Shown here in pieces: positions 1 through 64,000 of a stretch of 64,000 nt of DNA. Numbering within the stretch: the first letter of the stretch is position 1; each line of letters opens with the position of its first letter. This stretch comes from Gloeomargarita lithophora Alchichica-D10 (GTDB lineage Bacteria > Cyanobacteriota > Cyanobacteriia > Gloeomargaritales > Gloeomargaritaceae). The stretch is taken from positions 1,867,791 through 1,931,790 of the forward strand of contig NZ_CP017675.1 in the NCBI RefSeq assembly GCF_001870225.1. Direction: 5' to 3'. Under the pieces are notes generated by a model. The model made no database searches. It was not told the DNA's origin and was given only the letters and a program-made list of their open reading frames with translations. The position numbers and the translations under genes were made by a program.

Positions 1-398
1 CTTTCTCTGAGGCCACTGATATTGACTACTTTATTAGCAATGTTTCTGCATCTGTTGTCACTCCAGAATGGATAGTCAAGACCTATGCTCAACGTAATTG
101 GGTAGAGGTTTTCTATCGAGAAGTGAAAGGATTTTTAGGGTTAAAGGAATATCAAGTCCGAGATAAAACCAGTCTCATGCGACATTTTATCTTGGTATTT
201 TGTGCTTATACTTTTATTCTTTGGCATCAATTGACTGGCGGTTTTAGACGTAGGTGGGCAACTAAACCTTTGAACACTTTTACTGAAGCTTTAGAAGCCT
301 TTAGAACTGCTATTTCCTTTCGTTTCTTTGAATGGCTAACCATTAATCGTGACGTATTTGCCGCTCACAAAGCCAGTTTTGGCTTTATTTGGGCTTGA
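1..398 (+). mobile_element. C-terminal part of an IS701-like DDE transposase (cut by window edge)
   Basis: Reading frame 3 is open from the left window edge to the TGA at 396-398, so only the C-terminal ~131 residues are seen. They contain the pattern Y-x2-R-x3-E-x-F-Y-R-E-x-K followed by LGLKEYQVR. This is the signature around the last catalytic Glu of IS701/IS4-type DDE transposases; the Glu lies near nt 108-110, before the first ATG at 123. Hydrophobic segments and the trailing sequence fit the family C-terminus. The stretch is AT-rich relative to most of the window. The family call is by motif memory. Whether the 5' part is intact cannot be judged. Confidence 0.72.
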
Positions 399-409
399 TT
401 TTTCTTTGA

Positions 410-622
410 GTCCCACTAAGGAATCAAGAATTAACTACTGAAGACAAATTGAAGAATAAAGAATTAGGTTGTCAGCGGATTTTTGTTGAGCATTTAATTC
501 GTTTATTAAAGATATTTAGAGTCGCCCAGGAAAGATTTAGATTGAGTTCGGATAAGTACGACCAGATAATTATGACAATTTGTGGTCTTGTTAGATTCCG
601 ACTAGGAATGCTAATTCTTTAG
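410..622 (+). pseudogene. IS5-like transposase C-terminal remnant
   Basis: Frame 2 is open from 410 to the TAG at 620-622 with no start codon. It encodes about 70 residues ending in a typical IS5/DDE_Tnp_4 C-terminus: RIFVEHLIRLLKIFRVAQ, then a Y-x2-I-I-x4-C-G-L-V-x-F-R-L block. The VEH-x2-R-x-L-K element contains the family's last catalytic Glu. Only this end survives, and it starts within ~15 nt of the stop of the preceding transposase. The simplest reading is that the upstream element inserted into, or recombined with, an IS5-like copy. From 623 to 689 I see nothing further. Confidence 0.65.
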
Positions 623-689
623 TTAGATAAGATAGCCTATTTCCTGAAAGCAATTATTTTCGGAGACATCTAATGATCATCCCCGGAGG

Positions 690-1166
690 TCAAACGCTTG
701 GGGTTTCAGCTTGATTTTTCTTGTTACTTTTGCGAGCAAAGCGTTTCGCCATTTCATCCACCACGCCATCTAGCCCGGCTCCCTGATCACTGGTCTTCGC
801 ATAGTTATAAACCACTAGGGCGGCGGCGTAGGCTTCGCTTCCCACTTCCATGACCGTATCTTCAATTAGCTCATGGATTTGACTTGATGCCAACAAAATC
901 GGATACATCGCTTCAAACAGTTCGGTATCTTTTCGCATTTCCTCAAGGTCAAAGGAACGGGGGAGAAAATCGGGATTTTGCGTCGCAACTTCTAAGGCTT
1001 TGGTGACAAACGCCCGGCTCTTATCCCCCATTTTGGGTAAAGCCACTCGCTCTTCTTTGGTGAGATCAATTAAAAAAGGTAATTTAGTTTTGATGGTGTT
1101 GAAAGCGGCTAGGATAGCCTCGCAATCTTCTTTGCTTAGGACGGCACTGACTCGATTGGCAGGCAT
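690..1166 (-). CDS. conserved hypothetical protein (158 aa)
   Basis: This is a soluble, mostly helical 158-aa protein with no signal peptide or membrane segment. It contains a KMGDKSRAFV stretch near residue 45, a PDFLPRSFD stretch near 65 and AYAAALVVYNYAK near 113, and ends in a basic tail with RKSNKKN. I recall similar proteins of this length in many cyanobacteria without an assigned function. AGAG lies about 9 nt before the ATG as a modest ribosome site. It lies between transposon debris and a repeat copy and has no operon partner. The coding call is confident; no function is claimed. Confidence 0.75.
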   Translation of the reverse strand: MPANRVSAVLSKEDCEAILAAFNTIKTKLPFLIDLTKEERVALPKMGDKSRAFVTKALEVATQNPDFLPRSFDLEEMRKDTELFEAMYPILLASSQIHELIEDTVMEVGSEAYAAALVVYNYAKTSDQGAGLDGVVDEMAKRFARKSNKKNQAETPSV

Positions 1167-1206
1167 CGTTAATCTCTACTCACAGGTCAACGATAGTTTA
1201 GCATCT

Positions 1207-1316
1207 GGACACTTCTAAAATAGGTCGCAGGGGCACCGCCCCCGTACTTGGTTCTGGGGAATTTCTGTATGCCTCCGGCACGCAGGCTAACGCAAATCGT
1301 GTCATAATGCCATAGT
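1207..1316. repeat. MITE-like repeat, GGACAC-type left end plus core
   Basis: The copy begins GGACACTTCTAAAATAGG, then has the shared core (GGTCGCAGGGGCACCG followed by CCCC and an ACTTGGTTCT motif). It ends with a GCCTCCGGCACGCAGG segment and a tail like that at 56480-56545. No matching right end is found here; a right-end-only copy lies at 2232-2321, beyond the SDR gene. The core can fold as GGGGC-ACC-GCCCC. Confidence 0.7.
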
Positions 1317-1388
1317 GTAATCTCTAGTTAGGTTGCTTGCACACGGCGTTTCTGTGCCTGGAAGTCACAATTTGTTAGGATGTAATGT

Positions 1389-2153
1389 ATGAATATACTC
1401 ACCATGTCACAGCAGAAAGGGCTTGCAGAGAAAGTCATCGCTATTACCGGTGCCAGCAGTGGAATTGGTGAAGCTACCGCACGATTTTTGGCGACCAAAG
1501 GCTCTAAAGTCGTCTTAGGCGCTCGGCGCATCGAAAACTTAAAGACTATCGCAGAAGAAATTCAGTCTGCCGGAGGAGATGTTTGCTTCACTTCTTTGGA
1601 CGTAACGAAAAAAGAACAACTGGAAAAATTTATCCAGTTTGCACAAGCACAATTCGGGCGTGTTGACGTGCTAGTGAGCAATGCGGGCTTGATGCCGCTG
1701 TCCTTGCTTGAACAATTGAAGGTAGAGGAATGGGAGAGGATGATTGATGTAAACTTGAAAGGCGTGCTGTATGGAATTGCGGCGGCGCTGCCGGTTTTCA
1801 AAGCTCAGAACTCTGGTCATTTCATCAATATTACATCAATTGCCGATAGGTGGGTCGGGCCTACGTCAACGATTTATAGTGCAACAAAGCACGCCGTGCG
1901 TGTGGTATCGGAAGGTCTGAGGCAAGAAATGGGCAACACTATCCGGGTGACAATAATAGCCCCAGGGGCGACTGAATCGGAACTGCCCAATACAATTTCA
2001 GACTCTGAAATGAAAAAGACCGTAATAGAGCAGTTTCGCATTGACCTGATTCCCGCCGAAGCCATTGCCCGCGCCATTGCCTATGCTGTGGAGCAACCCG
2101 CCGACGTAGATGTGAACGAAATAGTGGTGCGGCCAACCGCACAAAAATACTAA
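1389..2153 (+). CDS. SDR-family NAD(P)-dependent oxidoreductase
   Basis: This is a classical short-chain dehydrogenase/reductase of 254 aa, the usual length. The cofactor motif TGASSGIG lies at residues 20-27, the NAG motif at 98-100, catalytic Ser at 150, and YSATK at 163-167 (Tyr163, Lys167). ALGARR follows the second beta strand in place of an Asp and is compatible with NADP(H). The substrate cannot be told. An in-frame ATG five codons later (1404) is an alternative start, which would give MSQQKGLAEK. The gene stands alone, with repeat halves on both sides and a lower GC content than pyrE downstream. Acquisition by transfer is possible. Confidence 0.88.
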   Translation: MNILTMSQQKGLAEKVIAITGASSGIGEATARFLATKGSKVVLGARRIENLKTIAEEIQSAGGDVCFTSLDVTKKEQLEKFIQFAQAQFGRVDVLVSNAGLMPLSLLEQLKVEEWERMIDVNLKGVLYGIAAALPVFKAQNSGHFINITSIADRWVGPTSTIYSATKHAVRVVSEGLRQEMGNTIRVTIIAPGATESELPNTISDSEMKKTVIEQFRIDLIPAEAIARAIAYAVEQPADVDVNEIVVRPTAQKY

Positions 2154-2231
2154 CTTCGCTGGCTACTCCTTTTGCAGACAAAGCAGGACACATAGCCAAA
2201 AATGAACCATAACCGCAATGCACCTGCAATG

Positions 2232-2321
2232 TATGATTCTCTAAAATCTCTGCATTCCAGCGATGAGATTTATGGCTACGCCACGCAGGCTATCGGTTGG
2301 TTCCAATAAATAGAGATGTCC
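2232..2321. repeat. MITE-like repeat, right end only
   Basis: It contains the CATTCCAGCGA motif, a GGCTACGCCACGCAGGC segment and the right terminus AATAAATAGAGATGTCC, the inverted complement of the GGACA(C/T)CTCTA left end. It lacks the G/C core and a left end. The last bases lie 10 nt from the pyrE stop codon. Confidence 0.62.
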
Positions 2322-2330
2322 AGAAGTGTC

Positions 2331-2891
2331 TCAAAGTTGTCGGTAATGGGCTTGAATTTCTGGCAGGGTAAATAGGGCGGTTAAATGCACCCCCATTGCC
2401 GCTAAATAATCCTCCCCCCCTTGCAGGCGATCCACCAGGGTAATGCCCTCGCTCACCCGATAGCCCGCCGCCCGCAGAACCTGCACCGCCAAACCCAAGG
2501 ATTTCCCGGTGGTGACCACATCTTCCACAACGGTGATCAAACTGTCGGGAGGGGGGAGCGGGCCTTCGATTTGGCTGAGTGCCCCATGAGCTTTCGGCTC
2601 TTTGCGGATAATTAGGCCGCTAACCGGCTGGGGGGTGGGGGCAGAAACCAGGGCAATGGCGGTCACCAGCGGGTCAGCCCCCAGGGTTAAACCCCCGACT
2701 GCCGCCGTATCCGGGCTGAGTAAGGCGCCGCACAGGTGTCCCACGAGATAAGCACCTTGGGGATGGAGGGTGACGGTTTTGCAGTTGATGTAATAGGAGC
2801 TTTTTGCCCCGGAACTGAGCGTAAATTCCCCCTCCTGGTAGGCCAAGCGGGCGATCAGATGCAATAGCTCTTGGCGGGACGGAGATGACAT
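2331..2891 (-). CDS. pyrE: orotate phosphoribosyltransferase
   Basis: PyrE converts orotate and PRPP to OMP in pyrimidine synthesis, in the cytoplasm. The 186-aa product starting MSSPSRQELL has the family N-terminus (FTLSSGAKSSYYINCK), the segment IIRKEPKAHG with the catalytic Lys residues, and the PRPP loop VVEDVVTTGKS. A longer reading frame to 2924 adds eleven residues (MQKPLPTASIA), but the internal ATG at 2889-2891 matches the usual PyrE start. The gene is not next to other pyr genes. A repeat end lies just beyond its stop. Confidence 0.93.
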   Translation of the reverse strand: MSSPSRQELLHLIARLAYQEGEFTLSSGAKSSYYINCKTVTLHPQGAYLVGHLCGALLSPDTAAVGGLTLGADPLVTAIALVSAPTPQPVSGLIIRKEPKAHGALSQIEGPLPPPDSLITVVEDVVTTGKSLGLAVQVLRAAGYRVSEGITLVDRLQGGEDYLAAMGVHLTALFTLPEIQAHYRQL

Positions 2892-3010
2892 GGCAATGCT
2901 TGCGGTCGGCAACGGCTTTTGCATTGTACTCTAAGGCAAGGGAGGGGTTCTTTCGTAATCCGTGATGTAGTAATTCGGGAGTAATCTGTGGCTGGATGGG
3001 AGGTGTTTCC

Positions 3011-3316
3011 ATGCTGATCTTAAATTTGCCGGAGGGTTCCTTGGGGGTGGCTTTTAGCCCCGCCGCCGCTGTTGACTTGGCGCAACAACTCCATACCCTC
3101 AAACACAGTTGGCAAAATTCGCCGCCGCCGCCCCGGCCAGAACTGAATTTTGTTTATAGCGATAACGTATATTTCGAGTTATTTTGCAATCCCAATGTGT
3201 GGCCGAGTCCCTTTGCCGCTCAAGTTTTGGTCACGGTGCGTCATCCGCAGGTGCAGGTGAGTACCCAGATTGGTTTGCCCCAATTGTTGGAAGATGTGGC
3301 CTCCTACCAGCAGTAG
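3011..3316 (+). CDS. conserved hypothetical protein (101 aa)
   Basis: This is a small soluble protein starting MLILNLPEGS, with an Ala/Pro-rich middle and the stretch ELNFVYSDNVYFELFCNPN. GGGAGG lies seven nt before the ATG at 3011, which decides this start over the in-frame ATG at 2996. It lies between pyrE (divergent) and the beta-lactamase/NodB locus in the same direction. I recall cyanobacterial homologues only as hypotheticals. No membrane segment, signal peptide or catalytic motif is visible. Confidence 0.72.
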   Translation: MLILNLPEGSLGVAFSPAAAVDLAQQLHTLKHSWQNSPPPPRPELNFVYSDNVYFELFCNPNVWPSPFAAQVLVTVRHPQVQVSTQIGLPQLLEDVASYQQ

Positions 3317-3449
3317 GTTTAATCCCCTTGCACCCCTAGAAAACCGATGTTACTTTTATAGTTATCTTTAATTTCATCACCTCACCTGGGAATCCATATT
3401 GGTTACGCATAAACCGGTGAGGTTTCCCAACGGTGTGAGCGAGGGGTGT

Positions 3450-4496
3450 ATGGTAGCGCAACGGTGGCCGGAATTGGCTCGCCAGGGGGATATTAACCGG
3501 GTACAACGGGTGGTGCGCTCGGCACTGGGTGCGGGGCTGACCCAGGTTAGCTATCTCCAAAAACCGCCGGTTTTGCAGGTGGAATTGACCTTATCCACAG
3601 CGGATATTACTCCGCAACAACGCCGCCGGTTGGCGGGTCGCCTGGGGCGATTGGTGCGCTGTGGTTCCTTTGGATTTCGACAGATTGATCTGCGGGTGGC
3701 CCAGGCAACGGCGCAGGTGCTTTGGCAGACGGAAATCGTTTCCCCCCCACGGCGTTTGCCCTGGGCTTTGCCCCTGGGTTTGCTGGTGGCGGCTACGGGC
3801 ATGGGTGGGGGCTGGTGGTGGCACAGTTCTAGTTCCCAGGCGAGTTTGCCCCAGGGGGAAATGCCGCCATCGCTTGTCCCGGCGGTGCCCGAACCAGGGG
3901 CGGTCACGGTGCCGCCGGTGCCTTGGGCGTGGAGTGTACAAAGGGTGATTGACCGCCGGTTTTTAGCCCAGGCGTTGGGTCGCCAGGGAGTGCGCCTGCC
4001 AGCGGGGACAGCGGTGTATGTGGCGCAGATACAACCCGGGTTGGCCGGGCCAGCCTATAGGTTTTACGAGGCGGGGCTGGGGGCGTTTAGTCAGCAATTT
4101 TGGCCGGCTTCAACGGTGAAAATTTTACCAGCGGTGGCCGCTCTGGAATGGGTTCATGCCCAGGGGTTTACCAGCCAAGCGACGGTGGAGTTGCCCTGGA
4201 TGCGGGATCGTTTGGAGCGGATTATTGACCGTTCGATTCGGGAAAGTTCCAACCTGGATTATGACTTGACGGTGCAGTTGGTGGGGTTGGATGGGCTGAA
4301 CCAGGGGTTTCTCACCCCGGAGCGGGGGTTTCCCACGACCCAATTGCATCGGGGCTATAGCGGTAGCTTAAATATCTATACCAGTCCGGGGGTGACCCTG
4401 CGGGAGGGCAACCGGCGGAAATACATCCCGCCCCGGAGCCAGCGGGGGGGGGGAGTTGTGCGGGGCAGGGAAATTGCGCCAATTTGTTTGAAATGA
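3450..4496 (+). CDS. beta-lactamase-like serine hydrolase domain, 5' part of a split gene
   Basis: The ATG at 3450 is preceded by GAGGGG; the frame is open further upstream to a TTG. Residues 1-98 form a cyanobacterial N-terminal domain (ELARQGD, then a beta-alpha-beta-like pattern). A membrane helix lies at about 103-123, followed by a Pro-rich linker. A class A beta-lactamase/PBP-like domain follows, with the active-site S-T-V-K at 221-224 (as SxxK) and S-S-N at 266-268 (as SDN). The third motif is missing: the frame runs into ten G (4444-4453) and ends in about 15 unrelated residues. The missing part continues in the -1 frame, so one extra G would join the two halves. It is probably a membrane-anchored periplasmic cell-wall enzyme. 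Confidence 0.72.
   Translation: MVAQRWPELARQGDINRVQRVVRSALGAGLTQVSYLQKPPVLQVELTLSTADITPQQRRRLAGRLGRLVRCGSFGFRQIDLRVAQATAQVLWQTEIVSPPRRLPWALPLGLLVAATGMGGGWWWHSSSSQASLPQGEMPPSLVPAVPEPGAVTVPPVPWAWSVQRVIDRRFLAQALGRQGVRLPAGTAVYVAQIQPGLAGPAYRFYEAGLGAFSQQFWPASTVKILPAVAALEWVHAQGFTSQATVELPWMRDRLERIIDRSIRESSNLDYDLTVQLVGLDGLNQGFLTPERGFPTTQLHRGYSGSLNIYTSPGVTLREGNRRKYIPPRSQRGGGVVRGREIAPICLK
4444..4453. repeat. run of ten G at the gene break
   Basis: A homopolymer of ten G lies exactly where the beta-lactamase-like frame leaves its family sequence and the next frame picks it up. Eleven or eight G would give one continuous frame from 3450 to 5776. Such tracts slip readily in replication, transcription and sequencing. 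Confidence 0.9.
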
Positions 4497-5776
4497 CGGA
4501 GGCGGTGCGGCGGGTGGTTCTGCATGGGGAGTTGGATGCCCAGGAGCAATTTCGCATCCCCGCCGAGGATGTTGCCCGTTTAACCGAGTCCCTGTGTCGG
4601 GCGGAGCCGTCTTTTTTTGCGCCGGGGGCAAGGTTGGCTCTGGGGCGTGTCCCCCGCATTTGCCATAAACCGGGTTGGGTGTTGAGCCGGGATTGTGTGG
4701 ATAGTGGCGTGGTCATCGCCGGGGGGGAACGGTACCTGTTGGCGGTGGCGATGCCCGCCTACCGAGCGGGGGACAATTGCCAGGGGTTGTCAAAGGTGGC
4801 CCAACAGGTGCTGACGGCTCTGCGCCAAGCTCCCCCCGCGCCCATGCCCCACCAACTGAATCGAGGTCTGCCGGTGCAGGCGCAACTGCTGTCCCGCAAT
4901 GGGGTGCATGAGGTGGTGGTGCAGGTGACGGGAGCCGACCGGGTGGTGGTGTGGCTGGATCAGGATGCCCTGGGGGAGCAAACCGGGGTAGGGCCGGAAT
5001 ATCGCTGGGTGACCCGGATCAGGACGGGTGGCGAACGGTTACTGCGGGTGCAGGCGTGGCAGGGGAATCAGGTGGTGGCCTACCACAGTCAAAAAGTGAC
5101 CATCAAGGGGCTGGAAGTGGCCTGTGAAGTTCCCCTCACCCCCAACGCTGGCCGGGTGATTTACCGCGGGCCAACCCATACTCCCCAGGTGGCTCTTTCC
5201 TTTGACGATGGCCCTGATGCCAAGCAAACCCGGCGCATTCTGGATATTCTGCAACGGGAGGCGGTGCCCGCCACGTTTTTTGTCCAGGGACGCATGGTGC
5301 GCCAATCCCCCCACCTGCTCTGGCGGATGCGCACCGAGGGGCATGAGATCGCCAACCACACCACCAATCACCCCACCCTGACGGCCTTGAGTGGTTCCAG
5401 GGTGCGCCAGGAAATTCGCACCACCCAGGATTTGGTCTGTCAAAAGGCGGGGTTCCGTCCCCAGTATTTTCGGCCTCCCTACGGCAGTTTTGACCGCACC
5501 ACCGTCCGTCTCGCCGCTGAATTGGGCCTATCGCTGGTAATTTGGGATGTGGATACCCGCGACTGGCAACACCGCAACCCCCAGCGGATTATCCAGACCG
5601 TACAAAACCAAGCCCGGGCTGGCTCGATTGTTCTCATGCACGACATCTACGGCAGTACCGCCGAGGCCCTGCCGGGGGTGATTGCCGCCCTGCGTGCCAA
5701 GGGCTTAGAATTGGTCACTGTTGCCCAACTGCTCACCACGCCAGAGCCGCCAAAGCCCCCAAAACCCAACCCCTGA
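4493..5776 (+). CDS. NodB-type polysaccharide deacetylase with hydrolase C-terminus, 3' part of the split gene
   Basis: The ATG at 4493 overlaps the previous stop as ATGA. The frame is also open upstream to the G run, encoding GNCANLFE-type sequence that fits a serine-hydrolase helix. Residues 1-90 complete the beta-lactamase-like domain, with HKPGW replacing the KTG region. A beta-rich linker domain spans about 120-205. A full NodB domain follows: SFDDGP 236-241, HTTNHP 289-294, RPPYG 327-331, DVDTRDW 352-358 and LMHD 381-384, so all five catalytic motifs are present. The family removes acetyl groups from peptidoglycan or other polysaccharides. Expression could be by frameshift fusion or by coupled restart at ATGA. 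The two catalytic domains point to cell-wall remodelling. Confidence 0.8.
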   Translation: MTEAVRRVVLHGELDAQEQFRIPAEDVARLTESLCRAEPSFFAPGARLALGRVPRICHKPGWVLSRDCVDSGVVIAGGERYLLAVAMPAYRAGDNCQGLSKVAQQVLTALRQAPPAPMPHQLNRGLPVQAQLLSRNGVHEVVVQVTGADRVVVWLDQDALGEQTGVGPEYRWVTRIRTGGERLLRVQAWQGNQVVAYHSQKVTIKGLEVACEVPLTPNAGRVIYRGPTHTPQVALSFDDGPDAKQTRRILDILQREAVPATFFVQGRMVRQSPHLLWRMRTEGHEIANHTTNHPTLTALSGSRVRQEIRTTQDLVCQKAGFRPQYFRPPYGSFDRTTVRLAAELGLSLVIWDVDTRDWQHRNPQRIIQTVQNQARAGSIVLMHDIYGSTAEALPGVIAALRAKGLELVTVAQLLTTPEPPKPPKPNP

Positions 5777-6237
5777 TGACCCCCGAACATGAGTTTTTAT
5801 TGCAAATTGTCGCCGCCGTCGCCTGGAGTGATGGCCGCCTCACCCGCCAGGAAATTCACCTGATTTTGGAGCAATTGGCACCGGCATTTGCCCCTCAAGA
5901 GCCGGAAAACCAGGATCAACTGTGGAGCGAACTCTATGACCGCTTGTTCGCCCACTATGACCTGGAGGAATTATTGCAACAGGAACCGCCCCCCCAGCAC
6001 CGGGAATGGCTGTTGCGGTTAAGTTATCTGCTGATCCAATCTGGGCAAAACCCCAGGGAAACCGCCATTGCCCCCGCCGAACAACGGGCCTATCGCCGCC
6101 TGGTGGAATGGTTGAACCTACCTCCAGAGGCCGTAGAGCAAATCGAACAGGCCGCCCAAGGGGATGTGATTTTCCACCAAGGGCAACCCCTAGCGGCTCT
6201 GCGGGGGCACATCGAGCAATTCTTTGGCGGGGCTTGA
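5776..6237 (+). CDS. TerB-like protein
   Basis: The ATG shares its A with the upstream TGA (ATGA overlap at 5774-5778), so translation is probably coupled to the deacetylase gene. The 153-aa product begins with EFLLQIVAAVAWSDGRLTRQE, a TerB-fold signature: an all-helical acidic domain with an A-x-x-DG-x-(L/I)-x-x-x-E pattern. TerB-like domains are known from tellurite-resistance operons and from many stress or membrane-associated proteins; the exact role is unknown. There is no membrane helix. The 3' end overlaps the convergent chorismate lyase gene by 48 bp. Confidence 0.7.
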   Translation: MTPEHEFLLQIVAAVAWSDGRLTRQEIHLILEQLAPAFAPQEPENQDQLWSELYDRLFAHYDLEELLQQEPPPQHREWLLRLSYLLIQSGQNPRETAIAPAEQRAYRRLVEWLNLPPEAVEQIEQAAQGDVIFHQGQPLAALRGHIEQFFGGA

Positions 6238-6798
6238 AGACCCCAGATAACGGCTCAACCGGGGGGATAAAACCTCATAAATCAACGTCAAGGGCTGTCC
6301 CTGGTGCCAGAATAAATAATGCCGCCCCCAAAAAGAGCCGCCACTGGCAAATTCCTGCGCCAACGCCCCCGATTCCCCGTAGTACAGGCGCCGAATATCC
6401 CGGTACAATTCCAGGCGCAACTCCCGCAAACTCGTCCAAATCGGCCAATCCCGGTTTTGCAAATACTGATCCACCAACCCCGCCGGCCACCAGGACGTGG
6501 CATACACCAGCCGTTCGCCGCCCTGGGTTTGCAACCACACCTGCCGCCGCACCCAAGGCCCTGGGATTTGGCTCAACTCCGCCGGGGCACCATCCTGCAC
6601 CCACCCCACCGGCGACATATCCATCACCTGCACCAAAATTTCTTGCCCGGTGATAAATTGCAAATGCCGGGTCAAGGAACCATCACTCAACAACAACAAC
6701 CGCCACCAGGGAGATGCCATCCCCGCCGGTAAGTCCGATTCCTCTCCCTCCCAGGCGCAAGCCAACCGAAACCAGGGTGCCGCCGAAACCAAAGCCAT
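6190..6798 (-). CDS. chorismate lyase, DUF98 type
   Basis: The 202-aa product matches the cyanobacterial DUF98 chorismate lyase, which releases 4-hydroxybenzoate and pyruvate from chorismate for plastoquinone synthesis. Visible features are LLLSDGSLTRHLQ near residue 35, an early RRQVWLQ block, LVYATSWW near 97, and the C-terminal GxFWGRHYLFWHQGQPL followed by LIYEVLSP. Family members carry the same order of blocks. The length is normal and the ATG start is the first in frame. It is convergent and overlapping with the TerB gene. Confidence 0.8.
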   Translation of the reverse strand: MALVSAAPWFRLACAWEGEESDLPAGMASPWWRLLLLSDGSLTRHLQFITGQEILVQVMDMSPVGWVQDGAPAELSQIPGPWVRRQVWLQTQGGERLVYATSWWPAGLVDQYLQNRDWPIWTSLRELRLELYRDIRRLYYGESGALAQEFASGGSFWGRHYLFWHQGQPLTLIYEVLSPRLSRYLGSSSPAKELLDVPPQSR

Positions 6799-6882
6799 AG
6801 TAATTAGTACAGAGAAATTATTACAGAATGTTAACCGCTTTTTTTACTATAGCGAATCGGGCGAGGCTCGGCGAGGGACGGG

Positions 6883-7653
6883 TCAGGCTTGTCCCCGCAC
6901 CGTCTGGCTGTAGTCTGCCACCGCTTGCGTAATTTGCTGGCGTAAATTGGCGTAGGGTGGGGCAAACGGGGGTGGTTGCGCCGTCAACCCCAACAGGTCT
7001 GCCGTGACCAAAATCTGTCCATCGCAGTCCGTCCCCGCCCCAATGCCAATGGTGGGAATGGTTAATTTTTGGGTAATGTCCCGCGCCAATTCCCCAGGGA
7101 TATGTTCGAGTAACAGGGCAAAAATTCCCGCCTCCTGGAGCGCAAAGGCTTGGTGGAACACTTCAGCGGCGGCCTCGGTGGTTTTTCCCTGCTGGCGGTA
7201 GCCCCCCAACCGATGCACCGCCTGGGGCAATAACCCCACATGACCCATCACCGGAATCCCCGCCTGGACCAGCCGTTGTACCGTGGGGAGCAGGGTTGGG
7301 TAACCCCCTTCCAGTTTCACCGCCTGCACCCCGGTTTCCTTGAGGATTTGCCCCGCATTGTGCAAGGCCAGTTCCGGGTTGACCTGATAGCTCAAAAACG
7401 GCAAATCACAGACCAAAAAGGCGTGCTTTACCCCCCGGCGCACCGCCTTGGCGTGGTGGATCATTTCTGTTAAGGTCACCGGCAGGGTGGTTTCATACCC
7501 CAGTGCCACCATCCCCAGGGAATCCCCCACCAGGATCAGATCCACCCCCGCCTGGTCTAAAATTTGCGCCAGCAGGTAATCCCAGGCAGTCACCGCCACG
7601 ATCTTGTGAGCCTGTTGTTTATACTGTTGCAGTGTTAGTACGGTATGCGCCAT
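6883..7653 (-). CDS. panB: 3-methyl-2-oxobutanoate hydroxymethyltransferase
   Basis: PanB transfers a hydroxymethyl group from methylene-THF to ketoisovalerate, giving ketopantoate for CoA synthesis. The 256-aa sequence has the family blocks [33 protein letters not shown] (metal and substrate site), [19 protein letters not shown] with GHVGLLPQ, and the late [15 protein letters not shown]. The length is normal for PanB. No other pan gene is adjacent, and phoU lies on the opposite strand upstream. Confidence 0.95.
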
Positions 7654-7753
7654 ACCCCGCCAAGATGGAAAATACCTAATTATCCCAGTTTAAGCCACCC
7701 GGTTAGGCAGGCGGGTTCCTGTCTGCGGGCAATGGCGGTTAATCCCTATGCCC

Positions 7754-7772
7754 CTTAACGAAAACTTTACCC
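7754..7772 (+). promoter_or_regulatory. candidate two-repeat Pho box upstream of phoU
   Basis: CTTAACGA (7754-7761), a three-base spacer, and CTTTACCC (7765-7772) give two imperfect PyTTAACC-like repeats with the 11-bp period of cyanobacterial Pho boxes. A third repeat is not recognisable. It lies 43 bp before the proposed phoU start. It is weaker than the box before pstB. Confidence 0.45.
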
Positions 7773-7815
7773 CCAGGGACTACGCTAGAGGCATCTATAT
7801 TTCCCTAAATCACCC

Positions 7816-8487
7816 TTGACCGCCATCCCCCCCAACCCGATCTCGTTTCGCCGTCAGGTGCGCCAACTGGAGCAAAATGTTCTGCGGATGGGGGCATTGG
7901 TGGAGCATTCCTTTCGCCTCTCCCATCAAGCCCTGTTTGGCCGCAACCTGGGTGCCGCCGAAGAAATTCCCCTGATGGATCAACAAATTGACCGTTTTTA
8001 CCGCCAGATTGAGGTGGATTGTCTGCGGATGATGACCCTGCCCCCGGTGGAGGCGCAGGATATGCGGATGTTGGGGGCGTTTATGCAGTTGGTGCGGGAT
8101 TTGGAACGCATTGGCGACTACGCCGAAGATTTAGGGGAAATTGCCATTCGTCTGTTTCCCTACCCCGGCCATGCCTGTATGAATGATATACAAATGATGT
8201 CCAATCATTCCCAGCGGATGTTGGCGACCAGTTTGGTGGCTCTGGCGGATTTGGATGCCACGGTCGGCAAACACATCAAGGAAATGGATGAGGTGGTGGA
8301 TGAACTGTACGCCAAGGTGTACCGGCAGTTGGCGGAAACGCCCCTACAGGATTTGACCCCCCAGCCCCAGTCCCGTCTGGAACCCTATCTTTTGCTGGCC
8401 TTGGCGATTCGCCATTTGGAACGGATGGCCGACCATGCCACCAACATCGGCCAACGGGTGGCGTTTATCATCACCGGCCAGCGGTGA
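7816..8487 (+). CDS. phoU: phosphate signalling protein PhoU
   Basis: PhoU links the Pst transporter to the PhoR/PhoB (SphS/SphR) system and dampens Pho signalling when phosphate is plentiful. The 223-aa protein has the double PhoU helical bundle: FRRQVRQLEQNVLRMGALVE at the start, the metal-binding-like ERIGDYAEDLGEI near residue 100 and the second-repeat ERMADHATNIGQRV near 205. The start is TTG at 7816, chosen because the N-terminal helix aligns with the family from there; no clear ribosome site is seen. pstB lies ~9 kb away rather than adjacent. Confidence 0.92.
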   Translation: MTAIPPNPISFRRQVRQLEQNVLRMGALVEHSFRLSHQALFGRNLGAAEEIPLMDQQIDRFYRQIEVDCLRMMTLPPVEAQDMRMLGAFMQLVRDLERIGDYAEDLGEIAIRLFPYPGHACMNDIQMMSNHSQRMLATSLVALADLDATVGKHIKEMDEVVDELYAKVYRQLAETPLQDLTPQPQSRLEPYLLLALAIRHLERMADHATNIGQRVAFIITGQR

Positions 8488-8488
8488 A

Positions 8489-9301
8489 CTACCCCAAGGC
8501 AAGGGTCTGCATCAGCCAAAAACCCTGAAGATTTTCGGCGTGTGGGTCGGTTTGAATTGCTAAAAAATGCACCCCCTGCGCCTGGGTCTGGGCGGTCTGA
8601 AACCCCACCGCTTGCGAATTGCGAGGCGTAAATAACCACCGCTCCCCAATCCCCGTTTCTAAAATCACCCGTTCCCCCTCCACCTCAAATCCGGCCAACT
8701 CCCAACCACTCATCCAGGCGGCTAGGGCTTGCGCTCTGGGCGAATAGATAATTAACCCAGGGATAACGGTATCATTAGCCAGGTCAATGTATTGCCAAGG
8801 TAATAATTCCCCAAAGTCCGCCCAATCCGCCCCCTCCTGGCGAATTTGCCCCCACAGTAAATTTGCCCAAGCCCATTGTTGTCCCCGCAGGGCTTCCGGC
8901 AGGGGCTGGGGAGGAGATGATCCCTCCACCGGCGGGGGAGCGGCCAAGGGCTGAAATCCCGGCAGTTGACTATACACCGTTAGCCAGCGTTGGTTGAGCC
9001 AGTGCGCCAATGCCACCACCCGGCGGCTGGGCAGTACCGTCACCTGCAACCCCTCACAGGCGCGGGTGAGCATGGGCAACATGGGGGTACGAAACGCCCG
9101 CAGGTGGGTAATGCCATTGTCCCGCACCCAAGGAGCCAGGGTATCCCGCAACCATTGGCTATTTACCTGGTCGGGGGGGCAATTTTGGGCGATACAGTCC
9201 TCTGCCTGGGGGTTGCACAGCAGGAGTTCCCAAAGTTTTTTGCCCTGGTCATCCACCACCGGGCGGGCATAAAAATCCACCTCCCAAATCACCCGTGCCA
9301 T
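8489..9301 (-). CDS. Tab2/Atab2-family RNA-binding protein (DUF1092)
   Basis: The start at MARVIWEVDFYARP (ATG at 9299-9301) matches the Tab2 family N-terminus; the open frame continues to 9436, but those 45 residues are not family-like and would overlap glgP. The 270-aa product has WEVDFYARPVVDDQGKKLWE and LLPWQYIDLAND near residue 180, as in Tab2. In algae and plants Tab2 proteins promote translation of photosystem I mRNA and PSI/PSII assembly; a similar RNA-linked role is inferred here. The gap to glgP upstream is 5 bp, so the two are probably co-transcribed. Confidence 0.85.
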   Translation of the reverse strand: MARVIWEVDFYARPVVDDQGKKLWELLLCNPQAEDCIAQNCPPDQVNSQWLRDTLAPWVRDNGITHLRAFRTPMLPMLTRACEGLQVTVLPSRRVVALAHWLNQRWLTVYSQLPGFQPLAAPPPVEGSSPPQPLPEALRGQQWAWANLLWGQIRQEGADWADFGELLPWQYIDLANDTVIPGLIIYSPRAQALAAWMSGWELAGFEVEGERVILETGIGERWLFTPRNSQAVGFQTAQTQAQGVHFLAIQTDPHAENLQGFWLMQTLALG

Positions 9302-9306
9302 GCCCC

Positions 9307-11472
9307 CTAACCTTTGCCACTCAAGGCCAGTTCCGGGCTGGGGGCATAGATGTGGTTGATATAATCCTGCACCATGCGGGCGGTGTTGAACCGGGGGATA
9401 TTGGTGCGAATGGAAGCCTTCATCCGTTGTAACCATTGCCGGGGCAAGCCTTCCCCATCCCGGTCGTAGTACATGGGGATGATCTCATTTTCCAGCAGGC
9501 GGTACAGGGACTCGCTGTCCAATTGATCCTGGAGTTCTTGATTGCTCGTGTGCAGGTCTTCTCCAATCGCCCAGCCATTCACCCCGGCCTGGTAGCCCTC
9601 GCACCACCAACCGTCTAAAACGCTGAAATTGATCCCGCCGTTGAAACAGACCTTTTGGCCGCTGGTGCCGGAAGCCTCCAGGGGACGACGGGGATTATTC
9701 AGCCACAAATCCACCCCCTGCACCAACGCCCGCGCCGTGTGCATATCGTAATCTTCAATAAAAGCCACCCGTGGTTGGATGTCCGGGTCACGACACCATT
9801 CCATCAGGCGTTGGATAATCCGTTTACCCTCCTCATCGGCGGGGTGGGCTTTCCCGGCAAAAATCAACTGCACTGGCCGTTCCGAGTGGGTCAGCAACCG
9901 CTTCGCCCGTTCCGGGTCACGGATGATCAAATGCCCCCGCTTGTAGGGGCTAAACCGGCGGGCAAAGCCAATGGTCAGCACCTGCGGGTCAAGCCAACGG
10001 GCAATCGCCTCTAGTTGCTCCGGGGTCTCCCCCCGCTGTTCCCGGCTGGTAAATAAATGGCTACGGGTATAGCTAATCAAGCGTTGTTTCAGGGTTTGGT
10101 GCCGCTGCCACAGTTCCCGGTCAGGAATCTGGCTCACCCGCACCCACAGTTCCGGGTCGGGCAGGTGGGTTTCCCACTCAGGATGGACGTAAGTACGAAA
10201 TAATTCACTCACCAAGGGAGCCGTCCAAGTCTGGGCATGAACCCCGTTGGTAATCGCCCCAATCGGCACCTGCGCCACCGGCTGGTCGGGATAGAGAATT
10301 GACCACATCTGCCGGGACACCTCCCCGTGCAATTGACTCACCCCGTTGGCCGCCCGGGTCAACCGCAGAGCCAGCACCGTCATATTAAACGGCTCCCAGG
10401 GGTCGCCCAAGCGCCGGGCACCCAGGGCCAGAAACTGCTCCCGCGACAGATGCAACTGCGGCCAATAGCTGGCAAAAAACGAATCCATCAAATCCGGCGA
10501 AAAAGCATCATGCCCCGCCGGTACCGGGGTATGGGTGGTAAACACGCATTTCTGCCGCACCTGCCCTTCCACCCCATAAAACGACTGCCCCGTGCGTGCC
10601 ATTTCCCCCCTCGCCACCTCCAGCAAGGCAAAGGCCGCATGACCCTCATTCAGGTGATACACCCCCGGCTCCAGCCCCAGGGTTTGCAACAAACGCACCC
10701 CGCCGATTCCCAACAAAACCTCTTGGGCAATCCGGGTTTCCTGATTCCCCCCGTACAAATGGCCGGTCAACCAGCGGTCAATCGGGTCATTCTCCGCTAC
10801 ATCCGAATCCATCAGGTATAAATCCGTGCGTCCCACCCGCACCCGCCAAATCTGTGCCACCACCTGTCGCCCCCGAATCTCCACCGTCAAGGTCAGGGGT
10901 TCCCCGGTCGGGGAGCGCATTAGTTCTAGGGGCAGGTCGCTAAATTGATTGTCAATGTAATAATCTTCCTGCCAACCCTGGCGATTCAACCGTTGGCGAA
11001 AATAACCCTGCCGGTACAAAAGTCCCACCCCCACCAGCGGCAAAGCCAAATCCGAAGCCGACTTGAGGTGATCCCCCGCCAAAATCCCCAACCCCCCCGA
11101 ATAAATCGGTAGGGACTCGTGCAAACCAAATTCCGCACAAAAATAAGCCACCGGTCGCTCCGGGCTAATCTGGGGAGCCAAGGGACAATCCTGGAACTGC
11201 ATATACTGCCGAAACCGCACCATCAACGTTTGTACCATCTGCACATAGTCCGGGTCGGTCGCCACCGCATCCAACCGCTCCCGGCTCACCTTTTGCAAAA
11301 ACAGCACCGGGTTGTGATGACAGGCTTCCCAGAGTTGATGGTCAATAGTATTAAACAAGCGCAACTGCTGTCCCGACCACGTCCACCAATAGTTAAAAGA
11401 CAAGGGAGCCAATGGCTTCAGCCCCTGGGGTAAACGGTCTTGCAGAGTCAAGATCGGATCAAAATATGGCAT
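9307..11472 (-). CDS. glgP: alpha-glucan (glycogen) phosphorylase
   Basis: This enzyme releases glucose-1-phosphate from glycogen. The 721-aa protein is of the shorter alpha-glucan phosphorylase type: N-terminal LSFNYWWTWSGQQLRLF, then AYFCAEFGLHESLPIYSGGLG, LAGDHLKSASDL and VGVGLLYRQGYF. The C-terminal region contains FARRFSPYKRGHL and the PLP-site-like EASGTSGQKVCFNGG. The ATG at 11470-11472 (MPYFDPIL) is preferred over a start five codons upstream. It is followed after 5 bp by the Tab2-like gene. Glycogen breakdown in the dark is the expected role. Confidence 0.92.
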   Translation of the reverse strand: MPYFDPILTLQDRLPQGLKPLAPLSFNYWWTWSGQQLRLFNTIDHQLWEACHHNPVLFLQKVSRERLDAVATDPDYVQMVQTLMVRFRQYMQFQDCPLAPQISPERPVAYFCAEFGLHESLPIYSGGLGILAGDHLKSASDLALPLVGVGLLYRQGYFRQRLNRQGWQEDYYIDNQFSDLPLELMRSPTGEPLTLTVEIRGRQVVAQIWRVRVGRTDLYLMDSDVAENDPIDRWLTGHLYGGNQETRIAQEVLLGIGGVRLLQTLGLEPGVYHLNEGHAAFALLEVARGEMARTGQSFYGVEGQVRQKCVFTTHTPVPAGHDAFSPDLMDSFFASYWPQLHLSREQFLALGARRLGDPWEPFNMTVLALRLTRAANGVSQLHGEVSRQMWSILYPDQPVAQVPIGAITNGVHAQTWTAPLVSELFRTYVHPEWETHLPDPELWVRVSQIPDRELWQRHQTLKQRLISYTRSHLFTSREQRGETPEQLEAIARWLDPQVLTIGFARRFSPYKRGHLIIRDPERAKRLLTHSERPVQLIFAGKAHPADEEGKRIIQRLMEWCRDPDIQPRVAFIEDYDMHTARALVQGVDLWLNNPRRPLEASGTSGQKVCFNGGINFSVLDGWWCEGYQAGVNGWAIGEDLHTSNQELQDQLDSESLYRLLENEIIPMYYDRDGEGLPRQWLQRMKASIRTNIPRFNTARMVQDYINHIYAPSPELALSGKG

Positions 11473-11548
11473 GGCTAACCCATCCAATGGACACAGAAAT
11501 CACTTCCATTGTGCCACCAATGGGTCAGCCGTTCCCCTGCTTGCGCCT

Positions 11549-12604
11549 TTAAGCCCAGCCCGCCCGGTCGGTAATTTTCAAGGCCAGGGCATTGTTGCGC
11601 CCAAACACACTGGCATTGATGGTGTCCGACTTGAACGTGCCAAAACCCGCCAAGATGGGATCAATCGCCACCCCCGCCACCACCGGGTATTCATTATTCC
11701 CCAGTGCCAGGGTCTCTTGAGCCTCGCGGGTGGCCAGAAACTCCAGGAACCGCTGGCCATTGCGGGCGTTGGGAGCGGTTTTGATCAGCCCCGCGCCGCT
11801 AATATTCACATGGGTACCCCAGGAGTTTTGATTGGGGAAAATAATGCCGATCTTCTGCCCCGCCGCCTTGTCCTCCGGCTTGGGAGATTTTAGCAGGCGA
11901 ATCAAATAATAGGTATTACTAATCGCCAGACTGCCCGCCCCCGCTGCCGCCGCCCGGATTTGATCCGTATCCCCCCCCTTGGGCGGTCGGGCTAAATTCT
12001 GCGCCAACCCCTGCGCCCACCGCTCCGTGCGCCCTTCACCGATATGGCGAATAAAAGCCCCCACCAGAGACTGGTTGTACACATTCCGGGAAGTGCGCAC
12101 TAGCACCTGACCCCGCCATTTGCCGTCAGCCAACTCCTCGTAGGTGGAAATTTCATTCGGTTTCACCCGGTCTTTGTTGTACATGATCACCCGCGCCCTG
12201 CGGGTAAAACCGAACCAGTGATTCCCCGGTTCCCGCACCGAGCTAGGGATAGATTGGGTCAAAATCGGTGAATTGACCGGCTGAAAAATCCCCGCCTCCT
12301 GGGCACGCCACAACCGCCCCGCATCCACCGTAAACAGAATATCCGCCGGGGCATTGCTCCCTTCGCTCTTGATCCGTTCAATCAATTGGTCGTCGTTGGC
12401 CTCCAGCACATTCACCCGAATCCCCGTGGATTGCGTAAATTTCTGGAAAAGCACCTTGTCACTATCGTAATGCCGAGATGAGTACACATTGACCACGCCC
12501 GTCTGGGCAAAAACCGGCTTGTAGGCCGTAAAACGACCCACCGTAACCACACTGACCAGGGAGGTACCCCCCAACAAAAGCGAACGCCGTGAAAGATTGC
12601 TCAT
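11549..12604 (-). CDS. futA: Fe(III) ABC transporter substrate-binding protein, FutA/IdiA type
   Basis: This 351-aa periplasmic binding protein begins with a twin-arginine signal (SRRSLLLGG at residues 5-13, hydrophobic stretch to ~22, cleavage likely after VFAQ). The mature part starts GVVNVYSSRHYDSDKVL, with the iron-ligating Tyr/His type residues of FutA. LFTVDAGRLWRAQEAGIF and the double-Tyr region near NTYYLIRLL are also family features. FutA delivers ferric iron to FutBC, and the IdiA type also protects photosystem II. Genes for FutB and FutC are not adjacent. The upstream region may hold an operator (12657-12671). Confidence 0.9.
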   Translation of the reverse strand: MSNLSRRSLLLGGTSLVSVVTVGRFTAYKPVFAQTGVVNVYSSRHYDSDKVLFQKFTQSTGIRVNVLEANDDQLIERIKSEGSNAPADILFTVDAGRLWRAQEAGIFQPVNSPILTQSIPSSVREPGNHWFGFTRRARVIMYNKDRVKPNEISTYEELADGKWRGQVLVRTSRNVYNQSLVGAFIRHIGEGRTERWAQGLAQNLARPPKGGDTDQIRAAAAGAGSLAISNTYYLIRLLKSPKPEDKAAGQKIGIIFPNQNSWGTHVNISGAGLIKTAPNARNGQRFLEFLATREAQETLALGNNEYPVVAGVAIDPILAGFGTFKSDTINASVFGRNNALALKITDRAGWA

Positions 12605-12656
12605 GGCTGAAAACCGTTCCTAAACATATTTTTGCATATACTATTCTATAGCTAAA

Positions 12657-12671
12657 TGCAACTTAATTGCA
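12657..12671. promoter_or_regulatory. inverted repeat upstream of futA
   Basis: TGCAA (12657-12661) and TTGCA (12667-12671) are separated by CTTAA. The site lies 53 bp upstream of the futA start on the other strand, a position where a Fur-type operator would be useful. It is not a clear Fur box, and it adjoins a repeat-like terminus. Confidence 0.25.
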
Positions 12672-12791
12672 ATAAGTCACGCCGAATTTTTGGCGATTGT
12701 CAGATTTTTGCGATTTTCAGACCCCAAAAGGCTGTCCCAGTAGAAACCCGGTATTTAACTAGGAGTAGGGGCACTGGACTTTTTATCAGCA

Positions 12792-12896
12792 AGACACCTC
12801 TAAAAATAGGTCGCCGGGGCACCACCCCCGTCCCTCAGTAATACCAACATGCCAGCGAGACAACTTTCTGCTGGTACAAATAAATACAGGTGTCCC
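12792..12896. repeat. complete MITE-like repeat, GGACAC type (~105 bp)
   Basis: The left end GACACCTCTAAAAATAGG runs into the core GGTCGCCGGGGCACCACC. The CCAGCGAGACAACTTTCTGC motif follows, and the right end is AATACAGGTGTCC. The ends are inverted complements over about 10 bp with small mismatches. No open frame is present. It is the best short full-length copy in the window. Confidence 0.75.
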
Positions 12897-12957
12897 GTGC
12901 CAATTATGCGGGGCAACCTTTACGTTAAAATCAGTCAACTGACCCAAGAGGTAACCT

Positions 12958-14388
12958 GTGACTGTTCGCGTCCGCATCGCCCCCAGCCCGACGGGAAATT
13001 TACATATTGGCACCGCCCGTACCGCCTTATTTAATTGGTTATTTGCGCGCCATCACCAGGGGGAATTTATCCTGCGAATTGAAGATACGGATCAGGAGCG
13101 TTCCCAACCAGAATTTACAGAGAATATTATTGCTGGTCTGCAATGGTTGGGTTTGCATTGGGATATTGGCCCGATTTGGCAGACCCAAAGAACCCAGCGT
13201 TATCGGGAAATTATCGAGCAATTACTCGCCCAAAAATTGGCTTACCACAGTTATGAAACCGAAGCTGAATTACAAGCCATGCGGGCACAACAAGAAGCCC
13301 AAAAACAAGCCCCCCGTTACACCAACCAGCACCGGCATTTGACCCCAGAACAAATAGCAGAATTTATCGCCCAAGGACGGCAACCCGTGATCCGTTTTCA
13401 AATTGACGATCAACGGGAAATTGTCTGGCATGATTTGGTACGGGGCGCAATGCGTTGGCGGGGGAGCGACCTGGGGGGGGATATGGTCATTGCCCGTGCT
13501 GATGGGCAACCTTTGTACAATTTTGCGGTGGTGGTGGACGATATAGATATGCAAATTTCCCATGTGATTCGCGGGGAGGATCATATTGCTAATACCGCCA
13601 AGCAAATTTTAATTTATGAAGCCTTAAATGCCCCGATTCCCGACTTTGCCCATACCCCTTTAATTCTCAATGCCGAGGGGCGCAAACTTTCTAAACGGGA
13701 TGGGGTGACTTCGATTTTTGACTTTCGGAATATGGGTTATCTCGCTGTAGCTTTAACCAATTACATGACCCTTTTGGGGTGGTCGCCCCCGGCGGGAGAA
13801 GAGTTGTTTACTTTAGCCGAGGCAGTACCATTATTTTCCCTAGAACGGGTGAACAAAGCGGGTGGCAAATTCGATTGGGATAAATTAAACTGGATCAATA
13901 GTCATTACATTCGCCAGTTATCTACCAAGGAATTGTGTGGGGAATTACTCCCTTTTTGGCAACAGGCGGGTTATGGGTTCAATCCAGAATCCGATCAGCC
14001 TTGGTTATGGCAACTTACGGAATTAATTGCCCCCAGCTTAGTTACCCTCAAGGATGGGGTGGATTTAGCCCGATTTTATATGCGTGAATTGCCGGATTAC
14101 GACCCAGAAGCCATTGCCCAACTGCAACAGATGGAGAGTCAACCCATCCTCACTGCACTCTTGGCGCAAACCAGTCCTGAAGATACCGATACCGCTAAGC
14201 AAATTGTGCAAACCACGGTGCAACAATGTGGGGTAAAAAAAGGAGCGGTGATGAAAACTTTGCGGGCGGCCTTGATGGGTTCCATGCACGGCCCGGATTT
14301 AATCCAATCCTGGTTGATTTTGCACCAACGTCGCTATGCTCAACTGCGCTTAAGTGAAGCCCTTCAGATTGCCCAAGGGAAAAATTGA
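12958..14388 (+). CDS. gltX: glutamyl-tRNA synthetase
   Basis: GltX charges tRNA-Glu; in cyanobacteria the product also feeds 5-aminolevulinate and chlorophyll synthesis. The gene starts with GTG at 12958, with AAGAGG a few bases upstream. The 476-aa class I synthetase has [15 protein letters not shown] (HIGH motif) at residues 7-20, FILRIEDTD near 38 and the KMSKS-type motif KLSKRDG near 244. The length and the C-terminal helical anticodon-binding domain are normal. It is followed by the restriction-modification genes with a clear drop in GC content. Confidence 0.96.
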
Positions 14389-14432
14389 AGCTGGATGTTA
14401 GAATCAGAGCATCATTTTGTGAGACTTTTCTC

Positions 14433-14460
14433 CCCCTGCGACCTATTTTTAGAGGTGTCC
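14433..14460. repeat. reverse-oriented left-end fragment of the GGACAC repeat
   Basis: The bases CCCCCTGCGACCTATTTTTA followed by GAGGTGTCC are the complement of the left end seen at 12792. Only the terminus and the start of the core remain. It ends two bases before the ATG of the methyltransferase, and GAGGTG (14452-14457) sits at ribosome-site distance. Confidence 0.7.
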
Positions 14461-14462
14461 TG

Positions 14463-15440
14463 ATGATGAAACTGCCTCTATTTGCTGATTCTCAATTCAT
14501 ACTTGAGGATAATTATACTCAAGATGCAGAAATGATTCTTTATCATGGAGACGCAAAAGAATTGATCAAAGAAATACCTGATGAAACCATATCCCTAGTT
14601 ATTACTTCTCCCCCTTATAATATCGGTAAAAATTATGAAAATACAACCTCAATAGATACCTATTTAGAATCTCAAACTCAGGTAATCAAAGATCTATACC
14701 GAATCCTAAAGTATGATGGAAGTGTCTGTTGGCAAGTTGGAAATTTTGTCCAAGATGGTGAAATTTATCCATTAGATATTCTATATTATCCGATTTTTAA
14801 GCGCTTAGGCTTTTACCTGAGAAATCGGATTATTTGGTATTTTGGGCATGGATTACACGCATCCAAGCGATTTTCTGGCCGCTACGAAACGATTTTATGG
14901 TTTAGTAAAACGCATCAATATAAATTCAATCTTGATCCGGTCAGGGTACCATCTAAATACCCAGGTAAGCGTCATTTTAAGGGAAATAATATCGGTAAAC
15001 CTTCGGGGAATCCTCTAGGCAAAAATCCATCCGATGTTTGGGAGTTAATGATTAAAGAATGGGATGAATCATTGTGGAATATCCCCAATGTTAAATCTAA
15101 TCATCCTGAAAAAACGATTCATCCCTGTCAGTACCCGATAGAGTTAGTAGAACGGTGCGTTTTAGCCATGACGGATGTGGGGGATTGGGTTTTTGATCCA
15201 TACGCGGGAGTTGGCAGTGCTTTAATTGCTTCTATTATTCATTCCCGTCGAGTGATGGGTAGCGAAAAAGAAGAAAAATATATTGAAATCGCCAAAGAAA
15301 GAATTAGAAACTATTGGAATGGCTCATTAAAAATTAGACCTTTAGGTAAACCCGTGCATCAACCTACCGGCAGAGAGAAGGTGGCTCAAGTTCCAGATGA
15401 ATGGCAAGCTAATTCTCAAATAAAACTTATAGATGAGTGA
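14463..15440 (+). CDS. type II DNA methyltransferase, beta class (N4-cytosine or N6-adenine)
   Basis: This SAM-dependent DNA methyltransferase has 325 aa from the ATG at 14463; the frame is open to 14385, but those residues come from the repeat. The catalytic motif TSPPY lies at residues 48-52 and the SAM-binding motif FDPYAGVGSA lies C-terminal to it. The order IV before I defines the beta class, as in M.BglII. GAGGTG in the preceding repeat end sits seven bases upstream as ribosome site. It is followed 10 bp later by a BglII-like endonuclease gene, so it is the protective half of a restriction-modification pair. The gene is AT-rich relative to its neighbours, which suggests transfer. An AGATCT site lies inside it at 14690-14695. 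Confidence 0.9.
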   Translation: MMKLPLFADSQFILEDNYTQDAEMILYHGDAKELIKEIPDETISLVITSPPYNIGKNYENTTSIDTYLESQTQVIKDLYRILKYDGSVCWQVGNFVQDGEIYPLDILYYPIFKRLGFYLRNRIIWYFGHGLHASKRFSGRYETILWFSKTHQYKFNLDPVRVPSKYPGKRHFKGNNIGKPSGNPLGKNPSDVWELMIKEWDESLWNIPNVKSNHPEKTIHPCQYPIELVERCVLAMTDVGDWVFDPYAGVGSALIASIIHSRRVMGSEKEEKYIEIAKERIRNYWNGSLKIRPLGKPVHQPTGREKVAQVPDEWQANSQIKLIDE

Positions 15441-15450
15441 GTAAAAACAG

Positions 15451-16128
15451 ATGATTATTGCCGGTATGTATTCTTTTAATAATGGCCAAGAAATAATAGG
15501 TAATAATTATGCTCATGAACTTCAAGAAGTCAAGGAAGTTATCAACTTGATTGATAGTGAAAGTTGCAGGATAAAAATCAGCAAAGAAAAAACAATGCCA
15601 GGAAAGTTATTGTACCAACCCGCTAAGCTCAATAAGCTGTTTCAAAAAGCATTTACAGAAAGACAATGGCAAAAATATCGAATCGCCTGCGACTATAGCA
15701 ATCCCATCCGATTAGCGAACAGATATTCAGAAGAACCAAGTACGGGGGCGGTGCCCCTGCGACCGCTGTTCAAAATTCAATTAGGATTGCTATATTCCCA
15801 AGCGTATTATACTCCTGAATACCAGACAAGAACTCGATTTTCTAAAAGTGCATTTAGAGAAATGGATTTCATTAAAAATGAAGTCGGGGTAGAAGTCCAG
15901 TTTGGAAAATATGCTTTTATGGTCTATAATGTGTGTGCTAAGATGACTATTTTTCGTAATTTGCACGCCATTAATGTTGGCATAGAAATTGTCCCTGTCA
16001 AAGAATTTGCCGAGCAAATGTCAACGGGTGTTTCTTACTTTGAACAGTTTGTATGGGATTTGGAACATCGAGGTGTCGCCAACATTGATATTCCTGTGCC
16101 GATCTTAGGCGTTACTAAAAGCTCCTAG
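15451..16128 (+). CDS. BglII-family restriction endonuclease carrying an in-frame repeat insertion
   Basis: This is the 225-aa partner of the preceding methyltransferase. Its C-terminal half carries REMDFIKN then GVEVQFGKYAF: Asp139, Glu148 and Gln150 have the same spacing as BglII Asp84/Glu93/Gln95. Later blocks include MVYNVCAKMTIF and EQMSTGVSYFEQFVWDLEHR. The family cuts GATC-containing sites such as AGATCT. Residues ~83-115 do not belong to the family: they are encoded by a 97-bp repeat plus a duplicated TA (99 bp, 33 codons, no stop). Removing it restores DYSQAYYTPEY. The insert lies before the catalytic residues, so activity may be kept or lost. Another repeat copy begins at the stop codon. 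Confidence 0.87.
   Translation: MIIAGMYSFNNGQEIIGNNYAHELQEVKEVINLIDSESCRIKISKEKTMPGKLLYQPAKLNKLFQKAFTERQWQKYRIACDYSNPIRLANRYSEEPSTGAVPLRPLFKIQLGLLYSQAYYTPEYQTRTRFSKSAFREMDFIKNEVGVEVQFGKYAFMVYNVCAKMTIFRNLHAINVGIEIVPVKEFAEQMSTGVSYFEQFVWDLEHRGVANIDIPVPILGVTKSS
15696..15792. repeat. 97-bp TATAGCAATCC-type MITE inside the endonuclease gene
   Basis: The element runs from TAGCAATCC to GGATTGCTA and is flanked by TA on both sides (15694-15695 and 15793-15794), as expected for a TA target-site duplication. In reverse orientation it holds the shared core: AACCAAGTACGGGGGC, then GGTGCCCCTGCGACC. Its size plus TA is a multiple of three. Confidence 0.85.
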
Positions 16129-16190
16129 AACACTTCTAAAAAATAGGTCGCCGGGGCACCCCCCGTTACTGGTTCTCCTGAACATCTGTT
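16128..16190. repeat. partial MITE-like repeat after the endonuclease gene
   Basis: GAACACTTCTAAAAAATAGG followed by TCGCCGGGGCACC and the CTGGTTCTCC motif matches the left end and core of the GGACAC type. It then continues into TGAACATCTGTTTGCTA, the right-hand module seen at 54610. The endonuclease stop codon is at its left border. Confidence 0.65.
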
Positions 16191-16249
16191 TGCTACAGCG
16201 TTTTTTTAGTAGATGACATACCGACTCAATGCTAAAACACTTGTAAAAC

Positions 16250-16267
16250 AAGGGGCTTAAGCCCCTT
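16250..16267. terminator. perfect hairpin AAGGGGC-TTAA-GCCCCTT
   Basis: An 18-bp palindrome follows the restriction-modification genes with a few T after it. It could end their transcription. A similar palindrome can also mark the edge of an IS200/IS605-type element, but no transposase is present here. Confidence 0.5.
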
Positions 16268-16304
16268 TACCCGTAACCCATCAGCGTGAAAAAGGCTGTA
16301 GATC

Positions 16305-16472
16305 ATGTGGAACGATGAAATTGTCGAAGCAGTCCACCGCATCCGTGCGGAGTATGCCAAGTCCTTTAATGACGATCTGGATGCAATTTTCGCAGACTTA
16401 CGCAAAAAGGAAGCAGAACGTGGTAGAAGAATTGTGAATTTGTCACCCAAGCCCCGTTCCAGAAGCCGTTGA
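16305..16472 (+). CDS. small conserved protein, antitoxin-like (55 aa)
   Basis: The frame from ATG 16305 to TGA 16470-16472 encodes a charged helical protein beginning MWNDEIVEAVHRIRAEYA, then FNDDLDAIFADLRKKEAERG and a basic tail with KPRSRSR. I recall very similar 50-80-residue proteins scattered through cyanobacterial genomes, often next to toxin genes or near mobile DNA, which is why an antitoxin-like role is possible. No toxin gene is next to it here. AAGG lies about ten bases upstream. It lies between repeat debris and thiG. Confidence 0.6.
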   Translation: MWNDEIVEAVHRIRAEYAKSFNDDLDAIFADLRKKEAERGRRIVNLSPKPRSRSR

Positions 16473-16496
16473 AACCCAGGGGCGTGTGAAGCATGG

Positions 16497-17300
16497 TTAA
16501 TTCTCCGGGGGGGAACTGGGGGTGGCCTGGGACTGCACGGGCATCCGCCCCGCTAAGTAGGCCAGCCGCCCCGCTTTGACCGCCAAACCCATCGCCTGCG
16601 CCATCCGAGCCGGGTCTTGGGCTTGGGCAATCGCCGTATTCACCAGCACCGCCTGCGCCCCCATTTCCATCGCTTGCGCCGCCTCACTAGGAGTGCCAAT
16701 CCCCGCATCCACCACCACCGGCACCTGAGCCTGGGCAATGATAATCTCGATATTGCTGGCGTTGCGTAACCCTTGCCCCGAACCGATGGGGGAACCCAAG
16801 GGCATCACCGTGGCACAGCCCGCCGCTTCCAACCGTTGCGCCAGTACCGGGTCGGCATTGATGTAGGGCAGGACGGTAAACCCCTCTTTCACTAATTGCT
16901 CGGCGGCGTGGAGCGTACCTACCGGGTCGGGAAGCAGGTATTTCCCATCGGGGATGACTTCCAATTTGATAAAACTATTGTCCTCCTGCCCCAATACCTT
17001 GGCCATCTCCCGCCCCAAACGCGCCACCCGGATGGCTTCCTCTGCCGTTTGGCAACCCGCCGTGTTGGGCAACAGCCAAAGTTTGCCCCAATCCAGGGCT
17101 TCTACTAGCCCAACGTGACCGACCGCCTGGGTCTGCACCCGCCGCACCGCCACCGTCACCATTTCACAACCGCTGGCGGTAATACTGGCCTGCATTTGCT
17201 CTAGGGTACGATAGCGACCCGTGCCCGTGAACAACCGGGAATGAAAAACTTTACCCCCAATGACGAGCGTATCGGTGACCGGAGCAACCGTGGCGACCAT
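16497..17300 (-). CDS. thiG: thiazole synthase
   Basis: ThiG builds the thiazole phosphate of thiamine from deoxyxylulose-5-phosphate, dehydroglycine and ThiS thiocarboxylate. The 267-aa TIM barrel shows [19 protein letters not shown] at the start, VAVRRV near 52, the Schiff-base Lys within [28 protein letters not shown], and the phosphate site [16 protein letters not shown] with VLVNTAIA. It stands without thiS, thiO or thiE. It lies 52 bp downstream of pstB on the same strand. No TPP riboswitch is visible in that gap. Confidence 0.95.
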
Positions 17301-17352
17301 ATTCAGCCAAAAAATCCAGCAATCCTATTGTAAAGGGGCGATTGGCCGTTGT

Positions 17353-18153
17353 TTAGCCAAACCGTCCGCCCACATAGGCTTGGGTGGCTTCCTGGGCGGG
17401 TTGTTGGAAAATTTTGGCGGTGACATCGTACTCCACCAACTGCCCGGTGCGGCTCCCTTCTTTCATTTCCACGTTGAAAAAGGCGGTCATGTCCGACACC
17501 CGCGAAGCCTGTTGCATATTGTGGGTGACGATCACAATGGTGTATAAATCCCGCAGTTCCTGCATCAGGTCTTCAATCCGCCGGGTGGAAATCGGGTCAA
17601 GGGCGGAACAGGGTTCGTCCATCAAAATTACCTCCGGTTGCACCGCCACCGCCCGGGCGATACACAAACGCTGTTGTTGCCCCCCGGATAGGGCTGTCCC
17701 CGGTTTTTTGAGTTTATCCTTGACCTCGTCCCACAGGGCGGCTTGGCGCAGGGAACGCTCCACCAATTCATCCATGTCGCCCTTATAGCCATTGATTCGC
17801 GGGCCAAAGGCGATATTTTCGTAAATGCTCTTGGCAAAGGGGTTGGGCTTCTGGAACACCATGCCAATCCGCCGCCGCAGGGTCACCGGGTCTAGGGATG
17901 GGTCGTAGATATTTTTGCCGTTGAATAAAATCTGCCCCTCGACCTTGGTGCCTTTGATAAAGTCATTCAAACGGTTAAAACACCGCAATAGGGTACTCTT
18001 GCCACACCCCGACGGGCCAATAAAAGCGGTGATCCGCTTGCGCTGAACCTTGAGGTCAATGTTGCGTAGCGCCGGAAAACTGCCATAGTAAAAGGCGTTC
18101 ACCATCGTGTGTAGGATTAATTCACTGTCTGGAATCCCATCTTGTACTGCCAT
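17353..18153 (-). CDS. pstB: phosphate ABC transporter ATP-binding protein
   Basis: PstB is the ATPase of the high-affinity phosphate importer PstSCAB at the inner membrane. The 266-aa product from MAVQDG has Walker [10 protein letters not shown] at 46-54, the signature [14 protein letters not shown], Walker B VILMDEP and the PstB-typical [16 protein letters not shown]. The ATG at 18151-18153 is preceded by GAGGA at seven to eight bases; the longer frame to 18207 lacks support. pstS, pstC and pstA are not adjacent. A three-repeat Pho box lies ~115 bp upstream. Confidence 0.95.
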
Positions 18154-18266
18154 CACCAGTTCCTCGCAACGGATTAACAATGAATAGTCGGGACAAACAT
18201 TCCTCACCCCTCGGTTTGACCCAAGCTAACCCGATTTCAGTATAGGAACTCTTGTCCCCTATTGAT

Positions 18267-18294
18267 GGTTAATGTTTGGTTAAGTTTCGGTTAA
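18267..18294 (-). promoter_or_regulatory. tripartite Pho box (PhoB/SphR site) upstream of pstB
   Basis: GGTTAA occurs at 18267-18272, 18278-18283 and 18289-18294. Read on the minus strand this is three TTAACC repeats at exactly 11-bp period. This matches the cyanobacterial Pho box of three PyTTAACC-like octamers spaced by three bases. It overlaps the last codon of the gene at 18291-18845 and points towards pstB. Confidence 0.85.
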
Positions 18295-18845
18295 AAGTCA
18301 TCCAGCAGGAAGGCTCCCAGTTCGGCAATCAAGGGGTCGGTGGCGGGCGAGGGTTTGGGTGGGGGCGGTGGGGGCGGTGCTTTGACGGGTGGGGTGGCGA
18401 CCGGGGGGACAGGGGTCACATATTGCCGGATGATTTGTTCGATTTCGGGGCGGGTGAGGGGGGCGGGTTGGTTGTGCAGTTGGTTGTGCAGTTGGGCAGT
18501 AGCCTGTTCCAAAAACTGCACCCGGGCGACTATATCCGTTTCGGGGGCGGGGGGTTGGTTTAGCCGTTGTTTCACCCAGTCGCTAAAGCTGATTCCCTGG
18601 GTTTTGAGTAGGGCATCGAGGCACTGTGCTAATTCGGTTTCCCCAGGAGCAAAGCCAACGGTGTAGGGGCTGGGGTGGGTTGTCCCCGTCTGGATATGCT
18701 GACGCAGGGCAAGTTTACACAATTCACTAAACGTGACCGCCTGGGTTGCCGCCAAGTGATCCAGTGCCTCCAGCAGTTCATTGTCTTCTGGAGTCGGGTA
18801 AAAGGTAATCGAGCGACTCACCCGTTTGCCCAGTCGTTCGGTCAT
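18291..18845 (-). CDS. ParR-like DNA-binding partner of an actin-like protein
   Basis: The 184-aa protein begins GKRVSRSITFYPTPEDNELL, which looks like a ribbon-helix-helix start, followed by helices (TFSELCKLALRQHI). A Leu/Gln-rich, possibly coiled segment lies near residue 110 and a Pro-rich linker near 145-165. The acidic C-terminus ends IAELGAFLLDDF. It starts 7 bp downstream of an actin-like ATPase gene in the same direction. That is the layout of ParM/ParR plasmid segregation pairs, where ParR binds the centromere with its N-terminus and contacts ParM filaments with its C-terminus. The ParR assignment rests mainly on this context. The 3' end overlaps the pstB Pho box. Confidence 0.6.
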   Translation of the reverse strand: MTERLGKRVSRSITFYPTPEDNELLEALDHLAATQAVTFSELCKLALRQHIQTGTTHPSPYTVGFAPGETELAQCLDALLKTQGISFSDWVKQRLNQPPAPETDIVARVQFLEQATAQLHNQLHNQPAPLTRPEIEQIIRQYVTPVPPVATPPVKAPPPPPPPKPSPATDPLIAELGAFLLDDF

Positions 18846-18852
18846 GGGGAAC

Positions 18853-19911
18853 CTAAGCGCCTTTGTCTTTGCTCAATTGCACCTGACCATAGACGTACTG
18901 GCCGAGGGCGTTGGCGGTGCGGCTGGGGTTGGCGAGATGGGGCATCAGGCCGTATTCCCGCAGGAGCGGGGAAAAGTCATCCCAGAAAAACCCACCCCCC
19001 CCGCCGGTGATAATCACATCCGAGACTTGGCTGGGGAGCCATTGGCGCACCCGTTCCCAGAGTTCCTTGGCAAAAATTTCCCGCAATCGGGGCAGGATTT
19101 CGTCTAAATCCATGGGTCTTTCCCCCCGGGGACGGTAGAACCGTTTGCCCTCCGGTTGATGCACCGCTTCAATGAGCGTCAAATCTTCGCTGTTGGCACC
19201 TTTGATCTGGGCGGCCACCTGGTCATAAAACTGGCTCATGCCAAATTCTTCACTGCGGGAGGTGCCCCGGGCAAAGTGAAATTTGTCCACCTTGAGCATA
19301 TCCGTGGTCTGGTGACCAATATCAATCACCCCCACATGCAAATTGGTGAAATCCACCCGCTTTTCCGCCATTTTGTGGCACCAAACCAAACTGCCAAACC
19401 CCTCCGGCATCACCCAGACTTTGGTGATATTTACGGTGAGACTGCGGCCTCGGTAGGACAGGGCGTGGGGGGCTTGCAGTTGGGCGACCAGTTGGCGTTT
19501 TTCCGTATCGAATTGCTCCTGGGACAGGTAGGGCAACCCCAAGGAAACCGCCAAATCCCCGCTCAGGTCAAAGTAACCGATACAGGCAAAGGTTTTCACC
19601 AGGGCATCTTCCACCTTGCGAGAAGTTTTCACCTGGCTATCGCTGGTAAATCCCATGCCCAAACCCGCCCCAAAATCGGCGGCCAGATGCCCAATCGCAT
19701 AAGCCCGACCGTGGTATTCCACCCATAGGTCTAACAGGGGAGCACCGCCTTCAAACCGCCCCTGGCGCACCTGCTCCACGCTCATCGGTGCCACATTGGC
19801 CGGAATGATGACGACTTCCTCCAGTTCGCTAGAAATACAGGTCTTGGTGGAAGTGCGTCCCAGGTCAACGCTCAACAGGGTCGGGGAGCCAGCAAATTTG
19901 TTGTAGGTCAT
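18853..19911 (-). CDS. ParM/StbA-like actin-family ATPase
   Basis: The 352-aa protein shows the actin-fold pattern: phosphate 1 motif LLSVDLGRTSTKTCIS near residues 12-27, phosphate 2 motif VGVIDIGHQTTDML near 200, and adenosine motif VIITGGGGGFFWDDF near 300. Length and order fit plasmid ParM/Alp proteins rather than MreB, FtsA or Hsp70. The ATG at 19909-19911 is preferred to a GTG four codons upstream. ParM proteins polymerise with ATP and push DNA apart. Such a gene on what looks like a chromosome could position DNA or another cargo. It forms a pair with the ParR-like gene 7 bp downstream. Confidence 0.82.
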   Translation of the reverse strand: MTYNKFAGSPTLLSVDLGRTSTKTCISSELEEVVIIPANVAPMSVEQVRQGRFEGGAPLLDLWVEYHGRAYAIGHLAADFGAGLGMGFTSDSQVKTSRKVEDALVKTFACIGYFDLSGDLAVSLGLPYLSQEQFDTEKRQLVAQLQAPHALSYRGRSLTVNITKVWVMPEGFGSLVWCHKMAEKRVDFTNLHVGVIDIGHQTTDMLKVDKFHFARGTSRSEEFGMSQFYDQVAAQIKGANSEDLTLIEAVHQPEGKRFYRPRGERPMDLDEILPRLREIFAKELWERVRQWLPSQVSDVIITGGGGGFFWDDFSPLLREYGLMPHLANPSRTANALGQYVYGQVQLSKDKGA

Positions 19912-19979
19912 GGCGAAAGACACCGCATAGAGCTAAATATGAGCACCGATAGCGAAGCGTGGCAGAGCCATGCCGCCGG

Positions 19980-19995
19980 AATGCTAAGCTAAGCA
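19980..19995. promoter_or_regulatory. near-palindrome between parM-like and anti-sigma genes
   Basis: The 16-base sequence ATGCTAAGCTAAGCAT (about 19980-19995) is a palindrome with one mismatch. It lies in the short divergent region between the two start codons. It could be an operator or a ParR site; only the symmetry supports this. Confidence 0.3.
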
Positions 19996-20002
19996 TAGCA
20001 CC

Positions 20003-20428
20003 GTGTCGTCATTTGACCCAATCCCCGTGCGTAATCGGCAACTGACGCTGAGTTTTCCTTCTACTCTTTATCTGAGTCCGGTATTGGATTTATTGGTGGC
20101 GGACGTGCCCCCGGCCTTGTTGCCCCTGGTGCGATTGGGATTGCAGGAAGCATTGGTGAATGCGGCCAAACACGGCAACAACCTCGACCCCAGCAAAGCC
20201 GTCCGGGTGCATTACCAGGGGGGGGCGGACTGGTGGTGTTGGGCGATCGAAGACCAGGGGGCGGGTTGCCCGGAGTGCGCCTGTTTACACCAAGGGCCGG
20301 AGGGGGCGTGGGAATCCGGGCGGGGTTTGTATATTTTGCATCAGGTGTTTGACCAGGTGGAATGGTGTACCCAGCGCCAACGGTTACATCTCACCAAACG
20401 ACTGGCGGAGGTTCCCCCATGTCCCTAG
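20003..20428 (+). CDS. anti-sigma factor-type Ser/Thr kinase (HATPase_c, RsbW-like)
   Basis: The gene starts with GTG at 20003. The 141-aa single-domain GHKL ATPase has LGLQEALVNAAKHGN (N-box, residues ~46-60), WAIEDQGAGCP (G1 box) and GRGLYILHQVFDQVEW (G2 region). Such proteins phosphorylate anti-anti-sigma partners or bind sigma factors in partner-switching systems. Its last 10 bases overlap the start of the hybrid histidine kinase, so the two are translationally coupled and probably act in one pathway. No sigma factor or anti-anti-sigma gene is nearby. Confidence 0.85.
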   Translation: MSSFDPIPVRNRQLTLSFPSTLYLSPVLDLLVADVPPALLPLVRLGLQEALVNAAKHGNNLDPSKAVRVHYQGGADWWCWAIEDQGAGCPECACLHQGPEGAWESGRGLYILHQVFDQVEWCTQRQRLHLTKRLAEVPPCP

Positions 20429-23400
20429 ACGGATGGTTGGATTCCCTGCCCCAGCAAGCCCTGGATCGGGTGTTGGATATTGTGTTGGGGTTTGACCCCC
20501 AGGGGCAAATTATCTACGCCAATCAAACCGCCTGTAGTTGTCTCGGTCATGGGCGGGAAACCCTGCTGGGGAGCCATTTAAGTACTATTGACACCCATAT
20601 CAGCCTGGAAAATTGGCCACAAATTTGGCAACAGTTGTGCCAGTGGCAAAGTTTTACCCATGAGACTCAATATGCCCGCCGGGATGGGCAATATTTCCCG
20701 GTAGAAGTATCAGTTCACCATCTCCACAGCCAGGGGCAGGATTATGGGTTGGTGTTTAGCCACAATATCAGCGAGCAAAAGCTCCTGCAATCGGCCTTGT
20801 TGGACGGGGAGCGGCAACTGCGGCGGCATAACCAGGCACTTTTGGAACTCACCAGCAGTGAGGTGTTGGGGCGGGGGGATTTACCAGCGGGGTTGCAGTT
20901 AATTACGGAAACGGCGGCGCAAACCCTGGAACTGGCACGGGCGGGGGTCTGGCTTTATCGGGATGCCCAAACCCTGGAGGGGCGGGATGTGTACGATGCC
21001 CGCCATGACCGCCATGATACCGGGGCACTGTTGCACGCCCAGGATTGTCCCGGTTATTTCCAGTCCTTGGGGCAGGTAATTCCGGCGCATCGGGCGCAAA
21101 GTGACCCCCGCACTAGGGATTTGACCGCTGTATATTTGCAACCGGGGGATATTCGTTCCCTGTTGGCGGTGCCGGTCTGGGCGGGGGGGCAGTTGGTGGG
21201 GGTATTGACCCTGGAGCAGGTGGGGACGGTACACCATTGGAGTTTAGAAGAAGAACATTTTGCCAGTGCCCTGGCGAATCTGGTCTCGATGGCCTTGGCG
21301 TTTTGGGAACGGCGGCAGGCGCAGGTGGAACTAGAGGAGCGGATTTTGGAACGGACGGCGGCTTTATCCGAAGCCAATCAAATCCTGCTGGAGCAAATTA
21401 GCGAGCGCCAACGGGCGGAAACCTCCCTGCGTCTGAGTGAAGCCCGGTTTCGTTCCCTGGTGGAGCAGGCCGCCGATGCGATTTTTCTCTACGACCTGGA
21501 CGGTCAGGTGATTGATGCCAACCGCCAAGCCTGTGAATTGCTGGGATATAGCCATACCCAATTGCGCCAAAGTACCGTGAGTCACCTGCATCCCCAGTGG
21601 TGTCCCGACCATTGGCAGGGCTTGATTCCGGGGGAACCGCGCACCATTGAAGGCTGCGCCCAGCATCGGGACGGTGGCCGCTTTCCGGTGGAATTGTCCG
21701 TGGGGCGATTGCAGTTGGGGGAGGAGTCCTACATTCTCAGTTTGGTGCGGGATATTCGCCAGCGCAAACGGGTGGAGGCGGATTTACAACAGGCTAAAGA
21801 AGCCGCCGAAAAAGCCAGTGCCTATCTGGCAACGGTGATTGACCACCTAGCCGATGGACTCCTGGTGACGGATAGCGAGGGACGTATCGCCCGGTATAAC
21901 CCCGCCCTGGCCGGTTTGTTAGCCCTAGCGACTAACGACGAAACCCTACCCCTCAGCCCCGAAATGGCGCATCTGCAAACCCTATGTTCCGGGCGGGGAT
22001 CGCCTTATATTGCGGTGGCGCAGTTGCATCCGGCGATTCAGGAGTTGATCCAGGCCACTTTGCAGAATGCGGCGGGGGTGCATCAGGCAGAAATTCCCCT
22101 GGCGGGTCAACGGGTGGGCAAGGCGGTGGCGACGGCAATTCATCCCCAGCAATTCACCTGTATTGGGGCGGTGATTTTGATCCGGGATATTACCGCTGAT
22201 AAGGAACTTGACCAGATGAAAACCGATTTTATTTCTACGGTTTCCCACGAATTGCGTACCCCCCTAACTTCGGTGCTGGGGTTTGCCAAAATCATCCAAA
22301 AAAAGTTAGATGATACGCTTTTTCCCGAAATTCATAGCGATAGTCCCAAGGTGCAACGCACCATGAAACAAATTGAAGAAAATTTACGCATTATCATCAC
22401 CGAAGGGGGACGTTTAACGAGTTTAATCAATGATGTACTAGACATTGCCAAAATGGAATCCGGCAAAAGTGAATGGCATTGGGAATGGTTAGATATTAAT
22501 GATCTAATCCGCCATGCCGCCGCCGCTACGGATTCTTTATTTACGGCCAAACAATTACCCTTAATTTTAGATTTGGCCGCCGATTTACCCCAAATCCAAG
22601 GGGATCGGGATCGGTTGATTCAGGTATTAATCAATCTGATTTCCAATGCGGTAAAATTTACCGATGATGGTGCTGTCACCTGCCGCAGTAGTTTGGAGCA
22701 GGGACAATTGGTGATTCAGGTGCGGGATACGGGGATGGGGATTGCGCCGGGGGATCAGGAAAAAATCTTTGAAAAGTTCAAACAGGTGGGTAATACGCTC
22801 ACCGATAAACCCCAGGGAACGGGGTTGGGATTGGCAATTTGCCGCCATATTATCGAGCATCATGGGGGGCAAATTGGGGTGGTAAGTGAATTGGGCAAAG
22901 GCAGTTCATTTTGGTTTCATTTGCCGGTGGGGGTGGTTCCCGAACCGGTGGTGCTGGATGTGGATGCGTTGGTACAACAACTGCGGGAACAGGTGGTGCC
23001 TTTACCGGCGGGGATGGCGGCCACCAAACATATCCTCATTGTGGATGATGATACCCATATTCGGGAATTATTGAAACAGGAACTCACCCAGGCGGGGTAT
23101 CACGTTCAAGAGGCTCGCAATGGGGTGGAAGCGATTAAACAGGTGGGGCACAATTACCCGGATTTAATTATCTTGGATGTGATGATGCCGGAGGTGAATG
23201 GGTTTGATGTGGCCGCCGCTTTGAAAAACAATCCCACCACCGCCAACATTCCGATTATTATCTTATCCATCGTGGAAGACCGGCAAAAGGGCTATCGTTT
23301 GGGGGTGGATCGCTATATTACCAAACCGTTTTTGATGGACAATTTACTCCAGGAAGTAAATCATTTGTTAGCCCAAGGTTCAGAGCGGAAAAAAATCCTG

Positions 23401-23655
23401 GTGGTCAGTCAGCATCAGACTAATTTGAAATGTCTCACCCAAGCCCTGGAAAACCAGGGGGATGTCCTGATTGAGGTGACCAGCCCCGAATTGGCGAGTG
23501 CCCAGGTGCAACGCTTTCAACCAGATATGATTATTATGGATACTTTGGATGCCCAGGGGTATCAGTTGGCCAGGGATTTGCGCCTGAAACAGGGCTTAGA
23601 AAACGTATTTTTTATGTTAGTTACAGATCAGGGGTCGCCGGGGCAATCGGGTTAA
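20419..23655 (+). CDS. hybrid sensor histidine kinase with PAS, GAF and two receiver domains
   Basis: The ATG at 20419 lies inside the previous gene's end. The 1078-aa soluble protein carries a PAS domain (~15-125), GAF (~145-305), a coiled coil, PAS (~345-465), another PAS-like part (~475-590), HisKA with H610 in VSHELRTPL, and HATPase_c with GTGLGLAICRHIIEHHGG. Receiver 1 (~870-990) contains IVDDDTH, D920 and the C-terminal KPF. A second receiver-like domain (~993-1075) lacks the acidic pair and looks degenerate. There is no membrane helix, so it senses a cytoplasmic signal. Output may go through the coupled anti-sigma-type ATPase or a separate regulator. Confidence 0.92.
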   Translation: MSLDGWLDSLPQQALDRVLDIVLGFDPQGQIIYANQTACSCLGHGRETLLGSHLSTIDTHISLENWPQIWQQLCQWQSFTHETQYARRDGQYFPVEVSVHHLHSQGQDYGLVFSHNISEQKLLQSALLDGERQLRRHNQALLELTSSEVLGRGDLPAGLQLITETAAQTLELARAGVWLYRDAQTLEGRDVYDARHDRHDTGALLHAQDCPGYFQSLGQVIPAHRAQSDPRTRDLTAVYLQPGDIRSLLAVPVWAGGQLVGVLTLEQVGTVHHWSLEEEHFASALANLVSMALAFWERRQAQVELEERILERTAALSEANQILLEQISERQRAETSLRLSEARFRSLVEQAADAIFLYDLDGQVIDANRQACELLGYSHTQLRQSTVSHLHPQWCPDHWQGLIPGEPRTIEGCAQHRDGGRFPVELSVGRLQLGEESYILSLVRDIRQRKRVEADLQQAKEAAEKASAYLATVIDHLADGLLVTDSEGRIARYNPALAGLLALATNDETLPLSPEMAHLQTLCSGRGSPYIAVAQLHPAIQELIQATLQNAAGVHQAEIPLAGQRVGKAVATAIHPQQFTCIGAVILIRDITADKELDQMKTDFISTVSHELRTPLTSVLGFAKIIQKKLDDTLFPEIHSDSPKVQRTMKQIEENLRIIITEGGRLTSLINDVLDIAKMESGKSEWHWEWLDINDLIRHAAAATDSLFTAKQLPLILDLAADLPQIQGDRDRLIQVLINLISNAVKFTDDGAVTCRSSLEQGQLVIQVRDTGMGIAPGDQEKIFEKFKQVGNTLTDKPQGTGLGLAICRHIIEHHGGQIGVVSELGKGSSFWFHLPVGVVPEPVVLDVDALVQQLREQVVPLPAGMAATKHILIVDDDTHIRELLKQELTQAGYHVQEARNGVEAIKQVGHNYPDLIILDVMMPEVNGFDVAAALKNNPTTANIPIIILSIVEDRQKGYRLGVDRYITKPFLMDNLLQEVNHLLAQGSERKKILVVSQHQTNLKCLTQALENQGDVLIEVTSPELASAQVQRFQPDMIIMDTLDAQGYQLARDLRLKQGLENVFFMLVTDQGSPGQSG

Positions 23656-23662
23656 TTTCCAG

Positions 23663-24280
23663 GTGAATCGCTGGTATTGGTTACCTTTAATAGTGGGCAA
23701 TTTGGGGGCGGTCGTCCTCCTGGTCAATCGAGGGGTGAGTGAAAATTTGACCCCCGCCCAAACCCGTGCCGATGCCCTGGGGATTATTCTCAGTGCGGTG
23801 TTGATTTTAACCGGATTACTCTGGCAAAATATCCAACCCAAACCCCCAAATACGGTGGAATTGCAGGGGGTAAACGGTTTGGAAATCAATCCCGAATTAC
23901 CCAAATTTTTACAACAGGAATTGGCCTGGTGTTCCCATACCTTATTAACCACTACTCCTACAAAAATTGTCGTGATTTACTATGACGGCAAAACCCAATT
24001 ACGCCGGGGGGTTTTAGGAGTGAATCATCAAGTCCAGCCGGGGGCGATTGTGCAAAGGGTTTTGGCGCAACAAAAGCCCATTTATTTGGTAAATTTGAAT
24101 TTATATCCAGGGCGGGTGGAGTTTGATTATCTCCCCGCCAATACCCAAGCGGTGGTTGTGCAACCGATTGGCGACCGGGGGGTGTTGGTGGTGGGAGCGA
24201 ATGCGCCCCGCAGTTATACTCGCCAGGAGGAGGGCTGGATTGCGGCGCTGGCTGATAAACTGGCGGTACTGTTGGCCTGA
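23663..24280 (+). CDS. cofactor assembly of complex C subunit B (CCB-type protein)
   Basis: The gene starts with GTG at 23663, 7 bp after the kinase gene. The 205-aa protein has two N-terminal membrane helices (about 5-22 and 38-54), then a GAF-like soluble domain with ELAWCSHTLLTTTPTKIVV and a PGAIVQRVLAQQKPIYLVNL block. This architecture matches cyanobacterial CCB2/CCB4 homologues, which help attach haem c(i) to cytochrome b6 of the b6f complex in thylakoids. No other ccb gene is beside it. Confidence 0.8.
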   Translation: MNRWYWLPLIVGNLGAVVLLVNRGVSENLTPAQTRADALGIILSAVLILTGLLWQNIQPKPPNTVELQGVNGLEINPELPKFLQQELAWCSHTLLTTTPTKIVVIYYDGKTQLRRGVLGVNHQVQPGAIVQRVLAQQKPIYLVNLNLYPGRVEFDYLPANTQAVVVQPIGDRGVLVVGANAPRSYTRQEEGWIAALADKLAVLLA

Positions 24281-24291
24281 TGGAGGTGAAA

Positions 24292-24711
24292 ATGCGTTGG
24301 CGAGTGGGATTACTGGTGGTGGGAATGGCACTGGGGTGGGGACTGACATGGGTACCATCAGGACTGGCACGACCCACCGTACCGGCACGACCTGCACCAA
24401 CGGTGGTGAGCCAAAATCCCCGGGGTCTGCGGGTGAGCAATCGCACCAAACAACCCATTCGCCTCGTATTATTGGCGCGCAAAGGGACGGGTTACCAGGA
24501 GTCGGTGCATTGGGATTTTGCGCCGGGGGAGGGGGAACGGGAGGGGTTGAGCCTGAGTTTGCCGGAGGGGGCATTGAGCTTGAATCCGGGGGATATTTTG
24601 GTGGCGTTTAGTTTGGATGGTTCCCGCCGCTACTGGGGGCCGTTTGTGGTGGGCACGAGTAGTAAACCCACCCGGTCGGGGGAGGGAGCCGAATGGCAGT
24701 TGATTCTGTAG
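24292..24711 (+). CDS. secreted hypothetical protein (139 aa)
   Basis: GGAGGTGA lies five bases before the ATG at 24292, which decides this start; a frame opening at 24280 overlaps the previous stop. The product has a signal peptide (MRWRVGLLVVGMALGWGLTW, cleavage near GLA-R) and a beta-rich mature part containing GLRVSNRTKQPIRLVLLA and DILVAFSLDG. I do not recognise a family. It probably belongs to the same transcript as the complex C assembly gene and may be periplasmic or lumenal. Confidence 0.72.
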   Translation: MRWRVGLLVVGMALGWGLTWVPSGLARPTVPARPAPTVVSQNPRGLRVSNRTKQPIRLVLLARKGTGYQESVHWDFAPGEGEREGLSLSLPEGALSLNPGDILVAFSLDGSRRYWGPFVVGTSSKPTRSGEGAEWQLIL

Positions 24712-24774
24712 AAATTCCCACCCGCAGGGTAGGGTGACTCATGTTAGGCTAACGGCAAAACCCTGGGGGACGGC

Positions 24775-25833
24775 GTGACGGACATGGCAAAAATTCCGGT
24801 GGCGGTGGTGGGTGCCTCGGGCTACGGGGGGGTGCAGTTGGTGCGGCTGATCCTCGGCCATCCTTACTTGGAGTTGGTGTACCTGGGGGGAGATAGCAGT
24901 GCGGGGCAGGAATTTGCCGATATTTATCCCCATTTGGGGCATCAATTGCATTGCGTCGTAGAGCCGGTGGATGCCCAGGTGATTGCCCGCAAAGCCCAGG
25001 TGGTGTTTCTCTCTCTGCCCAATGGGGTGGCGCCGGGTTTGGTGCCTGACCTGTTGGCGCAGGGGTGTCAGGTGTTTGACCTGTCCGCCGATTACCGCTT
25101 CCGGGATATGCAGATTTACCAAACCTGGTATGGGATCGAACGCACGGATGGGGCGGTGGCGGCCAAGGCGGTCTATGGTCTGCCGGAATTGTATCGGGAA
25201 TCCCTGGTTAATGCGACTTTGGTGGGTTGTCCGGGCTGTTATCCCACGGCGAGTTTGTTGGCCTTGGCTCCCTTGTTGCGCCAGGGATTGGTGGCCTGGG
25301 ACAGTATTGTGATTGATGCCAAATCCGGTACGTCGGGGGGGGGACGGCAGGCGAAAACCCATTTACTATTGGCGGAGGCGGATAATTCCATCAGTGCCTA
25401 TGGGGTGGGTCGTCACCGCCATCGCCCGGAGATTGAACAGGTTTGTGGGGATTTGGCGGGTCAACCGGTGAAGGTGCAATTTACCCCCCATCTGGTGCCG
25501 ATGGTGCGGGGAATTTTGGCGACGGTCTATGCCCAGGTGCGGGACCCTGGTTTGACCACTGAGGATTTGTTACTGATTTATCAAGCCTTTTACCGGGGGA
25601 AACCCTGGGTGCGGGTGCTGCCGCCGGGGGTCTATCCCCATACCAAATGGGCCTGGGGGACGAATATGTGTTACCTCGGCCTGGAACTCGACCCCCATAC
25701 CGACCGGGTGATCGTGATCAGTGCGATTGACAATTTACTCAAGGGTCAGGCGGGTCAGGCGGTACAATGTCTGAATATCAGCCGGGGTTGGCCGGAAACT
25801 ACGGGTCTGCCCCAGTTGAGTTTTTATCCCTAG
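24775..25833 (+). CDS. argC: N-acetyl-gamma-glutamyl-phosphate reductase
   Basis: ArgC reduces N-acetylglutamyl phosphate to the semialdehyde in arginine synthesis, using NADPH. The 352-aa protein has [17 protein letters not shown] (dinucleotide site), [19 protein letters not shown], the active-site Cys in VGCPGCYPT, and [12 protein letters not shown]. The C-terminal [16 protein letters not shown] is typical. It starts at GTG 24775; the in-frame ATG at 24784 is a possible alternative. Other arg genes are not present. Confidence 0.95.
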
Positions 25834-25854
25834 TCACTTTCTGGTTGCATCCCT

Positions 25855-27435
25855 GTGCGCTGGCGGCGTTGGTTTCCCTATCTAACTTTGATTTTATGGT
25901 TGATCCCCCTGCTGTTTTGGCGCGGGGGGGAACAGAGTTTTTTGCCCTACGATGAGGGGCTGTACGTGTGGCGGGCACGGGGGATGCTGTTGTCCGGGGA
26001 TTGGCTGGTGCCCCGCTCCTGGGATACGGTGCATTACCACAAACCGCCGGGATTTTATTGGTTGTTGGCGGGGTTGTTTCACCTGGGCGGGCTGAGTGAA
26101 TGGGTCGCTCGCTTACCGGCAATGCTGGCGAGTATGGCGACAACCCTATTTCTCTTTGACCTGGGTAAGCGTTTAATCTCCGCCCCGGCGGCCTGGTGGG
26201 GGGCGTTATTATTAAATTTACATTTTGTCTGGTTTTCCTACAGCAGGCAGGCTACCCCGGATATTCTCACGGTTTTACTAGGGGTGGTGGGGGTGTGGGG
26301 TTTGTTGCGAGCGGAGGAGGTGCCACACCGGGCGAACCTCTGGCGGTTTGGGGCGGGGGCGGCCTTGGGGTTGGGGGTTTTATTTCGCAGTGTGATGGGG
26401 ATGATTCCCTTGTTGGCGCTACTGCCTTATTTGTGGATCGAACGGAAGCGACACGGGCATCTGGGGAACCTATGGCTCTGGCTGGGGGTGGTGGCGGGCG
26501 TGGCTCCCACCCTGATTTGGCTGGCCTTGGTGATGCTTAAAGATGGCTGGGAACCCCTGCGGGCGTTGGCGGGGTTTGTGGGGCGGGCGGTGGTGCGGAC
26601 GCGTCAGGGGAATGGTTGGTTTTATTATCTGTGGAATGTGCCGGTACAGGGGTTTCCCTGGCCGTTGTTGGTGGTGGCGGGGGTGATGGGCACGCCCAAG
26701 GCACGGCGGAGTTTGCTGTTGGGGTATCCGCTGGTGGTGCTGGTGGGGTTGAGCTTCATTTCTACCCGTTTGCCCCACTACAGTTTGATGTTATTGCCCT
26801 GGCTGTCGCTGGTGGCGGGGGTGGGGTTGACCCGGATTGGCGAGATGTTTGCGGGTCGGCTGAAACCCCGGTGGCTGGCGCGCAATTGGGCCTATGGTTT
26901 GGGTTTGGTGGGGGGGGCGTTGGTTTTGTTGACCACCCTGTTTGCGCCGATGTTGGATGAGCGGGTGCCGGAAGCGACTCTTTACCGCTGGCCGGCCTTA
27001 GCCCTGGGAATTTGTTGGGTACTTTTGCCCTTGTGTTGGCTGTGCCGGTACCGCTGGCGACAGACTTGGCCGGGTTTGCGGGTGTGGTTGGGGCTGTCGG
27101 TGGCGGGGCCGTGGCTGGCCTTGACCTTGTTGGGGGGGATGGGTTTGGTGGGCAATTACCGCCCGGATGTGCAACCTTTTTTGCAGGAAACACCGTTGGC
27201 AGAGATTTTGGCGCGGTCGCCCATCAATTTTGTCCGCCAGGGGACGGGGGATGAGGCGCAGATTTTGCTCAGTATTTATACGCCCAATTTGGGGCAATGG
27301 GTTCCCAACCCGGCGGCTCTACCCCTGGGGAGTTGGGCCTGGGTGCAACCGGATTTTACGCTCAAACCCCGGAGCCGCTATCGGGTGGTGGGGGTCTATG
27401 AGGGTTGGCGGTTGGTGCAGGTGCGGGGGGAATAA
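25855..27435 (+). CDS. GT39/ArnT-like glycosyltransferase
   Basis: The 526-aa integral membrane protein starts with GTG at 25855. The N-terminal loop carries PYDEGLYVWRARGMLLSGDW and HYHKPPGFYWLLAG, the acidic catalytic region of GT-C transferases that use lipid-linked sugars. About ten to twelve hydrophobic helices follow, then a soluble C-terminal domain of ~120 residues. The family includes ArnT and protein mannosyltransferases; donor and acceptor are unknown. Its stop is directly followed by the asnB ATG, so the two genes are co-transcribed. Confidence 0.85.
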   Translation: MRWRRWFPYLTLILWLIPLLFWRGGEQSFLPYDEGLYVWRARGMLLSGDWLVPRSWDTVHYHKPPGFYWLLAGLFHLGGLSEWVARLPAMLASMATTLFLFDLGKRLISAPAAWWGALLLNLHFVWFSYSRQATPDILTVLLGVVGVWGLLRAEEVPHRANLWRFGAGAALGLGVLFRSVMGMIPLLALLPYLWIERKRHGHLGNLWLWLGVVAGVAPTLIWLALVMLKDGWEPLRALAGFVGRAVVRTRQGNGWFYYLWNVPVQGFPWPLLVVAGVMGTPKARRSLLLGYPLVVLVGLSFISTRLPHYSLMLLPWLSLVAGVGLTRIGEMFAGRLKPRWLARNWAYGLGLVGGALVLLTTLFAPMLDERVPEATLYRWPALALGICWVLLPLCWLCRYRWRQTWPGLRVWLGLSVAGPWLALTLLGGMGLVGNYRPDVQPFLQETPLAEILARSPINFVRQGTGDEAQILLSIYTPNLGQWVPNPAALPLGSWAWVQPDFTLKPRSRYRVVGVYEGWRLVQVRGE

Positions 27436-29382
27436 ATGTGCGGCATTGCGGGTTTGTGGCTCCAAGAACGGGGCAGGGATTTGACGGCTGATGTACAGCA
27501 AATGACTGCCAGTTTGACCCATCGGGGGCCGGATGATGGGGGGGTGTGGGTGGAGGAATCAGATGAATCCCTGGGCTTGGGATTAGGCCATCGCCGGTTA
27601 GCCATTTTAGACTTGTCGCCCCAGGGTGCCCAGCCGATGGTTTCGCCAACGGGTTTGGTGCTGGTGTTTAATGGGGAAATTTATAACTTTACCGCCCTGC
27701 GCCAAGAATTAGCGGCTCAGGGGTGGCAATTTCGGGGCAATTCGGATACGGAAGTCCTGCTGGCGGGGATCGAATACTGGGGACTGGTAGCTTGTTTACA
27801 GCAATGCCGGGGGATGTTTGCCCTCGCCCTCTGGCATCCCCAAGAGCAATGTCTCTATCTCGCCCGTGACCGGATGGGGGAAAAACCTCTGTACTACGGC
27901 TGGACGGGGGCGGGTTTTGTCTTTGCTTCGGAATTAAAAGCCCTGCGGTGTAGTCCCCATTGGTCGGGTGGCATCAACCCCCACGCCCTGCATTTACTGC
28001 TGAATTATGGTTATATTCCCAGTCCCCATAGTATTTACCAAAACATTTATAAATTACCGGCGGGAACCTGGCTGAAAATCTCCCATCCCCAAGAGTTTAA
28101 TCAACCCCAATCCTATTGGTCACTCCCGGAAATAATTACCCAGTCAAAACCCTGGAATTTACCACCTCAAGATACCATGCAATTATTAGAAAATACCCTT
28201 ACCCAAACCATTGGTGAACAAATGGTGGCGGATGTGCCGTTGGGGGCATTTTTATCTGGAGGGGTAGATTCTTCGTTAATCGTAGCGTTGATGCAAAAAC
28301 AGTCCAATCAACCCATCAAAACCTTTACCATTGGATTTACTGAATCTGCCTATAATGAAGCACCCTGGGCACAACAGGTAGCGCACCATTTGGGGACGGA
28401 ACACACGGAATTGATCACTACACCAGAACTGGCGATGGCGATGATTCCCAAATTACCCTATATTTATGACGAACCCTTTGCGGATAATTCCCAAATTCCC
28501 ACTTTTTTAGTGGCGGAAATGACCCGACAATCAGTTACCGTCAGCCTGTCCGGGGATGGGGGGGATGAATTGTTTGGTGGGTATCGTCAGTATGTTTATG
28601 GGCGCAGGATTTGGCGGGCAATGGCTTGTTTGCCCCTATTTTTGCGCCAAAAAATCGCCCATTTATTGCAAAAAATTCCCCCCCCTTGGGTAAATCAATT
28701 ATTTACCACCCCCTATTATTCCCCGGCGGATAATTTGGCTCGCTTGGCCGCTGTACTATCCGAACCGCATCCGGCTTTGGTTTATCAACATTTGAGCCAT
28801 CGGTGGTTGACTGCGCCTTTGCAAGCGGATTTCATCACTAATTTATCAAAAACACCCCCAACGATTTTTCAAAAACTAGCGGCTGATTGTAATGTACCGA
28901 TAGATGAATTAAGTACATTTATGTTGGCGGATTGTTTGATGGAACTACCCGATGATATTTTGGTAAAAGTTGACCGGGCAACGATGGCGGTAGGATTGGA
29001 ATCCCGTGCCCCCTATTTAGACCAAAATGTGGTGGAATTGGCCTGGAAATTGCCCTTAAATTACAAAATTCACCAGGGGAAAACCAAATGGATTTTGCGG
29101 CAAATTCTCTACCAATATGTCCCCCAACACTTAATTGAACGTCCGAAACAGGGGTTTGCCCTACCCTTGGGGGAATGGTTACGCCACCCACCCCTGCGCG
29201 ATTGGGCAGAAGCATTGCTTGACCCCCAGCGATTGCAACAACAGGGCTATTTTCAACCGCAAATGATTCAGCAAAAATGGCAAGAACATTTACAAGGACG
29301 CTTCAATTGGCAAGCCCAACTTTGGCCGGTATTGATGTTTCAATCTTGGTACGAAACCCAAGGTTATGGCGAGATGGGTTAA
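27436..29382 (+). CDS. asnB: asparagine synthase (glutamine-hydrolysing)
   Basis: AsnB makes asparagine from aspartate, glutamine and ATP. The 648-aa protein begins MCGIAG, with Cys2 as the glutaminase nucleophile, followed by LTHRGPDD and LGHRRLAILDLS. The synthetase half has GAFLSGGVDSSLIVALM (PP-loop) and YDEPFADNSQIPTF. Paralogues of this type are also found in polysaccharide and peptide-modification clusters, so the adjoining GT39 gene leaves a surface-glycan role open. The TAA stop lies in the first bases of a small repeat, so the original C-terminus may differ slightly. Confidence 0.9.
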   Translation: MCGIAGLWLQERGRDLTADVQQMTASLTHRGPDDGGVWVEESDESLGLGLGHRRLAILDLSPQGAQPMVSPTGLVLVFNGEIYNFTALRQELAAQGWQFRGNSDTEVLLAGIEYWGLVACLQQCRGMFALALWHPQEQCLYLARDRMGEKPLYYGWTGAGFVFASELKALRCSPHWSGGINPHALHLLLNYGYIPSPHSIYQNIYKLPAGTWLKISHPQEFNQPQSYWSLPEIITQSKPWNLPPQDTMQLLENTLTQTIGEQMVADVPLGAFLSGGVDSSLIVALMQKQSNQPIKTFTIGFTESAYNEAPWAQQVAHHLGTEHTELITTPELAMAMIPKLPYIYDEPFADNSQIPTFLVAEMTRQSVTVSLSGDGGDELFGGYRQYVYGRRIWRAMACLPLFLRQKIAHLLQKIPPPWVNQLFTTPYYSPADNLARLAAVLSEPHPALVYQHLSHRWLTAPLQADFITNLSKTPPTIFQKLAADCNVPIDELSTFMLADCLMELPDDILVKVDRATMAVGLESRAPYLDQNVVELAWKLPLNYKIHQGKTKWILRQILYQYVPQHLIERPKQGFALPLGEWLRHPPLRDWAEALLDPQRLQQQGYFQPQMIQQKWQEHLQGRFNWQAQLWPVLMFQSWYETQGYGEMG

Positions 29383-29465
29383 GGTTGTCGCTTCAAGATT
29401 CTGGGGAACCCGTGGGTTGCGCCCTGCGACCCGTATTATGTCAACCTTTGCGTGTTTAGCTGTAG
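29381..29465. repeat. MITE-like repeat, TATAGCTAA type (left end missing)
   Basis: AAGGTTGTCGCTTCAAGATT, the core-like GCGCCCTGCGACCC and the tail ATGTCAACCTTTGCGTG then TTTAGCTGTA match the copy at 48060-48152 along their length. The left TATAGCTAA terminus is absent. The asnB stop is formed at the junction. Confidence 0.7.
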
Positions 29466-29492
29466 TTAGAACCTTGCGGTGATGACCAGCGA

Positions 29493-30458
29493 TTAGATTT
29501 TATCGGTACTATGCCCCAGCAATTCCGGGTCTTGGAATAGGGGGGTACTCAGGTAACGTTCCCCAAAACTGGGTTGCACCATCACCAGGATTTTGCCCGC
29601 ATTTTCCGGGCGTTGGGCGACCTGCACCGCCGCCGCCAGAGCCGCCCCACTGGAAATTCCCGATAGCAGGGCTTCCTCCCGTGCCAACTTGCGTCCCCAG
29701 GTGATCGCTTCCCCATCGCTGACGGTAATAATTTCATCAATCAAATCCATCTGCAATACCCCCGGCACAAACCCCGCCCCAATGCCTTGGATTTTGTGGG
29801 CACCCGGTTGCCCCCCGGACAGCACCGGACTATTGGCCGGTTCCACCGCAATGGCTTGAAAACTGGGTTTACGGGGTTTCAACGCCCGTGCCACCCCCGT
29901 AATCGTGCCGCCGGTGCCCACCCCGGCCACCACAATATCAATGCGACCGTCCGTATCTTGCCACAATTCTTCCGCCGTGGTCTGGGCATGAATTTCCGGG
30001 TTGGCCGGGTTTTGAAACTGTTGCAACATATAGGCATTGGGGGTCGTATCCACCAGTTCCCGTGCCGTGCGAATCGCCCCCCCCATCCCCTCCATGCCGG
30101 GGGTCAGCACCAATTTGGCACCGTAGGCCCGCAACATCGCCCGCCGCTCCAGGCTCATGGTTTCCGGCATGGTCAAAATCAGGTCATACCCCCGTGCCGC
30201 CGCCACCATCGCCAGGGCAATGCCCGTATTGCCAGACGTGGGTTCCACCAAAACCGTTTCCCCAGGGCGAATCAGCCCCGCCTGTTCCGCCGCCGTTACC
30301 ATGTGCAACCCAATCCGGTCTTTGACCGAGGCGGCTGGGTTCATGCTCTCCAATTTGACCAAAATCTCCGCCCCACACCCATGGGCGGTGGGAATCCGGT
30401 TCAGACGTACCAACGGGGTACGACCAATCAACTCGGTGATGTTGTTGGCAACGCGCAT
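29493..30458 (-). CDS. cysK: cysteine synthase A
   Basis: This PLP enzyme makes cysteine from O-acetylserine and sulfide. The 321-aa product has the PLP lysine in [11 protein letters not shown] (near residue 45), the substrate loop [26 protein letters not shown] and the C-terminal [13 protein letters not shown]. The length is normal for CysK. It lies 13 bp downstream of an Rrf2-type regulator gene in the same direction. That fits sulfur-responsive control. Confidence 0.95.
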
Positions 30459-30471
30459 GGAGCCTTCCTGG

Positions 30472-30897
30472 TTAAATGTAGTACATAAAATCCCTCGGTC
30501 GGAGGCTATCCCGCTGCTGACAAAGGTCTTTGAGGGTGTAGCCCTGCCAAATCGCCTGGGTCGCCTGCTGGGTTTCTTGCCACACCTGCCGAATCACCAC
30601 CCGCTCCGGGGTGTCCCCCGCCTGGGTGACCGCAATCTGTCCCTCCAAACAGGCCCACACCTCCAACAGGTTGATCTGCCAAGGAGAACGGGCGAGGAAG
30701 TACCCGCCCTTGGCGCCCCGTTGACTCCGCACCAGATTACCCCGGCGCAGGGTCGCCAGCAGTTGTTCCAGGTAGCGGTCTGGGATGGCTTGATCCTGGG
30801 CAATTTGACTAATCTGCACGGGTTCATTCTGACCAAAACCATCGGCGAGAGCCATCAGTGCCAGGAGCGCGTACTCGATTTTGCAGGACAGTTCCAC
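30472..30897 (-). CDS. Rrf2-family transcriptional regulator, CymR-like
   Basis: The 141-aa protein has the Rrf2 winged helix: [14 protein letters not shown] at the start, [24 protein letters not shown] as the recognition region, and [15 protein letters not shown] as wing. The Fe-S cysteine triad of IscR and NsrR is missing; only isolated Cys residues are present. Cluster-free members such as CymR control cysteine and sulfur genes together with CysK. The gene directly precedes cysK (13 bp), so control of that operon is inferred. Confidence 0.85.
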
Positions 30898-30974
30898 AGG
30901 TCAAACACCGAGTAAATCTATAAACTTTAGTATATACCGGTTTTCCCCTCGAGTTTTACGGGTTTTACCGGGAG

Positions 30975-31700
30975 TCACGCCTGAACCCGGCGGTGCGGCA
31001 CCACAATATAACCCTCCTGCTCGTTGCCCAGCACCTGATTTTTGGCCTCACCCCAATACCACCAATAGGCGGCCACGTAGGCACACATCAGGGCATCCAA
31101 TTGGTCTTCAACACTTTTTAATGCAGAGGTTTTCTCAGGAATATCCGGCAGGTTTGCCACTTTTAATCGGGGTTCTCCAGCCGTCAAAGTCAATAGTAAT
31201 GTTCGCAATTTATTTAATTCTTGGCACCGTTCAGCAATTGCCCCTTTTTTATACTTAAGAATTTTATCCAGGTTAAATAAATGCACCATCGCCGGATGGG
31301 GGAACACCTCAATCTGCCAACGGTCGGGTTTTTGCGGCTTAATCTCGATACCATGTCGAAATTTTCGCCTGAATAATTCCTGCCCAAATTCCACCGTCCG
31401 GGCGGCAAATGGACGACCCAAATTGGCCGGATAACACCCCGCATGGTAGCGATGAAAATAACGGTGGGTTAAGCGATCCGGCAGGCGCATTCCCGTGGCA
31501 TTGGGAATAATGGTCGGCGCATCCACCGCCACCGCCGCCGGTTGTTCCCCACCAGCCCAGGTGTCAACCCAAGTTAGAATGGCCTCTGTCGGTTGTTTGT
31601 GGTCTAAATCTAGCAGGACAAGGGCATTACCCTCCCAGGCCAGACAACACAAACCCGATGCCCCCGAACTCCAGCCCAGGTCAATCCCCAAAAACCGCAA
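30975..31700 (-). CDS. DUF429-family protein
   Basis: The 241-aa protein starts FLGIDLGWSSGASGLCCL and has AVAVDAPTII near residue 57, the acidic pattern of DUF429 proteins, which are predicted to have an RNase H-like fold. The C-terminal SVEDQLDALMCAYVAAYWW supplies a further conserved acidic pair. The start is TTG immediately after the chlH TAG, so translation is probably coupled to chlH. The function is not known. I see no link to chlorophyll synthesis beyond the position. Confidence 0.78.
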   Translation of the reverse strand: MRFLGIDLGWSSGASGLCCLAWEGNALVLLDLDHKQPTEAILTWVDTWAGGEQPAAVAVDAPTIIPNATGMRLPDRLTHRYFHRYHAGCYPANLGRPFAARTVEFGQELFRRKFRHGIEIKPQKPDRWQIEVFPHPAMVHLFNLDKILKYKKGAIAERCQELNKLRTLLLTLTAGEPRLKVANLPDIPEKTSALKSVEDQLDALMCAYVAAYWWYWGEAKNQVLGNEQEGYIVVPHRRVQA

Positions 31701-34700
31701 CTAGGAAACCCCTTCAATCCGGTCTTCGATGTCCTGGTACAGTTGTTGTAAGCACTGAATATTCTCCGGGCTGGTCTGCCAATAGCCCCGCCCATGCACC
31801 TCCAACAGGGTTCCCACCATGCGCCGGAAGGAATGGGGATTTAGATTCAGTAACCGTTCCCGCATCTGGGGGTCATTGATATAGGTGCTGTTGGCATCCT
31901 CGTAAATCCAGTTATCCACCGCCCCCGCCGTCGCCGACCAACCCAGGGTATTGTTTAACCGTTTGGCAATTTCCCGCACCCCTTCGTACCCATGTTGTAA
32001 TAACCCTTCGTACCATTTGGGATTCAGTAGCTTGGTACGGGAATCCAGGCGCACGGTTTCGCTCAAGCTCCGCACCCGGGCATCCGGCGTGGTGGAATCG
32101 GCGATGTAGGCTTGGGGTTTTTTCCCGTCCTGACGCAATTCGGATACGACCTTGGTGGGGTCGGAATCAAAGTAATGGGACACATCCGTCAGGGAAATTT
32201 CCGAAGAATCCAAATTTTGCAAAGTCACATCCACCCGTTGCAAACTGCTTTGAAATAGTTGGGAATTTTGTTGCATTGTCCCCGGCGTATCCGCATCAAA
32301 GGCGTAGGATTTGCGGGTGAGATACATTTCTTGCAAATCTTTTTCCTGCTCCCAGGTGCTATTTTCCACCGCTAAATTCACATTGGCCGCATAGGAACCG
32401 GAAGCGTTAGAAAATACCCGGGTGGCGGCCTGGCGCAGGGGAATTTGCAACTGTTCCGCCTGCTCTAGGGCGTGTTTGCGGACAAAGTTAAATTCCAGGG
32501 ATTCATCCGCTTCGGCGGCCAATTTCACCGCCTGGTCAATCAGGTACATTTGATTCAAAAATAAGTCCCGAAATACCCCCGAACAATTCACCACCACATC
32601 AATGCGGGGTCGGCCCAATTCGGCCAGGGGAATCAGGTGCAATTTATTCATCCGTCCCAAGGCATCGGGCAGCGGTTTCACCCCCACCAACCAGAAAATT
32701 TGCGCCAGGGATTCCCCATAGGTTTTGATGTTGTCCGTGCCCCACAAAGTACAGGCAATACTCTCCGGCCATTGCCCATTTTGCTCCTGGCGATAGCGTT
32801 CCAAAAGACGATTCACCACAATTTGCGCCTGCGCCACCGCCGCCGTTGTGGGAATGGATTGGGGGTCGAGGGCGTGGATATTTTTGCCTGTAGGTAATAC
32901 TTCCGGGGTACGCACCGGGTCACCCCCCGGCCCAGGGATAATGTATTCCCCTTCAAAGGCTTTTAATAAAGCTCCCAATTCGTTATCCGCCACAATCAAT
33001 TCCAGGCATTGCGCCAGATAATTCATCAGGGGTTGCAGTTGAATTTGTTCCAAATGGGGATAGTCGGTTTTTAACACCTGAAACCAGGGTTCCTGTGCCC
33101 CCAAACCAAAGAAATTGAACCGAGCCGTGCGCCCCAGACGGCCTTCTTGATCCGCAACCGTCGCCACCAAAACTTCAATCGCTTTCTGGGTATCATTTTG
33201 CAACTTTTCCAGTAGGGTCACTTCACCCAAATTCCCCTGGTTGCTGAGGCGATAAATGTCATCCAAATCCCGTCCCAAACTACGCGCCAACACCCGCGGC
33301 AAACTGTCCAAACCATCTTCAGGACGGTCAACTTTGGCAATACTGACCAGGGTGGCAATCGCTTCTTGCGCCGAGGGGGGCTGACCAATCACGTGTAACC
33401 CAAAGGGCAATAAACGGGACTCAATATCCATCAACTGGCGGTAAACTTTGCCCACCAATTCATCCCTTTGTTGCGGGGGTAAAGCCTCTCCATCTTCGGC
33501 TGGTAAAGCCACATCCTGGTCTAAATTGACCAACCGACATTGTTCAATGATGCTATTGATAATTGCGCCCCCCCGTCCCGAATCCTTCAGGGTTTGATAG
33601 GAGCCAATCAACTCTTTCAATTCCCGCAGACCTTTGTACAATCCCGCCTGGTCTGCCGCCGGGGTAAGATAACTAATCGTGGTGGCATAACCCCGCCGTT
33701 TGGCAATCGTCGCTTCCGAGGGATTATTGGCCGCATAGTAATAGAAATTGGGCAGGTCGCCAATTAAATTGTCCGGGTAACAATCCCCCGACAAACCCAT
33801 CTGTTTCCCCGGCATAAATTCCAAAGAACCGTGGGTGCCAAAATGCAACACCGCATCCGCTTGCCAAATGTGATTCAAATAGGTGTAATAGGCCGCAAAC
33901 CCGTGGTGGGGACTTGCCGAACGGGAGAATAATAATCGCATCGGGTCACCCTCATACCCAAACGTGGGTTGCACCCCGATAAAGACATTGCCAAAATGCT
34001 TGCCATAAATCAGTAAATTCTGCCCGTCACTATTTAATTGCCCCGGTGCCGCCCCCCACTGTTTAACAATGCGTTCATAGTAAGGGGTCAGCCGCTCATA
34101 TTCGGGCACGGATAACCTGTGGGCAATGTGCAAATTCGGACTACCCACTAGGGCTTGCCGGTCGTGCAATACCGCCTCCATCAAGGCTTCCGCATCCGCA
34201 GGCATTTCCTCCACGTGGTAGCCATTATTCCTAAGGGCTTCCAGTACCCGAAAAATAGAACTAAATACATCTAAATAGGCCGCCGTACCCACATTGCCCT
34301 TATCCGGTGGGAAGCTAAATACGGTAATCGCAATTTTTTTCTGACATTTGGGTTTTCGGCGCAAATTTGCCCATTGCATCACCCGTTTGGCTAATAATTC
34401 CACCCGGTCTTGTAGGGCAATTGCTTTCCCAGTTGCCCCATCCCGCCCCGATAATATAATCGGTTCAATCGCCCCGTCCAGTTCGGGAATCGCAATTTGC
34501 AAAGCCACCTGAATCGGGTGCAACCCCAAATCGCTGGCCTGCCATTCCTCGGTAGTTTGAAACACCAACGGTAGGGCAACCAGGTAGGGACGATTGAGCT
34601 TTTTCAGAGCTTCCACCGCCTTGGGATGATCCTGGCGTGCTGGCCCCCCCACTAATGCGAACCCGGTCAGGGAAATCACCACATCCACCAGGGGTTTTTT

Positions 34701-35672
34701 GGGGGGCTGGAGTTGATAAAAATAGGCCTCTACCGGCTTGGAAAAATCTAATCCCCCCGCAAATACCGGAATTACCCTGGCACCCAAACATTCTAATTCC
34801 TGTACCATCGCCACATAATGGGCATCATCCCCAGTAATGAGATGGGTACGTTGCAACACCAAACCCACGGTCGGTGCCAGGGGATCACGCAATTCTTCGC
34901 TAATATCCGAGCGTTGTTCGTACCATTTCAGGTAATCACTAATAGATTCAAACATCTGGTCAGCCAAGGGATGCCAAATCCCCAAATCAGGATAGGTGAC
35001 CGGCTCTTGGAAGGTTAATTTCTCATCCACCTGGGGCAGATATTTATCCGCCAACATCAGCAAAAAATTGCGAATATTTTCCTGGGAACCCCCCAACCAA
35101 TACTGAAAACTCAGCATGAAATTGCGGGCATCCTGAGCCTTATCCAAGGGCAGATACTTCAATACTTTGGGCAGGGTTTGTAACAGTTTCAGCATCCCAT
35201 CTTGAAAGGAAGACCCGGCGGCTTCTTTCCGTTTCCGCATAAACTGGGCAATGGCACTTTTAGATTGACCCAACTGCGCCATCGAAAATGTCCCCATTTT
35301 GTTCAAACGCATCACCTCCGGCAGGGAGGGAAACACCACAATCGCCTGCAATTGCTCCCGGTAAGGAGTAACCGCTTGGACAACTTTTTGCGCCAAATCT
35401 TCCACAAAAATCAACGAGGCGATAAACACATCCGCCTGGGCAATATCCGCCTGAAATTGTTGATAGTTTTCCGGGGAACGCAATTCCTCAATCAGATAAC
35501 CATTTAATTGCACCGCTAAATTCCCCGGTTGCTCATTAATCTCCCGCGCCGCTGCCGTCAAAGTACCTTGATATTGGGGTTCCAACAACACATAAACCAC
35601 CCGCATAAGGGTACGGTTTTCCACATTTTCCGGTTGCAATTGACGGATAGATGGCTTTACATAGGTGAACAT
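31701..35672 (-). CDS. chlH: magnesium chelatase subunit H
   Basis: ChlH binds protoporphyrin IX and inserts Mg2+ with the ChlI/ChlD AAA+ motor, the first committed step of chlorophyll synthesis. The 1323-aa length is normal. Family blocks seen include [46 protein letters not shown] in two parts, [20 protein letters not shown], and the C-terminal [19 protein letters not shown]. The start is MFTYVKPS. Upstream, 35673-35834 contains only AT-rich sequence and a GCCCCGCCCCG run. Confidence 0.97.
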
Positions 35673-35834
35673 AGTTCGCTGTCACACAAATTGGTCTATA
35701 AGTATTTTTACCAAAAAAGCCCCGCCCCGTTGCCCTCCATTCCCTAGCTGAAACAATTTGATATGTTGCTTCATATTGAGATAAAGTCATTGCAAATTTA
35801 CGATTTTTTTGCTAAGCAAATAGCCTAATGTTCC

Positions 35835-38216
35835 CTACAGCAACTCAACGGGGTCAACGTCAATAAGCAACTGCACCCCCTGGGGACACCGCCGATGCAA
35901 CCAACGTAAGTCCGGCCAGGGAGAATCATCAGTATTTTTTAATAACAACTGCCAGCGATAACGGTTCGCCAAGCGGGGAATAAATGCGGGAGCCGGACCA
36001 ATACATTCCCAATGTTCACTTTGTAATTGTATGGCTAACTTTTGGGCAGTTTGTGCCACCAAGTTCTCATCCAATCCACTCAAACGCAGGAGAACCAACC
36101 GTCCCCAGGGGGGATACCCCAGTTCCTGACGTTGGCGCAATTCCTGGGTCATCAACGCATTATACGCATAACAACATACTGCATCTAATACGGGATGTTC
36201 GCCGCTATAGGTTTGGATGATCACCTCCCCCGGTTGGTCACCCCGCCCCGCCCGCCCCGCCACCTGCAACAGGGTTTGCGCCGCCCGTTCCTGCGCCCGA
36301 TAATCCCCCAAATGCAACAACCCATCGGCGGCCAACACCACCACCAGGGTCACCTTCGGCAAGTCCAAACCCTTGGTCAGCATCTGCGTCCCCACCAACA
36401 CATCCGCCGCCCCGCTCTGAAATTCCTGCATAATTTCCCGGTGCGCCCCCTTGCCACTGGTGCTGTCCCGGTCGTAGCGCAACACCCGCAACTGCGGCCA
36501 AAGTCGCTGTAATTCCTGCACCACCCGTTGCGTCCCACAACCAAAATGTTTGAGAAAGCTGGAATCACAGGCGGGACAACGCTGGGGTTGCAATTGCCGC
36601 CAATTACAGTAATGACAATATAATAATGGTTCCTGGGCTACTTCCGCCTGATGATAGGTGAGGGACACCTCACAGCGGGGACAGGGCAAGACATAGCCAC
36701 AGGCACGACAGGAAACAAAGGTGCTGTGACCCCGGCGGGGGACAAATAAAATTGCCTGCTGGCTCTTGTCCTGCAATTGTACAATTTTTTGCTGGACATA
36801 TTGACTGAACAGGGAGAAATTTTTTTTCACCAATTCCACCCGCATATCCACCAACCGAATCGGCGGCAAAGGGCGGGGGGGAATCCGTTCCGGTAGGGAG
36901 ATATAACCCCTGCTCTCCGCTAAAGCGTGCCAGGTTTCCGCACTGGGGGTCGCCGACCCAAAAATAATCGGACAATGTAATGCTTGTGCTCGCCACTGTG
37001 CCACCGTCCGGGCATGGTAACAGGGAGCCATCTGGCTTTGTTTGAAACTGGCATCGTGTTCCTCATCCAAAAGGATCAACCCCAAATGCGGTAGAGGGGC
37101 AAATACCGCCGAGCGGGTGCCAATCACCACCCCCGCCTCCCCCTGCCACACCGCCCGCCAGGTATCGTAGCGTTCGCCTTCGGACAGGCCACTGTGGTAC
37201 ACCCACACCTGGGAGCCAAACCGTGCCCGAAACCGCTCGGTCAATTGGGGGGTGAGGCCAATTTCAGGAATAAGTACTAACGCTTGCTTTTTTTGCGCTA
37301 GTATAAATGCAATTACTTGTAAGTACACTTCTGTTTTGCCAGAACCGGTGATGCCATGCAGTAAAATTTCTGTATATTGTCGAGATGCTACCGCCTCAAG
37401 AATTTTGGTGACCGCCACCTGCTGATCGGTCGTTAAACAGCGGGGTTGATCCGGGGTGACCCCCTGCATTTCCCGCCGTAGCCATTGCCGTTTTTGTAAG
37501 GTAATCACCCCTAATTTTTCTAGTTTTTGTAAAGTTATTGCACTTGTTTTAACCTGCTTTTGTAGATCATGGTGCCAGAGTTCGCCGCCCTGATGTTCTA
37601 GCACTTCCACCACCCGTTTCTGCGCCGGGGTCAACTCGGTTTTATCCCCAGTACACAGGGTAACCAATTGCCGGTACTGCGCCTGGGGTGAACCAGGAAA
37701 GTAACAGTAGGAAGTAATCACAGACAACTGGGACAATTCCCGCAGGGCAGTGCTACAACCGGGTACTTTTTGCTCTAAATAACGGCGGCTGTAATCCCTA
37801 GTTCCCGCACTTAAAATATCCCACAACTTTTGGGCTTTGACCGACAGAGTAGAGGGTGGTGGGGTGGCGGTTAGTGTTACCCGGTTTTGACTGCGCCGAA
37901 AAACCCCTGGCGGTAATGCTAATCGCAATACATTAACCAGAGATGTTTGGTAATAGCCTGCCACCTGTTGTAATAACGGCCAATAATCAGAGGGGAATAA
38001 TTTTGTATGGATAATCGCTGTAATTGGTTTCACCTGCGCCGCAGTAAGTTCCTTGGGTAATTCGCTCACCCACCCGAACACAATCCCCGCCAACGTGCGA
38101 CTACCGAAGGGCACCTGTACCACATCCCCCGGTGTGACCCCCGCAATGGCTTGATAGGTGAATACTTCAGTTGTGCCGGGTACATCCACCAGCACCTCAA
38201 CCCACGGGGCAAACAT
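35835..38216 (-). CDS. priA: primosomal protein N' (replication restart helicase)
   Basis: PriA is the 3'-5' helicase that reloads the replisome at stalled forks. The 793-aa protein, from MFAPWVEVLVDVP, has an N-terminal DNA-binding domain, Walker A GITGSGKTEVYLQ, the DEEHDASFKQSQ box and LFGSATPS-like motif III. Paired zinc-binding Cys clusters lie in CRACGYVLPCPRCEVSLTYH and CHYCNWRQLQPQRCPAC. VGTQMLTKGLDLPKV follows. The ATG at 38214-38216 lies 2 bp after the gcvP stop; the longer frame to 38249 would overlap gcvP. Confidence 0.95.
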   Translation of the reverse strand: MFAPWVEVLVDVPGTTEVFTYQAIAGVTPGDVVQVPFGSRTLAGIVFGWVSELPKELTAAQVKPITAIIHTKLFPSDYWPLLQQVAGYYQTSLVNVLRLALPPGVFRRSQNRVTLTATPPPSTLSVKAQKLWDILSAGTRDYSRRYLEQKVPGCSTALRELSQLSVITSYCYFPGSPQAQYRQLVTLCTGDKTELTPAQKRVVEVLEHQGGELWHHDLQKQVKTSAITLQKLEKLGVITLQKRQWLRREMQGVTPDQPRCLTTDQQVAVTKILEAVASRQYTEILLHGITGSGKTEVYLQVIAFILAQKKQALVLIPEIGLTPQLTERFRARFGSQVWVYHSGLSEGERYDTWRAVWQGEAGVVIGTRSAVFAPLPHLGLILLDEEHDASFKQSQMAPCYHARTVAQWRAQALHCPIIFGSATPSAETWHALAESRGYISLPERIPPRPLPPIRLVDMRVELVKKNFSLFSQYVQQKIVQLQDKSQQAILFVPRRGHSTFVSCRACGYVLPCPRCEVSLTYHQAEVAQEPLLYCHYCNWRQLQPQRCPACDSSFLKHFGCGTQRVVQELQRLWPQLRVLRYDRDSTSGKGAHREIMQEFQSGAADVLVGTQMLTKGLDLPKVTLVVVLAADGLLHLGDYRAQERAAQTLLQVAGRAGRGDQPGEVIIQTYSGEHPVLDAVCCYAYNALMTQELRQRQELGYPPWGRLVLLRLSGLDENLVAQTAQKLAIQLQSEHWECIGPAPAFIPRLANRYRWQLLLKNTDDSPWPDLRWLHRRCPQGVQLLIDVDPVELL

Positions 38217-38218
38217 TC

Positions 38219-41071
38219 CTAACCCGGATAATCCGTCATGGGCGGGCAACTACAGACAAGATTGCGATCCCCGTAGGCATTATCAATCCGCGCCACTGGC
38301 GGCCAAAATTTAACCTCCCGCAATCCGGGTACGGGATAGGCGGCCTGTTCTCGACTGTAGGAATGATGCCATGCGTTTGTAGCGACAATTTCTGCGGGGT
38401 GAGGTGCATTTTTTAGGACATTATCCTGGGGGTCGGCCTGCCCCTGGGCAATCGCCATCGCCTCATGGTAAATCCCAATCATCGCCTCACAAAACCGGTT
38501 TAATTCCGCCAAAGATTCGCTCTCCGTCGGCTCGACCATCAGCGTCCCCGCCACCGGCCAGGACATCGTGGGCGCATGAAACCCATAGTCCATCAGGCGT
38601 TTGGCCACATCTTCGACTTCAATGCCCGTCTGGATTTTGAGCGGACGCAAATCCAAAATGCACTCGTGCGCCACCCAGCCATGTTTGCCCCGGTACAACA
38701 CGGGGAAGTAAGGGTCAAGCCGCTGGGCAACATAATTGGCATTCAAAATAGCGATGCGAGTCGCCTGGGTTAAGCCCTCGGCACCCATCATTACCATGTA
38801 CATCCAAGAGATGGGCAAAATACTGGCACTACTCCAGGGAGCCGCCGCCACAGTCCCGATGCTGGACTGCCCCCCGGTGACAACCACCGGATGGGTGGGG
38901 AGAAATTCTCGCAAATGCTCCGCCACTGCAATTGGCCCCATCCCCGGCCCGCCCCCCCCGTGGGGAATGCAGAACGTTTTATGTAAATTGACATGACACA
39001 CATCAAACCCCAATTCCCCCGGACGGCACAAACCCACCAGGGCATTCAAGTTCGCCCCGTCCAAATACACCTGCCCGCCATACCCATGCACGATTTGGCA
39101 CAATTCCCGCACCCCGGTTTCAAAAACCCCGTGGGTCGAAGGATAGGTGAGCATTAGTGCCGCCAGTTGGTCAGCATATTGACTGGCTTTTGTTTGTAAA
39201 TCGTCCTCATCCACATTTCCCTGATTGTCACAGGCAACGGGCACCACCTGGAAACCCGCCATCACCGCACTGGCCGGGTTAGTCCCGTGAGCCGACTGGG
39301 GAATCAAACACACCCGGCGTTGGGGTTCACCCCGTTGTTGATAGTACTTACGAATGACTAACAAACCGGTCAATTCCCCCTGGGAACCGGCATTGGGCTG
39401 GAAGGACACCCCCGGCAAACCGGTAATATCCGCCAGCCAAGTAGTTAAATCTTCAAACAGTTGGTGATAACCCTGGGTTTGCTCAAGCGGCGCAAAGGGG
39501 TGAATGGCATTAAATTCCGGCCAGGAAACCGGGATCATTTCGCTGGTGGCATTGAGTTTCATCGTGCAGGAACCCAGGGGCATCATGGCATTAGTTAGGG
39601 ATAAATCCCGGCTCTGCAACCGATAAACATACCGTAAAAATTCTGTTTCCGAATGATACTTCTGGAACACGTCCTGGGCGAGAAAATTGTCCGTTCTCAT
39701 CCACACTTTTTGATTATGGACTGACGTTTGTGCGATCAGTTCCCCTAGCGCAAAAGGTAATGTTTCTTGACCATAGAATAAACTGAGTAACTTCTGTACA
39801 TCTGTCCAGGTGGTAGTTTCATCCAAATTGATACCTACCCCTTCTGTATAAAACCAATTCAAGTTAATTTTTGCGGTGGTAAATCGCTGGTGTAATTCAC
39901 GCCGTTGCATATCATTTAAGGTCAGAAAAATCGTATCAAAAAAGTCCTGAGATAGCACATCGTAACCCAGTTTTGTACAACCCATCGCCAGGGCTTTTGC
40001 CTTGTGGTGAATTTCCTGAGCAATACCCCGCAAACCCTCAGCCCCGTGATACACCGCATACATACTCGCCATTACGGCCAGCAATACTTGAGCAGTACAT
40101 ATATTGCTCGTTGCCCGCTCCCTGCGGATATGCTGCTCCCGGGTTTGTAAGGCTAACCGCAGGGCAGGTCGCCCCTGACTATCCTTGGATAATCCCACCA
40201 TGCGCCCCGGAATATGGCGTTTGTAGGCCGAGCGGGTGGCGAAATAGGCCGCATGGGGACCCCCATAACCCAGGGGCACCCCCAACCGTTGCGTACTGCC
40301 AATAGCAATATCCGCACCCCAAGCCCCCGGCGGTTTAAGTTGGGTCAAACTCAACGGATCCGCCGCCATAATCCCCAAGGCACCCACGGTCTGGGCACGC
40401 GTGAAAACCGGTTGGGGATCAACCAAAACCCCATGACTATTGGGGTATTGGAGCAAACAACCACAGGCGGTTTCATCTAAATTAAATGCGTGCGTTTCCG
40501 CCACTTGTAAATCAATTCCCACAGCTTCAGCACGGGTTTGTAAAACCGCCAAAGTTTGCGGCCAGCAATGGCGATCCACCCAAAAAGTCCGCCGTTGTTG
40601 TTGATGGACTTGATAGCTCAAAATCATCGCTTCCGCCGCCGCCGTTGCCTCATCCAAGAGGGACGCATTGGCTATATCCAATCCGGTTAATTCTGTAATC
40701 AAGGTTTGAAAATTAAACAGGGCTTCCAAGCGACCCTGGGCAATTTCCGCCTGATATGGTGTATAGGCAGTGTACCAACCTGGATGTTCTAAAACATTGC
40801 GCTGAATCACGGTTGGCGTAATGCAAGCATAATAACCCATCCCTTGATAACTTTTCCAGGTCTGGTTGCGTTGGGCTAAGACTTTCACCTGGGTGAGGGC
40901 TTGGGATTCAGTCGCCGCCGGGGGGGTGTGTAGGGGAGTAGTGGTGCGTAAATGGGCGGGCACCACCTGGGTAATCAGGGCTTCTAGGTCTGGACAGCCC
41001 AAAAAGCGCAACATCGTTTCCTGGTCTTTAGCCTTTAGCCCCAGATGGCGGGGCAAAAAAACATCGCTCAT
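38219..41071 (-). CDS. gcvP: glycine dehydrogenase (P protein of the glycine cleavage system)
   Basis: GcvP decarboxylates glycine with PLP, a main photorespiratory reaction. The 950-aa single-chain protein has both halves: an N-terminal [22 protein letters not shown] and a C-terminal half with the PLP lysine in [37 protein letters not shown] is also characteristic. Length and start (MSDVFLPRH) are normal, and gcvT and gcvH are not adjacent. The 95-bp upstream region shows no glycine riboswitch. Confidence 0.96.
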
Positions 41072-41166
41072 GCGGTGCGGGCGTAGGTATGCCAGTCCAC
41101 CCTAGCGCATGGGACAGTAAACTGGTGTGCCAGAATAACTTCTGGGAATGATTACAATATCAATCC

Positions 41167-41598
41167 ATGTTTAATTCAGTACAATATCATCATATTGCCA
41201 TTCGTACAGGCAACATTCACCGGGCAATTGAGTTTTATACTGCCCTAGGGTTTCAGGTAAGCGAGCGATTTACGGCTGGGATCACCTTGGCCTGTTGGTT
41301 AGAGGGTCTGGGGATGCGTTTGGAGTTGATGCAGGTGCCCCTACCCCGTCCGGCTCCCGATGCCTTCGGGGATGAACATTATGTGGGTTACTACCATTTA
41401 TCGTTGCAGGTGACTGATGTGGAGCTATTTCTCGCCGAATTGTCTAAAAAATTCTCAGAACCCATAACTGTTTTACTCCCACCCACGGTGCAAGTCATTG
41501 GCCAGAAAAACTATCGCGTGGCATTTATCCAAGACTACGATGGTTTGCCAATTGAATTGATAGAAACTTTAGATAATCCTGGGGGTGAACCACATTAA
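41167..41598 (+). CDS. VOC-superfamily protein (glyoxalase/dioxygenase fold)
   Basis: The 143-aa protein begins VQYHHIAIRTGNIHRAIEFYTALGF, the typical first beta-alpha-beta-beta-beta unit with a metal-ligand His. A second unit contains YYHLSLQVTDVELFLAEL and FIQDYDGLPIELIE with a late Glu ligand. The metal site therefore appears complete. Members include glyoxalase I and ring-cleavage dioxygenases; the substrate is unknown. The gene is isolated and followed by a repeat. Confidence 0.85.
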   Translation: MFNSVQYHHIAIRTGNIHRAIEFYTALGFQVSERFTAGITLACWLEGLGMRLELMQVPLPRPAPDAFGDEHYVGYYHLSLQVTDVELFLAELSKKFSEPITVLLPPTVQVIGQKNYRVAFIQDYDGLPIELIETLDNPGGEPH

Positions 41599-41605
41599 GG
41601 CTAAA

Positions 41606-41783
41606 GGACATCTCTATAGCAATCCTAATTGGGTATGGCTACGCCACGCTAATGCCTACGGCACGCTATCGCTAACGCTATGAGAATAGCGGTCGCAGGG
41701 GGGCACCCCCCGTACTTGGTTCTCGGTAATATGGGCATTTCAGCGAGATAACTGTCTGCTGGTACAAATAAATAGAGGTGTCC
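41606..41783. repeat. full-length composite MITE-like repeat (178 bp)
   Basis: The left end GGACATCTCTATAGCAATCC merges both terminus types. It is followed by a GGCTACGCCACGC and GCCTACGGCACGC section, the core GCGGTCGCAGGGGGGCACC and the CAGCGAGATAACTGTCTGC motif. The right end is AATAGAGGTGTCC. The ends pair as GGACA(T/C)CTCTAT over 12 bp. No coding frame is present. Confidence 0.8.
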
Positions 41784-41851
41784 TAGAATCAAACAGGGAG
41801 TTGTGCCCCTAGGATTTTTTCATATCATTCAAACATGAGTGCTATAAAATA

Positions 41852-42268
41852 ATGGATTCCCCCCTGATTACCCTGATTCTTCTCGGTTTTGCCACGGTTA
41901 GCGGCGATTTCTACAGCAATGATGCACCCATCAAAGCCCAGGTGCCTGCACATCCTGCCCATTCTAAAGTCATGGCCGGTTCGCTTTGGCAAGTGGTTAC
42001 CCCACGTTTGAACTGTCGTCGCCAAGCCGCTACCCAAGCAACGATTGTCAGGCAATTTCGGCGGGGGGACATTTTGGAAGCAGAAGTCGGGCGCGGGGGT
42101 GCCGATGAGGTACTGCGGAATGTTTTGGATACCAATGGTAAACCCTGGATGTGGGTGCGTTATCGTACCACCCGCCCTGAGGACGCCTGTTTTGTGCGTG
42201 CCCATCGGCGTTTGATTCAACCGCTGGCGGGTCAGGTTAGGGGGAAACCGGCGGACGGGCGAAATTAG
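41852..42268 (+). CDS. secreted SH3-like domain protein (138 aa)
   Basis: The N-terminus (MDSPLITLILLGFATVSG) looks like a short signal peptide. The mature part has WQVVTPRLNCRRQAATQATIV and FRRGDILEA, a bacterial SH3-like pattern with the LN-C-R motif common in cyanobacterial proteins, and ends with CFVRAHRRLIQPL. Such domains often bind peptidoglycan. The 3' end overlaps the convergent tolC gene by 32 bp. The role is unknown. Confidence 0.7.
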   Translation: MDSPLITLILLGFATVSGDFYSNDAPIKAQVPAHPAHSKVMAGSLWQVVTPRLNCRRQAATQATIVRQFRRGDILEAEVGRGGADEVLRNVLDTNGKPWMWVRYRTTRPEDACFVRAHRRLIQPLAGQVRGKPADGRN

Positions 42269-43838
42269 CAAAATTAAAGGGCGCATTCCCCACCGCCCGC
42301 TCCAGGGATGCCAAGGCACGGTTGTAACCCAAAACTGCCGTTACCAGGTTTCCCTGCGCCTGGGTGAGGGCATTTTCCTGGTTAATCACATCGGTTTGGG
42401 TGCCCACCCCCGCCTGGAACCGCAGACGCGCCAAGCGTAAACTCTCATTGGCCTGTTCTAGGGCTAATGCCGCCGTTTTGATATTGGCCTCATTCGCCCG
42501 CAGGTCACTAAACGCCTGCTCCACCTGGAAGCGCACCTGGTTGCGGACGTTGGCATAGCTAATATCCGCCACCGCAATGTTGGCCGTTGCTTGCCGTGCC
42601 CCCGCCAAGGCCGCCCCGCCGTCAAATAGGGTGAAACTAAACTGCAAACCAAACACATACCCCTGCCCAAAGCCGCCTTTATCCAAACCCGTGGGGCTTT
42701 CATAAAAACGCAGGTAGTCCGTCTGGGCAAACAAAGCCAAATTCGGACGAATCCCAGACAGGGCAATCTCCCGCTGGGCTTCCTGGAACCGCCGCTGGGA
42801 CAACTGCACCACCAATTCCGGTCGCTGTTGCCACCCCAAAATAATGCTCTGATCCAAGGGGGTCGCCCACTGCCCCGCCGTCTCAATCGGGTCAGAGGCG
42901 GTCACCGCCACCTGATTGCCGAGGCTGAGAATTTGCACCAGATTCCGCTGGGCGACCCGCTGATCCCGCAGGGCATTCACCAACTGTTGCTGGGAATTGG
43001 CCAACTGCACCTGCGCCTGGAGGACAGCAAACTGGGTACCCACCCCGGCGCGCAACTGCGCCTGGGCATCCCGCAAACTCACCTCCGCATTCCGCACCGC
43101 CGACTGGCCGATCCCCACCTGGGCATCCGCATTTTGCACATCGTAGTAAGCACTACTCACATCCAACTGCAATTCCTGCGCCACCTGCACCCCATTCAAG
43201 ACCGCCTGGCGTAATTGCTCCTGTGCCTGTTGGATTTGCCCGCCCCGTTGGCCGCCGGTATAGATATTGTAATTCAAGCGTAAGGTGCCATCCCAGGTGA
43301 TGGATGCGCCCTCGTTGGAACCACTGACCACGTTGGCCACCGAACCCCCGACGGCGTTGATGCGGGCGACCCGTCCAGAAATTTCCGATTGAGCCGATTC
43401 AGTGCGCTGAAAATTGGACTGAAAATCCAGGGTGGGAAACAGGGCGGCCTGGGCTTGGCGCAACCCGGCACGGGCAGCATCAATGCGGGCACGGGCGACC
43501 TGCAAATCCCGGTTGGTCTGGGCGGCCAATTCAAGGCTTTGGCGCAAACTCAGGGCTTGGTTGGTCTTAATATCAACCTGCGCCGGTTCTGTAGGCGTTG
43601 TCAGGGGATTTTCCTCCGGTAGCACGGGAGCCAACAGGGGGGGTAAATTGCGAAAATCCTGAACGCCAGGGGAATTGGGGGGTACGGGCGTGACGGGAGC
43701 AACGGCGGGTAAACCGGGCACATCACCGGGCGTGACCGGATTGGTTTCGGTTTCCGCACTCACTGGGGGGATTGCTCCGTAGATAATTCCCACCGCCACC
43801 ATGCCAGACAGCCACCAGCGTACCGGACTTGCATTCAT
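42237..43838 (-). CDS. TolC-family outer membrane efflux/secretion protein
   Basis: The 533-aa protein has a signal peptide (hydrophobic residues 8-28, cleavage after VSA), a Pro-rich linker to ~90 and then two OEP domains. The helical repeats RARIDAARAGLRQAQAALFP and QVAQELQLDVSSAYYDVQNA are typical of the coiled barrel, and QTDVINQENALTQAQGNL closes the second repeat. Cyanobacterial TolC homologues export proteins, S-layer material or drugs with ABC or RND partners, none of which is adjacent. The Pro-rich N-terminal extension is common in cyanobacterial members. Confidence 0.9.
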   Translation of the reverse strand: MNASPVRWWLSGMVAVGIIYGAIPPVSAETETNPVTPGDVPGLPAVAPVTPVPPNSPGVQDFRNLPPLLAPVLPEENPLTTPTEPAQVDIKTNQALSLRQSLELAAQTNRDLQVARARIDAARAGLRQAQAALFPTLDFQSNFQRTESAQSEISGRVARINAVGGSVANVVSGSNEGASITWDGTLRLNYNIYTGGQRGGQIQQAQEQLRQAVLNGVQVAQELQLDVSSAYYDVQNADAQVGIGQSAVRNAEVSLRDAQAQLRAGVGTQFAVLQAQVQLANSQQQLVNALRDQRVAQRNLVQILSLGNQVAVTASDPIETAGQWATPLDQSIILGWQQRPELVVQLSQRRFQEAQREIALSGIRPNLALFAQTDYLRFYESPTGLDKGGFGQGYVFGLQFSFTLFDGGAALAGARQATANIAVADISYANVRNQVRFQVEQAFSDLRANEANIKTAALALEQANESLRLARLRFQAGVGTQTDVINQENALTQAQGNLVTAVLGYNRALASLERAVGNAPFNFANFARPPVSP

Positions 43839-43935
43839 GCGTTTCTACCCTCACACCACCCGCACTCCCACAATAGCCCTTCGGTTCACCCCTTGACAAT
43901 CAGATTGACAATTCAGAGAGCGTACCAGAGGCGGA

Positions 43936-45456
43936 TTAAAGCGGCCACCAGTTCGCCCGTTTACTGCCAGTGGGTAGTTTGGTCGCCCAGTTGGTGCGTG
44001 CCGCCGCCAGTTGGTCATTGGCGACTAAAGCTCCCTCCAAGTTGGCACCACACAGGTTGGCATCCCGGAGATTGGCATTGCGGAGGTAGGCATCGGTCAG
44101 GTCCGCATTGCGGAGGTCGGCTCCCTGGAGATTGGCAAAACTCAGGTAAGCCTTGTGCAGATTGGCCTTCTGGAGATTCGCCCCCTGCAAATTCGCCCGC
44201 CCTAAATTGGCTTCTTCCAGGATGGTTTCCCGCAGGTTGGCCTTGCTCAACACCGTTTCCGTCAGGATACAGCCCACCATCGTCTCCCCCTGGAGGTCAA
44301 AATCCCGAAAGTCCTGACCCGCAAAGTCTTTCTTGCCCCGGCGCAGGGCATCCTTCAAACGACTCTGGGTGAGCTTACCGCTGTCCGTATCCCCTTCTTC
44401 CATGTTCAGGGCACGGGCTTTGCGGGCACGGATCGCCGCCGCCAACCGACTGGCCTGACTGTCCCCACTCGTGATCTCTTCCGGCGGGGGAGGCACCACC
44501 GGGGTGGGGGCAGGACTTTGGGTGCGGATGCCCTGGGAAAGGCTACTGTAATGGGGTTCTAGGTCTAACGCCCGGATCACGGCACCGGCAGTAGCATAGC
44601 GTTGTTTCAGAGAAACGGCCAGCATTCGGTCTAACACCTGGGCAAAGGCATCACTCACCCGCACATACTGGCGCCAGCGGATTTCCCCGGTTTGGGGGTC
44701 AATTTCCAATTCCTTGGGGGATTTGCCCGTGAGTAGGTACAAACAGGTGCCCCCCAGGGCATAAATATCGCTGGCATACACTGGGCGCATGGACAACTGC
44801 TCCGGCGGCGCATACCCAGCCGTACCAATGGCAAACTGGGTCAACTCCCCTTCCGCCCCACTGGGAATTTGTCCCACCTGTTTCACCGCCCCAAAATCAA
44901 TCAGGATCAATTCCCCATCCACTTTGCGGCGCATGATATTCGCCGGTTTAATATCCCGATGGATGGTGCCATGCTCGTGGATATACTGCAAAACCGGGAG
45001 CATCTGGCGCAGAAACAACTTAGCCGAACCCTCCTCAAACGGCCCCCCTTCGCGCACCTCCGCCTGGAGGGTTTTGCCATCCACAAATTCCTGTACCATA
45101 TAAAAATGGGGCGGGTCGGCAAAATAATCCCGTAAACTGGCCAAGCGGGGGTGGTTTCCCAACCGACCCATAATTTCCGCCTCCCGCTCAAACAAATCCT
45201 TGGCCATCTGATATACATGGTCATCCGGGTTATTCACCGGCGGGCGCAGTTGTTTGATCACACACAGGGGCTTCCCCGGCAGATTTTCCTCCACCGCAGC
45301 AAAGGTCGCCCCAAACCCCCCGTAACCCAAACATTTCTTCATGCGATATTCCCGCCCCCGATGCCCCAGGATCAAACCTGACCCACAATTGCCGCACACC
45401 AGCGAACCTTCCGGGTTCTGAGGGCGGGTACAGGTGGGGTTAAAACAGTAACTCAC
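43936..45456 (-). CDS. spkB: SpkB-type serine/threonine kinase with pentapeptide repeats
   Basis: The 506-aa protein starts with a Cys motif (CFNPTC...NPEGSLVCGNCG). A Hanks-type kinase domain follows (~35-300): a Gly-loop variant GYGGFGATF, the lysine in CVIKQL, HRDIKPANIM, and LIDFGAVK in place of DFG-x-A. After a linker, pentapeptide repeats (ANLxx/ADLxx) fill ~390-490. The same order is known for SpkB of Synechocystis, implicated in motility and oxidative-stress responses, where the Cys motif matters. The substrate here is unknown. Confidence 0.9.
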   Translation of the reverse strand: MSYCFNPTCTRPQNPEGSLVCGNCGSGLILGHRGREYRMKKCLGYGGFGATFAAVEENLPGKPLCVIKQLRPPVNNPDDHVYQMAKDLFEREAEIMGRLGNHPRLASLRDYFADPPHFYMVQEFVDGKTLQAEVREGGPFEEGSAKLFLRQMLPVLQYIHEHGTIHRDIKPANIMRRKVDGELILIDFGAVKQVGQIPSGAEGELTQFAIGTAGYAPPEQLSMRPVYASDIYALGGTCLYLLTGKSPKELEIDPQTGEIRWRQYVRVSDAFAQVLDRMLAVSLKQRYATAGAVIRALDLEPHYSSLSQGIRTQSPAPTPVVPPPPEEITSGDSQASRLAAAIRARKARALNMEEGDTDSGKLTQSRLKDALRRGKKDFAGQDFRDFDLQGETMVGCILTETVLSKANLRETILEEANLGRANLQGANLQKANLHKAYLSFANLQGADLRNADLTDAYLRNANLRDANLCGANLEGALVANDQLAAARTNWATKLPTGSKRANWWPL

Positions 45457-45640
45457 CGGGAATCCATTTTTTAGGACAGTTTTTTCTACTCTAATCTATT
45501 CCCCTCTCGACAGCATAGGGAAAATATACGGTTAAGATAAGGTTAAGAACGGGGACAGACGGGAACCCCACGGGAATGTTACCATTTGAAAAATGAGGTC
45601 AATTCCTGACCATATCGGTGAAAAAACGGGAGTGATAAAG

Positions 45641-46165
45641 ATGATCTACAAACGTTTGGTTCTGGGTTTACTCGCCACGTTGAGTGTGGTAGGTGGGGCA
45701 GGGGTAGCGGTTGGTCAGGGTTCCGGGTGGACGCTGTGGGGTGGCCCGAAAAAAGAACTGCGGTATTCGGCGGATTCGGGGCAGATCGGCCAATGGGATC
45801 GCTATTACCTGAATGTGCCCCGGCAGAGTATTGCGGTGGCGGAGTATTACATTACCTATCCCCAGCATTACCGGGGGGAACTCGACCCCAAGCAGGTGGA
45901 GGTGGTACGCAGTCGGAGCCAGGGCAAAGACCAGCAAAAGTTCCGGCTGGGGGAGGCGGTGCTTGACCAGGAGAACCGGTTGTTGCGGATTGCCCTGATT
46001 GACCCGGTGCCCGCCGATACGCCGGTGGATATTGTCCTGTCCAATGTGCGTAATCCCCGTAATAGCGGCATGTTTTTCTTTAATTTGCAGGTACTCAGTC
46101 CGGGGGATATTCCCTTGCCCCGGCAGGTGGGGACGTGGGTGATTACTATGGGGGTGCGGGATTAG
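45641..46165 (+). CDS. DUF2808 secreted protein (174 aa)
   Basis: The ATG at 45641 is chosen because a signal peptide follows at once (MIYKRLVLGLLATLSVVGGA, cleavage near VAVGQG); the longer frame from 45593 would bury it. The mature part contains YYLNVPRQSIAVAEYYITYP and DPVPADTPVDIVLSNVRNPR, the pattern of cyanobacterial DUF2808 proteins. They are periplasmic or outer-membrane-associated with unknown function. The gene is monocistronic as far as visible. Confidence 0.8.
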   Translation: MIYKRLVLGLLATLSVVGGAGVAVGQGSGWTLWGGPKKELRYSADSGQIGQWDRYYLNVPRQSIAVAEYYITYPQHYRGELDPKQVEVVRSRSQGKDQQKFRLGEAVLDQENRLLRIALIDPVPADTPVDIVLSNVRNPRNSGMFFFNLQVLSPGDIPLPRQVGTWVITMGVRD

Positions 46166-46222
46166 GGGTGATGGGGGTAAATTCTGGGCTAAAATAGCCT
46201 TTATTTGCCCATTTTTTGAACC

Positions 46223-47503
46223 ATGCTGAACCCGCAGTTGAGTGATTTTGGTGCCACCATGAGCCGCCTGACCGGGGTGCGGGCGATCATGAAGGACATT
46301 GTGGAAACCCTGCAAGCCCGGGCGGGGGAGGATTTAATTAATCTCAGTGCGGGAAATCCGGTGATTTTGCCGGAGGTGGAGCAGTTGTGGCGGGACTGCA
46401 CCCGGGATTTGTTGGCCAGTCCGCACTACGGGGAGGTGGTCTGCCGCTATGGAGCCAGCCAGGGGTATCAGCCCTTGATTGAGGCGGTGGTGGCGGATTT
46501 TAACCAACGTTATGACCTGCACCTCACCCCCCGCAATGTGTTGATTACGCCGGGGAGTCAATCGTTGTACTTTTTTGCCGCCAATGCTTTTGGGGGCACG
46601 GGGCGGGAGATCGTTTTACCGCTCAGTCCTGACTACACGGGCTATGGGGGGATTTGTTTGGTGCCGGAATCCCTGCGGGCGGTGCGACCGGCCTTAGAAG
46701 TAGATGAGGCGGGGCATGAGTTTAAGTATCGTCCCGATTTTGACCAGTTGGAGTTTGGGGCGGAAACCGGCTGTGTGATTTTTTCGCGCCCTTGTAACCC
46801 GACGGGCAATGTGTTGTCAGAAGGCGAGGTGCGGCGGATTGCGGCCTTGGCGGCACTGCGGGAGATTCCGGTGTTGGTGGATGCGGCCTACGCAGCCCCC
46901 TATCCGGCCTTGAATTTTACCCCCATGAACCCGGTGTTTGCCCCCAACATTGTCCATTGCATTAGCTTGTCCAAAGCGGGTTTGCCGGGGGAACGGGTGG
47001 GGATTGCCATCGGCGATGAGGGGATTTTGCGGGCGATTGAGGGGTTTTTGACCAATGCCTGTATCCATGCGTCCCGGTATGGGCAGGCGTTGGCGGCGCA
47101 GGCGATTGCTTCCGGGGCGTTGGCGCATTTGTCTGAAACCGTCATTCGTCCCCATTATCAGCATAAGTTTACCGTCCTGGCGCAGGGGCTACGGGCGGGG
47201 TTGAGCCTGGATTTACCCTGGTTTTTGCACCGGGGCGAGGGGGGGGTGTTTGCCTGGTTGTGGTTGCGGGATTTGCCGATCAGCGATTGGGAACTGTACC
47301 AGGAACTGAAACAGGCGGGGGTAATTGTGGTACCGGGGCATACTTTTTTCCCCGGTCTGCGCCAGGAGTGGAGCCATGCCCGCCAATGTGTGCGGATCAG
47401 TCTTACCGCCTCGGTTCACGACATCGAGCGGGGGGTACAGCGTTTGACCCAGGTGGTGCAACGGGTAATGGCGTATCGAACCGTATCCAGCCTGGCATCC
47501 TAG
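46223..47503 (+). CDS. avtA: valine-pyruvate aminotransferase family protein
   Basis: The 426-aa class I/II PLP aminotransferase agrees with E. coli AvtA along its length. Visible blocks are LINLSAGNPVILPE, PGSQSLYFFAANAFGG, SRPCNPTGNVLSEGE, the PLP lysine in CISLSKAGLPGERVGIAI, and VPGHTFFPGL near the C-terminus. AvtA links valine and alanine pools. Cyanobacterial homologues may have other amino acid substrates. The length is normal. A MITE begins 15 bp after the stop. Confidence 0.88.
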   Translation: MLNPQLSDFGATMSRLTGVRAIMKDIVETLQARAGEDLINLSAGNPVILPEVEQLWRDCTRDLLASPHYGEVVCRYGASQGYQPLIEAVVADFNQRYDLHLTPRNVLITPGSQSLYFFAANAFGGTGREIVLPLSPDYTGYGGICLVPESLRAVRPALEVDEAGHEFKYRPDFDQLEFGAETGCVIFSRPCNPTGNVLSEGEVRRIAALAALREIPVLVDAAYAAPYPALNFTPMNPVFAPNIVHCISLSKAGLPGERVGIAIGDEGILRAIEGFLTNACIHASRYGQALAAQAIASGALAHLSETVIRPHYQHKFTVLAQGLRAGLSLDLPWFLHRGEGGVFAWLWLRDLPISDWELYQELKQAGVIVVPGHTFFPGLRQEWSHARQCVRISLTASVHDIERGVQRLTQVVQRVMAYRTVSSLAS

Positions 47504-47518
47504 CTGACCCAGGAACTA

Positions 47519-47675
47519 TAGCAATCTCATCTGATAGCTTGCGTGGCGATAGCGCAACGTGTCCGCAGGACATAGCCATTTTGTGAGCAAAGGTTTTATA
47601 CTTTCTATACTTAAAGAATCAAGGGTCGTAGGGCATCGCCACCCTGTTATTCACATAAATCGTCTGAGATTGCTA
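47519..47675. repeat. 157-bp TATAGCAATC-type MITE ending at the hicB start
   Basis: The left end TAGCAATCTCA and right end TGAGATTGCTA are exact inverted complements, flanked by TA (47517-47518 and 47676-47677). The right TA supplies the A of the hicB ATG. The interior has a CTTGCGTGGCGATAGC section and a degenerate core (GTCGTAGGGCATCGCCACCC). It has replaced whatever lay before the gene. Confidence 0.8.
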
Positions 47676-47676
47676 T

Positions 47677-47979
47677 ATGCGAACCCTCAATGACTATACA
47701 GTGGTGTTGCGCCCTGATAACAATGCCACTTTTGTGGCTTACGTTCCAGCAATTGCTGGCTGTCATGCTTGGGGAGCAACAATAGAAGAGGCACAAGCCG
47801 AACTGATCCACGTATTTGAGATGCTCCGGGACGAGTACCAACAGGCAGGGCAAGAATTACCCAAAGATGTTGAAATTGCAGAGCAAAAACCATTTATTAG
47901 AACTAATAAAAAGTCATCTCGCTGGAATGTAGAGATTCTGGAGAACCAAATTCGGGGGGTGCCCCCCTGCGACCGCTAA
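47677..47979 (+). CDS. HicB-family antitoxin-like protein with repeat-derived C-terminus
   Basis: The 100-aa product starts YTVVLRPDNNATFVAYVP and continues CHAWGATIEEAQAEL, the HicB RNase H-like fold, to about residue 70. HicB proteins neutralise HicA mRNA-cutting toxins. No hicA is adjacent on either side, so this is an orphan. Residues ~72-100 (FIRTNKKSSRWN... to CDR) are encoded by a reversed repeat copy at 47890-48001, so the natural C-terminus is lost. The start codon is formed at the edge of another repeat, and no ribosome site is visible. Expression is doubtful. Confidence 0.7.
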   Translation: MRTLNDYTVVLRPDNNATFVAYVPAIAGCHAWGATIEEAQAELIHVFEMLRDEYQQAGQELPKDVEIAEQKPFIRTNKKSSRWNVEILENQIRGVPPCDR

Positions 47980-48045
47980 TTTGCAACTTATAGAGGTGCC
48001 CTCTATTTATTAGAACTAATAAAAAGTCATCTCGGTGGAATGATA
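47890..48045. repeat. reversed GGACAC-type repeat plus a partial direct repetition
   Basis: From 47890 the complement of the right-end module runs through CATCTCGCTGGAATG, the GAGAACCAAATTCGG motif and the core GGGTGCCCCCCTGCGACC to the terminus TAGAGGTGCCC at ~48001. Then TATTTATTAGAACTAATAAA and CATCTCGGTGGAATG repeat the first 40 bases again. The first part encodes the hicB tail. Confidence 0.72.
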
Positions 48046-48046
48046 C

Positions 48047-48152
48047 TATAGCTAAGTAGAGTAAGGTTGTCGTCTCAAGATTTCGGAAAACCAATGCGGG
48101 GCGGTGCCCTGCGACCCATGTTATTATGTCAACCTTTACGTGTTTAGCTATA
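48047..48152. repeat. TATAGCTAA-type MITE (106 bp)
   Basis: TATAGCTAA (48047-48055) and TTAGCTATA (48144-48152) are perfect inverted ends. Between them are AAGGTTGTCGTCTCAAGATT, a core GGGGCGGTGCCCTGCGACCC and GTCAACCTTTACGTG. The copy at 29381 is homologous. A further core fragment (GGGGGAGGTGCCCTGCGACC) follows at ~48170-48190. Confidence 0.8.
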
Positions 48153-48232
48153 TTACCAAAAATTAAAGCCGGGGGAGGTGCCCTGCGACCCCAATTACGT
48201 CAACCAAGTTACCGCACCCTCCCAAATAACAA

Positions 48233-48286
48233 AGGCTCCTTAAGGAGCCTCCGCCGAAACATTTTTTTTGGTGTAGAAAATGTTTC
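48233..48286 (-). terminator. two perfect hairpins downstream of the L,D-transpeptidase gene
   Basis: AGGCTCCTTAAGGAGCCT (48233-48250) is a perfect palindrome; read on the minus strand it is followed by TTTGTTATTT. GAAACATTTT (48256-48265) and AAAATGTTTC (48277-48286) form a second stem with an 11-base loop. They lie 140-195 nt past the transpeptidase stop. A terminator is likely; a small structured RNA is possible. The rest of 48287-48427 shows no gene. Confidence 0.55.
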
Positions 48287-48427
48287 AGTCTTCAGAACGT
48301 CTTTACCGGATTTCCTCGACCCTTTTGGGTAACGGGATGTCATGGAATTGATCCACGTCTGCTACATCCTGATCTAAGCCTAGCGATAAAATCAGATATT
48401 TGTCACGCCCAGATTAAGTTATACCCG

Positions 48428-48886
48428 TCAACGTCTGACCCGCACGGGGGTTCCCAGTTCCACCAGGTTGAACAATTCCGCCACATCTTTGGGGTACATC
48501 CGCACGCACCCATGACTGATGGCTTTGCCCACGGTTTCCGGGTGGGGGGTGCCGTGAAAGCCGATTTCATCCACCCCATCGCTCCAAAACCCAATCCAAT
48601 GGCGACCGAGGGGATTGCTGGGGTGACCGGCGGGGATTTGCTTACTGCTGGTAAAACTTTGCCAGACCGGGTCTTTCACCTTCACGTCCACCACAAAATC
48701 CCCCTGGGGGGTTTCCCAGCCCGGTTTGCCCACCGCCACGGGATAGGTGCGCACAACCCGATTGTCCTGCCACACCTGTACCCGCCGTTGGCTGAGGATC
48801 AGTTCCAGCCAAACCTGAGCCATCGCCGGAGTGAGGGTGAGCCACCAAAAAAACAGGGTAAGGCCGGTGATGGGTCGCCAATTCAT
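48428..48886 (-). CDS. L,D-transpeptidase (YkuD domain)
   Basis: The 152-aa periplasmic enzyme has a signal peptide (MNWRPITGLTLFFWWLTLTP, cleavage after AMA) followed directly by a YkuD domain. Active-site residues lie in EIGFHGTP and AISHGCVRM, with the catalytic Cys in the second. The family makes 3-3 cross-links in peptidoglycan or attaches proteins to it. It is a minimal form without LysM or other binding domains. It is divergent from the gene at 48921, with 34 bp between. Confidence 0.9.
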   Translation of the reverse strand: MNWRPITGLTLFFWWLTLTPAMAQVWLELILSQRRVQVWQDNRVVRTYPVAVGKPGWETPQGDFVVDVKVKDPVWQSFTSSKQIPAGHPSNPLGRHWIGFWSDGVDEIGFHGTPHPETVGKAISHGCVRMYPKDVAELFNLVELGTPVRVRR

Positions 48887-48920
48887 CTGTCACAATAGAA
48901 CCGTACCGTTATCCCTAATT

Positions 48921-49241
48921 ATGGAACAGGACAATCTCCTGCGGCAATTGTTGCTCCTTGGCATTGGCACCACCGCCCTGGTGGTGGATAAGGTACGGGA
49001 GGTGGGGGACGAGTGGGTGCAAAATGGCCGCCTGCACCCGGAACAGGCCACCGCTTTGATCAATGATCTGGTGGTACGCCTGGCACAAAATGGCACCTGG
49101 GAAGCTCAAGCTCGCCGCCAAATGCGGGAGATTTTACGGGAGTTGGGGTTGGCGAATCAAACCGAAGTGGACGAACTGCGGGGACGGCTTGACCGTTTAG
49201 AACGGCAGGTGCGGGACTTGGAAAACCGCCTCTGGAATTAA
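48921..49241 (+). CDS. phasin-like coiled-coil protein (106 aa)
   Basis: The start at ATG 48921 gives MEQDNLLRQLLLLGIGTTAL, a short hydrophobic helix, followed by a helical region and a C-terminal heptad pattern (VDELRGRLDRLERQVRDLENRL). This layout resembles small phasin or polyhydroxyalkanoate-granule-associated proteins, but similar coiled-coil proteins exist in many cyanobacteria without granule genes nearby. The function is not claimed. The stop overlaps the convergent regulator gene by 4 bp. Confidence 0.7.
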   Translation: MEQDNLLRQLLLLGIGTTALVVDKVREVGDEWVQNGRLHPEQATALINDLVVRLAQNGTWEAQARRQMREILRELGLANQTEVDELRGRLDRLERQVRDLENRLWN

Positions 49242-50407
49242 CAAGCCACCGCTAGGGGTGCAACAATGGCTGGAGTGGCCGCCGGGATTAAGGTCTGCAC
49301 CACCTCCAAAACCCGTTCCGCCACCGGGGGCTTGGCCATAAAATCATTGGCACCGCAGAGTTTCGCCCGCACCCGGTCAATTACCCCCCCTTGCCCCGTG
49401 AGAATGACAATCGGCGTGGTCTGAAAAGCGGCACTTTTGCGTAAAAAGGTGCAAATCTCGTAGCCATTAGTCTCCGGCATCACCAAGTCTAAAAAAATTA
49501 ACGCTGGCTTACTTTGTAATAATACAGACAGGGAGCGCAGGGGGTCGGTGATGCTCAACATCGCATACCCCGCCGGTTCCAGGATGTGCCCCAAGGCTTG
49601 CGCCACCACCGGGCTGTCGTCAATACAGGCAATCACCGGGCGAGACTGGGGACGTTGGGGAGGCACCGCTTGTACCACGGGAGCGGCTAAATCCCCCACC
49701 TCCCGGAGCAGAACAATGCCCTCGTCAATAAACGTCCGCAGGGAACCCACCACCTGCTCCACCGGGCGACCCACTCGCTGGGCAATTTCCCACAGGGTAG
49801 AACGACCATCGAGTACCTGGGTCAAATGTTGATAGGCCGCCGCCGATACTAAATTTTTCAACTGTCCTGGCCGGTCAATCACCGGCACCCGCTCCAACCC
49901 CACCGGAATTAAGGACTGCCAACGGCGCACCTGCGTTTGACCCGCCTGCCACCAGTAGTCAACCTGGAGCAACATCCACCGTTGGGGGAGTTCCTGCCCC
50001 GCCTGCCACTTGATCTGGGGCGTGAGGCTACTTTTACGCTCCCAGGTCATCAAACATTCCCACAACGTCGCATCCGACCAGGCTCGCACCCAGGTTTGCG
50101 CCTCTTCCTTGCTAATATCCCCCTGCGCTAACCCCTGCGCCACCAGGCCATACTCCCAAGGCAAACCCGCTGTGACCCGTTGGGGTTTGGGACTATACCC
50201 CGGCCAATGCTGGGCCGACAACCGCCGCCAGCGCCGCACCGGATGCACCCCCCCCGTGGCATACACCACCCGCCCCATGAACAGATAAAACCACCAGCGG
50301 TGTTCTCCCAAAGTAAAGACAAAACAGCCGGTTTCCTGCTGTTGCTTTGCCCACATGAGACCCTTGAGTAATGGCTCTTGACCGATCATGACGACCCGCT
50401 CCTTCAT
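49238..50407 (-). CDS. PatA/PixG-type response regulator
   Basis: The 389-aa protein has a cyanobacterial N-terminal output-type region of ~250 residues (TGCFVFTLGEHRWWFYLFMG, then a winged-helix-like DGRSTLWEIAQRVGRPVE). A C-terminal receiver follows (~260-375) with CIDDSPVVAQ, the phosphoacceptor Asp in LIFLDLVMPETNG, LTGQGG and the Lys in FMAKPP. The receiver-at-C-terminus order is that of PatA, PixG and TaxP1, involved in phototaxis or heterocyst patterning. No che or pil genes are adjacent. An ATG six codons later is an alternative start. Confidence 0.85.
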   Translation of the reverse strand: MKERVVMIGQEPLLKGLMWAKQQQETGCFVFTLGEHRWWFYLFMGRVVYATGGVHPVRRWRRLSAQHWPGYSPKPQRVTAGLPWEYGLVAQGLAQGDISKEEAQTWVRAWSDATLWECLMTWERKSSLTPQIKWQAGQELPQRWMLLQVDYWWQAGQTQVRRWQSLIPVGLERVPVIDRPGQLKNLVSAAAYQHLTQVLDGRSTLWEIAQRVGRPVEQVVGSLRTFIDEGIVLLREVGDLAAPVVQAVPPQRPQSRPVIACIDDSPVVAQALGHILEPAGYAMLSITDPLRSLSVLLQSKPALIFLDLVMPETNGYEICTFLRKSAAFQTTPIVILTGQGGVIDRVRAKLCGANDFMAKPPVAERVLEVVQTLIPAATPAIVAPLAVAC

Positions 50408-50774
50408 CTTGGTTATAAATTGGTTACAAAACCACAGAAACTTCTGGGTAAACTTAATCTACCGAAGCCCCAACGATCTAACCACCGCAAAATCACCAAA
50501 CCTCCGTAAAAACCGCCCCCGCAGGGTTACGGAAACCCCTCCTGATTTGGCACCCAGAAACGATGTTCTAATCCCAAAAATCCTTCCAGATAGGGATTTA
50601 ATCCATTGTTTATAGAACAAAATAAATACACTGGTTTTGTTTAATTTTTGATTAAACTTTTATTAAAAAATTAGTATTACGATACAAATCCGTAATTTCA
50701 CCTGGAGTCCGGGGGTGGGGGATATTCCCCTGGGAATCTGCTAGGGTGATGGATGTGAGCCATTGCTCCCACAA
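50408..50774. other. divergent intergenic region (367 bp)
   Basis: No gene is visible. The middle is AT-rich (50630-50700), likely holding promoters in both directions. Two overlapping inverted repeats occur there: GTAT-TACG-ATAC (50674-50685) and TTACG-N9-CGTAA (50677-50695). A G/C-rich part with GGGGATATTCCCC follows at ~50727. None matches a binding-site consensus I know; GTA-N8-TAC for NtcA is not met. Confidence 0.4.
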
Positions 50775-51686
50775 ATGACCATGCTAGAGATGGGATTAAT
50801 TGAGCCGGATGAGTTATTGCGGCACTACCAAAACGGGAAGCGGGACTTTGGCCGGCTCAACCTGAGCGAAGCCGTTTTGATTCACATGGATTTATCCGGG
50901 GTCAACCTCCAGGGGTGTGGCCTGGTCTGGAGCAATGCCAGTGGTGCCTGTTTGCAAGGGGCTGACTTGAGCTTGAGCAATTGCACCAAGGTTAAGTTAA
51001 TTCAGGCGGATTTGCGGGATGCCAATCTGGCCGGTGCCAACCTGAGTGGGGCGGATTTGAGTTGGGCGAACCTCAGCGGGGCGAATCTCAGCGGGGCGGA
51101 TTTGAGCGAAGCGACTTTGAATGCGCCGGTATTGGAAGGGTGTAACTTCAGCCGGGTGAACCTGCGGGGGGCGAATCTGCGCAGTGTGAATCTCCAGGGG
51201 GCGGACTTGAGCGGGGCGGACTTGACGGGTTGCAACCTCAAGGAGGCACTTTTGGCGCAGGCCAGCATGACCCGGGTGCTATTGAGCGAGGCGAATCTCA
51301 GCGGCGTGAACCTGACGGAAGCCAATCTGACCCGTGCCTGCCTGACCCGGGTGACTTTAGTGCGGGCGGATTTGCGGGGAATTATCCTCAATGCGGCCAC
51401 CAATGTGCGCCGGGAAACCATCAGCGGTGCGACCTTGAACAACGCCATTTTTGTCGGGGCTTGTTTGCAGGGAGCCGACCTATCGGGTGCCAACCTCAGC
51501 CAAGCCAATTTCAGCGGAGCGTGTTTAGAAGGGGCGAATTTGGTGGGCGCAAATCTCACCCAGGCGAACCTGAGTGGGGCGGATTTCAGTGGCGCCGATT
51601 TGACCAAGGCGGACTTGGGGCGGGCGACCCTGGCGGGGGTAGATTTAAGCGGGGCGAAAATGCCCGATGGTTCCATCCGCAGTTAG
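50775..51686 (+). CDS. pentapeptide repeat protein (303 aa)
   Basis: After a short N-terminal segment ([20 protein letters not shown]), nearly the whole protein is tandem A(D/N)LxG pentapeptides, interrupted around residue 210 by [13 protein letters not shown]. This forms a right-handed quadrilateral beta-helix. Such proteins are abundant in cyanobacteria; some mimic DNA or sit in the thylakoid lumen, but most are uncharacterised. No signal peptide is seen, so a cytoplasmic location is likely. The start at 50775 is one of several close ATG codons, and an upstream TTG at 50763 is also in frame. Confidence 0.88.
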
Positions 51687-51759
51687 CAAGTTAGTTAAGT
51701 TAGCACCACCGCTACCCCAAGGTGATAATCTAGGAAAAACCTTAAATTATCCCAGCCCT

Positions 51760-51897
51760 ATGGAACTGATTTTACTTCTGGCCAAGCTCCCGGAAGCCTA
51801 CGCCATTTTTGACCCCCTCGTTGACATCCTGCCAGTGATCCCCATCTTTTTCCTGTTGTTGGCTTTTGTTTGGCAGGCCGCCATCGGCTTTCGCTAA
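51760..51897 (+). CDS. psbK: photosystem II reaction centre protein K
   Basis: This 45-aa precursor starts MELILLLA, and the mature protein begins [20 protein letters not shown], followed by [16 protein letters not shown]. This is the strongly conserved single-helix subunit near CP43 that helps bind plastoquinone and dimerise PSII. The N-terminal eight residues are removed. It follows the pentapeptide gene by 73 bp. The convergent eno gene ends 3 bp beyond it. Confidence 0.95.
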
Positions 51898-51900
51898 CCC

Positions 51901-53373
<1,473 letters not shown>

Positions 53374-53807
53374 TAACCTTGAAAGCCAATACCTATAAGC
53401 CTTACAGTTGAACTGATGTAATAACCATGTGTAACGATAGTCCGATGCTCTAATGATAGGATTATGGGCTAGAAGGCACTAGAATCGGTTAGGTTGGGGT
53501 GAAGTTTAGTCCATAGGGTTGTCGGGCTACGTTTTAACTCACACATAAACAATTATTCAGGGACGGCTTTGACGATATGCTTCCAGATCATCAATTACAT
53601 CCAGGATTTCAATAAACTGAGAACCAAAATCAGTCAACGACGTTGCTGAATCCGGGTATGATACTAAAAAAACAGCATAGGGAAAACTCCGCCCACACCA
53701 AAGGTTGAATTAATGACGCACGTAAACTTCATACCTTAAATCAGCAACGCCCAATTTTGTAATCTAAGGGCTTGGGTTAGAGTAGGGGTAACCTCCACAC
53801 CATTGCG
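53374..53807. other. intergenic region with a possible gene remnant on the minus strand
   Basis: No intact gene is visible. On the minus strand, a frame without a start codon ends at 53557-53559 and is open back to about 53705. It would encode a tail such as FGSQFIEILDVIDDLEAYRQ, which has the helical, acidic look of a small antitoxin C-terminus. Position after a tRNA is typical for integrated DNA, but no integrase or duplicated tRNA end was found. Confidence 0.3.
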
Positions 53808-53810
53808 GTG

Positions 53811-54488
53811 ATGCGCTCCTTGCTGGCGACCGTATTCCGACCGGCTTGCCCCCTATGTACCCGTCCGGCGCAGGGCTGTTTTTGTATAGATTGTCAGCGA
53901 CAAATTCTCGCCACTCGATTGCCCCAACCGTGGCAGTTTTGGCACGGGGATTTACCCATAGCCGCGTGGGGACGCTATCGGGATACCCTGAAGCGGGTGC
54001 TGGGGGCACTGAAGTACAATAACCGCCCGGAACTCGCCCGTCCCTTGGGACACCATCTGGGGGAATTGTGGTTGACCGGGGGGCATGGGTTGCGGGAAAT
54101 GCCCCTGGTGGTGCCCATCCCCGTTCACCCTGATAAACGCCTGACCCGGGGGTACAATCAGGCGGAACTATTGGCAGCATCATTTTGTGAATTTATTGGC
54201 CTTAAATTGTCCAGTAATTTACTCCTGCGTCAAACCAATACCCAAGCGCAACATCATTTGTCGGTGCAGGCACGGGAAGCCAACCTGGCGACAGCGTTTG
54301 TGATGAATCCTCAACATCCCCGTCCCACGGCACCGGTATTGATTGTGGATGATATTTATACCACGGGAGCGACGGCACGCACGGCACAAACCGTATTGCA
54401 ACAGGCGGGATGTGCGGTGGTGGGAATTTTGGTGGTGGCCACGGGTAAAGCCGATATGCCCGCCAAATTAAAGCTACCGGCGAGATGA
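53811..54488 (+). CDS. comF: ComF-family phosphoribosyltransferase-like protein
   Basis: The 225-aa protein has an N-terminal zinc-ribbon pattern (CPLCTRPAQGCFCIDC), the middle block LKYNNRPELARPLG, VPIPVHPDKRLTRGYNQAELLA and the PRTase signature VLIVDDIYTTGATARTA. ComF proteins act in DNA uptake and transformation in competent bacteria, including some cyanobacteria. No other com gene is present. A GTG directly precedes the ATG, so the start could be three bases earlier. Confidence 0.9.
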   Translation: MRSLLATVFRPACPLCTRPAQGCFCIDCQRQILATRLPQPWQFWHGDLPIAAWGRYRDTLKRVLGALKYNNRPELARPLGHHLGELWLTGGHGLREMPLVVPIPVHPDKRLTRGYNQAELLAASFCEFIGLKLSSNLLLRQTNTQAQHHLSVQAREANLATAFVMNPQHPRPTAPVLIVDDIYTTGATARTAQTVLQQAGCAVVGILVVATGKADMPAKLKLPAR

Positions 54489-54517
54489 ACATCAAATTCC
54501 TCCACCGCAGGTGCTTT

Positions 54518-54646
54518 TGGTTTAGGGGCACCGCCCCCGGACTTGGTTCTCGGTAATATGGGCATTCCAGCGAGATAACTTTCTGCTGGTACAAATAAAT
54601 AGAGGTGTCCTGAATATCTGTTCGCTAATTGAGTAGGATTGCTATA
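54518..54646. repeat. composite MITE-like repeat carrying both right ends
   Basis: The core GGGGCACCGCCCCCGG is followed by ACTTGGTTCTCGG, the CCAGCGAGATAACTTTCTGC motif and the GGACAC-type right end AATAGAGGTGTCC (to 54610). TGAATATCTGTTCGCTAATT and the other right end GGATTGCTATA (54636-54646) come next. The left end is missing. Its last bases encode the end of the exonuclease gene. Confidence 0.75.
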
Positions 54647-55434
54647 TTCTCAATATCGAGTTCTAAAATCACCGGGGTATGGTCACTGGGTTGCTCCCAA
54701 CCGCGGGGTTCCCGGTCAATCCAGCAATTTTTTGCCCGAGAATGCAACCATGAACTAATCAAAATATGGTCAATTCGCCAGCCATGATTACGCCGAAAAG
54801 AACCGGCTCGGTAGTCCCACCAGGTAAATTGCTCTGACTCCTGGGAAAACCGGCGCAAACTATCCTGAAAATTTAGGCTTAAAAAATCCTCAAATGCTTG
54901 CCGCTCCGGGGGAGAAGCCATAATATGATCCTGCTTATTTTCTGGATTATAAATATCTAAATCCGTGGGCGCAATATTCCAATCGCCACACACACAGACC
55001 GGCAGCTTTAGGGAAGTAAAATGACTTAAATACTGATATAATGCCCGCAACCAACATAATTTATATTCATATTTTTCACTACCTATACTTTGACCATTGG
55101 GAACATAGACGTTGATAATTTCTATGCTTTGAATTTGTATATGAATTAAGCGTTTTTGTACATCCAAATCCCCTATCACTTCTGCGCCTAAAATAGGAGC
55201 AAATCCCACGGAAATAGCGGTGGGTTTAATTTTGCTAAGAATGGCTACCCCATTGTAGGATTTTTGCCCCGCAATCGCACAGGTATAACCGGGAAAAGCA
55301 TCCTGGGGAAATTGCTCATCCATAACCTTGGTTTCTTGCAAACATAAAACATCAACAGGATTTTTTTCTAACCACTGTTGAATATGCCCCAAGCGCATCC
55401 GAATTGAATTCACATTCCAGGTAGCAATTTGCAT
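54625..55434 (-). CDS. xth: exodeoxyribonuclease III / AP endonuclease
   Basis: This EEP-fold DNA repair enzyme cleaves at abasic sites and trims 3' ends. The 269-aa protein starts MQIATWNVNSIRMRL; the ATG at 55432-55434 is preferred to one six codons upstream. VLCLQETKV carries the metal-binding Glu, VYVPNGQ and VCGDWNIAPTDLDI the Tyr and Asp-Asn pair, and WRIDHILIS with SDHTPVILEL the final Asp-His. The last six residues (IAILLN) and the stop are encoded by a repeat, so the natural tail has been replaced; the active site is intact. Confidence 0.93.
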   Translation of the reverse strand: MQIATWNVNSIRMRLGHIQQWLEKNPVDVLCLQETKVMDEQFPQDAFPGYTCAIAGQKSYNGVAILSKIKPTAISVGFAPILGAEVIGDLDVQKRLIHIQIQSIEIINVYVPNGQSIGSEKYEYKLCWLRALYQYLSHFTSLKLPVCVCGDWNIAPTDLDIYNPENKQDHIMASPPERQAFEDFLSLNFQDSLRRFSQESEQFTWWDYRAGSFRRNHGWRIDHILISSWLHSRAKNCWIDREPRGWEQPSDHTPVILELDIENIAILLN

Positions 55435-55559
55435 GGTCAACCTGCGGGTCAATCAGCCGTAGTATAACCCGTTAAAGCCTAATTTTTTGTATTGTCCCCC
55501 GCTTGCCCTACGCTCGCCCTAAACTAGAGTCATGGGGTTCACAAGTGCAGGAATCAGTT

Positions 55560-56360
55560 ATGCCTTGGGGAATGGGTTTTGGGGTGACCGTGGTGGCCAT
55601 CTGGCTACTTGCGGGGCTAAAAATTGACCGGGAATACCAACGGGGGGTGATTTTTCGCCTAGGACGCTTGACAGGGATTCGTGGGCCAGGGTTGTACTGG
55701 ACTCTGCCGGTTATTGAACAAAAAGTCCAGGTGGATATTCGCACCAAAACCGTGGATATTCAACCCCAGGAAACCGTCACCGCTGATAGTGTGACCATCC
55801 GGGTAAATGCGGTTTTGTACTATCGAATTGTGGATGCTTCTAAGGCGATTAATCGGGTAGAAAATTACCAGCAAGCGGTGTATTTAGCTGCCCAAACTAC
55901 CCTGAGAAATGTGGTTGGTCAAAATATTTTAGATGATGTGTTGAAAAATCGGGATAAGGTGAATTTGCGTATCCAGGAAATTGTGGATGAAATGACCGAA
56001 CCCTGGGGTATTGATATTGAGCGGGTGGAGATGCGAGATGTGGAAATCCCCCTGGCGATGCAGCGGGCGATGGCCAAAGAAGCGGAAGCGGTGCGGGAAA
56101 AACGGGCCCGATTAATCAAAGCCGCTGCCGAGCAGGATGCTTCGGTGCAATTGGCTGCCGCCGCCAAGGAAATTAGCCAAAATCCCGCCGCTTTGGAATT
56201 ACGCCGCCTGCAAATGCTGACGGAAATTGGTGCCGAAAATAATACCACCACGATTATTATGGTGCCTGCGGATTTTGTGAATTTAGCCCAACGCTGGGCG
56301 GAATTTCCCCACGCTTCACCGGCGCAACATCAGCAGAAATTTACCAACGAAATGGGTTAG
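55560..56360 (+). CDS. SPFH/band 7 protein (slipin-type stomatin)
   Basis: The ATG at 55560 gives a 266-aa protein with an N-terminal membrane helix (GFGVTVVAIWLLAG) followed by the slipin signature EYQRGVIFRLGRLTGIRGPGL. The SPFH domain includes RTKTVDIQPQETVTADSV, and a coiled-coil segment rich in Ala and Glu follows. Bacterial slipins form oligomers in membrane microdomains, usually next to an NfeD protease-like gene. NfeD is not visible here. An upstream TTG extends the frame, but that part is not conserved-looking. Confidence 0.9.
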   Translation: MPWGMGFGVTVVAIWLLAGLKIDREYQRGVIFRLGRLTGIRGPGLYWTLPVIEQKVQVDIRTKTVDIQPQETVTADSVTIRVNAVLYYRIVDASKAINRVENYQQAVYLAAQTTLRNVVGQNILDDVLKNRDKVNLRIQEIVDEMTEPWGIDIERVEMRDVEIPLAMQRAMAKEAEAVREKRARLIKAAAEQDASVQLAAAAKEISQNPAALELRRLQMLTEIGAENNTTTIIMVPADFVNLAQRWAEFPHASPAQHQQKFTNEMG

Positions 56361-56377
56361 TTTGTGGGATACTTCTA

Positions 56378-56650
56378 TAGCAATCCTAACTGAGTATGGC
56401 TACGCCAGGCTAATGCCTACGGCAGGCTATCGCTAACGCTATGAGAATAGCGGTCGCAGGGGGGCACCCCCCGCCCCTGGTTCTGGGGAATTTCTGTATG
56501 CCTACGGCACGCAGGCTAACGTAAATCCTGTCATATTGCTATATCTATTTGAACCAGCAATAAATTCCATCGCTGGAATGCCAAGATTCAGAAAAACCAA
56601 GTCCGGGCGTTGGCCTGCGAACCCTGCTCACGATGCAAATGGGATTGCTA
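56378..56650. repeat. double MITE-like repeat (273 bp), TATAGCAATCC ends
   Basis: The element starts TAGCAATCCTAACTGAG and ends GGGATTGCTA, flanked by TA on both sides. The first unit runs GGCTACGCCAGGC, core GGTCGCAGGGGGGCACC, then ATATTGCTATA at ~56539. The second unit is reversed, with CATCGCTGGAATGCC and AACCAAGTCCGGGCG. It fills most of the 338-bp gap between the SPFH gene and the injection-system operon; no gene is present. Confidence 0.8.
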
Positions 56651-56698
56651 TATCTGTGGGATAGGGTGGTCAATCCCCACCTCGATAGACCAATAACC

Positions 56699-58828
56699 CT
56701 ATTGCAAACTACAGGGTTCCGGTTTGGGGAGGGTATGCAGACGCACTTGGTGGTCATCGGCACCGCTCAGTATCCGTAATTCCTGATGGTAGGGAGTGAT
56801 GCCAACGCTGTTGACTTTGCTCCGTAAATTGGCAACCGCTTTACCCTGAAACCAGTCACCACTACGTTGACCATTGGCCTGCAATGGCCAGAGCATCACC
56901 CGGCCATCATCCCCGCCGCTCACCAGGTAGCAAGCGCTGGGACTGAAAGCAACGGAGCGCACCGGCAGACCCCCATGCCCATCCAGCCATTGATCCATGA
57001 TTTCGCAGGAATTTTGCTTTTGTAAACAGGGTTCCAAATTCCAGAGGGTGATTGACCCCTGGGTAGTGCCCGTAACCATCAGGTTGGCGCGGCGGCGGGG
57101 CACACTGACGCTGGTGATATAGTCATCCTGCCCCCCGACCCGGTAGGGTAAACGCTGGATCGCCTTGGGGTTGGGGTCGCTCCAGGGCCACAGTTGAATT
57201 TGGTTGTACCGCCCGACTACGGCCAGGGTTTGCTCCGAAGTACCCACCACGGCCAAGCCATACACGGCAAAATCAAATTGATGGCGAACTAGATTGGTGG
57301 TTAGGTTTTGGGAGGCGGTGGGACGGGATTCGGGGTTGGCATTCCATTGCCGGACGAGGCCACTGCCGTGGCCGCTAAACAGGTAACGGGAACTATTGGT
57401 ATAGGCTAAAGCCAGGATGCGGTCGTCTTCCTGGGGGCTAAAGGCGGCGAAGGGGGTGGCGGAATCGGATAGTAAATCCCAGATTTGAATCCAGCCATTT
57501 TCTAACCCGGTGGCCAGCAGGTCCTCATCCGCTGGGCGCAACGCAAGGGTACGAACCGCCCGATTGGTGGTCGCTACGACCCCCAGGGGATGTAGGCGAT
57601 TGCCCACCACTTGCCACCGGCGCACGGTCTGGTCATCCGCACCGCTGAGGGCGGATTCCCCCAGTCCATCCAAGGTGACCGCATTGACTGGGCCGGTATG
57701 GTACACCGGTTGTCTCAGCCCTAAAAAACCACTCAGTGCCAAAAGCAACAACAGCACCAGTTGGAGCCAAATCGGCAGTAGGGGTTTGACCCGCAGGGTA
57801 AGGGAATGCTCAGCCGTTTGTATTTTGACGGACGGCTCCGCCAGGGTTGCTGACACCTGCAGGGTGCGCGTGGAAGGCCAGCCCACCCAAGGCCGTTGCG
57901 CCCGCACCAGTAAGTGCAATTGCTGTTGTTCCCCCGGGCGTAGGGATAAATGCTCCGGTAGCCCTTCCCCGGTTACCCCCGGCGGGGAGGACACCACCAA
58001 GGCCAAATCCTGGTAGAGGTTGCTGGTGTTGGTGGTGGTCAAGGTATATTCTGCCGGGGGGGGCTTTTTACCGGGGAACCACACCCGTTTGGGCGGAAAA
58101 GCGGCCACCGCCGGATGGCTGGTCAGTTGCACAAACCCGGAGACCAAGACCTCCAGCACCCCGGTGGCCTCCAGCGGGGTGACATCCGGGTGAACCAGGG
58201 TGACCGTCAATGGATGGGCTTGGCTCAAGGCTTGCTCAATGCCTGGGAGTTGGCAACGAAATTCCGTCTCCAGGATGGCACCGCCCTCAGGATGCACCCA
58301 CCGTTCCGCACCCCCCACCCACCAGTCCGGGGGCACACCGCTGATGGTCAACCGACCACTGAGGGGGTTCAGCCCCAGATTTGTCACCCGTACCGGCACC
58401 TCCAGCCTTTGCCCTGGGTAGGCTCGCAGTTGGGGCACGGGCAGTTCCAACCGCAATTGCCCCAAAACCATGGATTCCTGGACAAACAGGCGCACCACCT
58501 GCCGTTCTTCGGCACGCAACTCGATGGAAAACACCCGCACGGTCAGGTTCATTACCCCGGTAAACCCCGGCACCGGATTGTGGATCAGCCGCACCCCAAA
58601 GGTGGTGATGTCACCGGGGGGCTTTTTGGTGCTGATTTCGGGGGTCAACTGGTACCAGGCATGGGGGACATGGCCGGGGGTTTGCCCGGCGGCCTGGACT
58701 TCGACTTGAAAGCTGGCGAATTGCCGACTGGTATTCACCACCGTCAGGGTAAAATTCACCGGTGCCCCCCCTGGTCGGAACACCAAGTCGGTCTGGGACA
58801 CCTGTATCCGCATCACCGTGGTAGCCAT
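56699..58828 (-). CDS. Ig-like/TM/WD40 protein at the end of the injection-system operon
   Basis: The 709-aa protein has tandem Ig-like domains (residues ~5-345; LVFRPGGAPVNFTLTVVNTS, then DWWVGGAERWVHPEGG), one membrane helix (~350-372, PIWLQLVLLLLLALSGFLGL) and a C-terminal WD40 propeller (~380-700; e.g. VRSVAFSPSACYLVSGGDDG). No signal peptide precedes the Ig part, so orientation is unclear. It lies 6 bp after a receptor-like gene and is the last gene of the operon. A membrane anchor or docking platform for the contractile particle is inferred from context. It is not a core component that I can name. Confidence 0.8.
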   Translation of the reverse strand: MATTVMRIQVSQTDLVFRPGGAPVNFTLTVVNTSRQFASFQVEVQAAGQTPGHVPHAWYQLTPEISTKKPPGDITTFGVRLIHNPVPGFTGVMNLTVRVFSIELRAEERQVVRLFVQESMVLGQLRLELPVPQLRAYPGQRLEVPVRVTNLGLNPLSGRLTISGVPPDWWVGGAERWVHPEGGAILETEFRCQLPGIEQALSQAHPLTVTLVHPDVTPLEATGVLEVLVSGFVQLTSHPAVAAFPPKRVWFPGKKPPPAEYTLTTTNTSNLYQDLALVVSSPPGVTGEGLPEHLSLRPGEQQQLHLLVRAQRPWVGWPSTRTLQVSATLAEPSVKIQTAEHSLTLRVKPLLPIWLQLVLLLLLALSGFLGLRQPVYHTGPVNAVTLDGLGESALSGADDQTVRRWQVVGNRLHPLGVVATTNRAVRTLALRPADEDLLATGLENGWIQIWDLLSDSATPFAAFSPQEDDRILALAYTNSSRYLFSGHGSGLVRQWNANPESRPTASQNLTTNLVRHQFDFAVYGLAVVGTSEQTLAVVGRYNQIQLWPWSDPNPKAIQRLPYRVGGQDDYITSVSVPRRRANLMVTGTTQGSITLWNLEPCLQKQNSCEIMDQWLDGHGGLPVRSVAFSPSACYLVSGGDDGRVMLWPLQANGQRSGDWFQGKAVANLRSKVNSVGITPYHQELRILSGADDHQVRLHTLPKPEPCSLQ

Positions 58829-58834
58829 CCCAAC

Positions 58835-60250
58835 CTAGACGGAACGATCGGTTGGGGGAACATCCTGGCGCAGAGCCGCCGCCTCTTGCAATAACCCTTG
58901 CCACCGTTGGGTTTGATTCCCCGTCAAGGGTTTACTCCGGGAACCTTCCAACTCCGCCTTGAGTTCCTGCATCCGACTGTGGAGATTTTCCTCCCGTTGA
59001 TGGATCATCTCGGCCATGTCCCGAAACACCCGTGCCAATTCCCCCAGTTCATCCTGCCGTTGTACCAAATCCGCCAGCATCGCCGGGGTAAATTTATGGG
59101 TTTCAATCGCCTGCGCCGCTTGGCTGAGCAGCTCCACCGGGCGGGTCACCTGCCGCGCCAACCACCAACCAAAAAAGCCGCTGAATACCATCATGCCCAG
59201 ACCCATGACCAGCACCACCCGCGCCCCCTGGCGGGCACCCTGAATCAAAGGCTCCTGGGGAATGATGGCCACGATCCACCACTTGATGGCACCGGAATTG
59301 TCCCCCAAACGGCTGGCTAAAACCAGATAGGTTTGGCCCGCCAAACGGGTGCTGACCTGGTTAATTTCATTTTCCCGTTCCGGGAGCATCAACTGGCGAC
59401 CAAGAATGGCAGCGGAAGCCCGGATCAGGGGCGACGAACTTTGCTCCAGGGTCAGGAGATTTGGGTCGCTGGTGGCGGTTGGTTGGGCAGAACTCCCCAA
59501 CAATTCCCCGGCTTCGTTGATAATGTAGGTCACCGACCCCGGCGCAATTTTCAGGGCGCGCAGATACTGATTCAACTCATCCAGGGGAATGGCCGCCCCC
59601 ACCACCCCCCGGAATGCCCCGGGTTTTTGGTTCGGGGTCAAACGGGGAGAACGTTCATACACTGGCATCACCGGTTGTAGCACCGGCACCTTCAGGTAGG
59701 CAGAAACCACCACCGGCCCCCAGACCAAGCGCCCTGACTGTTTCGCCGCCTGATAGCCAGTGCGGGTGCGTTGATCCAGTTCAATCGGTTGGCCAAAGGG
59801 GGTGCGTTGACCGTTGGCATCCAGCCGATAGGGGACGACTTTCCCGCCGGTCTGAGCATTCCGCAGGCGCAGGATTAGCCCCCGGTCTTCCGTTTGCTCA
59901 AACCGAGTCAGATTCCCCGTCGTGTCCGCGTAGTAAACATTGCGTAACACCGTGTCTCCCTGGATCAAACTGTAGAGAATCTGTTCAACTTTCATGGGAA
60001 AGGTACGATCCAGGGGCAGTACCGCCAGTTCATTGGCAATGGTGTTCAAGGAATTTTCGACCGCATCAAAATAAGTCCGCAAGCTGTTCTGCACCCCCAC
60101 GACGGTTTCCTCGGCCAACTGCTGCACGATGGTATCCGTGGTACGCCGGGTGTGGAGATAGACAAAGGCCACCGCCGCCGCCGTCACCGTGATGATGGGC
60201 AGAACCAAAAGGATCGAAGCCGTGCGTTTGAGCGAACCGGGCTTGAACAT
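58835..60250 (-). CDS. two-pass membrane sensor with Cache-like domain and HAMP, no output domain
   Basis: The 471-aa protein starts MFKPGSLKRTASILLVLPII (ATG at 60248-60250); the frame upstream to 60334 is not family-like. TM1 is at ~11-33. A large extracytoplasmic Cache-like domain follows (~35-350), with NSLRTYFDAVENSLNTIANE and YADTTGNLTRFEQ. TM2 is at ~355-378 (VLVMGLGMMVFSGFFGWWL), then HAMP and a coiled coil (EMIHQREENLHSRMQELKAE). No kinase, cyclase or methyl-accepting domain follows. In the injection-system operon it could pass an outside signal to the machine; this is inference. Confidence 0.82.
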   Translation of the reverse strand: MFKPGSLKRTASILLVLPIITVTAAAVAFVYLHTRRTTDTIVQQLAEETVVGVQNSLRTYFDAVENSLNTIANELAVLPLDRTFPMKVEQILYSLIQGDTVLRNVYYADTTGNLTRFEQTEDRGLILRLRNAQTGGKVVPYRLDANGQRTPFGQPIELDQRTRTGYQAAKQSGRLVWGPVVVSAYLKVPVLQPVMPVYERSPRLTPNQKPGAFRGVVGAAIPLDELNQYLRALKIAPGSVTYIINEAGELLGSSAQPTATSDPNLLTLEQSSSPLIRASAAILGRQLMLPERENEINQVSTRLAGQTYLVLASRLGDNSGAIKWWIVAIIPQEPLIQGARQGARVVLVMGLGMMVFSGFFGWWLARQVTRPVELLSQAAQAIETHKFTPAMLADLVQRQDELGELARVFRDMAEMIHQREENLHSRMQELKAELEGSRSKPLTGNQTQRWQGLLQEAAALRQDVPPTDRSV

Positions 60251-60281
60251 CAGCCATGACTCCCGGGGGTGATTACCTCCA

Positions 60282-61577
60282 TTATGTCGTTTCCCCCTGC
60301 AACCCCTGGCGACAGCGATGCACGTGCCAGGCAAAATGTAGCAGATTCACCCCCAATTCCTGCGCCGCCCGAATGGTCTCCCGCTCCAGGGTATCATCGC
60401 CGCCCCACCCCTGGGACAGGGCACCGGTCACCAGCACCAGCCCCCCCCACTGGGACACCCGCAGGGGGCGTTTGCCCACGGACGGCCACGCCCCAAACGT
60501 AAAGGGTTGACAGCGCAGGGGATGCCCCCGACCCACGGTGCCAGAATTGGTGGGGGGCTGACCAAACAAGACCATTTTCACCGGCACAGTCAGGGCATCG
60601 TAGGCTTGGGTCAAACTGGCCTCCACCCCCCGCAATTCCTGGCTGAGTTTAATTGACAATTCCCGGGTTTCCGCCCGTTCGCGACTGGCCGCCACCGCTT
60701 CCAGCAATTCCGCCTGCATGGCTTGCAATTGGGCAATTTGGGGGCTATTGGCTTCCACCAGCACCACCCCGCCCCGGTGCAAATAGTCCCGAATTTGGCT
60801 CTGCGCCGCCGCCGGAAGCGTGGTCACCTGCGGGTGGGTGAGGTAAATCAAATCGTAGCGCAACAGGTCGGGGGTCACCAAACTCACCGGTAATAACCCC
60901 ACCGGTTCCGCCACCCGCAGGGCTGGGTACAACCCCCGACAGGCGGTGAGCAATTCCCCCCAGGGCACGGGGCCATTGTCCAACTGAGCCACCCGCACCA
61001 GCGCTTGGGGTCGCAGTTGCGCCGGTACCCGAAACCGCACATCCAGGTGATTGGCCTCCGGGAATAGGGGCTGGGGAGGAATCTCCAAGCCATTGCTCCC
61101 CGCCGTCAGCACCACCCGACACAGTTCAATCTCCTCCGGGCTGGGGGGGACATTTTTTTCATCCACCCGAAAAGTCTCCTGGACAATATCCTGGGTAGGC
61201 GTGGTCACCAAACCCGCCGGGTCAACATAACGCAACACCAAATACACCGTCACCGCCTGCTCCTGATTCGGCACGGTGGTAATGCGAAAATCCAGCGGTT
61301 CCGGCACAATCACCGGATTCCCCAGCCCATCAATCCCCCAACCGGGATGAATCCGCACCCACCGCCGGTCCGCATACTCGGCGGCTACCTGGGGCGGCGG
61401 CGGAATCACCTGCACCCCTAGCCCCTGCACAATGCCGCCGGTGCATAACCCCTGGTAGTACAGATTTTGCCGTTGCCGCAAATACCCGTGGGCACACTGC
61501 CACCGCTGGGCATTCAGCAGTAACCCATCCCGCACCTCCAGCCGCTCCAAAGGCTTTAACCCATTAACTGGCTCCAT
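60282..61577 (-). CDS. injection-system-associated protein with C-terminal DUF4159
   Basis: The 431-aa soluble protein has an N-terminal half (LNAQRWQCAHGYLRQRQNLY, then VQVIPPPPQVAAEYADR) seen in proteins next to contractile-injection baseplate genes. The C-terminal half is DUF4159-like, a GATase-type fold with LRYDLIYLTHPQVTTLPAAA and IRDYLHRGGVVLVEAN. Its start overlaps the previous gene by 14 bp, implying coupled translation. The role is unknown; an accessory baseplate or assembly factor is a reasonable guess. The gene after it follows at 31 bp. Confidence 0.72.
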   Translation of the reverse strand: MEPVNGLKPLERLEVRDGLLLNAQRWQCAHGYLRQRQNLYYQGLCTGGIVQGLGVQVIPPPPQVAAEYADRRWVRIHPGWGIDGLGNPVIVPEPLDFRITTVPNQEQAVTVYLVLRYVDPAGLVTTPTQDIVQETFRVDEKNVPPSPEEIELCRVVLTAGSNGLEIPPQPLFPEANHLDVRFRVPAQLRPQALVRVAQLDNGPVPWGELLTACRGLYPALRVAEPVGLLPVSLVTPDLLRYDLIYLTHPQVTTLPAAAQSQIRDYLHRGGVVLVEANSPQIAQLQAMQAELLEAVAASRERAETRELSIKLSQELRGVEASLTQAYDALTVPVKMVLFGQPPTNSGTVGRGHPLRCQPFTFGAWPSVGKRPLRVSQWGGLVLVTGALSQGWGGDDTLERETIRAAQELGVNLLHFAWHVHRCRQGLQGETT

Positions 61578-62619
61578 TTCCCCCCTCCTGCCAGGACGTT
61601 ATCTCCAAATCATAGGTACAAAAAGCGGGTTTTTCCTGGTCAATCACCGCCCGCACCAAATCCACATCCACCCGTTCCGGCGCATCGGCACGCAACCAAA
61701 CCCGAAAATGATAGGGTCGCCCCGCCCCCAACACCGCCGTTTCCCCCACCACCGCCTCCCCCAAAATCAACCCCCGTTGGAAAAATTCCTGAATGCCAAT
61801 GTGTTTCCGATATTCTTCCGATTCTTGTTCATCCAAGGGCAAACCCGTCGCCAGATGTAAAAATAACCGCAGCCCCCGACGGGTACCCCGCCATTGGTAC
61901 AAAGAAAAGGCATTGTAAATCAACTGCCGCAAAACCTGAACTTCCAAACGCAAAGGACTCCGCCACCCCACCCAATGGCTGAGAAAAGGCAACCAACTCA
62001 CCGGTGCCGTGCGGGGGTCAAGGTACGCCCACAACCCATCCAACATCTGCACATCCGGTTCAAACGTCTGCTCAAAAATTGCCAACAACCGCCCCAAAAA
62101 ATCACTCTGGCGGTAAATTTTGGGTAAAAAATCCAAATAACGCGCCGGGGGACGCACGGACAATTCCAAGGGCAAAACCTCCAACAGCCGCCATTCCTGC
62201 TCCGGCAAACGGCCATAGATGTGCAGTACCCCACTAAAATCCAAGACCAAACTCGTCCCCGGGCGCAGCGCTTGCTGATCCTCCCAAAAATTCCCCGGCA
62301 CCGCCACCACCAGCGACACCGGGCGCCGTTCCCCAGGAGCCAACACCCCCTCTGCCCCCAATAAAAAACACCAACCCCGGGGCACCTCCCCCACCAAACT
62401 CACCCCCAACTCCAGGGGGGCAGACCCCCGGTATTCCAACTGCAACGCCAATTCCTGCAACGCTCCCGCTGCCACCACCAAAGTCGCCTGCCGCCGGGGT
62501 TCCACCAGGGGCACCGCCGCCAATTCCCGCCCATACCCCTGGGACTGAAACGGGGTTAATGCCCCCACCATCGGTGCCAAACGTAACTGCAAAGTCGCCG
62601 TGTCCGGGGTAAAAGTCAT
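61564..62619 (-). CDS. baseplate/tail protein I (Cis12-like) with N-terminal Ig-like domain
   Basis: The C-terminal ~200 residues of this 351-aa protein match phage tail protein I (P2 gpI type): RYLDFLPKIYRQSDFLGRLL, TFEPDVQMLDGLWAYLDP, WLPFLSHWVGW and YQWRGTRRGLRLFLHLATG. Residues ~1-155 form an Ig-like beta domain, as also occurs in the last gene of the operon. Tail protein I joins the wedge proteins of the baseplate in contractile machines. The gene is 13 bp after the baseplate J gene. Together the two mark an extracellular-type contractile injection system rather than a prophage, since no phage genes follow. Confidence 0.85.
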   Translation of the reverse strand: MTFTPDTATLQLRLAPMVGALTPFQSQGYGRELAAVPLVEPRRQATLVVAAGALQELALQLEYRGSAPLELGVSLVGEVPRGWCFLLGAEGVLAPGERRPVSLVVAVPGNFWEDQQALRPGTSLVLDFSGVLHIYGRLPEQEWRLLEVLPLELSVRPPARYLDFLPKIYRQSDFLGRLLAIFEQTFEPDVQMLDGLWAYLDPRTAPVSWLPFLSHWVGWRSPLRLEVQVLRQLIYNAFSLYQWRGTRRGLRLFLHLATGLPLDEQESEEYRKHIGIQEFFQRGLILGEAVVGETAVLGAGRPYHFRVWLRADAPERVDVDLVRAVIDQEKPAFCTYDLEITSWQEGGNGAS

Positions 62620-62632
62620 AATTACAAAATTA

Positions 62633-64000
62633 TTACATTAAGTTCACACTATGCTGGGAACGCACCTGGCTATCCTCCCAGGAGCAGATCAACCCCTGAG
62701 AGCCGGGGTCAACAAAGGGCACGGGCGGCAACCGTTGCCAGCCATTGACCCGCCGTTGGATGGGGAACAACCGCACCTCCCCCAGGTATAAAATCATGGG
62801 AATTTTTTGTAATACGCCCACCACATCCGCCGGATAGAGCGTCCGTCCCAGCGGCCAGCCCTGCCCCGCCATGCCCCCGGTCAAGGGATGCAAAAACTGG
62901 TACAACGCCGTGCGAATCTGCCGCAAAACCGGCTCCCTGGCCTCCACATGGCGATAGGCTTCCTGCAAGGCCACCTCCACCTGCACCGCCACCCCCACGA
63001 AATCCGCACTGCGGCAGGCCACCTGCACCCCTAGGAGTTTACGTTCCTGCAAATAGGCTAAAATCTCGGTTTCGAGGGCGGGCGTGAGCGCAAAAGCCTC
63101 CGGGGGGGCACCCCGGCTCCGTTCCCCGCCGACCACCTGCGGCACCACCACCAGTTGTACCTGCCCCGGCTGATCCTGGGACACATAATGGCACCGGGCA
63201 ATCCGGCCTTGCCCCGCCTCCAGGGTCAACACCTCAAAATCTTCCGGGGTCACCGCCCGATTCCGACTGCGGAGTAACCGGGGCACCCGAATCACCGCCT
63301 GTTCCAGGGATTCCCCGTCGGTTCCCTGGCGCGCTGGGGCGTGGTTCATCACCTCGACCACGTAGGGCACCGCCGACTTGAGCACCCGGATTGCCCCCGC
63401 TTGCACATTCCCCTGCGCCCCCCCCCCAGTCCGATAGCGAGCCATCCGCAGGGTTGACCCGCGGGGCGGGATTGCCCCGTACTGAAATTCCAACGGACCG
63501 GCGGTTAATTCCCCCCCCGTGCCGCTCCGTTGCCAGGTCGCCCGCTCCTGGGTGGACTGCACCAACTGGCTGGCCTCCCGCACCAGGGGGCCAAACTGCA
63601 CCGTTCCCGTCATGCCATCGAGGGTGTAATGCAAATCCTCCGGCCCGGAACTGGCAAAATCCGGCACCTCCTGCCAACTTTGCACCAACCCGGAGGGCAA
63701 GGTGATCAAAAGCTCCTCCCCCGCTTCCCGTTGCAGTACCGGGCTTTGCCGCAGTTGGAACCGTTGCCCCGGCGTGCCATCACTCACCCCCACCACCTCC
63801 ATTTCCACCCGTTGGCATTGGGTCGCAGGCACCGTCCCCCCCAAGCTCCGCACCTGCATTCCCACCACCCGCGGGGCGGCACTATAGCCCGGTTCCCCCT
63901 GGCTGATGTGATAACTACACCGCAACCACCGCCCCCGGTAGGAGGTAAACTGAGTCACCGGCCAGGCTTGGGGCAAATGGATCAACACCTCTACCCCCTG
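62633..64000 (-). CDS. baseplate J/gp6-like protein (Cis11-like), N-terminus outside the window
   Basis: The frame is open through the right edge; the visible 456 residues are the C-terminal part. The family block SRNRAVTPEDFEVLTLEAGQ with IARCHYV is typical of putative baseplate assembly (gpJ/gp6-type) proteins. It is followed by LTPALETEILAYLQERKLLG, VAVQVEVALQEAY and GRTLYPADVVGVLQKIP. These form the wedge ring of contractile tails. Upstream genes (sheath, tube, spike, ATPase) would lie beyond 64000. It is the first visible gene of the minus-strand operon. Confidence 0.85.
   Translation of the reverse strand, partial: QGVEVLIHLPQAWPVTQFTSYRGRWLRCSYHISQGEPGYSAAPRVVGMQVRSLGGTVPATQCQRVEMEVVGVSDGTPGQRFQLRQSPVLQREAGEELLITLPSGLVQSWQEVPDFASSGPEDLHYTLDGMTGTVQFGPLVREASQLVQSTQERATWQRSGTGGELTAGPLEFQYGAIPPRGSTLRMARYRTGGGAQGNVQAGAIRVLKSAVPYVVEVMNHAPARQGTDGESLEQAVIRVPRLLRSRNRAVTPEDFEVLTLEAGQGRIARCHYVSQDQPGQVQLVVVPQVVGGERSRGAPPEAFALTPALETEILAYLQERKLLGVQVACRSADFVGVAVQVEVALQEAYRHVEAREPVLRQIRTALYQFLHPLTGGMAGQGWPLGRTLYPADVVGVLQKIPMILYLGEVRLFPIQRRVNGWQRLPPVPFVDPGSQGLICSWEDSQVRSQHSVNLM

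What the first reader, a model, noticed from the sequence alone, without database searches (positions are those of the whole stretch)
3450..5776. Beta-lactamase-like plus NodB deacetylase gene split at a ten-G run
The serine hydrolase loses its frame exactly at ten G, and the rest of that domain plus a complete NodB deacetylase continues in the -1 frame. One extra G would give one protein of ~775 residues with a membrane helix, an SxxK hydrolase and a deacetylase. The second frame also has an ATG overlapping the first stop. This could be phase variation, slippage, coupled translation or a sequencing error.
Basis: partly seen in the sequence, partly recalled or inferred. Interest (0 to 1): 0.68.

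Follow-up and report, generated by a model that had tools for sequence, protein, structure and literature searches.

The report
Deacetylase gene split, likely sequencing error
A cyanobacterial cell-envelope enzyme gene looks cut in two at a run of ten G, but every relative searched has it whole and the same genome shows the same one-base-short break in genes it should need, so the break is most likely a miscounted run in the sequence rather than biology.

Summary
In detail: ten G at 4444-4453, frame 1 stops at 4496, and the rest of the protein continues in the -1 frame to 5776. The gene is one open frame across this site in all seven other Gloeomargaritaceae genomes searched, and both halves are as conserved as intact copies, so the split is recent or not real. 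Five more genes of this assembly (purK, cobS, hisF, an RNase II-family gene, a lipoprotein gene) break exactly at runs of nine or ten G/C. All six are one base short. The split hisF, purK and cobS have no second whole copy, though the organism should need hisF in mineral medium. The best explanation is under-calling of long G/C runs in this assembly; the living cell probably has one gene of about 775-785 residues, a membrane-anchored beta-lactamase-like hydrolase fused to a NodB deacetylase. Phase variation, slippage, programmed frameshifting and coupled translation have evidence against them but cannot be excluded without reads. The fusion itself is real and, among the genomes searched, essentially confined to this family.

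The parts
3420..4442 (+). Frame 1: N-terminal ~110-residue domain, hydrophobic stretch, first part of the beta-lactamase-like domain
   Evidence: ORF; aligns to L009 residues 2-346 and in alignment A1
3759..3821 (+). Hydrophobic stretch, likely membrane anchor
   Evidence: read by eye from the translation; no predictor run
4110..4121 (+). STVK (SxxK motif), frame 1
   Evidence: invariant in 7 of 7 aligned orthologues
4245..4253 (+). SSN (SxN motif), frame 1
   Evidence: invariant in 7 of 7 aligned orthologues
4444..4453 (+). Run of ten G where the frame breaks; lies in a variable loop of the hydrolase domain
   Evidence: spacing to flanking motifs is one base short of all 7 aligned relatives
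4493..4496 (+). ATGA overlap of the frame 2 ATG with the frame 1 stop
   Evidence: Leu codon in L009 and L010, so not conserved there
4454..5776 (+). Frame 2: rest of the hydrolase domain, linker and NodB polysaccharide deacetylase domain, to the stop
4667..4675 (+). KPG, in the place of the KTG motif, frame 2
   Evidence: invariant in 7 of 7 aligned orthologues
5198..5737 (+). NodB domain with SFDDGP, HTTNH, RPPYG and LMHD motifs (limits approximate)
   Evidence: PF01522 E 1.9e-36; PDB relatives PdaC, PgdA-type, ArCE4A; motif roles recalled
5776..6237 (+). Downstream ORF (weak TerB/DUF533 hits), start overlapping the NodB stop; same neighbour in L009 and L010

Best explanation
The split is most likely an artefact: the assembly counts one G too few in a long G run, as it does at other nine- and ten-base G/C runs. 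In the cell the locus is then one gene for a membrane-anchored, two-domain envelope enzyme: a class A beta-lactamase-like serine hydrolase domain followed by a NodB (CE4) polysaccharide deacetylase. Shown: the frame break, continuity in relatives, purifying selection on both halves, and five further breaks of the same sense. Inferred: that the cause is under-calling, and that the product acts on peptidoglycan or another envelope polysaccharide.
For: Orthologue open across the site in 7 of 7 other family genomes. Both halves conserved like intact copies: C part 84.5% identical to L110, dN/dS 0.167, against 0.112-0.195 in the intact C-part pairs; N part dN/dS 0.247-0.280, against 0.124-0.345 in intact pairs. 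Five other genes of this genome switch frame exactly at 9-10 base G/C runs: hisF, purK, cobS, an RNB-domain RNase and a lipoprotein signal peptide. The phase change is the same in 6 of 6, each one base short. The split hisF, purK and cobS have no second whole copy in this genome. BG-11 as printed holds no amino acids or nucleobases, and G. lithophora C7 was grown in it (PMC6087745, passages). Precedent: under-called homopolymers in a PacBio assembly produced 142 coding-sequence annotation errors in C. autoethanogenum (PMC4687164, passages). The genome has 340, 60, 21 and 0 runs of 8, 9, 10 and 11 or more; at the 9/8 ratio about 4.5 runs of 11 or more would be expected.
Against: No reads could be examined, and the sequencing method of this assembly was not found. 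Most ten-base runs are in frame, so errors are not universal: 4 of 21 ten-base and 2 of 60 nine-base runs were found broken. Relative G001 also has no run of 11 and G005 has two, so their absence here is only suggestive. Real slipped-strand mutations would also rise with run length. Growth-medium evidence is for strain C7, while the window's strain is inferred.
Confidence: 0.78

Rival explanations
1. The run really is ten G in the sequenced culture: a recent single-base slipped-strand mutation that inactivates this non-essential gene.
For: Long G runs are mutable (general knowledge). The long run is specific to this species; relatives have G runs of at most 6 there. Both halves show no decay, as expected of a very recent event.
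Against: Does not account for the same deficit in hisF, purK and cobS, all in the same sense (6 of 6; two-sided sign probability 0.031). A mutL homologue is present, so that gene gives no sign of a repair-defective lineage.
Confidence: 0.12
2. Phase variation: the run length varies between cells and switches the envelope enzyme on and off.
For: Poly-G tract inside an envelope-enzyme gene, the kind of target seen in known phase-variable genes (PMC3711429, passages).
Against: The long tract is absent in 7 of 7 relatives. Similar tracts sit in frame in what read as housekeeping genes (dnaK twice, rplD, hflX, radA, ribD, aroK; named by eye from translations), and broken ones in hisF and purK, which is not a contingency-gene pattern.
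Confidence: 0.05
3. RNA polymerase slippage or -1 ribosomal frameshifting at the G run makes some full-length protein from a true ten-G gene, and likewise for hisF and purK.
For: All six breaks need the same shift. G GGG GGG could re-pair after a -1 ribosomal slip (inference).
Against: In E. coli and Buchnera all transcript insertions in homopolymers were at A/T, none at G/C (PMC5574713, passages). purK has the run as C on its coding strand, the other five as G, so one ribosomal slip codon would not serve all. No conserved signal in relatives.
Confidence: 0.04
4. Two proteins made by coupled translation through the ATGA overlap.
For: ATG 4493 overlaps TGA 4494-4496.
Against: The codon is leucine in L009 and L010. 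The second product would lack the N-terminal membrane segment, and the hydrolase motifs would be divided between the two products. Continuous in 7 of 7 relatives.
Confidence: 0.01

Closest known systems
False frameshifts from under-called homopolymers (C. autoethanogenum, PMC4687164)
   Same: Single bases missing in homopolymers split genes, including ones needed for survival; all in one sense
   Different: There proved by Illumina and Sanger resequencing; here inferred from relatives, and seen at long G/C runs
CE4/NodB peptidoglycan deacetylases (PgdA, PdaC; PF01522)
   Same: NodB domain with the family motifs; PDB relatives 6h8l PdaC E 3.7e-43 and 2c1g E 6.1e-41
   Different: Fused to a beta-lactamase-like domain rather than to the partners known to me (recalled) from PgdA or PdaC
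Beta-lactamase2 family (PF13354)
   Same: SxxK, SxN and KxG-like motifs in order; 7 of 7 domains match, best E 8.7e-8
   Different: Weak similarity (L009 and L010 below the Pfam cut-off), KPG instead of KTG, fused to NodB

Membership tests
Sequencing or assembly under-call of a homopolymer | Break lies exactly at a long homopolymer | tested here: met
Sequencing or assembly under-call of a homopolymer | Same sense of error at other homopolymers of the assembly, including genes the cell needs | tested here: met
   6 of 6 same sense; hisF, purK, cobS
Sequencing or assembly under-call of a homopolymer | Independent reads show the longer run | not testable with these tools
   no reads on hand
Phase-variable (contingency) gene | Run length varies among cells | not testable with these tools
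   no reads on hand
Phase-variable (contingency) gene | Tract kept or recurrent in orthologues | tested here: not met
   longest G run at the site in 7 relatives is 6
Programmed frameshift gene | Frame transition conserved in relatives | tested here: not met
   7 of 7 relatives continuous across the site
NodB/CE4 deacetylase (PF01522) | Family profile over cut-off | tested here: met
   125.2 bits against cut-off 23.1
NodB/CE4 deacetylase (PF01522) | Deacetylase activity | not testable with these tools
   needs assay
Beta-lactamase2 (PF13354) | Family profile over cut-off | tested here: inconclusive
   7 of 7 orthologue domains match, best E 8.7e-8, but L009 and L010 below cut-off
Beta-lactamase2 (PF13354) | Fold | tested here: inconclusive
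   model of L009 had pLDDT below 50 over nearly all of this domain

The most novel reading that the evidence does not exclude
The runs really are short, and this cyanobacterium lives with hisF, purK, cobS and the envelope enzyme all out of frame because its RNA polymerase or ribosomes slip at long G/C runs, a tolerance to frame breaks known to me mainly at A/T runs.
Probability: 0.04. Interest if true: 0.8.

Novelty: not a real feature. Interest (0 to 1): 0.13.

Why it matters
It warns that frame breaks at long G/C runs in this genome should not be read as pseudogenes or phase-variable loci until reads are checked; hisF, purK and cobS would be wrongly scored as lost. If the breaks were real, they would be an unusual case of a free-living organism decoding through G/C runs. 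The intact gene is a two-domain envelope enzyme essentially confined to Gloeomargaritaceae among the genomes searched.

Tried and rejected
Cap at ten: I first thought runs of eleven or more were truncated to ten; the hisF and RNase breaks at nine-base runs show that under-calling by one fits better. Old pseudogene: rejected because dN/dS and identity match intact copies. Frame switches at runs of 5-7: 15 of the 20 listed were inspected and look like ordinary gene junctions. Nine-base runs with odd scores: L143, L150, L162, L165 and L184 were read as gene starts or ends, not breaks; L140 and L178 were printed there too and left unresolved. Ten-base runs L095, L102 and L107 were left as probable natural ends. 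The structure model of L009 was poor (mean pLDDT 45.9), so no fold search was made. The PDB profile search with the hydrolase domain gave only a chance-level hit. Plasmid search: no match. Papers on how this genome was sequenced were not held.

Full report
What was checked. The window is bases 1,867,791-1,931,790 of a single-contig genome of 3,049,282 bases. The species name Gloeomargarita lithophora is my inference from size and relatives (a close relative is titled Gloeomargarita sp. SKYG116). The sequence shows ten G at 4444-4453; frame 1 stops at 4496 and the -1 frame stays open to 5776.

One gene in relatives. The 782-residue orthologue in L009 was searched against the 8 genomes of the family. 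All seven others are open across the site: G001, G003, G005 and G006 as one frame over the whole match, G002 likewise apart from one TGA inside the match (its ORF is read from the ATG at L010 3020), G004 from query residue 111, and G007 on a contig piece that spans the site. G006 and G002 appear to be the same assemblies as L009 and L010 (matching hits). Only the window's genome is in two pieces at this site. The site is a variable loop; the other seven hold at most six G there, and their spacing between conserved motifs is equal, while the window's is one base short.

Not a decaying gene. Nei-Gojobori values on each half show dN/dS 0.247-0.280 for the N half and 0.137-0.186 for the C half of the window gene against six relatives; pairs of intact genes range 0.124-0.345 and 0.112-0.195. 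dS is near saturation for the distant pairs, so the closest comparison (C half against L110, dS 0.57, dN/dS 0.167) carries most weight.

The same fault elsewhere. The genome holds 21 G/C runs of ten and none longer, 60 of nine and 340 of eight (from the 523 matches). I took the surroundings of all 21 and all 60. A codon-usage model flagged 2 of 21 ten-base runs (this one and L089) and 4 of 60 nine-base runs; of those four, L132 and L141 are breaks, L165 is a gene junction (it reads like nusA-ylxR, names recalled) and L150 an intact gene start. By eye and homology two further ten-base runs are broken: L094 and L097. Gene identities: L089 is purK (G000 alone in two pieces, 7 of 7 relatives whole); L132 is hisF (the halves match adjacent profile positions 1-77 and 79-174; 7 of 7 relatives whole); L097 is cobS (7 of 7 relatives whole); L141 is an RNB-domain RNase (open frame 475 in G000 against 686-699 in six relatives, with G007 not clearly assigned); L094 is a putative lipoprotein whose homology begins at about the run and whose signal peptide lies in the other frame (signal peptide read in six relatives). 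In total 4 of 21 ten-base and 2 of 60 nine-base runs are broken, and all six show the same phase change.

Controls. At the 26 runs of ten or more in G001 and G005 the model flagged none. Fisher's test of 4 of 21 against 0 of 26 gives p 0.034, but the comparison is not even: two of the four were found by closer reading that the relatives did not all receive (only L199 and L200 were read). With the model alone it is 2 of 21 against 0 of 26. In the 332 kb examined, none of 31 clearly coding eight-base G/C runs showed a switch, and 15 of 20 switches listed at shorter runs were inspected and look like gene junctions. A Viterbi pass over the window listed no frame-shift event by its own rule; the known break appears in its segment list as two abutting segments of different frame, and I saw no other such pair without a gene boundary, by eye.

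Interpretation. Histidine, purine and cobalamin genes split in a phototroph are hard to accept as real. G. lithophora C7 was grown in BG-11, whose printed composition has no amino acids (PMC6087745, passages); cross-feeding in a non-axenic culture is possible. Homopolymer under-calling with one-sided deletions is documented (PMC4687164, passages). Transcript insertions in homopolymers of E. coli and Buchnera occurred only at A/T (PMC5574713, passages). GeneTack's authors treat singleton frame breaks as likely indel mutations or sequencing errors (PMC3711429, passages). I conclude that an assembly error is most likely (0.78).

The gene itself. An N-terminal domain, a hydrophobic stretch (by eye), a beta-lactamase-like domain with STVK, SSN and KPG invariant in 7 of 7 aligned orthologues (Beta-lactamase2 in 7 of 7, best E 8.7e-8), and a NodB domain related to PdaC and PgdA. 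In a survey of 194 genomes of the class, the eight family genomes match strongly and 3 of the other 186 weakly and in part. A likely role is editing of peptidoglycan or a related envelope polymer; this is inference. The model of L009 has low confidence over the hydrolase.

Limits. No reads, no confirmed sequencing method, unnamed relatives, and by-eye calls for some runs.

Noticed in passing
L089 3001-3010 (G000:C1:145267-145276): purK is in two frames at a ten-base run; whole in 7 of 7 relatives.
   Followed up: yes
L132 1502-1510 (G000:C1:289279-289287): hisF is in two frames at a nine-G run; no whole hisF elsewhere in the genome.
   Followed up: yes
L097 3001-3010 (G000:C1:1946182-1946191): cobS is in two frames at a ten-G run.
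   Followed up: yes
L141 1502-1510 (G000:C1:736278-736286): An RNB-domain RNase gene is in two frames at a nine-G run.
   Followed up: yes
L094 3001-3010 (G000:C1:1430459-1430468): Signal peptide of a putative lipoprotein is out of frame with the mature part at a ten-base run.
   Followed up: partly
L200 near 1510: In relative G001 a gene resembling a phosphate-transport permease (name recalled) stops shortly after an in-frame ten-G run; cause not studied.
   Followed up: no
window 5776-6237: Small ORF with weak TerB/DUF533 hits overlaps the NodB stop and keeps this place in L009 and L010.
   Followed up: no

Follow-up and report, generated by a model that had tools for sequence, protein, structure and literature searches.

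Baseplate genes and co-inherited single-pass Ig-TM proteins in a distinct cyanobacterial lineage of contractile injection systems

It is an open question how intracellular contractile systems locate a membrane and what triggers their firing. In Streptomyces, the membrane protein CisA is needed for firing and contraction of the contractile injection system (CIS) (PMC12237407). In the thylakoid-anchored system of Anabaena (tCIS), the anchor is a TM helix within Cis13 itself, found in filamentous species only (PMC8894136). The T6SS protein TssK, which resembles phage receptor-binding proteins, binds the T6SS membrane complex (PMC6300606), and in the haloarchaeal CIS a lineage-specific membrane protein correlates with membrane-bound action (PMC11566945). 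CisA, the one accessory membrane protein known for the Streptomyces system, has no proven contact with the particle and is itself present only in part of lineage IId.

Here we analyse a 64,000-nucleotide stretch of DNA from Gloeomargarita lithophora Alchichica-D10 (the window; bases 1867791-1931790 of the single 3,049,282-base chromosome), at the end of which lie baseplate and membrane protein genes of a CIS. The lineage to which this CIS belongs has a candidate docking module whose genes are strictly co-inherited, and some species encode a receptor next to it.

Gene run and the rest of the machine

Five tightly packed minus-strand ORFs had been predicted to form an operon. Their positions and domains (WD40, dCache_1 with HAMP, DUF4159, Tail_P2_I and Baseplate_J, all above Pfam cut-offs) were correct, as was the packing, with gaps of 13 bp between baseplate J and tail I, 31 bp between the DUF4159 and Cache-HAMP genes (if the receptor starts at residue 29, the ATG at 60250, which we prefer to the TTG at 60334) and 6 bp between the Cache-HAMP and Ig-TM-WD40 genes, and a 14 bp overlap of tail I with the DUF4159 gene. 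The tight run thus stood, but not its limits: the window edge truncates the J gene, and gp25 and a LuxR-type regulator gene lie upstream of it. The full run has seven genes, the five being those at its 3′ end; LuxR overlaps gp25, and gp25 overlaps J, by a few bases each:

65199-65813, minus strand, beyond the window: LuxR-type regulator, upstream of gp25, heading the run
64807-65211, minus strand, beyond the window: gp25, upstream of J
62633..64810, minus strand (62633..64000 in the window): baseplate J-like protein (TIGR02243, Cis11-like), 725 aa, Pfam Baseplate_J
61564..62619, minus strand: tail I-type baseplate wedge protein (TIGR02242), Pfam Tail_P2_I
60282..61577, minus strand: DUF4159 protein, 431 aa, Pfam DUF4159
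58835..60250, minus strand: Cache-HAMP receptor, Pfam dCache_1 and HAMP
56699..58828, minus strand: Ig-TM-WD40 protein, bitopic, 709 aa, Pfam WD40

About a quarter of eCIS loci are adjoined by LuxR-type (GerE) regulators (PMC8213781). A scan 3′ of the run returned promoters at chance level and weak terminators; on the plus strand, an SPFH/band-7-like gene with no sign of CIS membership (window 55503-56360) converges on the Ig-TM-WD40 gene.

Sheath and tube genes, which were expected just past position 64,000 and whose lack upstream was to count against a CIS, are indeed missing from the immediate neighbourhood, but other loci of the same chromosome carry both. The CIS genes of G. lithophora are spread over four chromosomal loci, and a full set (sheath, tube, gp25, baseplate J, spike, Pvc16 terminator and AAA+ ATPase) is reached over three of them. 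The sole sheath gene lies at 442-444 kb, 1.5 Mb from the run, and is followed by genes for two tube proteins, two small proteins, a Pvc16-type terminator and an AAA+ ATPase. At 2.93 Mb, another tube-like protein, a long repetitive protein, a Cis7-like protein and a VgrG-like spike are encoded; ahead of them lies the gene for a protein that combines a predicted TM helix with a PstS-like domain. The fourth locus, at 488.8-492.9 kb, encodes a second bitopic protein, Ig-TM-Ig, which is here separate from other CIS genes; relatives keep it beside Ig-TM-WD40. The rows for the two further membrane proteins are:

Chromosome 488796-492901 (L197:6797-8515 and 8515-10902): Ig-TM-Ig gene, then a gene at the position of the relatives’ TPR gene
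Chromosome 2930183-2932522 (L049:2184-4523): one protein with a kinase-like region, a TM helix and a PstS-like substrate-binding domain

As predicted, the cluster is part of a contractile injection system and not a prophage: sheath, tube, spike, Pvc16 and AAA+ genes are on the chromosome, and phage kin are scarce. A prophage origin was rejected, with a single weak phage match for baseplate J and none for the Ig-TM region. The IcmF/TssM family (PF06761) is absent from the genome.

Domain make-up of the baseplate and membrane proteins

The Ig-TM-WD40 protein consists of an Ig-like region (residues 1-347), a TM helix (353-369) and a WD40 beta-propeller (377-702). Its structural model has confident Ig sandwiches, TM helix and propeller (pLDDT 87.9), with the relative placement of the domains uncertain (pTM 0.51); three sandwiches make up the Ig-like region, judging from the strand pattern of the model, and the model has propeller matches. 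The Ig-TM part is homologous to Ig-TM-Ig (probability 98.8). Charges flanking the TM helix point to no definite orientation, while the lack of a signal peptide and a winged-helix-like N-terminus, seen by eye in Ig-TM-Ig relatives, suggest that the N-terminus lies inside the cytoplasm. We also considered Ig-TM-WD40 as a CisA homologue and rejected this, since the protein encoded at the cisA position of Streptomyces clavuligerus matched neither it nor any other CIS protein of the genome, nor any of 80 cyanobacterial loci.

The tail I protein carries an extra N-terminal Ig-like domain of ~160 aa that is missing from its Streptomyces counterpart (190 aa). This domain is related to the Ig domains of both membrane proteins (probability 86-89 over ~70 residues), matches that are short and concern a common type of domain. 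The first 120 residues of the DUF4159 protein match the NCBI family CIS13 (E 4e-6, 26 bits), a partial match given the full-length equivalog cut-off of 370 bits; the same N-terminal match is found in 30 of 30 DUF4159 homologues (best E 5.5e-15). Top PDB matches of its model, in which residues 1-47 are of low confidence, are an uncharacterised Haliangium protein and TssK (ranks 2-4; E 0.01-0.02, low TM-score); in a viral library, its weak matches include receptor-binding and minor tail proteins of phages. Profile searches of PDB sequences did not recover TssK, a PHROGs search returned nothing useful, and hydropathy revealed no TM segment. We propose that the DUF4159 protein is a baseplate-to-membrane adaptor and that Ig-TM-WD40 docks the baseplate at the membrane.

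In the Cache-HAMP protein there are two TM helices and no domain for enzymatic output. A C-terminal cyclic-nucleotide-binding domain is present in 9 of 17 aligned members and missing from the Gloeomargarita copy. Elsewhere, two or three such receptors occur in tandem (L121, L165 and others), often ending in a cyclic-nucleotide-binding domain.

Co-inheritance and kinship of the system

Among 291 genomes of the phylum Cyanobacteria, Ig-TM-WD40, Ig-TM-Ig, the DUF4159 protein and one sheath clade (full-length sheaths at 690 bits or more) occur in the identical 18 genomes, spread over 9 families and 16 genera; matches are weak and partial in one of the 18 (G066), and the 18 are mutually related and do not amount to 18 independent events. 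None of the three proteins is found in other genomes with lower-scoring sheath matches, and in none of the 291 has a single partner been lost without the others. The one other sampled species of the genus is missing the entire set.

A further scan of named genomes gave 80 loci (draft genomes and simple ORF calls enter into the counts here and above) and showed the predicted five-gene order again in many cyanobacterial genera, within the recurrent order gp25-J-I-DUF4159-(0-3 Cache-HAMP)-Ig-TM-WD40-(Ig-TM-Ig). Because it recurs so widely, this gene order is far beyond chance. The gp25-J pair is present in 74/80 loci and DUF4159 in 67/80; where at least 2.5 kb lies beyond DUF4159, Ig-TM-WD40 is found downstream in 32 of 61 loci, and Ig-TM-Ig comes next after it in 22 of 25. 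A whole-genome search of 18 of these named genomes, most without an adjacent or readable Ig-TM-WD40 gene in the CIS locus, returned a long match spanning the Ig, TM and WD40 parts in every one. Of the two membrane genes expected in related loci, Ig-TM-WD40 is therefore constant, whereas Cache-HAMP is optional: no copy in 15 of the 32 Ig-TM-WD40 loci, one in 14, two in 2 and three in 1. The receptor gene is thus present in 17/32 loci with Ig-TM-WD40 and in none without it.

The plasmid cluster of Pseudanabaena sp. ABRG5-3 holds genes for an SBP protein, tube, Cis7-like protein, VgrG, PAAR, gp25, J, tail I, DUF4159, Cache and Ig-TM-WD40 together, the DUF4159 and Ig-TM-WD40 genes being annotated merely as “hypothetical”. 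A plasmid of Oscillatoria nigro-viridis (L112) carries gp25, J and tail I of the same lineage with DUF4157 proteins nearby, and is devoid of DUF4159 and Ig-TM genes; DUF4157 is a known eCIS toxin marker. On a Brasilonema plasmid (L110:1-5618), the CIS tube gene comes after genes for a sensor histidine kinase, a response regulator, a kinase-like protein and an FHA protein, which suggests phospho-signalling near that CIS.

The protein with kinase-like region, TM helix and substrate-binding domain scores highly in 17 of the 18 CIS genomes and lies beside CIS genes in several loci, making it a further candidate sensor. Its co-inheritance, the LuxR gene at the head of the run and the TPR-like proteins that come after Ig-TM-Ig in relatives would also suit a module that serves assembly or expression control (as scaffold, chaperone or membrane-bound regulator) and has no part in docking or firing. 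We regard this as unlikely, however, since two features point to the particle itself: the DUF4159 protein has traits like those of CIS13 and TssK, and an Ig domain forms part of tail I, a baseplate protein.

Somewhat less likely still, the membrane proteins could be cargo, or could bind receptors as part of an extracellular system that the cell releases; their genes lie at the 3′ end, toward which eCIS toxin genes tend in their operons (PMC8213781), and WD40 and Ig are binding domains. Against this, the membrane proteins are strictly present with the sheath clade, unlike variable toxins, and Ig-TM-WD40 has a single conserved architecture, with the WD40 part retained in 29 of 29 relatives. A TM helix in the middle of the protein would be odd in a soluble fibre, and the gene relocates to other loci without being lost.

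By score, the best reading is that the system is nearest to the cytoplasmic system of Streptomyces and not to the tCIS of Anabaena. Among solved structures, the sheath scores 385 bits against Streptomyces coelicolor CISSc and 188 bits against Anabaena tCIS (All3325), baseplate J is nearest to CISSc (366 bits), the spike scores 186 bits against the Streptomyces CIS and 105 against tCIS (All3320), and tail I has its sole match in the Streptomyces counterpart (44 bits). A genuine tCIS-type sheath, with 842 bits to the All3325 type, was found in a genome without Ig-TM-WD40 and branches apart in the sheath tree. In that tree the lineage is monophyletic (99/99, all bootstrap trees) and separate from tandem-sheath and tCIS-type sheaths; branches are long and no common clade with Streptomyces or Deinococcus is resolved, and we use the tree for lineage monophyly only and not to place the system in lineage IId. 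Tandem-sheath (L068-L077) and tCIS-type (L079) loci are two further cyanobacterial CIS types, one tandem-sheath locus (L072) being nearest to the Streptomyces system, and several genomes harbour sheaths of more than one type.

The lineage extends to the order Gloeobacterales, where both the sheath clade and Ig-TM-WD40 are present in six of nine genomes, and the three genomes without Ig-TM-WD40 are also without that sheath clade (6/6 vs 0/3). In two single-contig genomes of the order, which we take to represent Gloeobacter violaceus and G. kilaueensis, the Ig-TM-Ig gene comes next after that of Ig-TM-WD40. Gloeobacter violaceus has no thylakoids (PMC8069770). Because thylakoid-less Gloeobacterales carry the same lineage, thylakoid anchoring in general is unlikely, and the link to the thylakoid-anchored system drawn in the original prediction is not borne out. 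That this system is nevertheless anchored in the thylakoid as in Anabaena, its two membrane proteins standing in for the membrane helix of Cis13, is highly improbable: the host is cyanobacterial, the DUF4159 protein matches the CIS13 family by sequence and tCIS is the phylum’s known membrane-anchored type (PMC8894136), but the sheath and spike are nearer to Streptomyces, the true tCIS-type sheath branches elsewhere in a genome without these proteins, the type genus of Gloeobacterales is thylakoid-less and the DUF4159 protein has no TM helix.

Proposed docking module and known systems

Given these results, we think it probable that the genes encode a baseplate wedge together with a membrane-docking and sensing module, belonging to the CIS of a distinct cyanobacterial lineage. 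Assembly of the syringe would be cytoplasmic, and the wedge formed by gp25, J and tail I would bear the CIS13/TssK-like DUF4159 adaptor at its edge. Both this adaptor and tail I, through its Ig domain, may bind the presumably cytoplasmic Ig domains of Ig-TM-WD40 and Ig-TM-Ig, and these two proteins would hold the particle end-on at the cytoplasmic membrane. The domain on the far side of the membrane, WD40 or Ig, could sense changes in the envelope or a ligand, together with Cache-HAMP where present; sensing would alter the dock, upon which the sheath would contract through the cell’s own membrane, with self-lysis, as in Streptomyces, or attack as the possible outcome.

The built-in anchor and trigger of the original prediction fit this proposal in part. 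Ig-TM-WD40 is a constant partner of the CIS, as an anchor should be, although docking itself is our inference. Cache-HAMP occurs in the run only alongside Ig-TM-WD40, which fits a trigger, but the receptor is optional; from its position and this link to Ig-TM-WD40 we infer that it may act on the CIS. We also put forward a bolder and more doubtful version, in which this is a further kind of membrane-docked cyanobacterial CIS without TssJLM, where the CIS13/TssK-like adaptor and the Ig-extended baseplate protein clip onto the two Ig-TM proteins and Cache-HAMP, often cyclic-nucleotide-binding, gates firing by a periplasmic signal. If true, a short protein chain would link a ligand to sheath contraction. 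More broadly, the lineage suggests that thylakoids are not a requirement for cyanobacterial syringes to dock at a membrane. The claim that the combination is undescribed agrees with the open-access papers searched, none of which links WD40 or DUF4159 to contractile injection systems.

Among known systems, the tCIS of Anabaena is likewise cyanobacterial and membrane-linked, and its anchoring protein Cis13 gives its name to the family that the DUF4159 protein matches. However, tCIS belongs to another sheath lineage, the Gloeomargarita lineage being found also in Gloeobacterales, and the TM helix of Cis13 is absent from the DUF4159 protein. The proposed division of labour recalls T6SS, in which the baseplate adaptor TssK joins the membrane complex (PMC6300606), the DUF4159 protein having a weak fold match to TssK; unlike T6SS, there is no IcmF/TssM here and the membrane partners are single-pass Ig-TM proteins. 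The haloarchaeal CIS (archaeal T6SS) likewise has a lineage-specific membrane protein, the putative anchor Hbor_38620, and is set apart, by description, by its clade (IIa) and by this other anchor. Closest of all by score is Streptomyces coelicolor CISSc (lineage IId), which has the nearest solved sheath, J, tail I and spike. In Streptomyces, the gene for bitopic CisA comes directly after those for the baseplate, the same place as the membrane protein genes here, whereas the Gloeomargarita system differs in its two Ig-TM paralogues, CIS13-like adaptor, Ig-extended tail I, optional Cache-HAMP receptor and genes spread over four loci.
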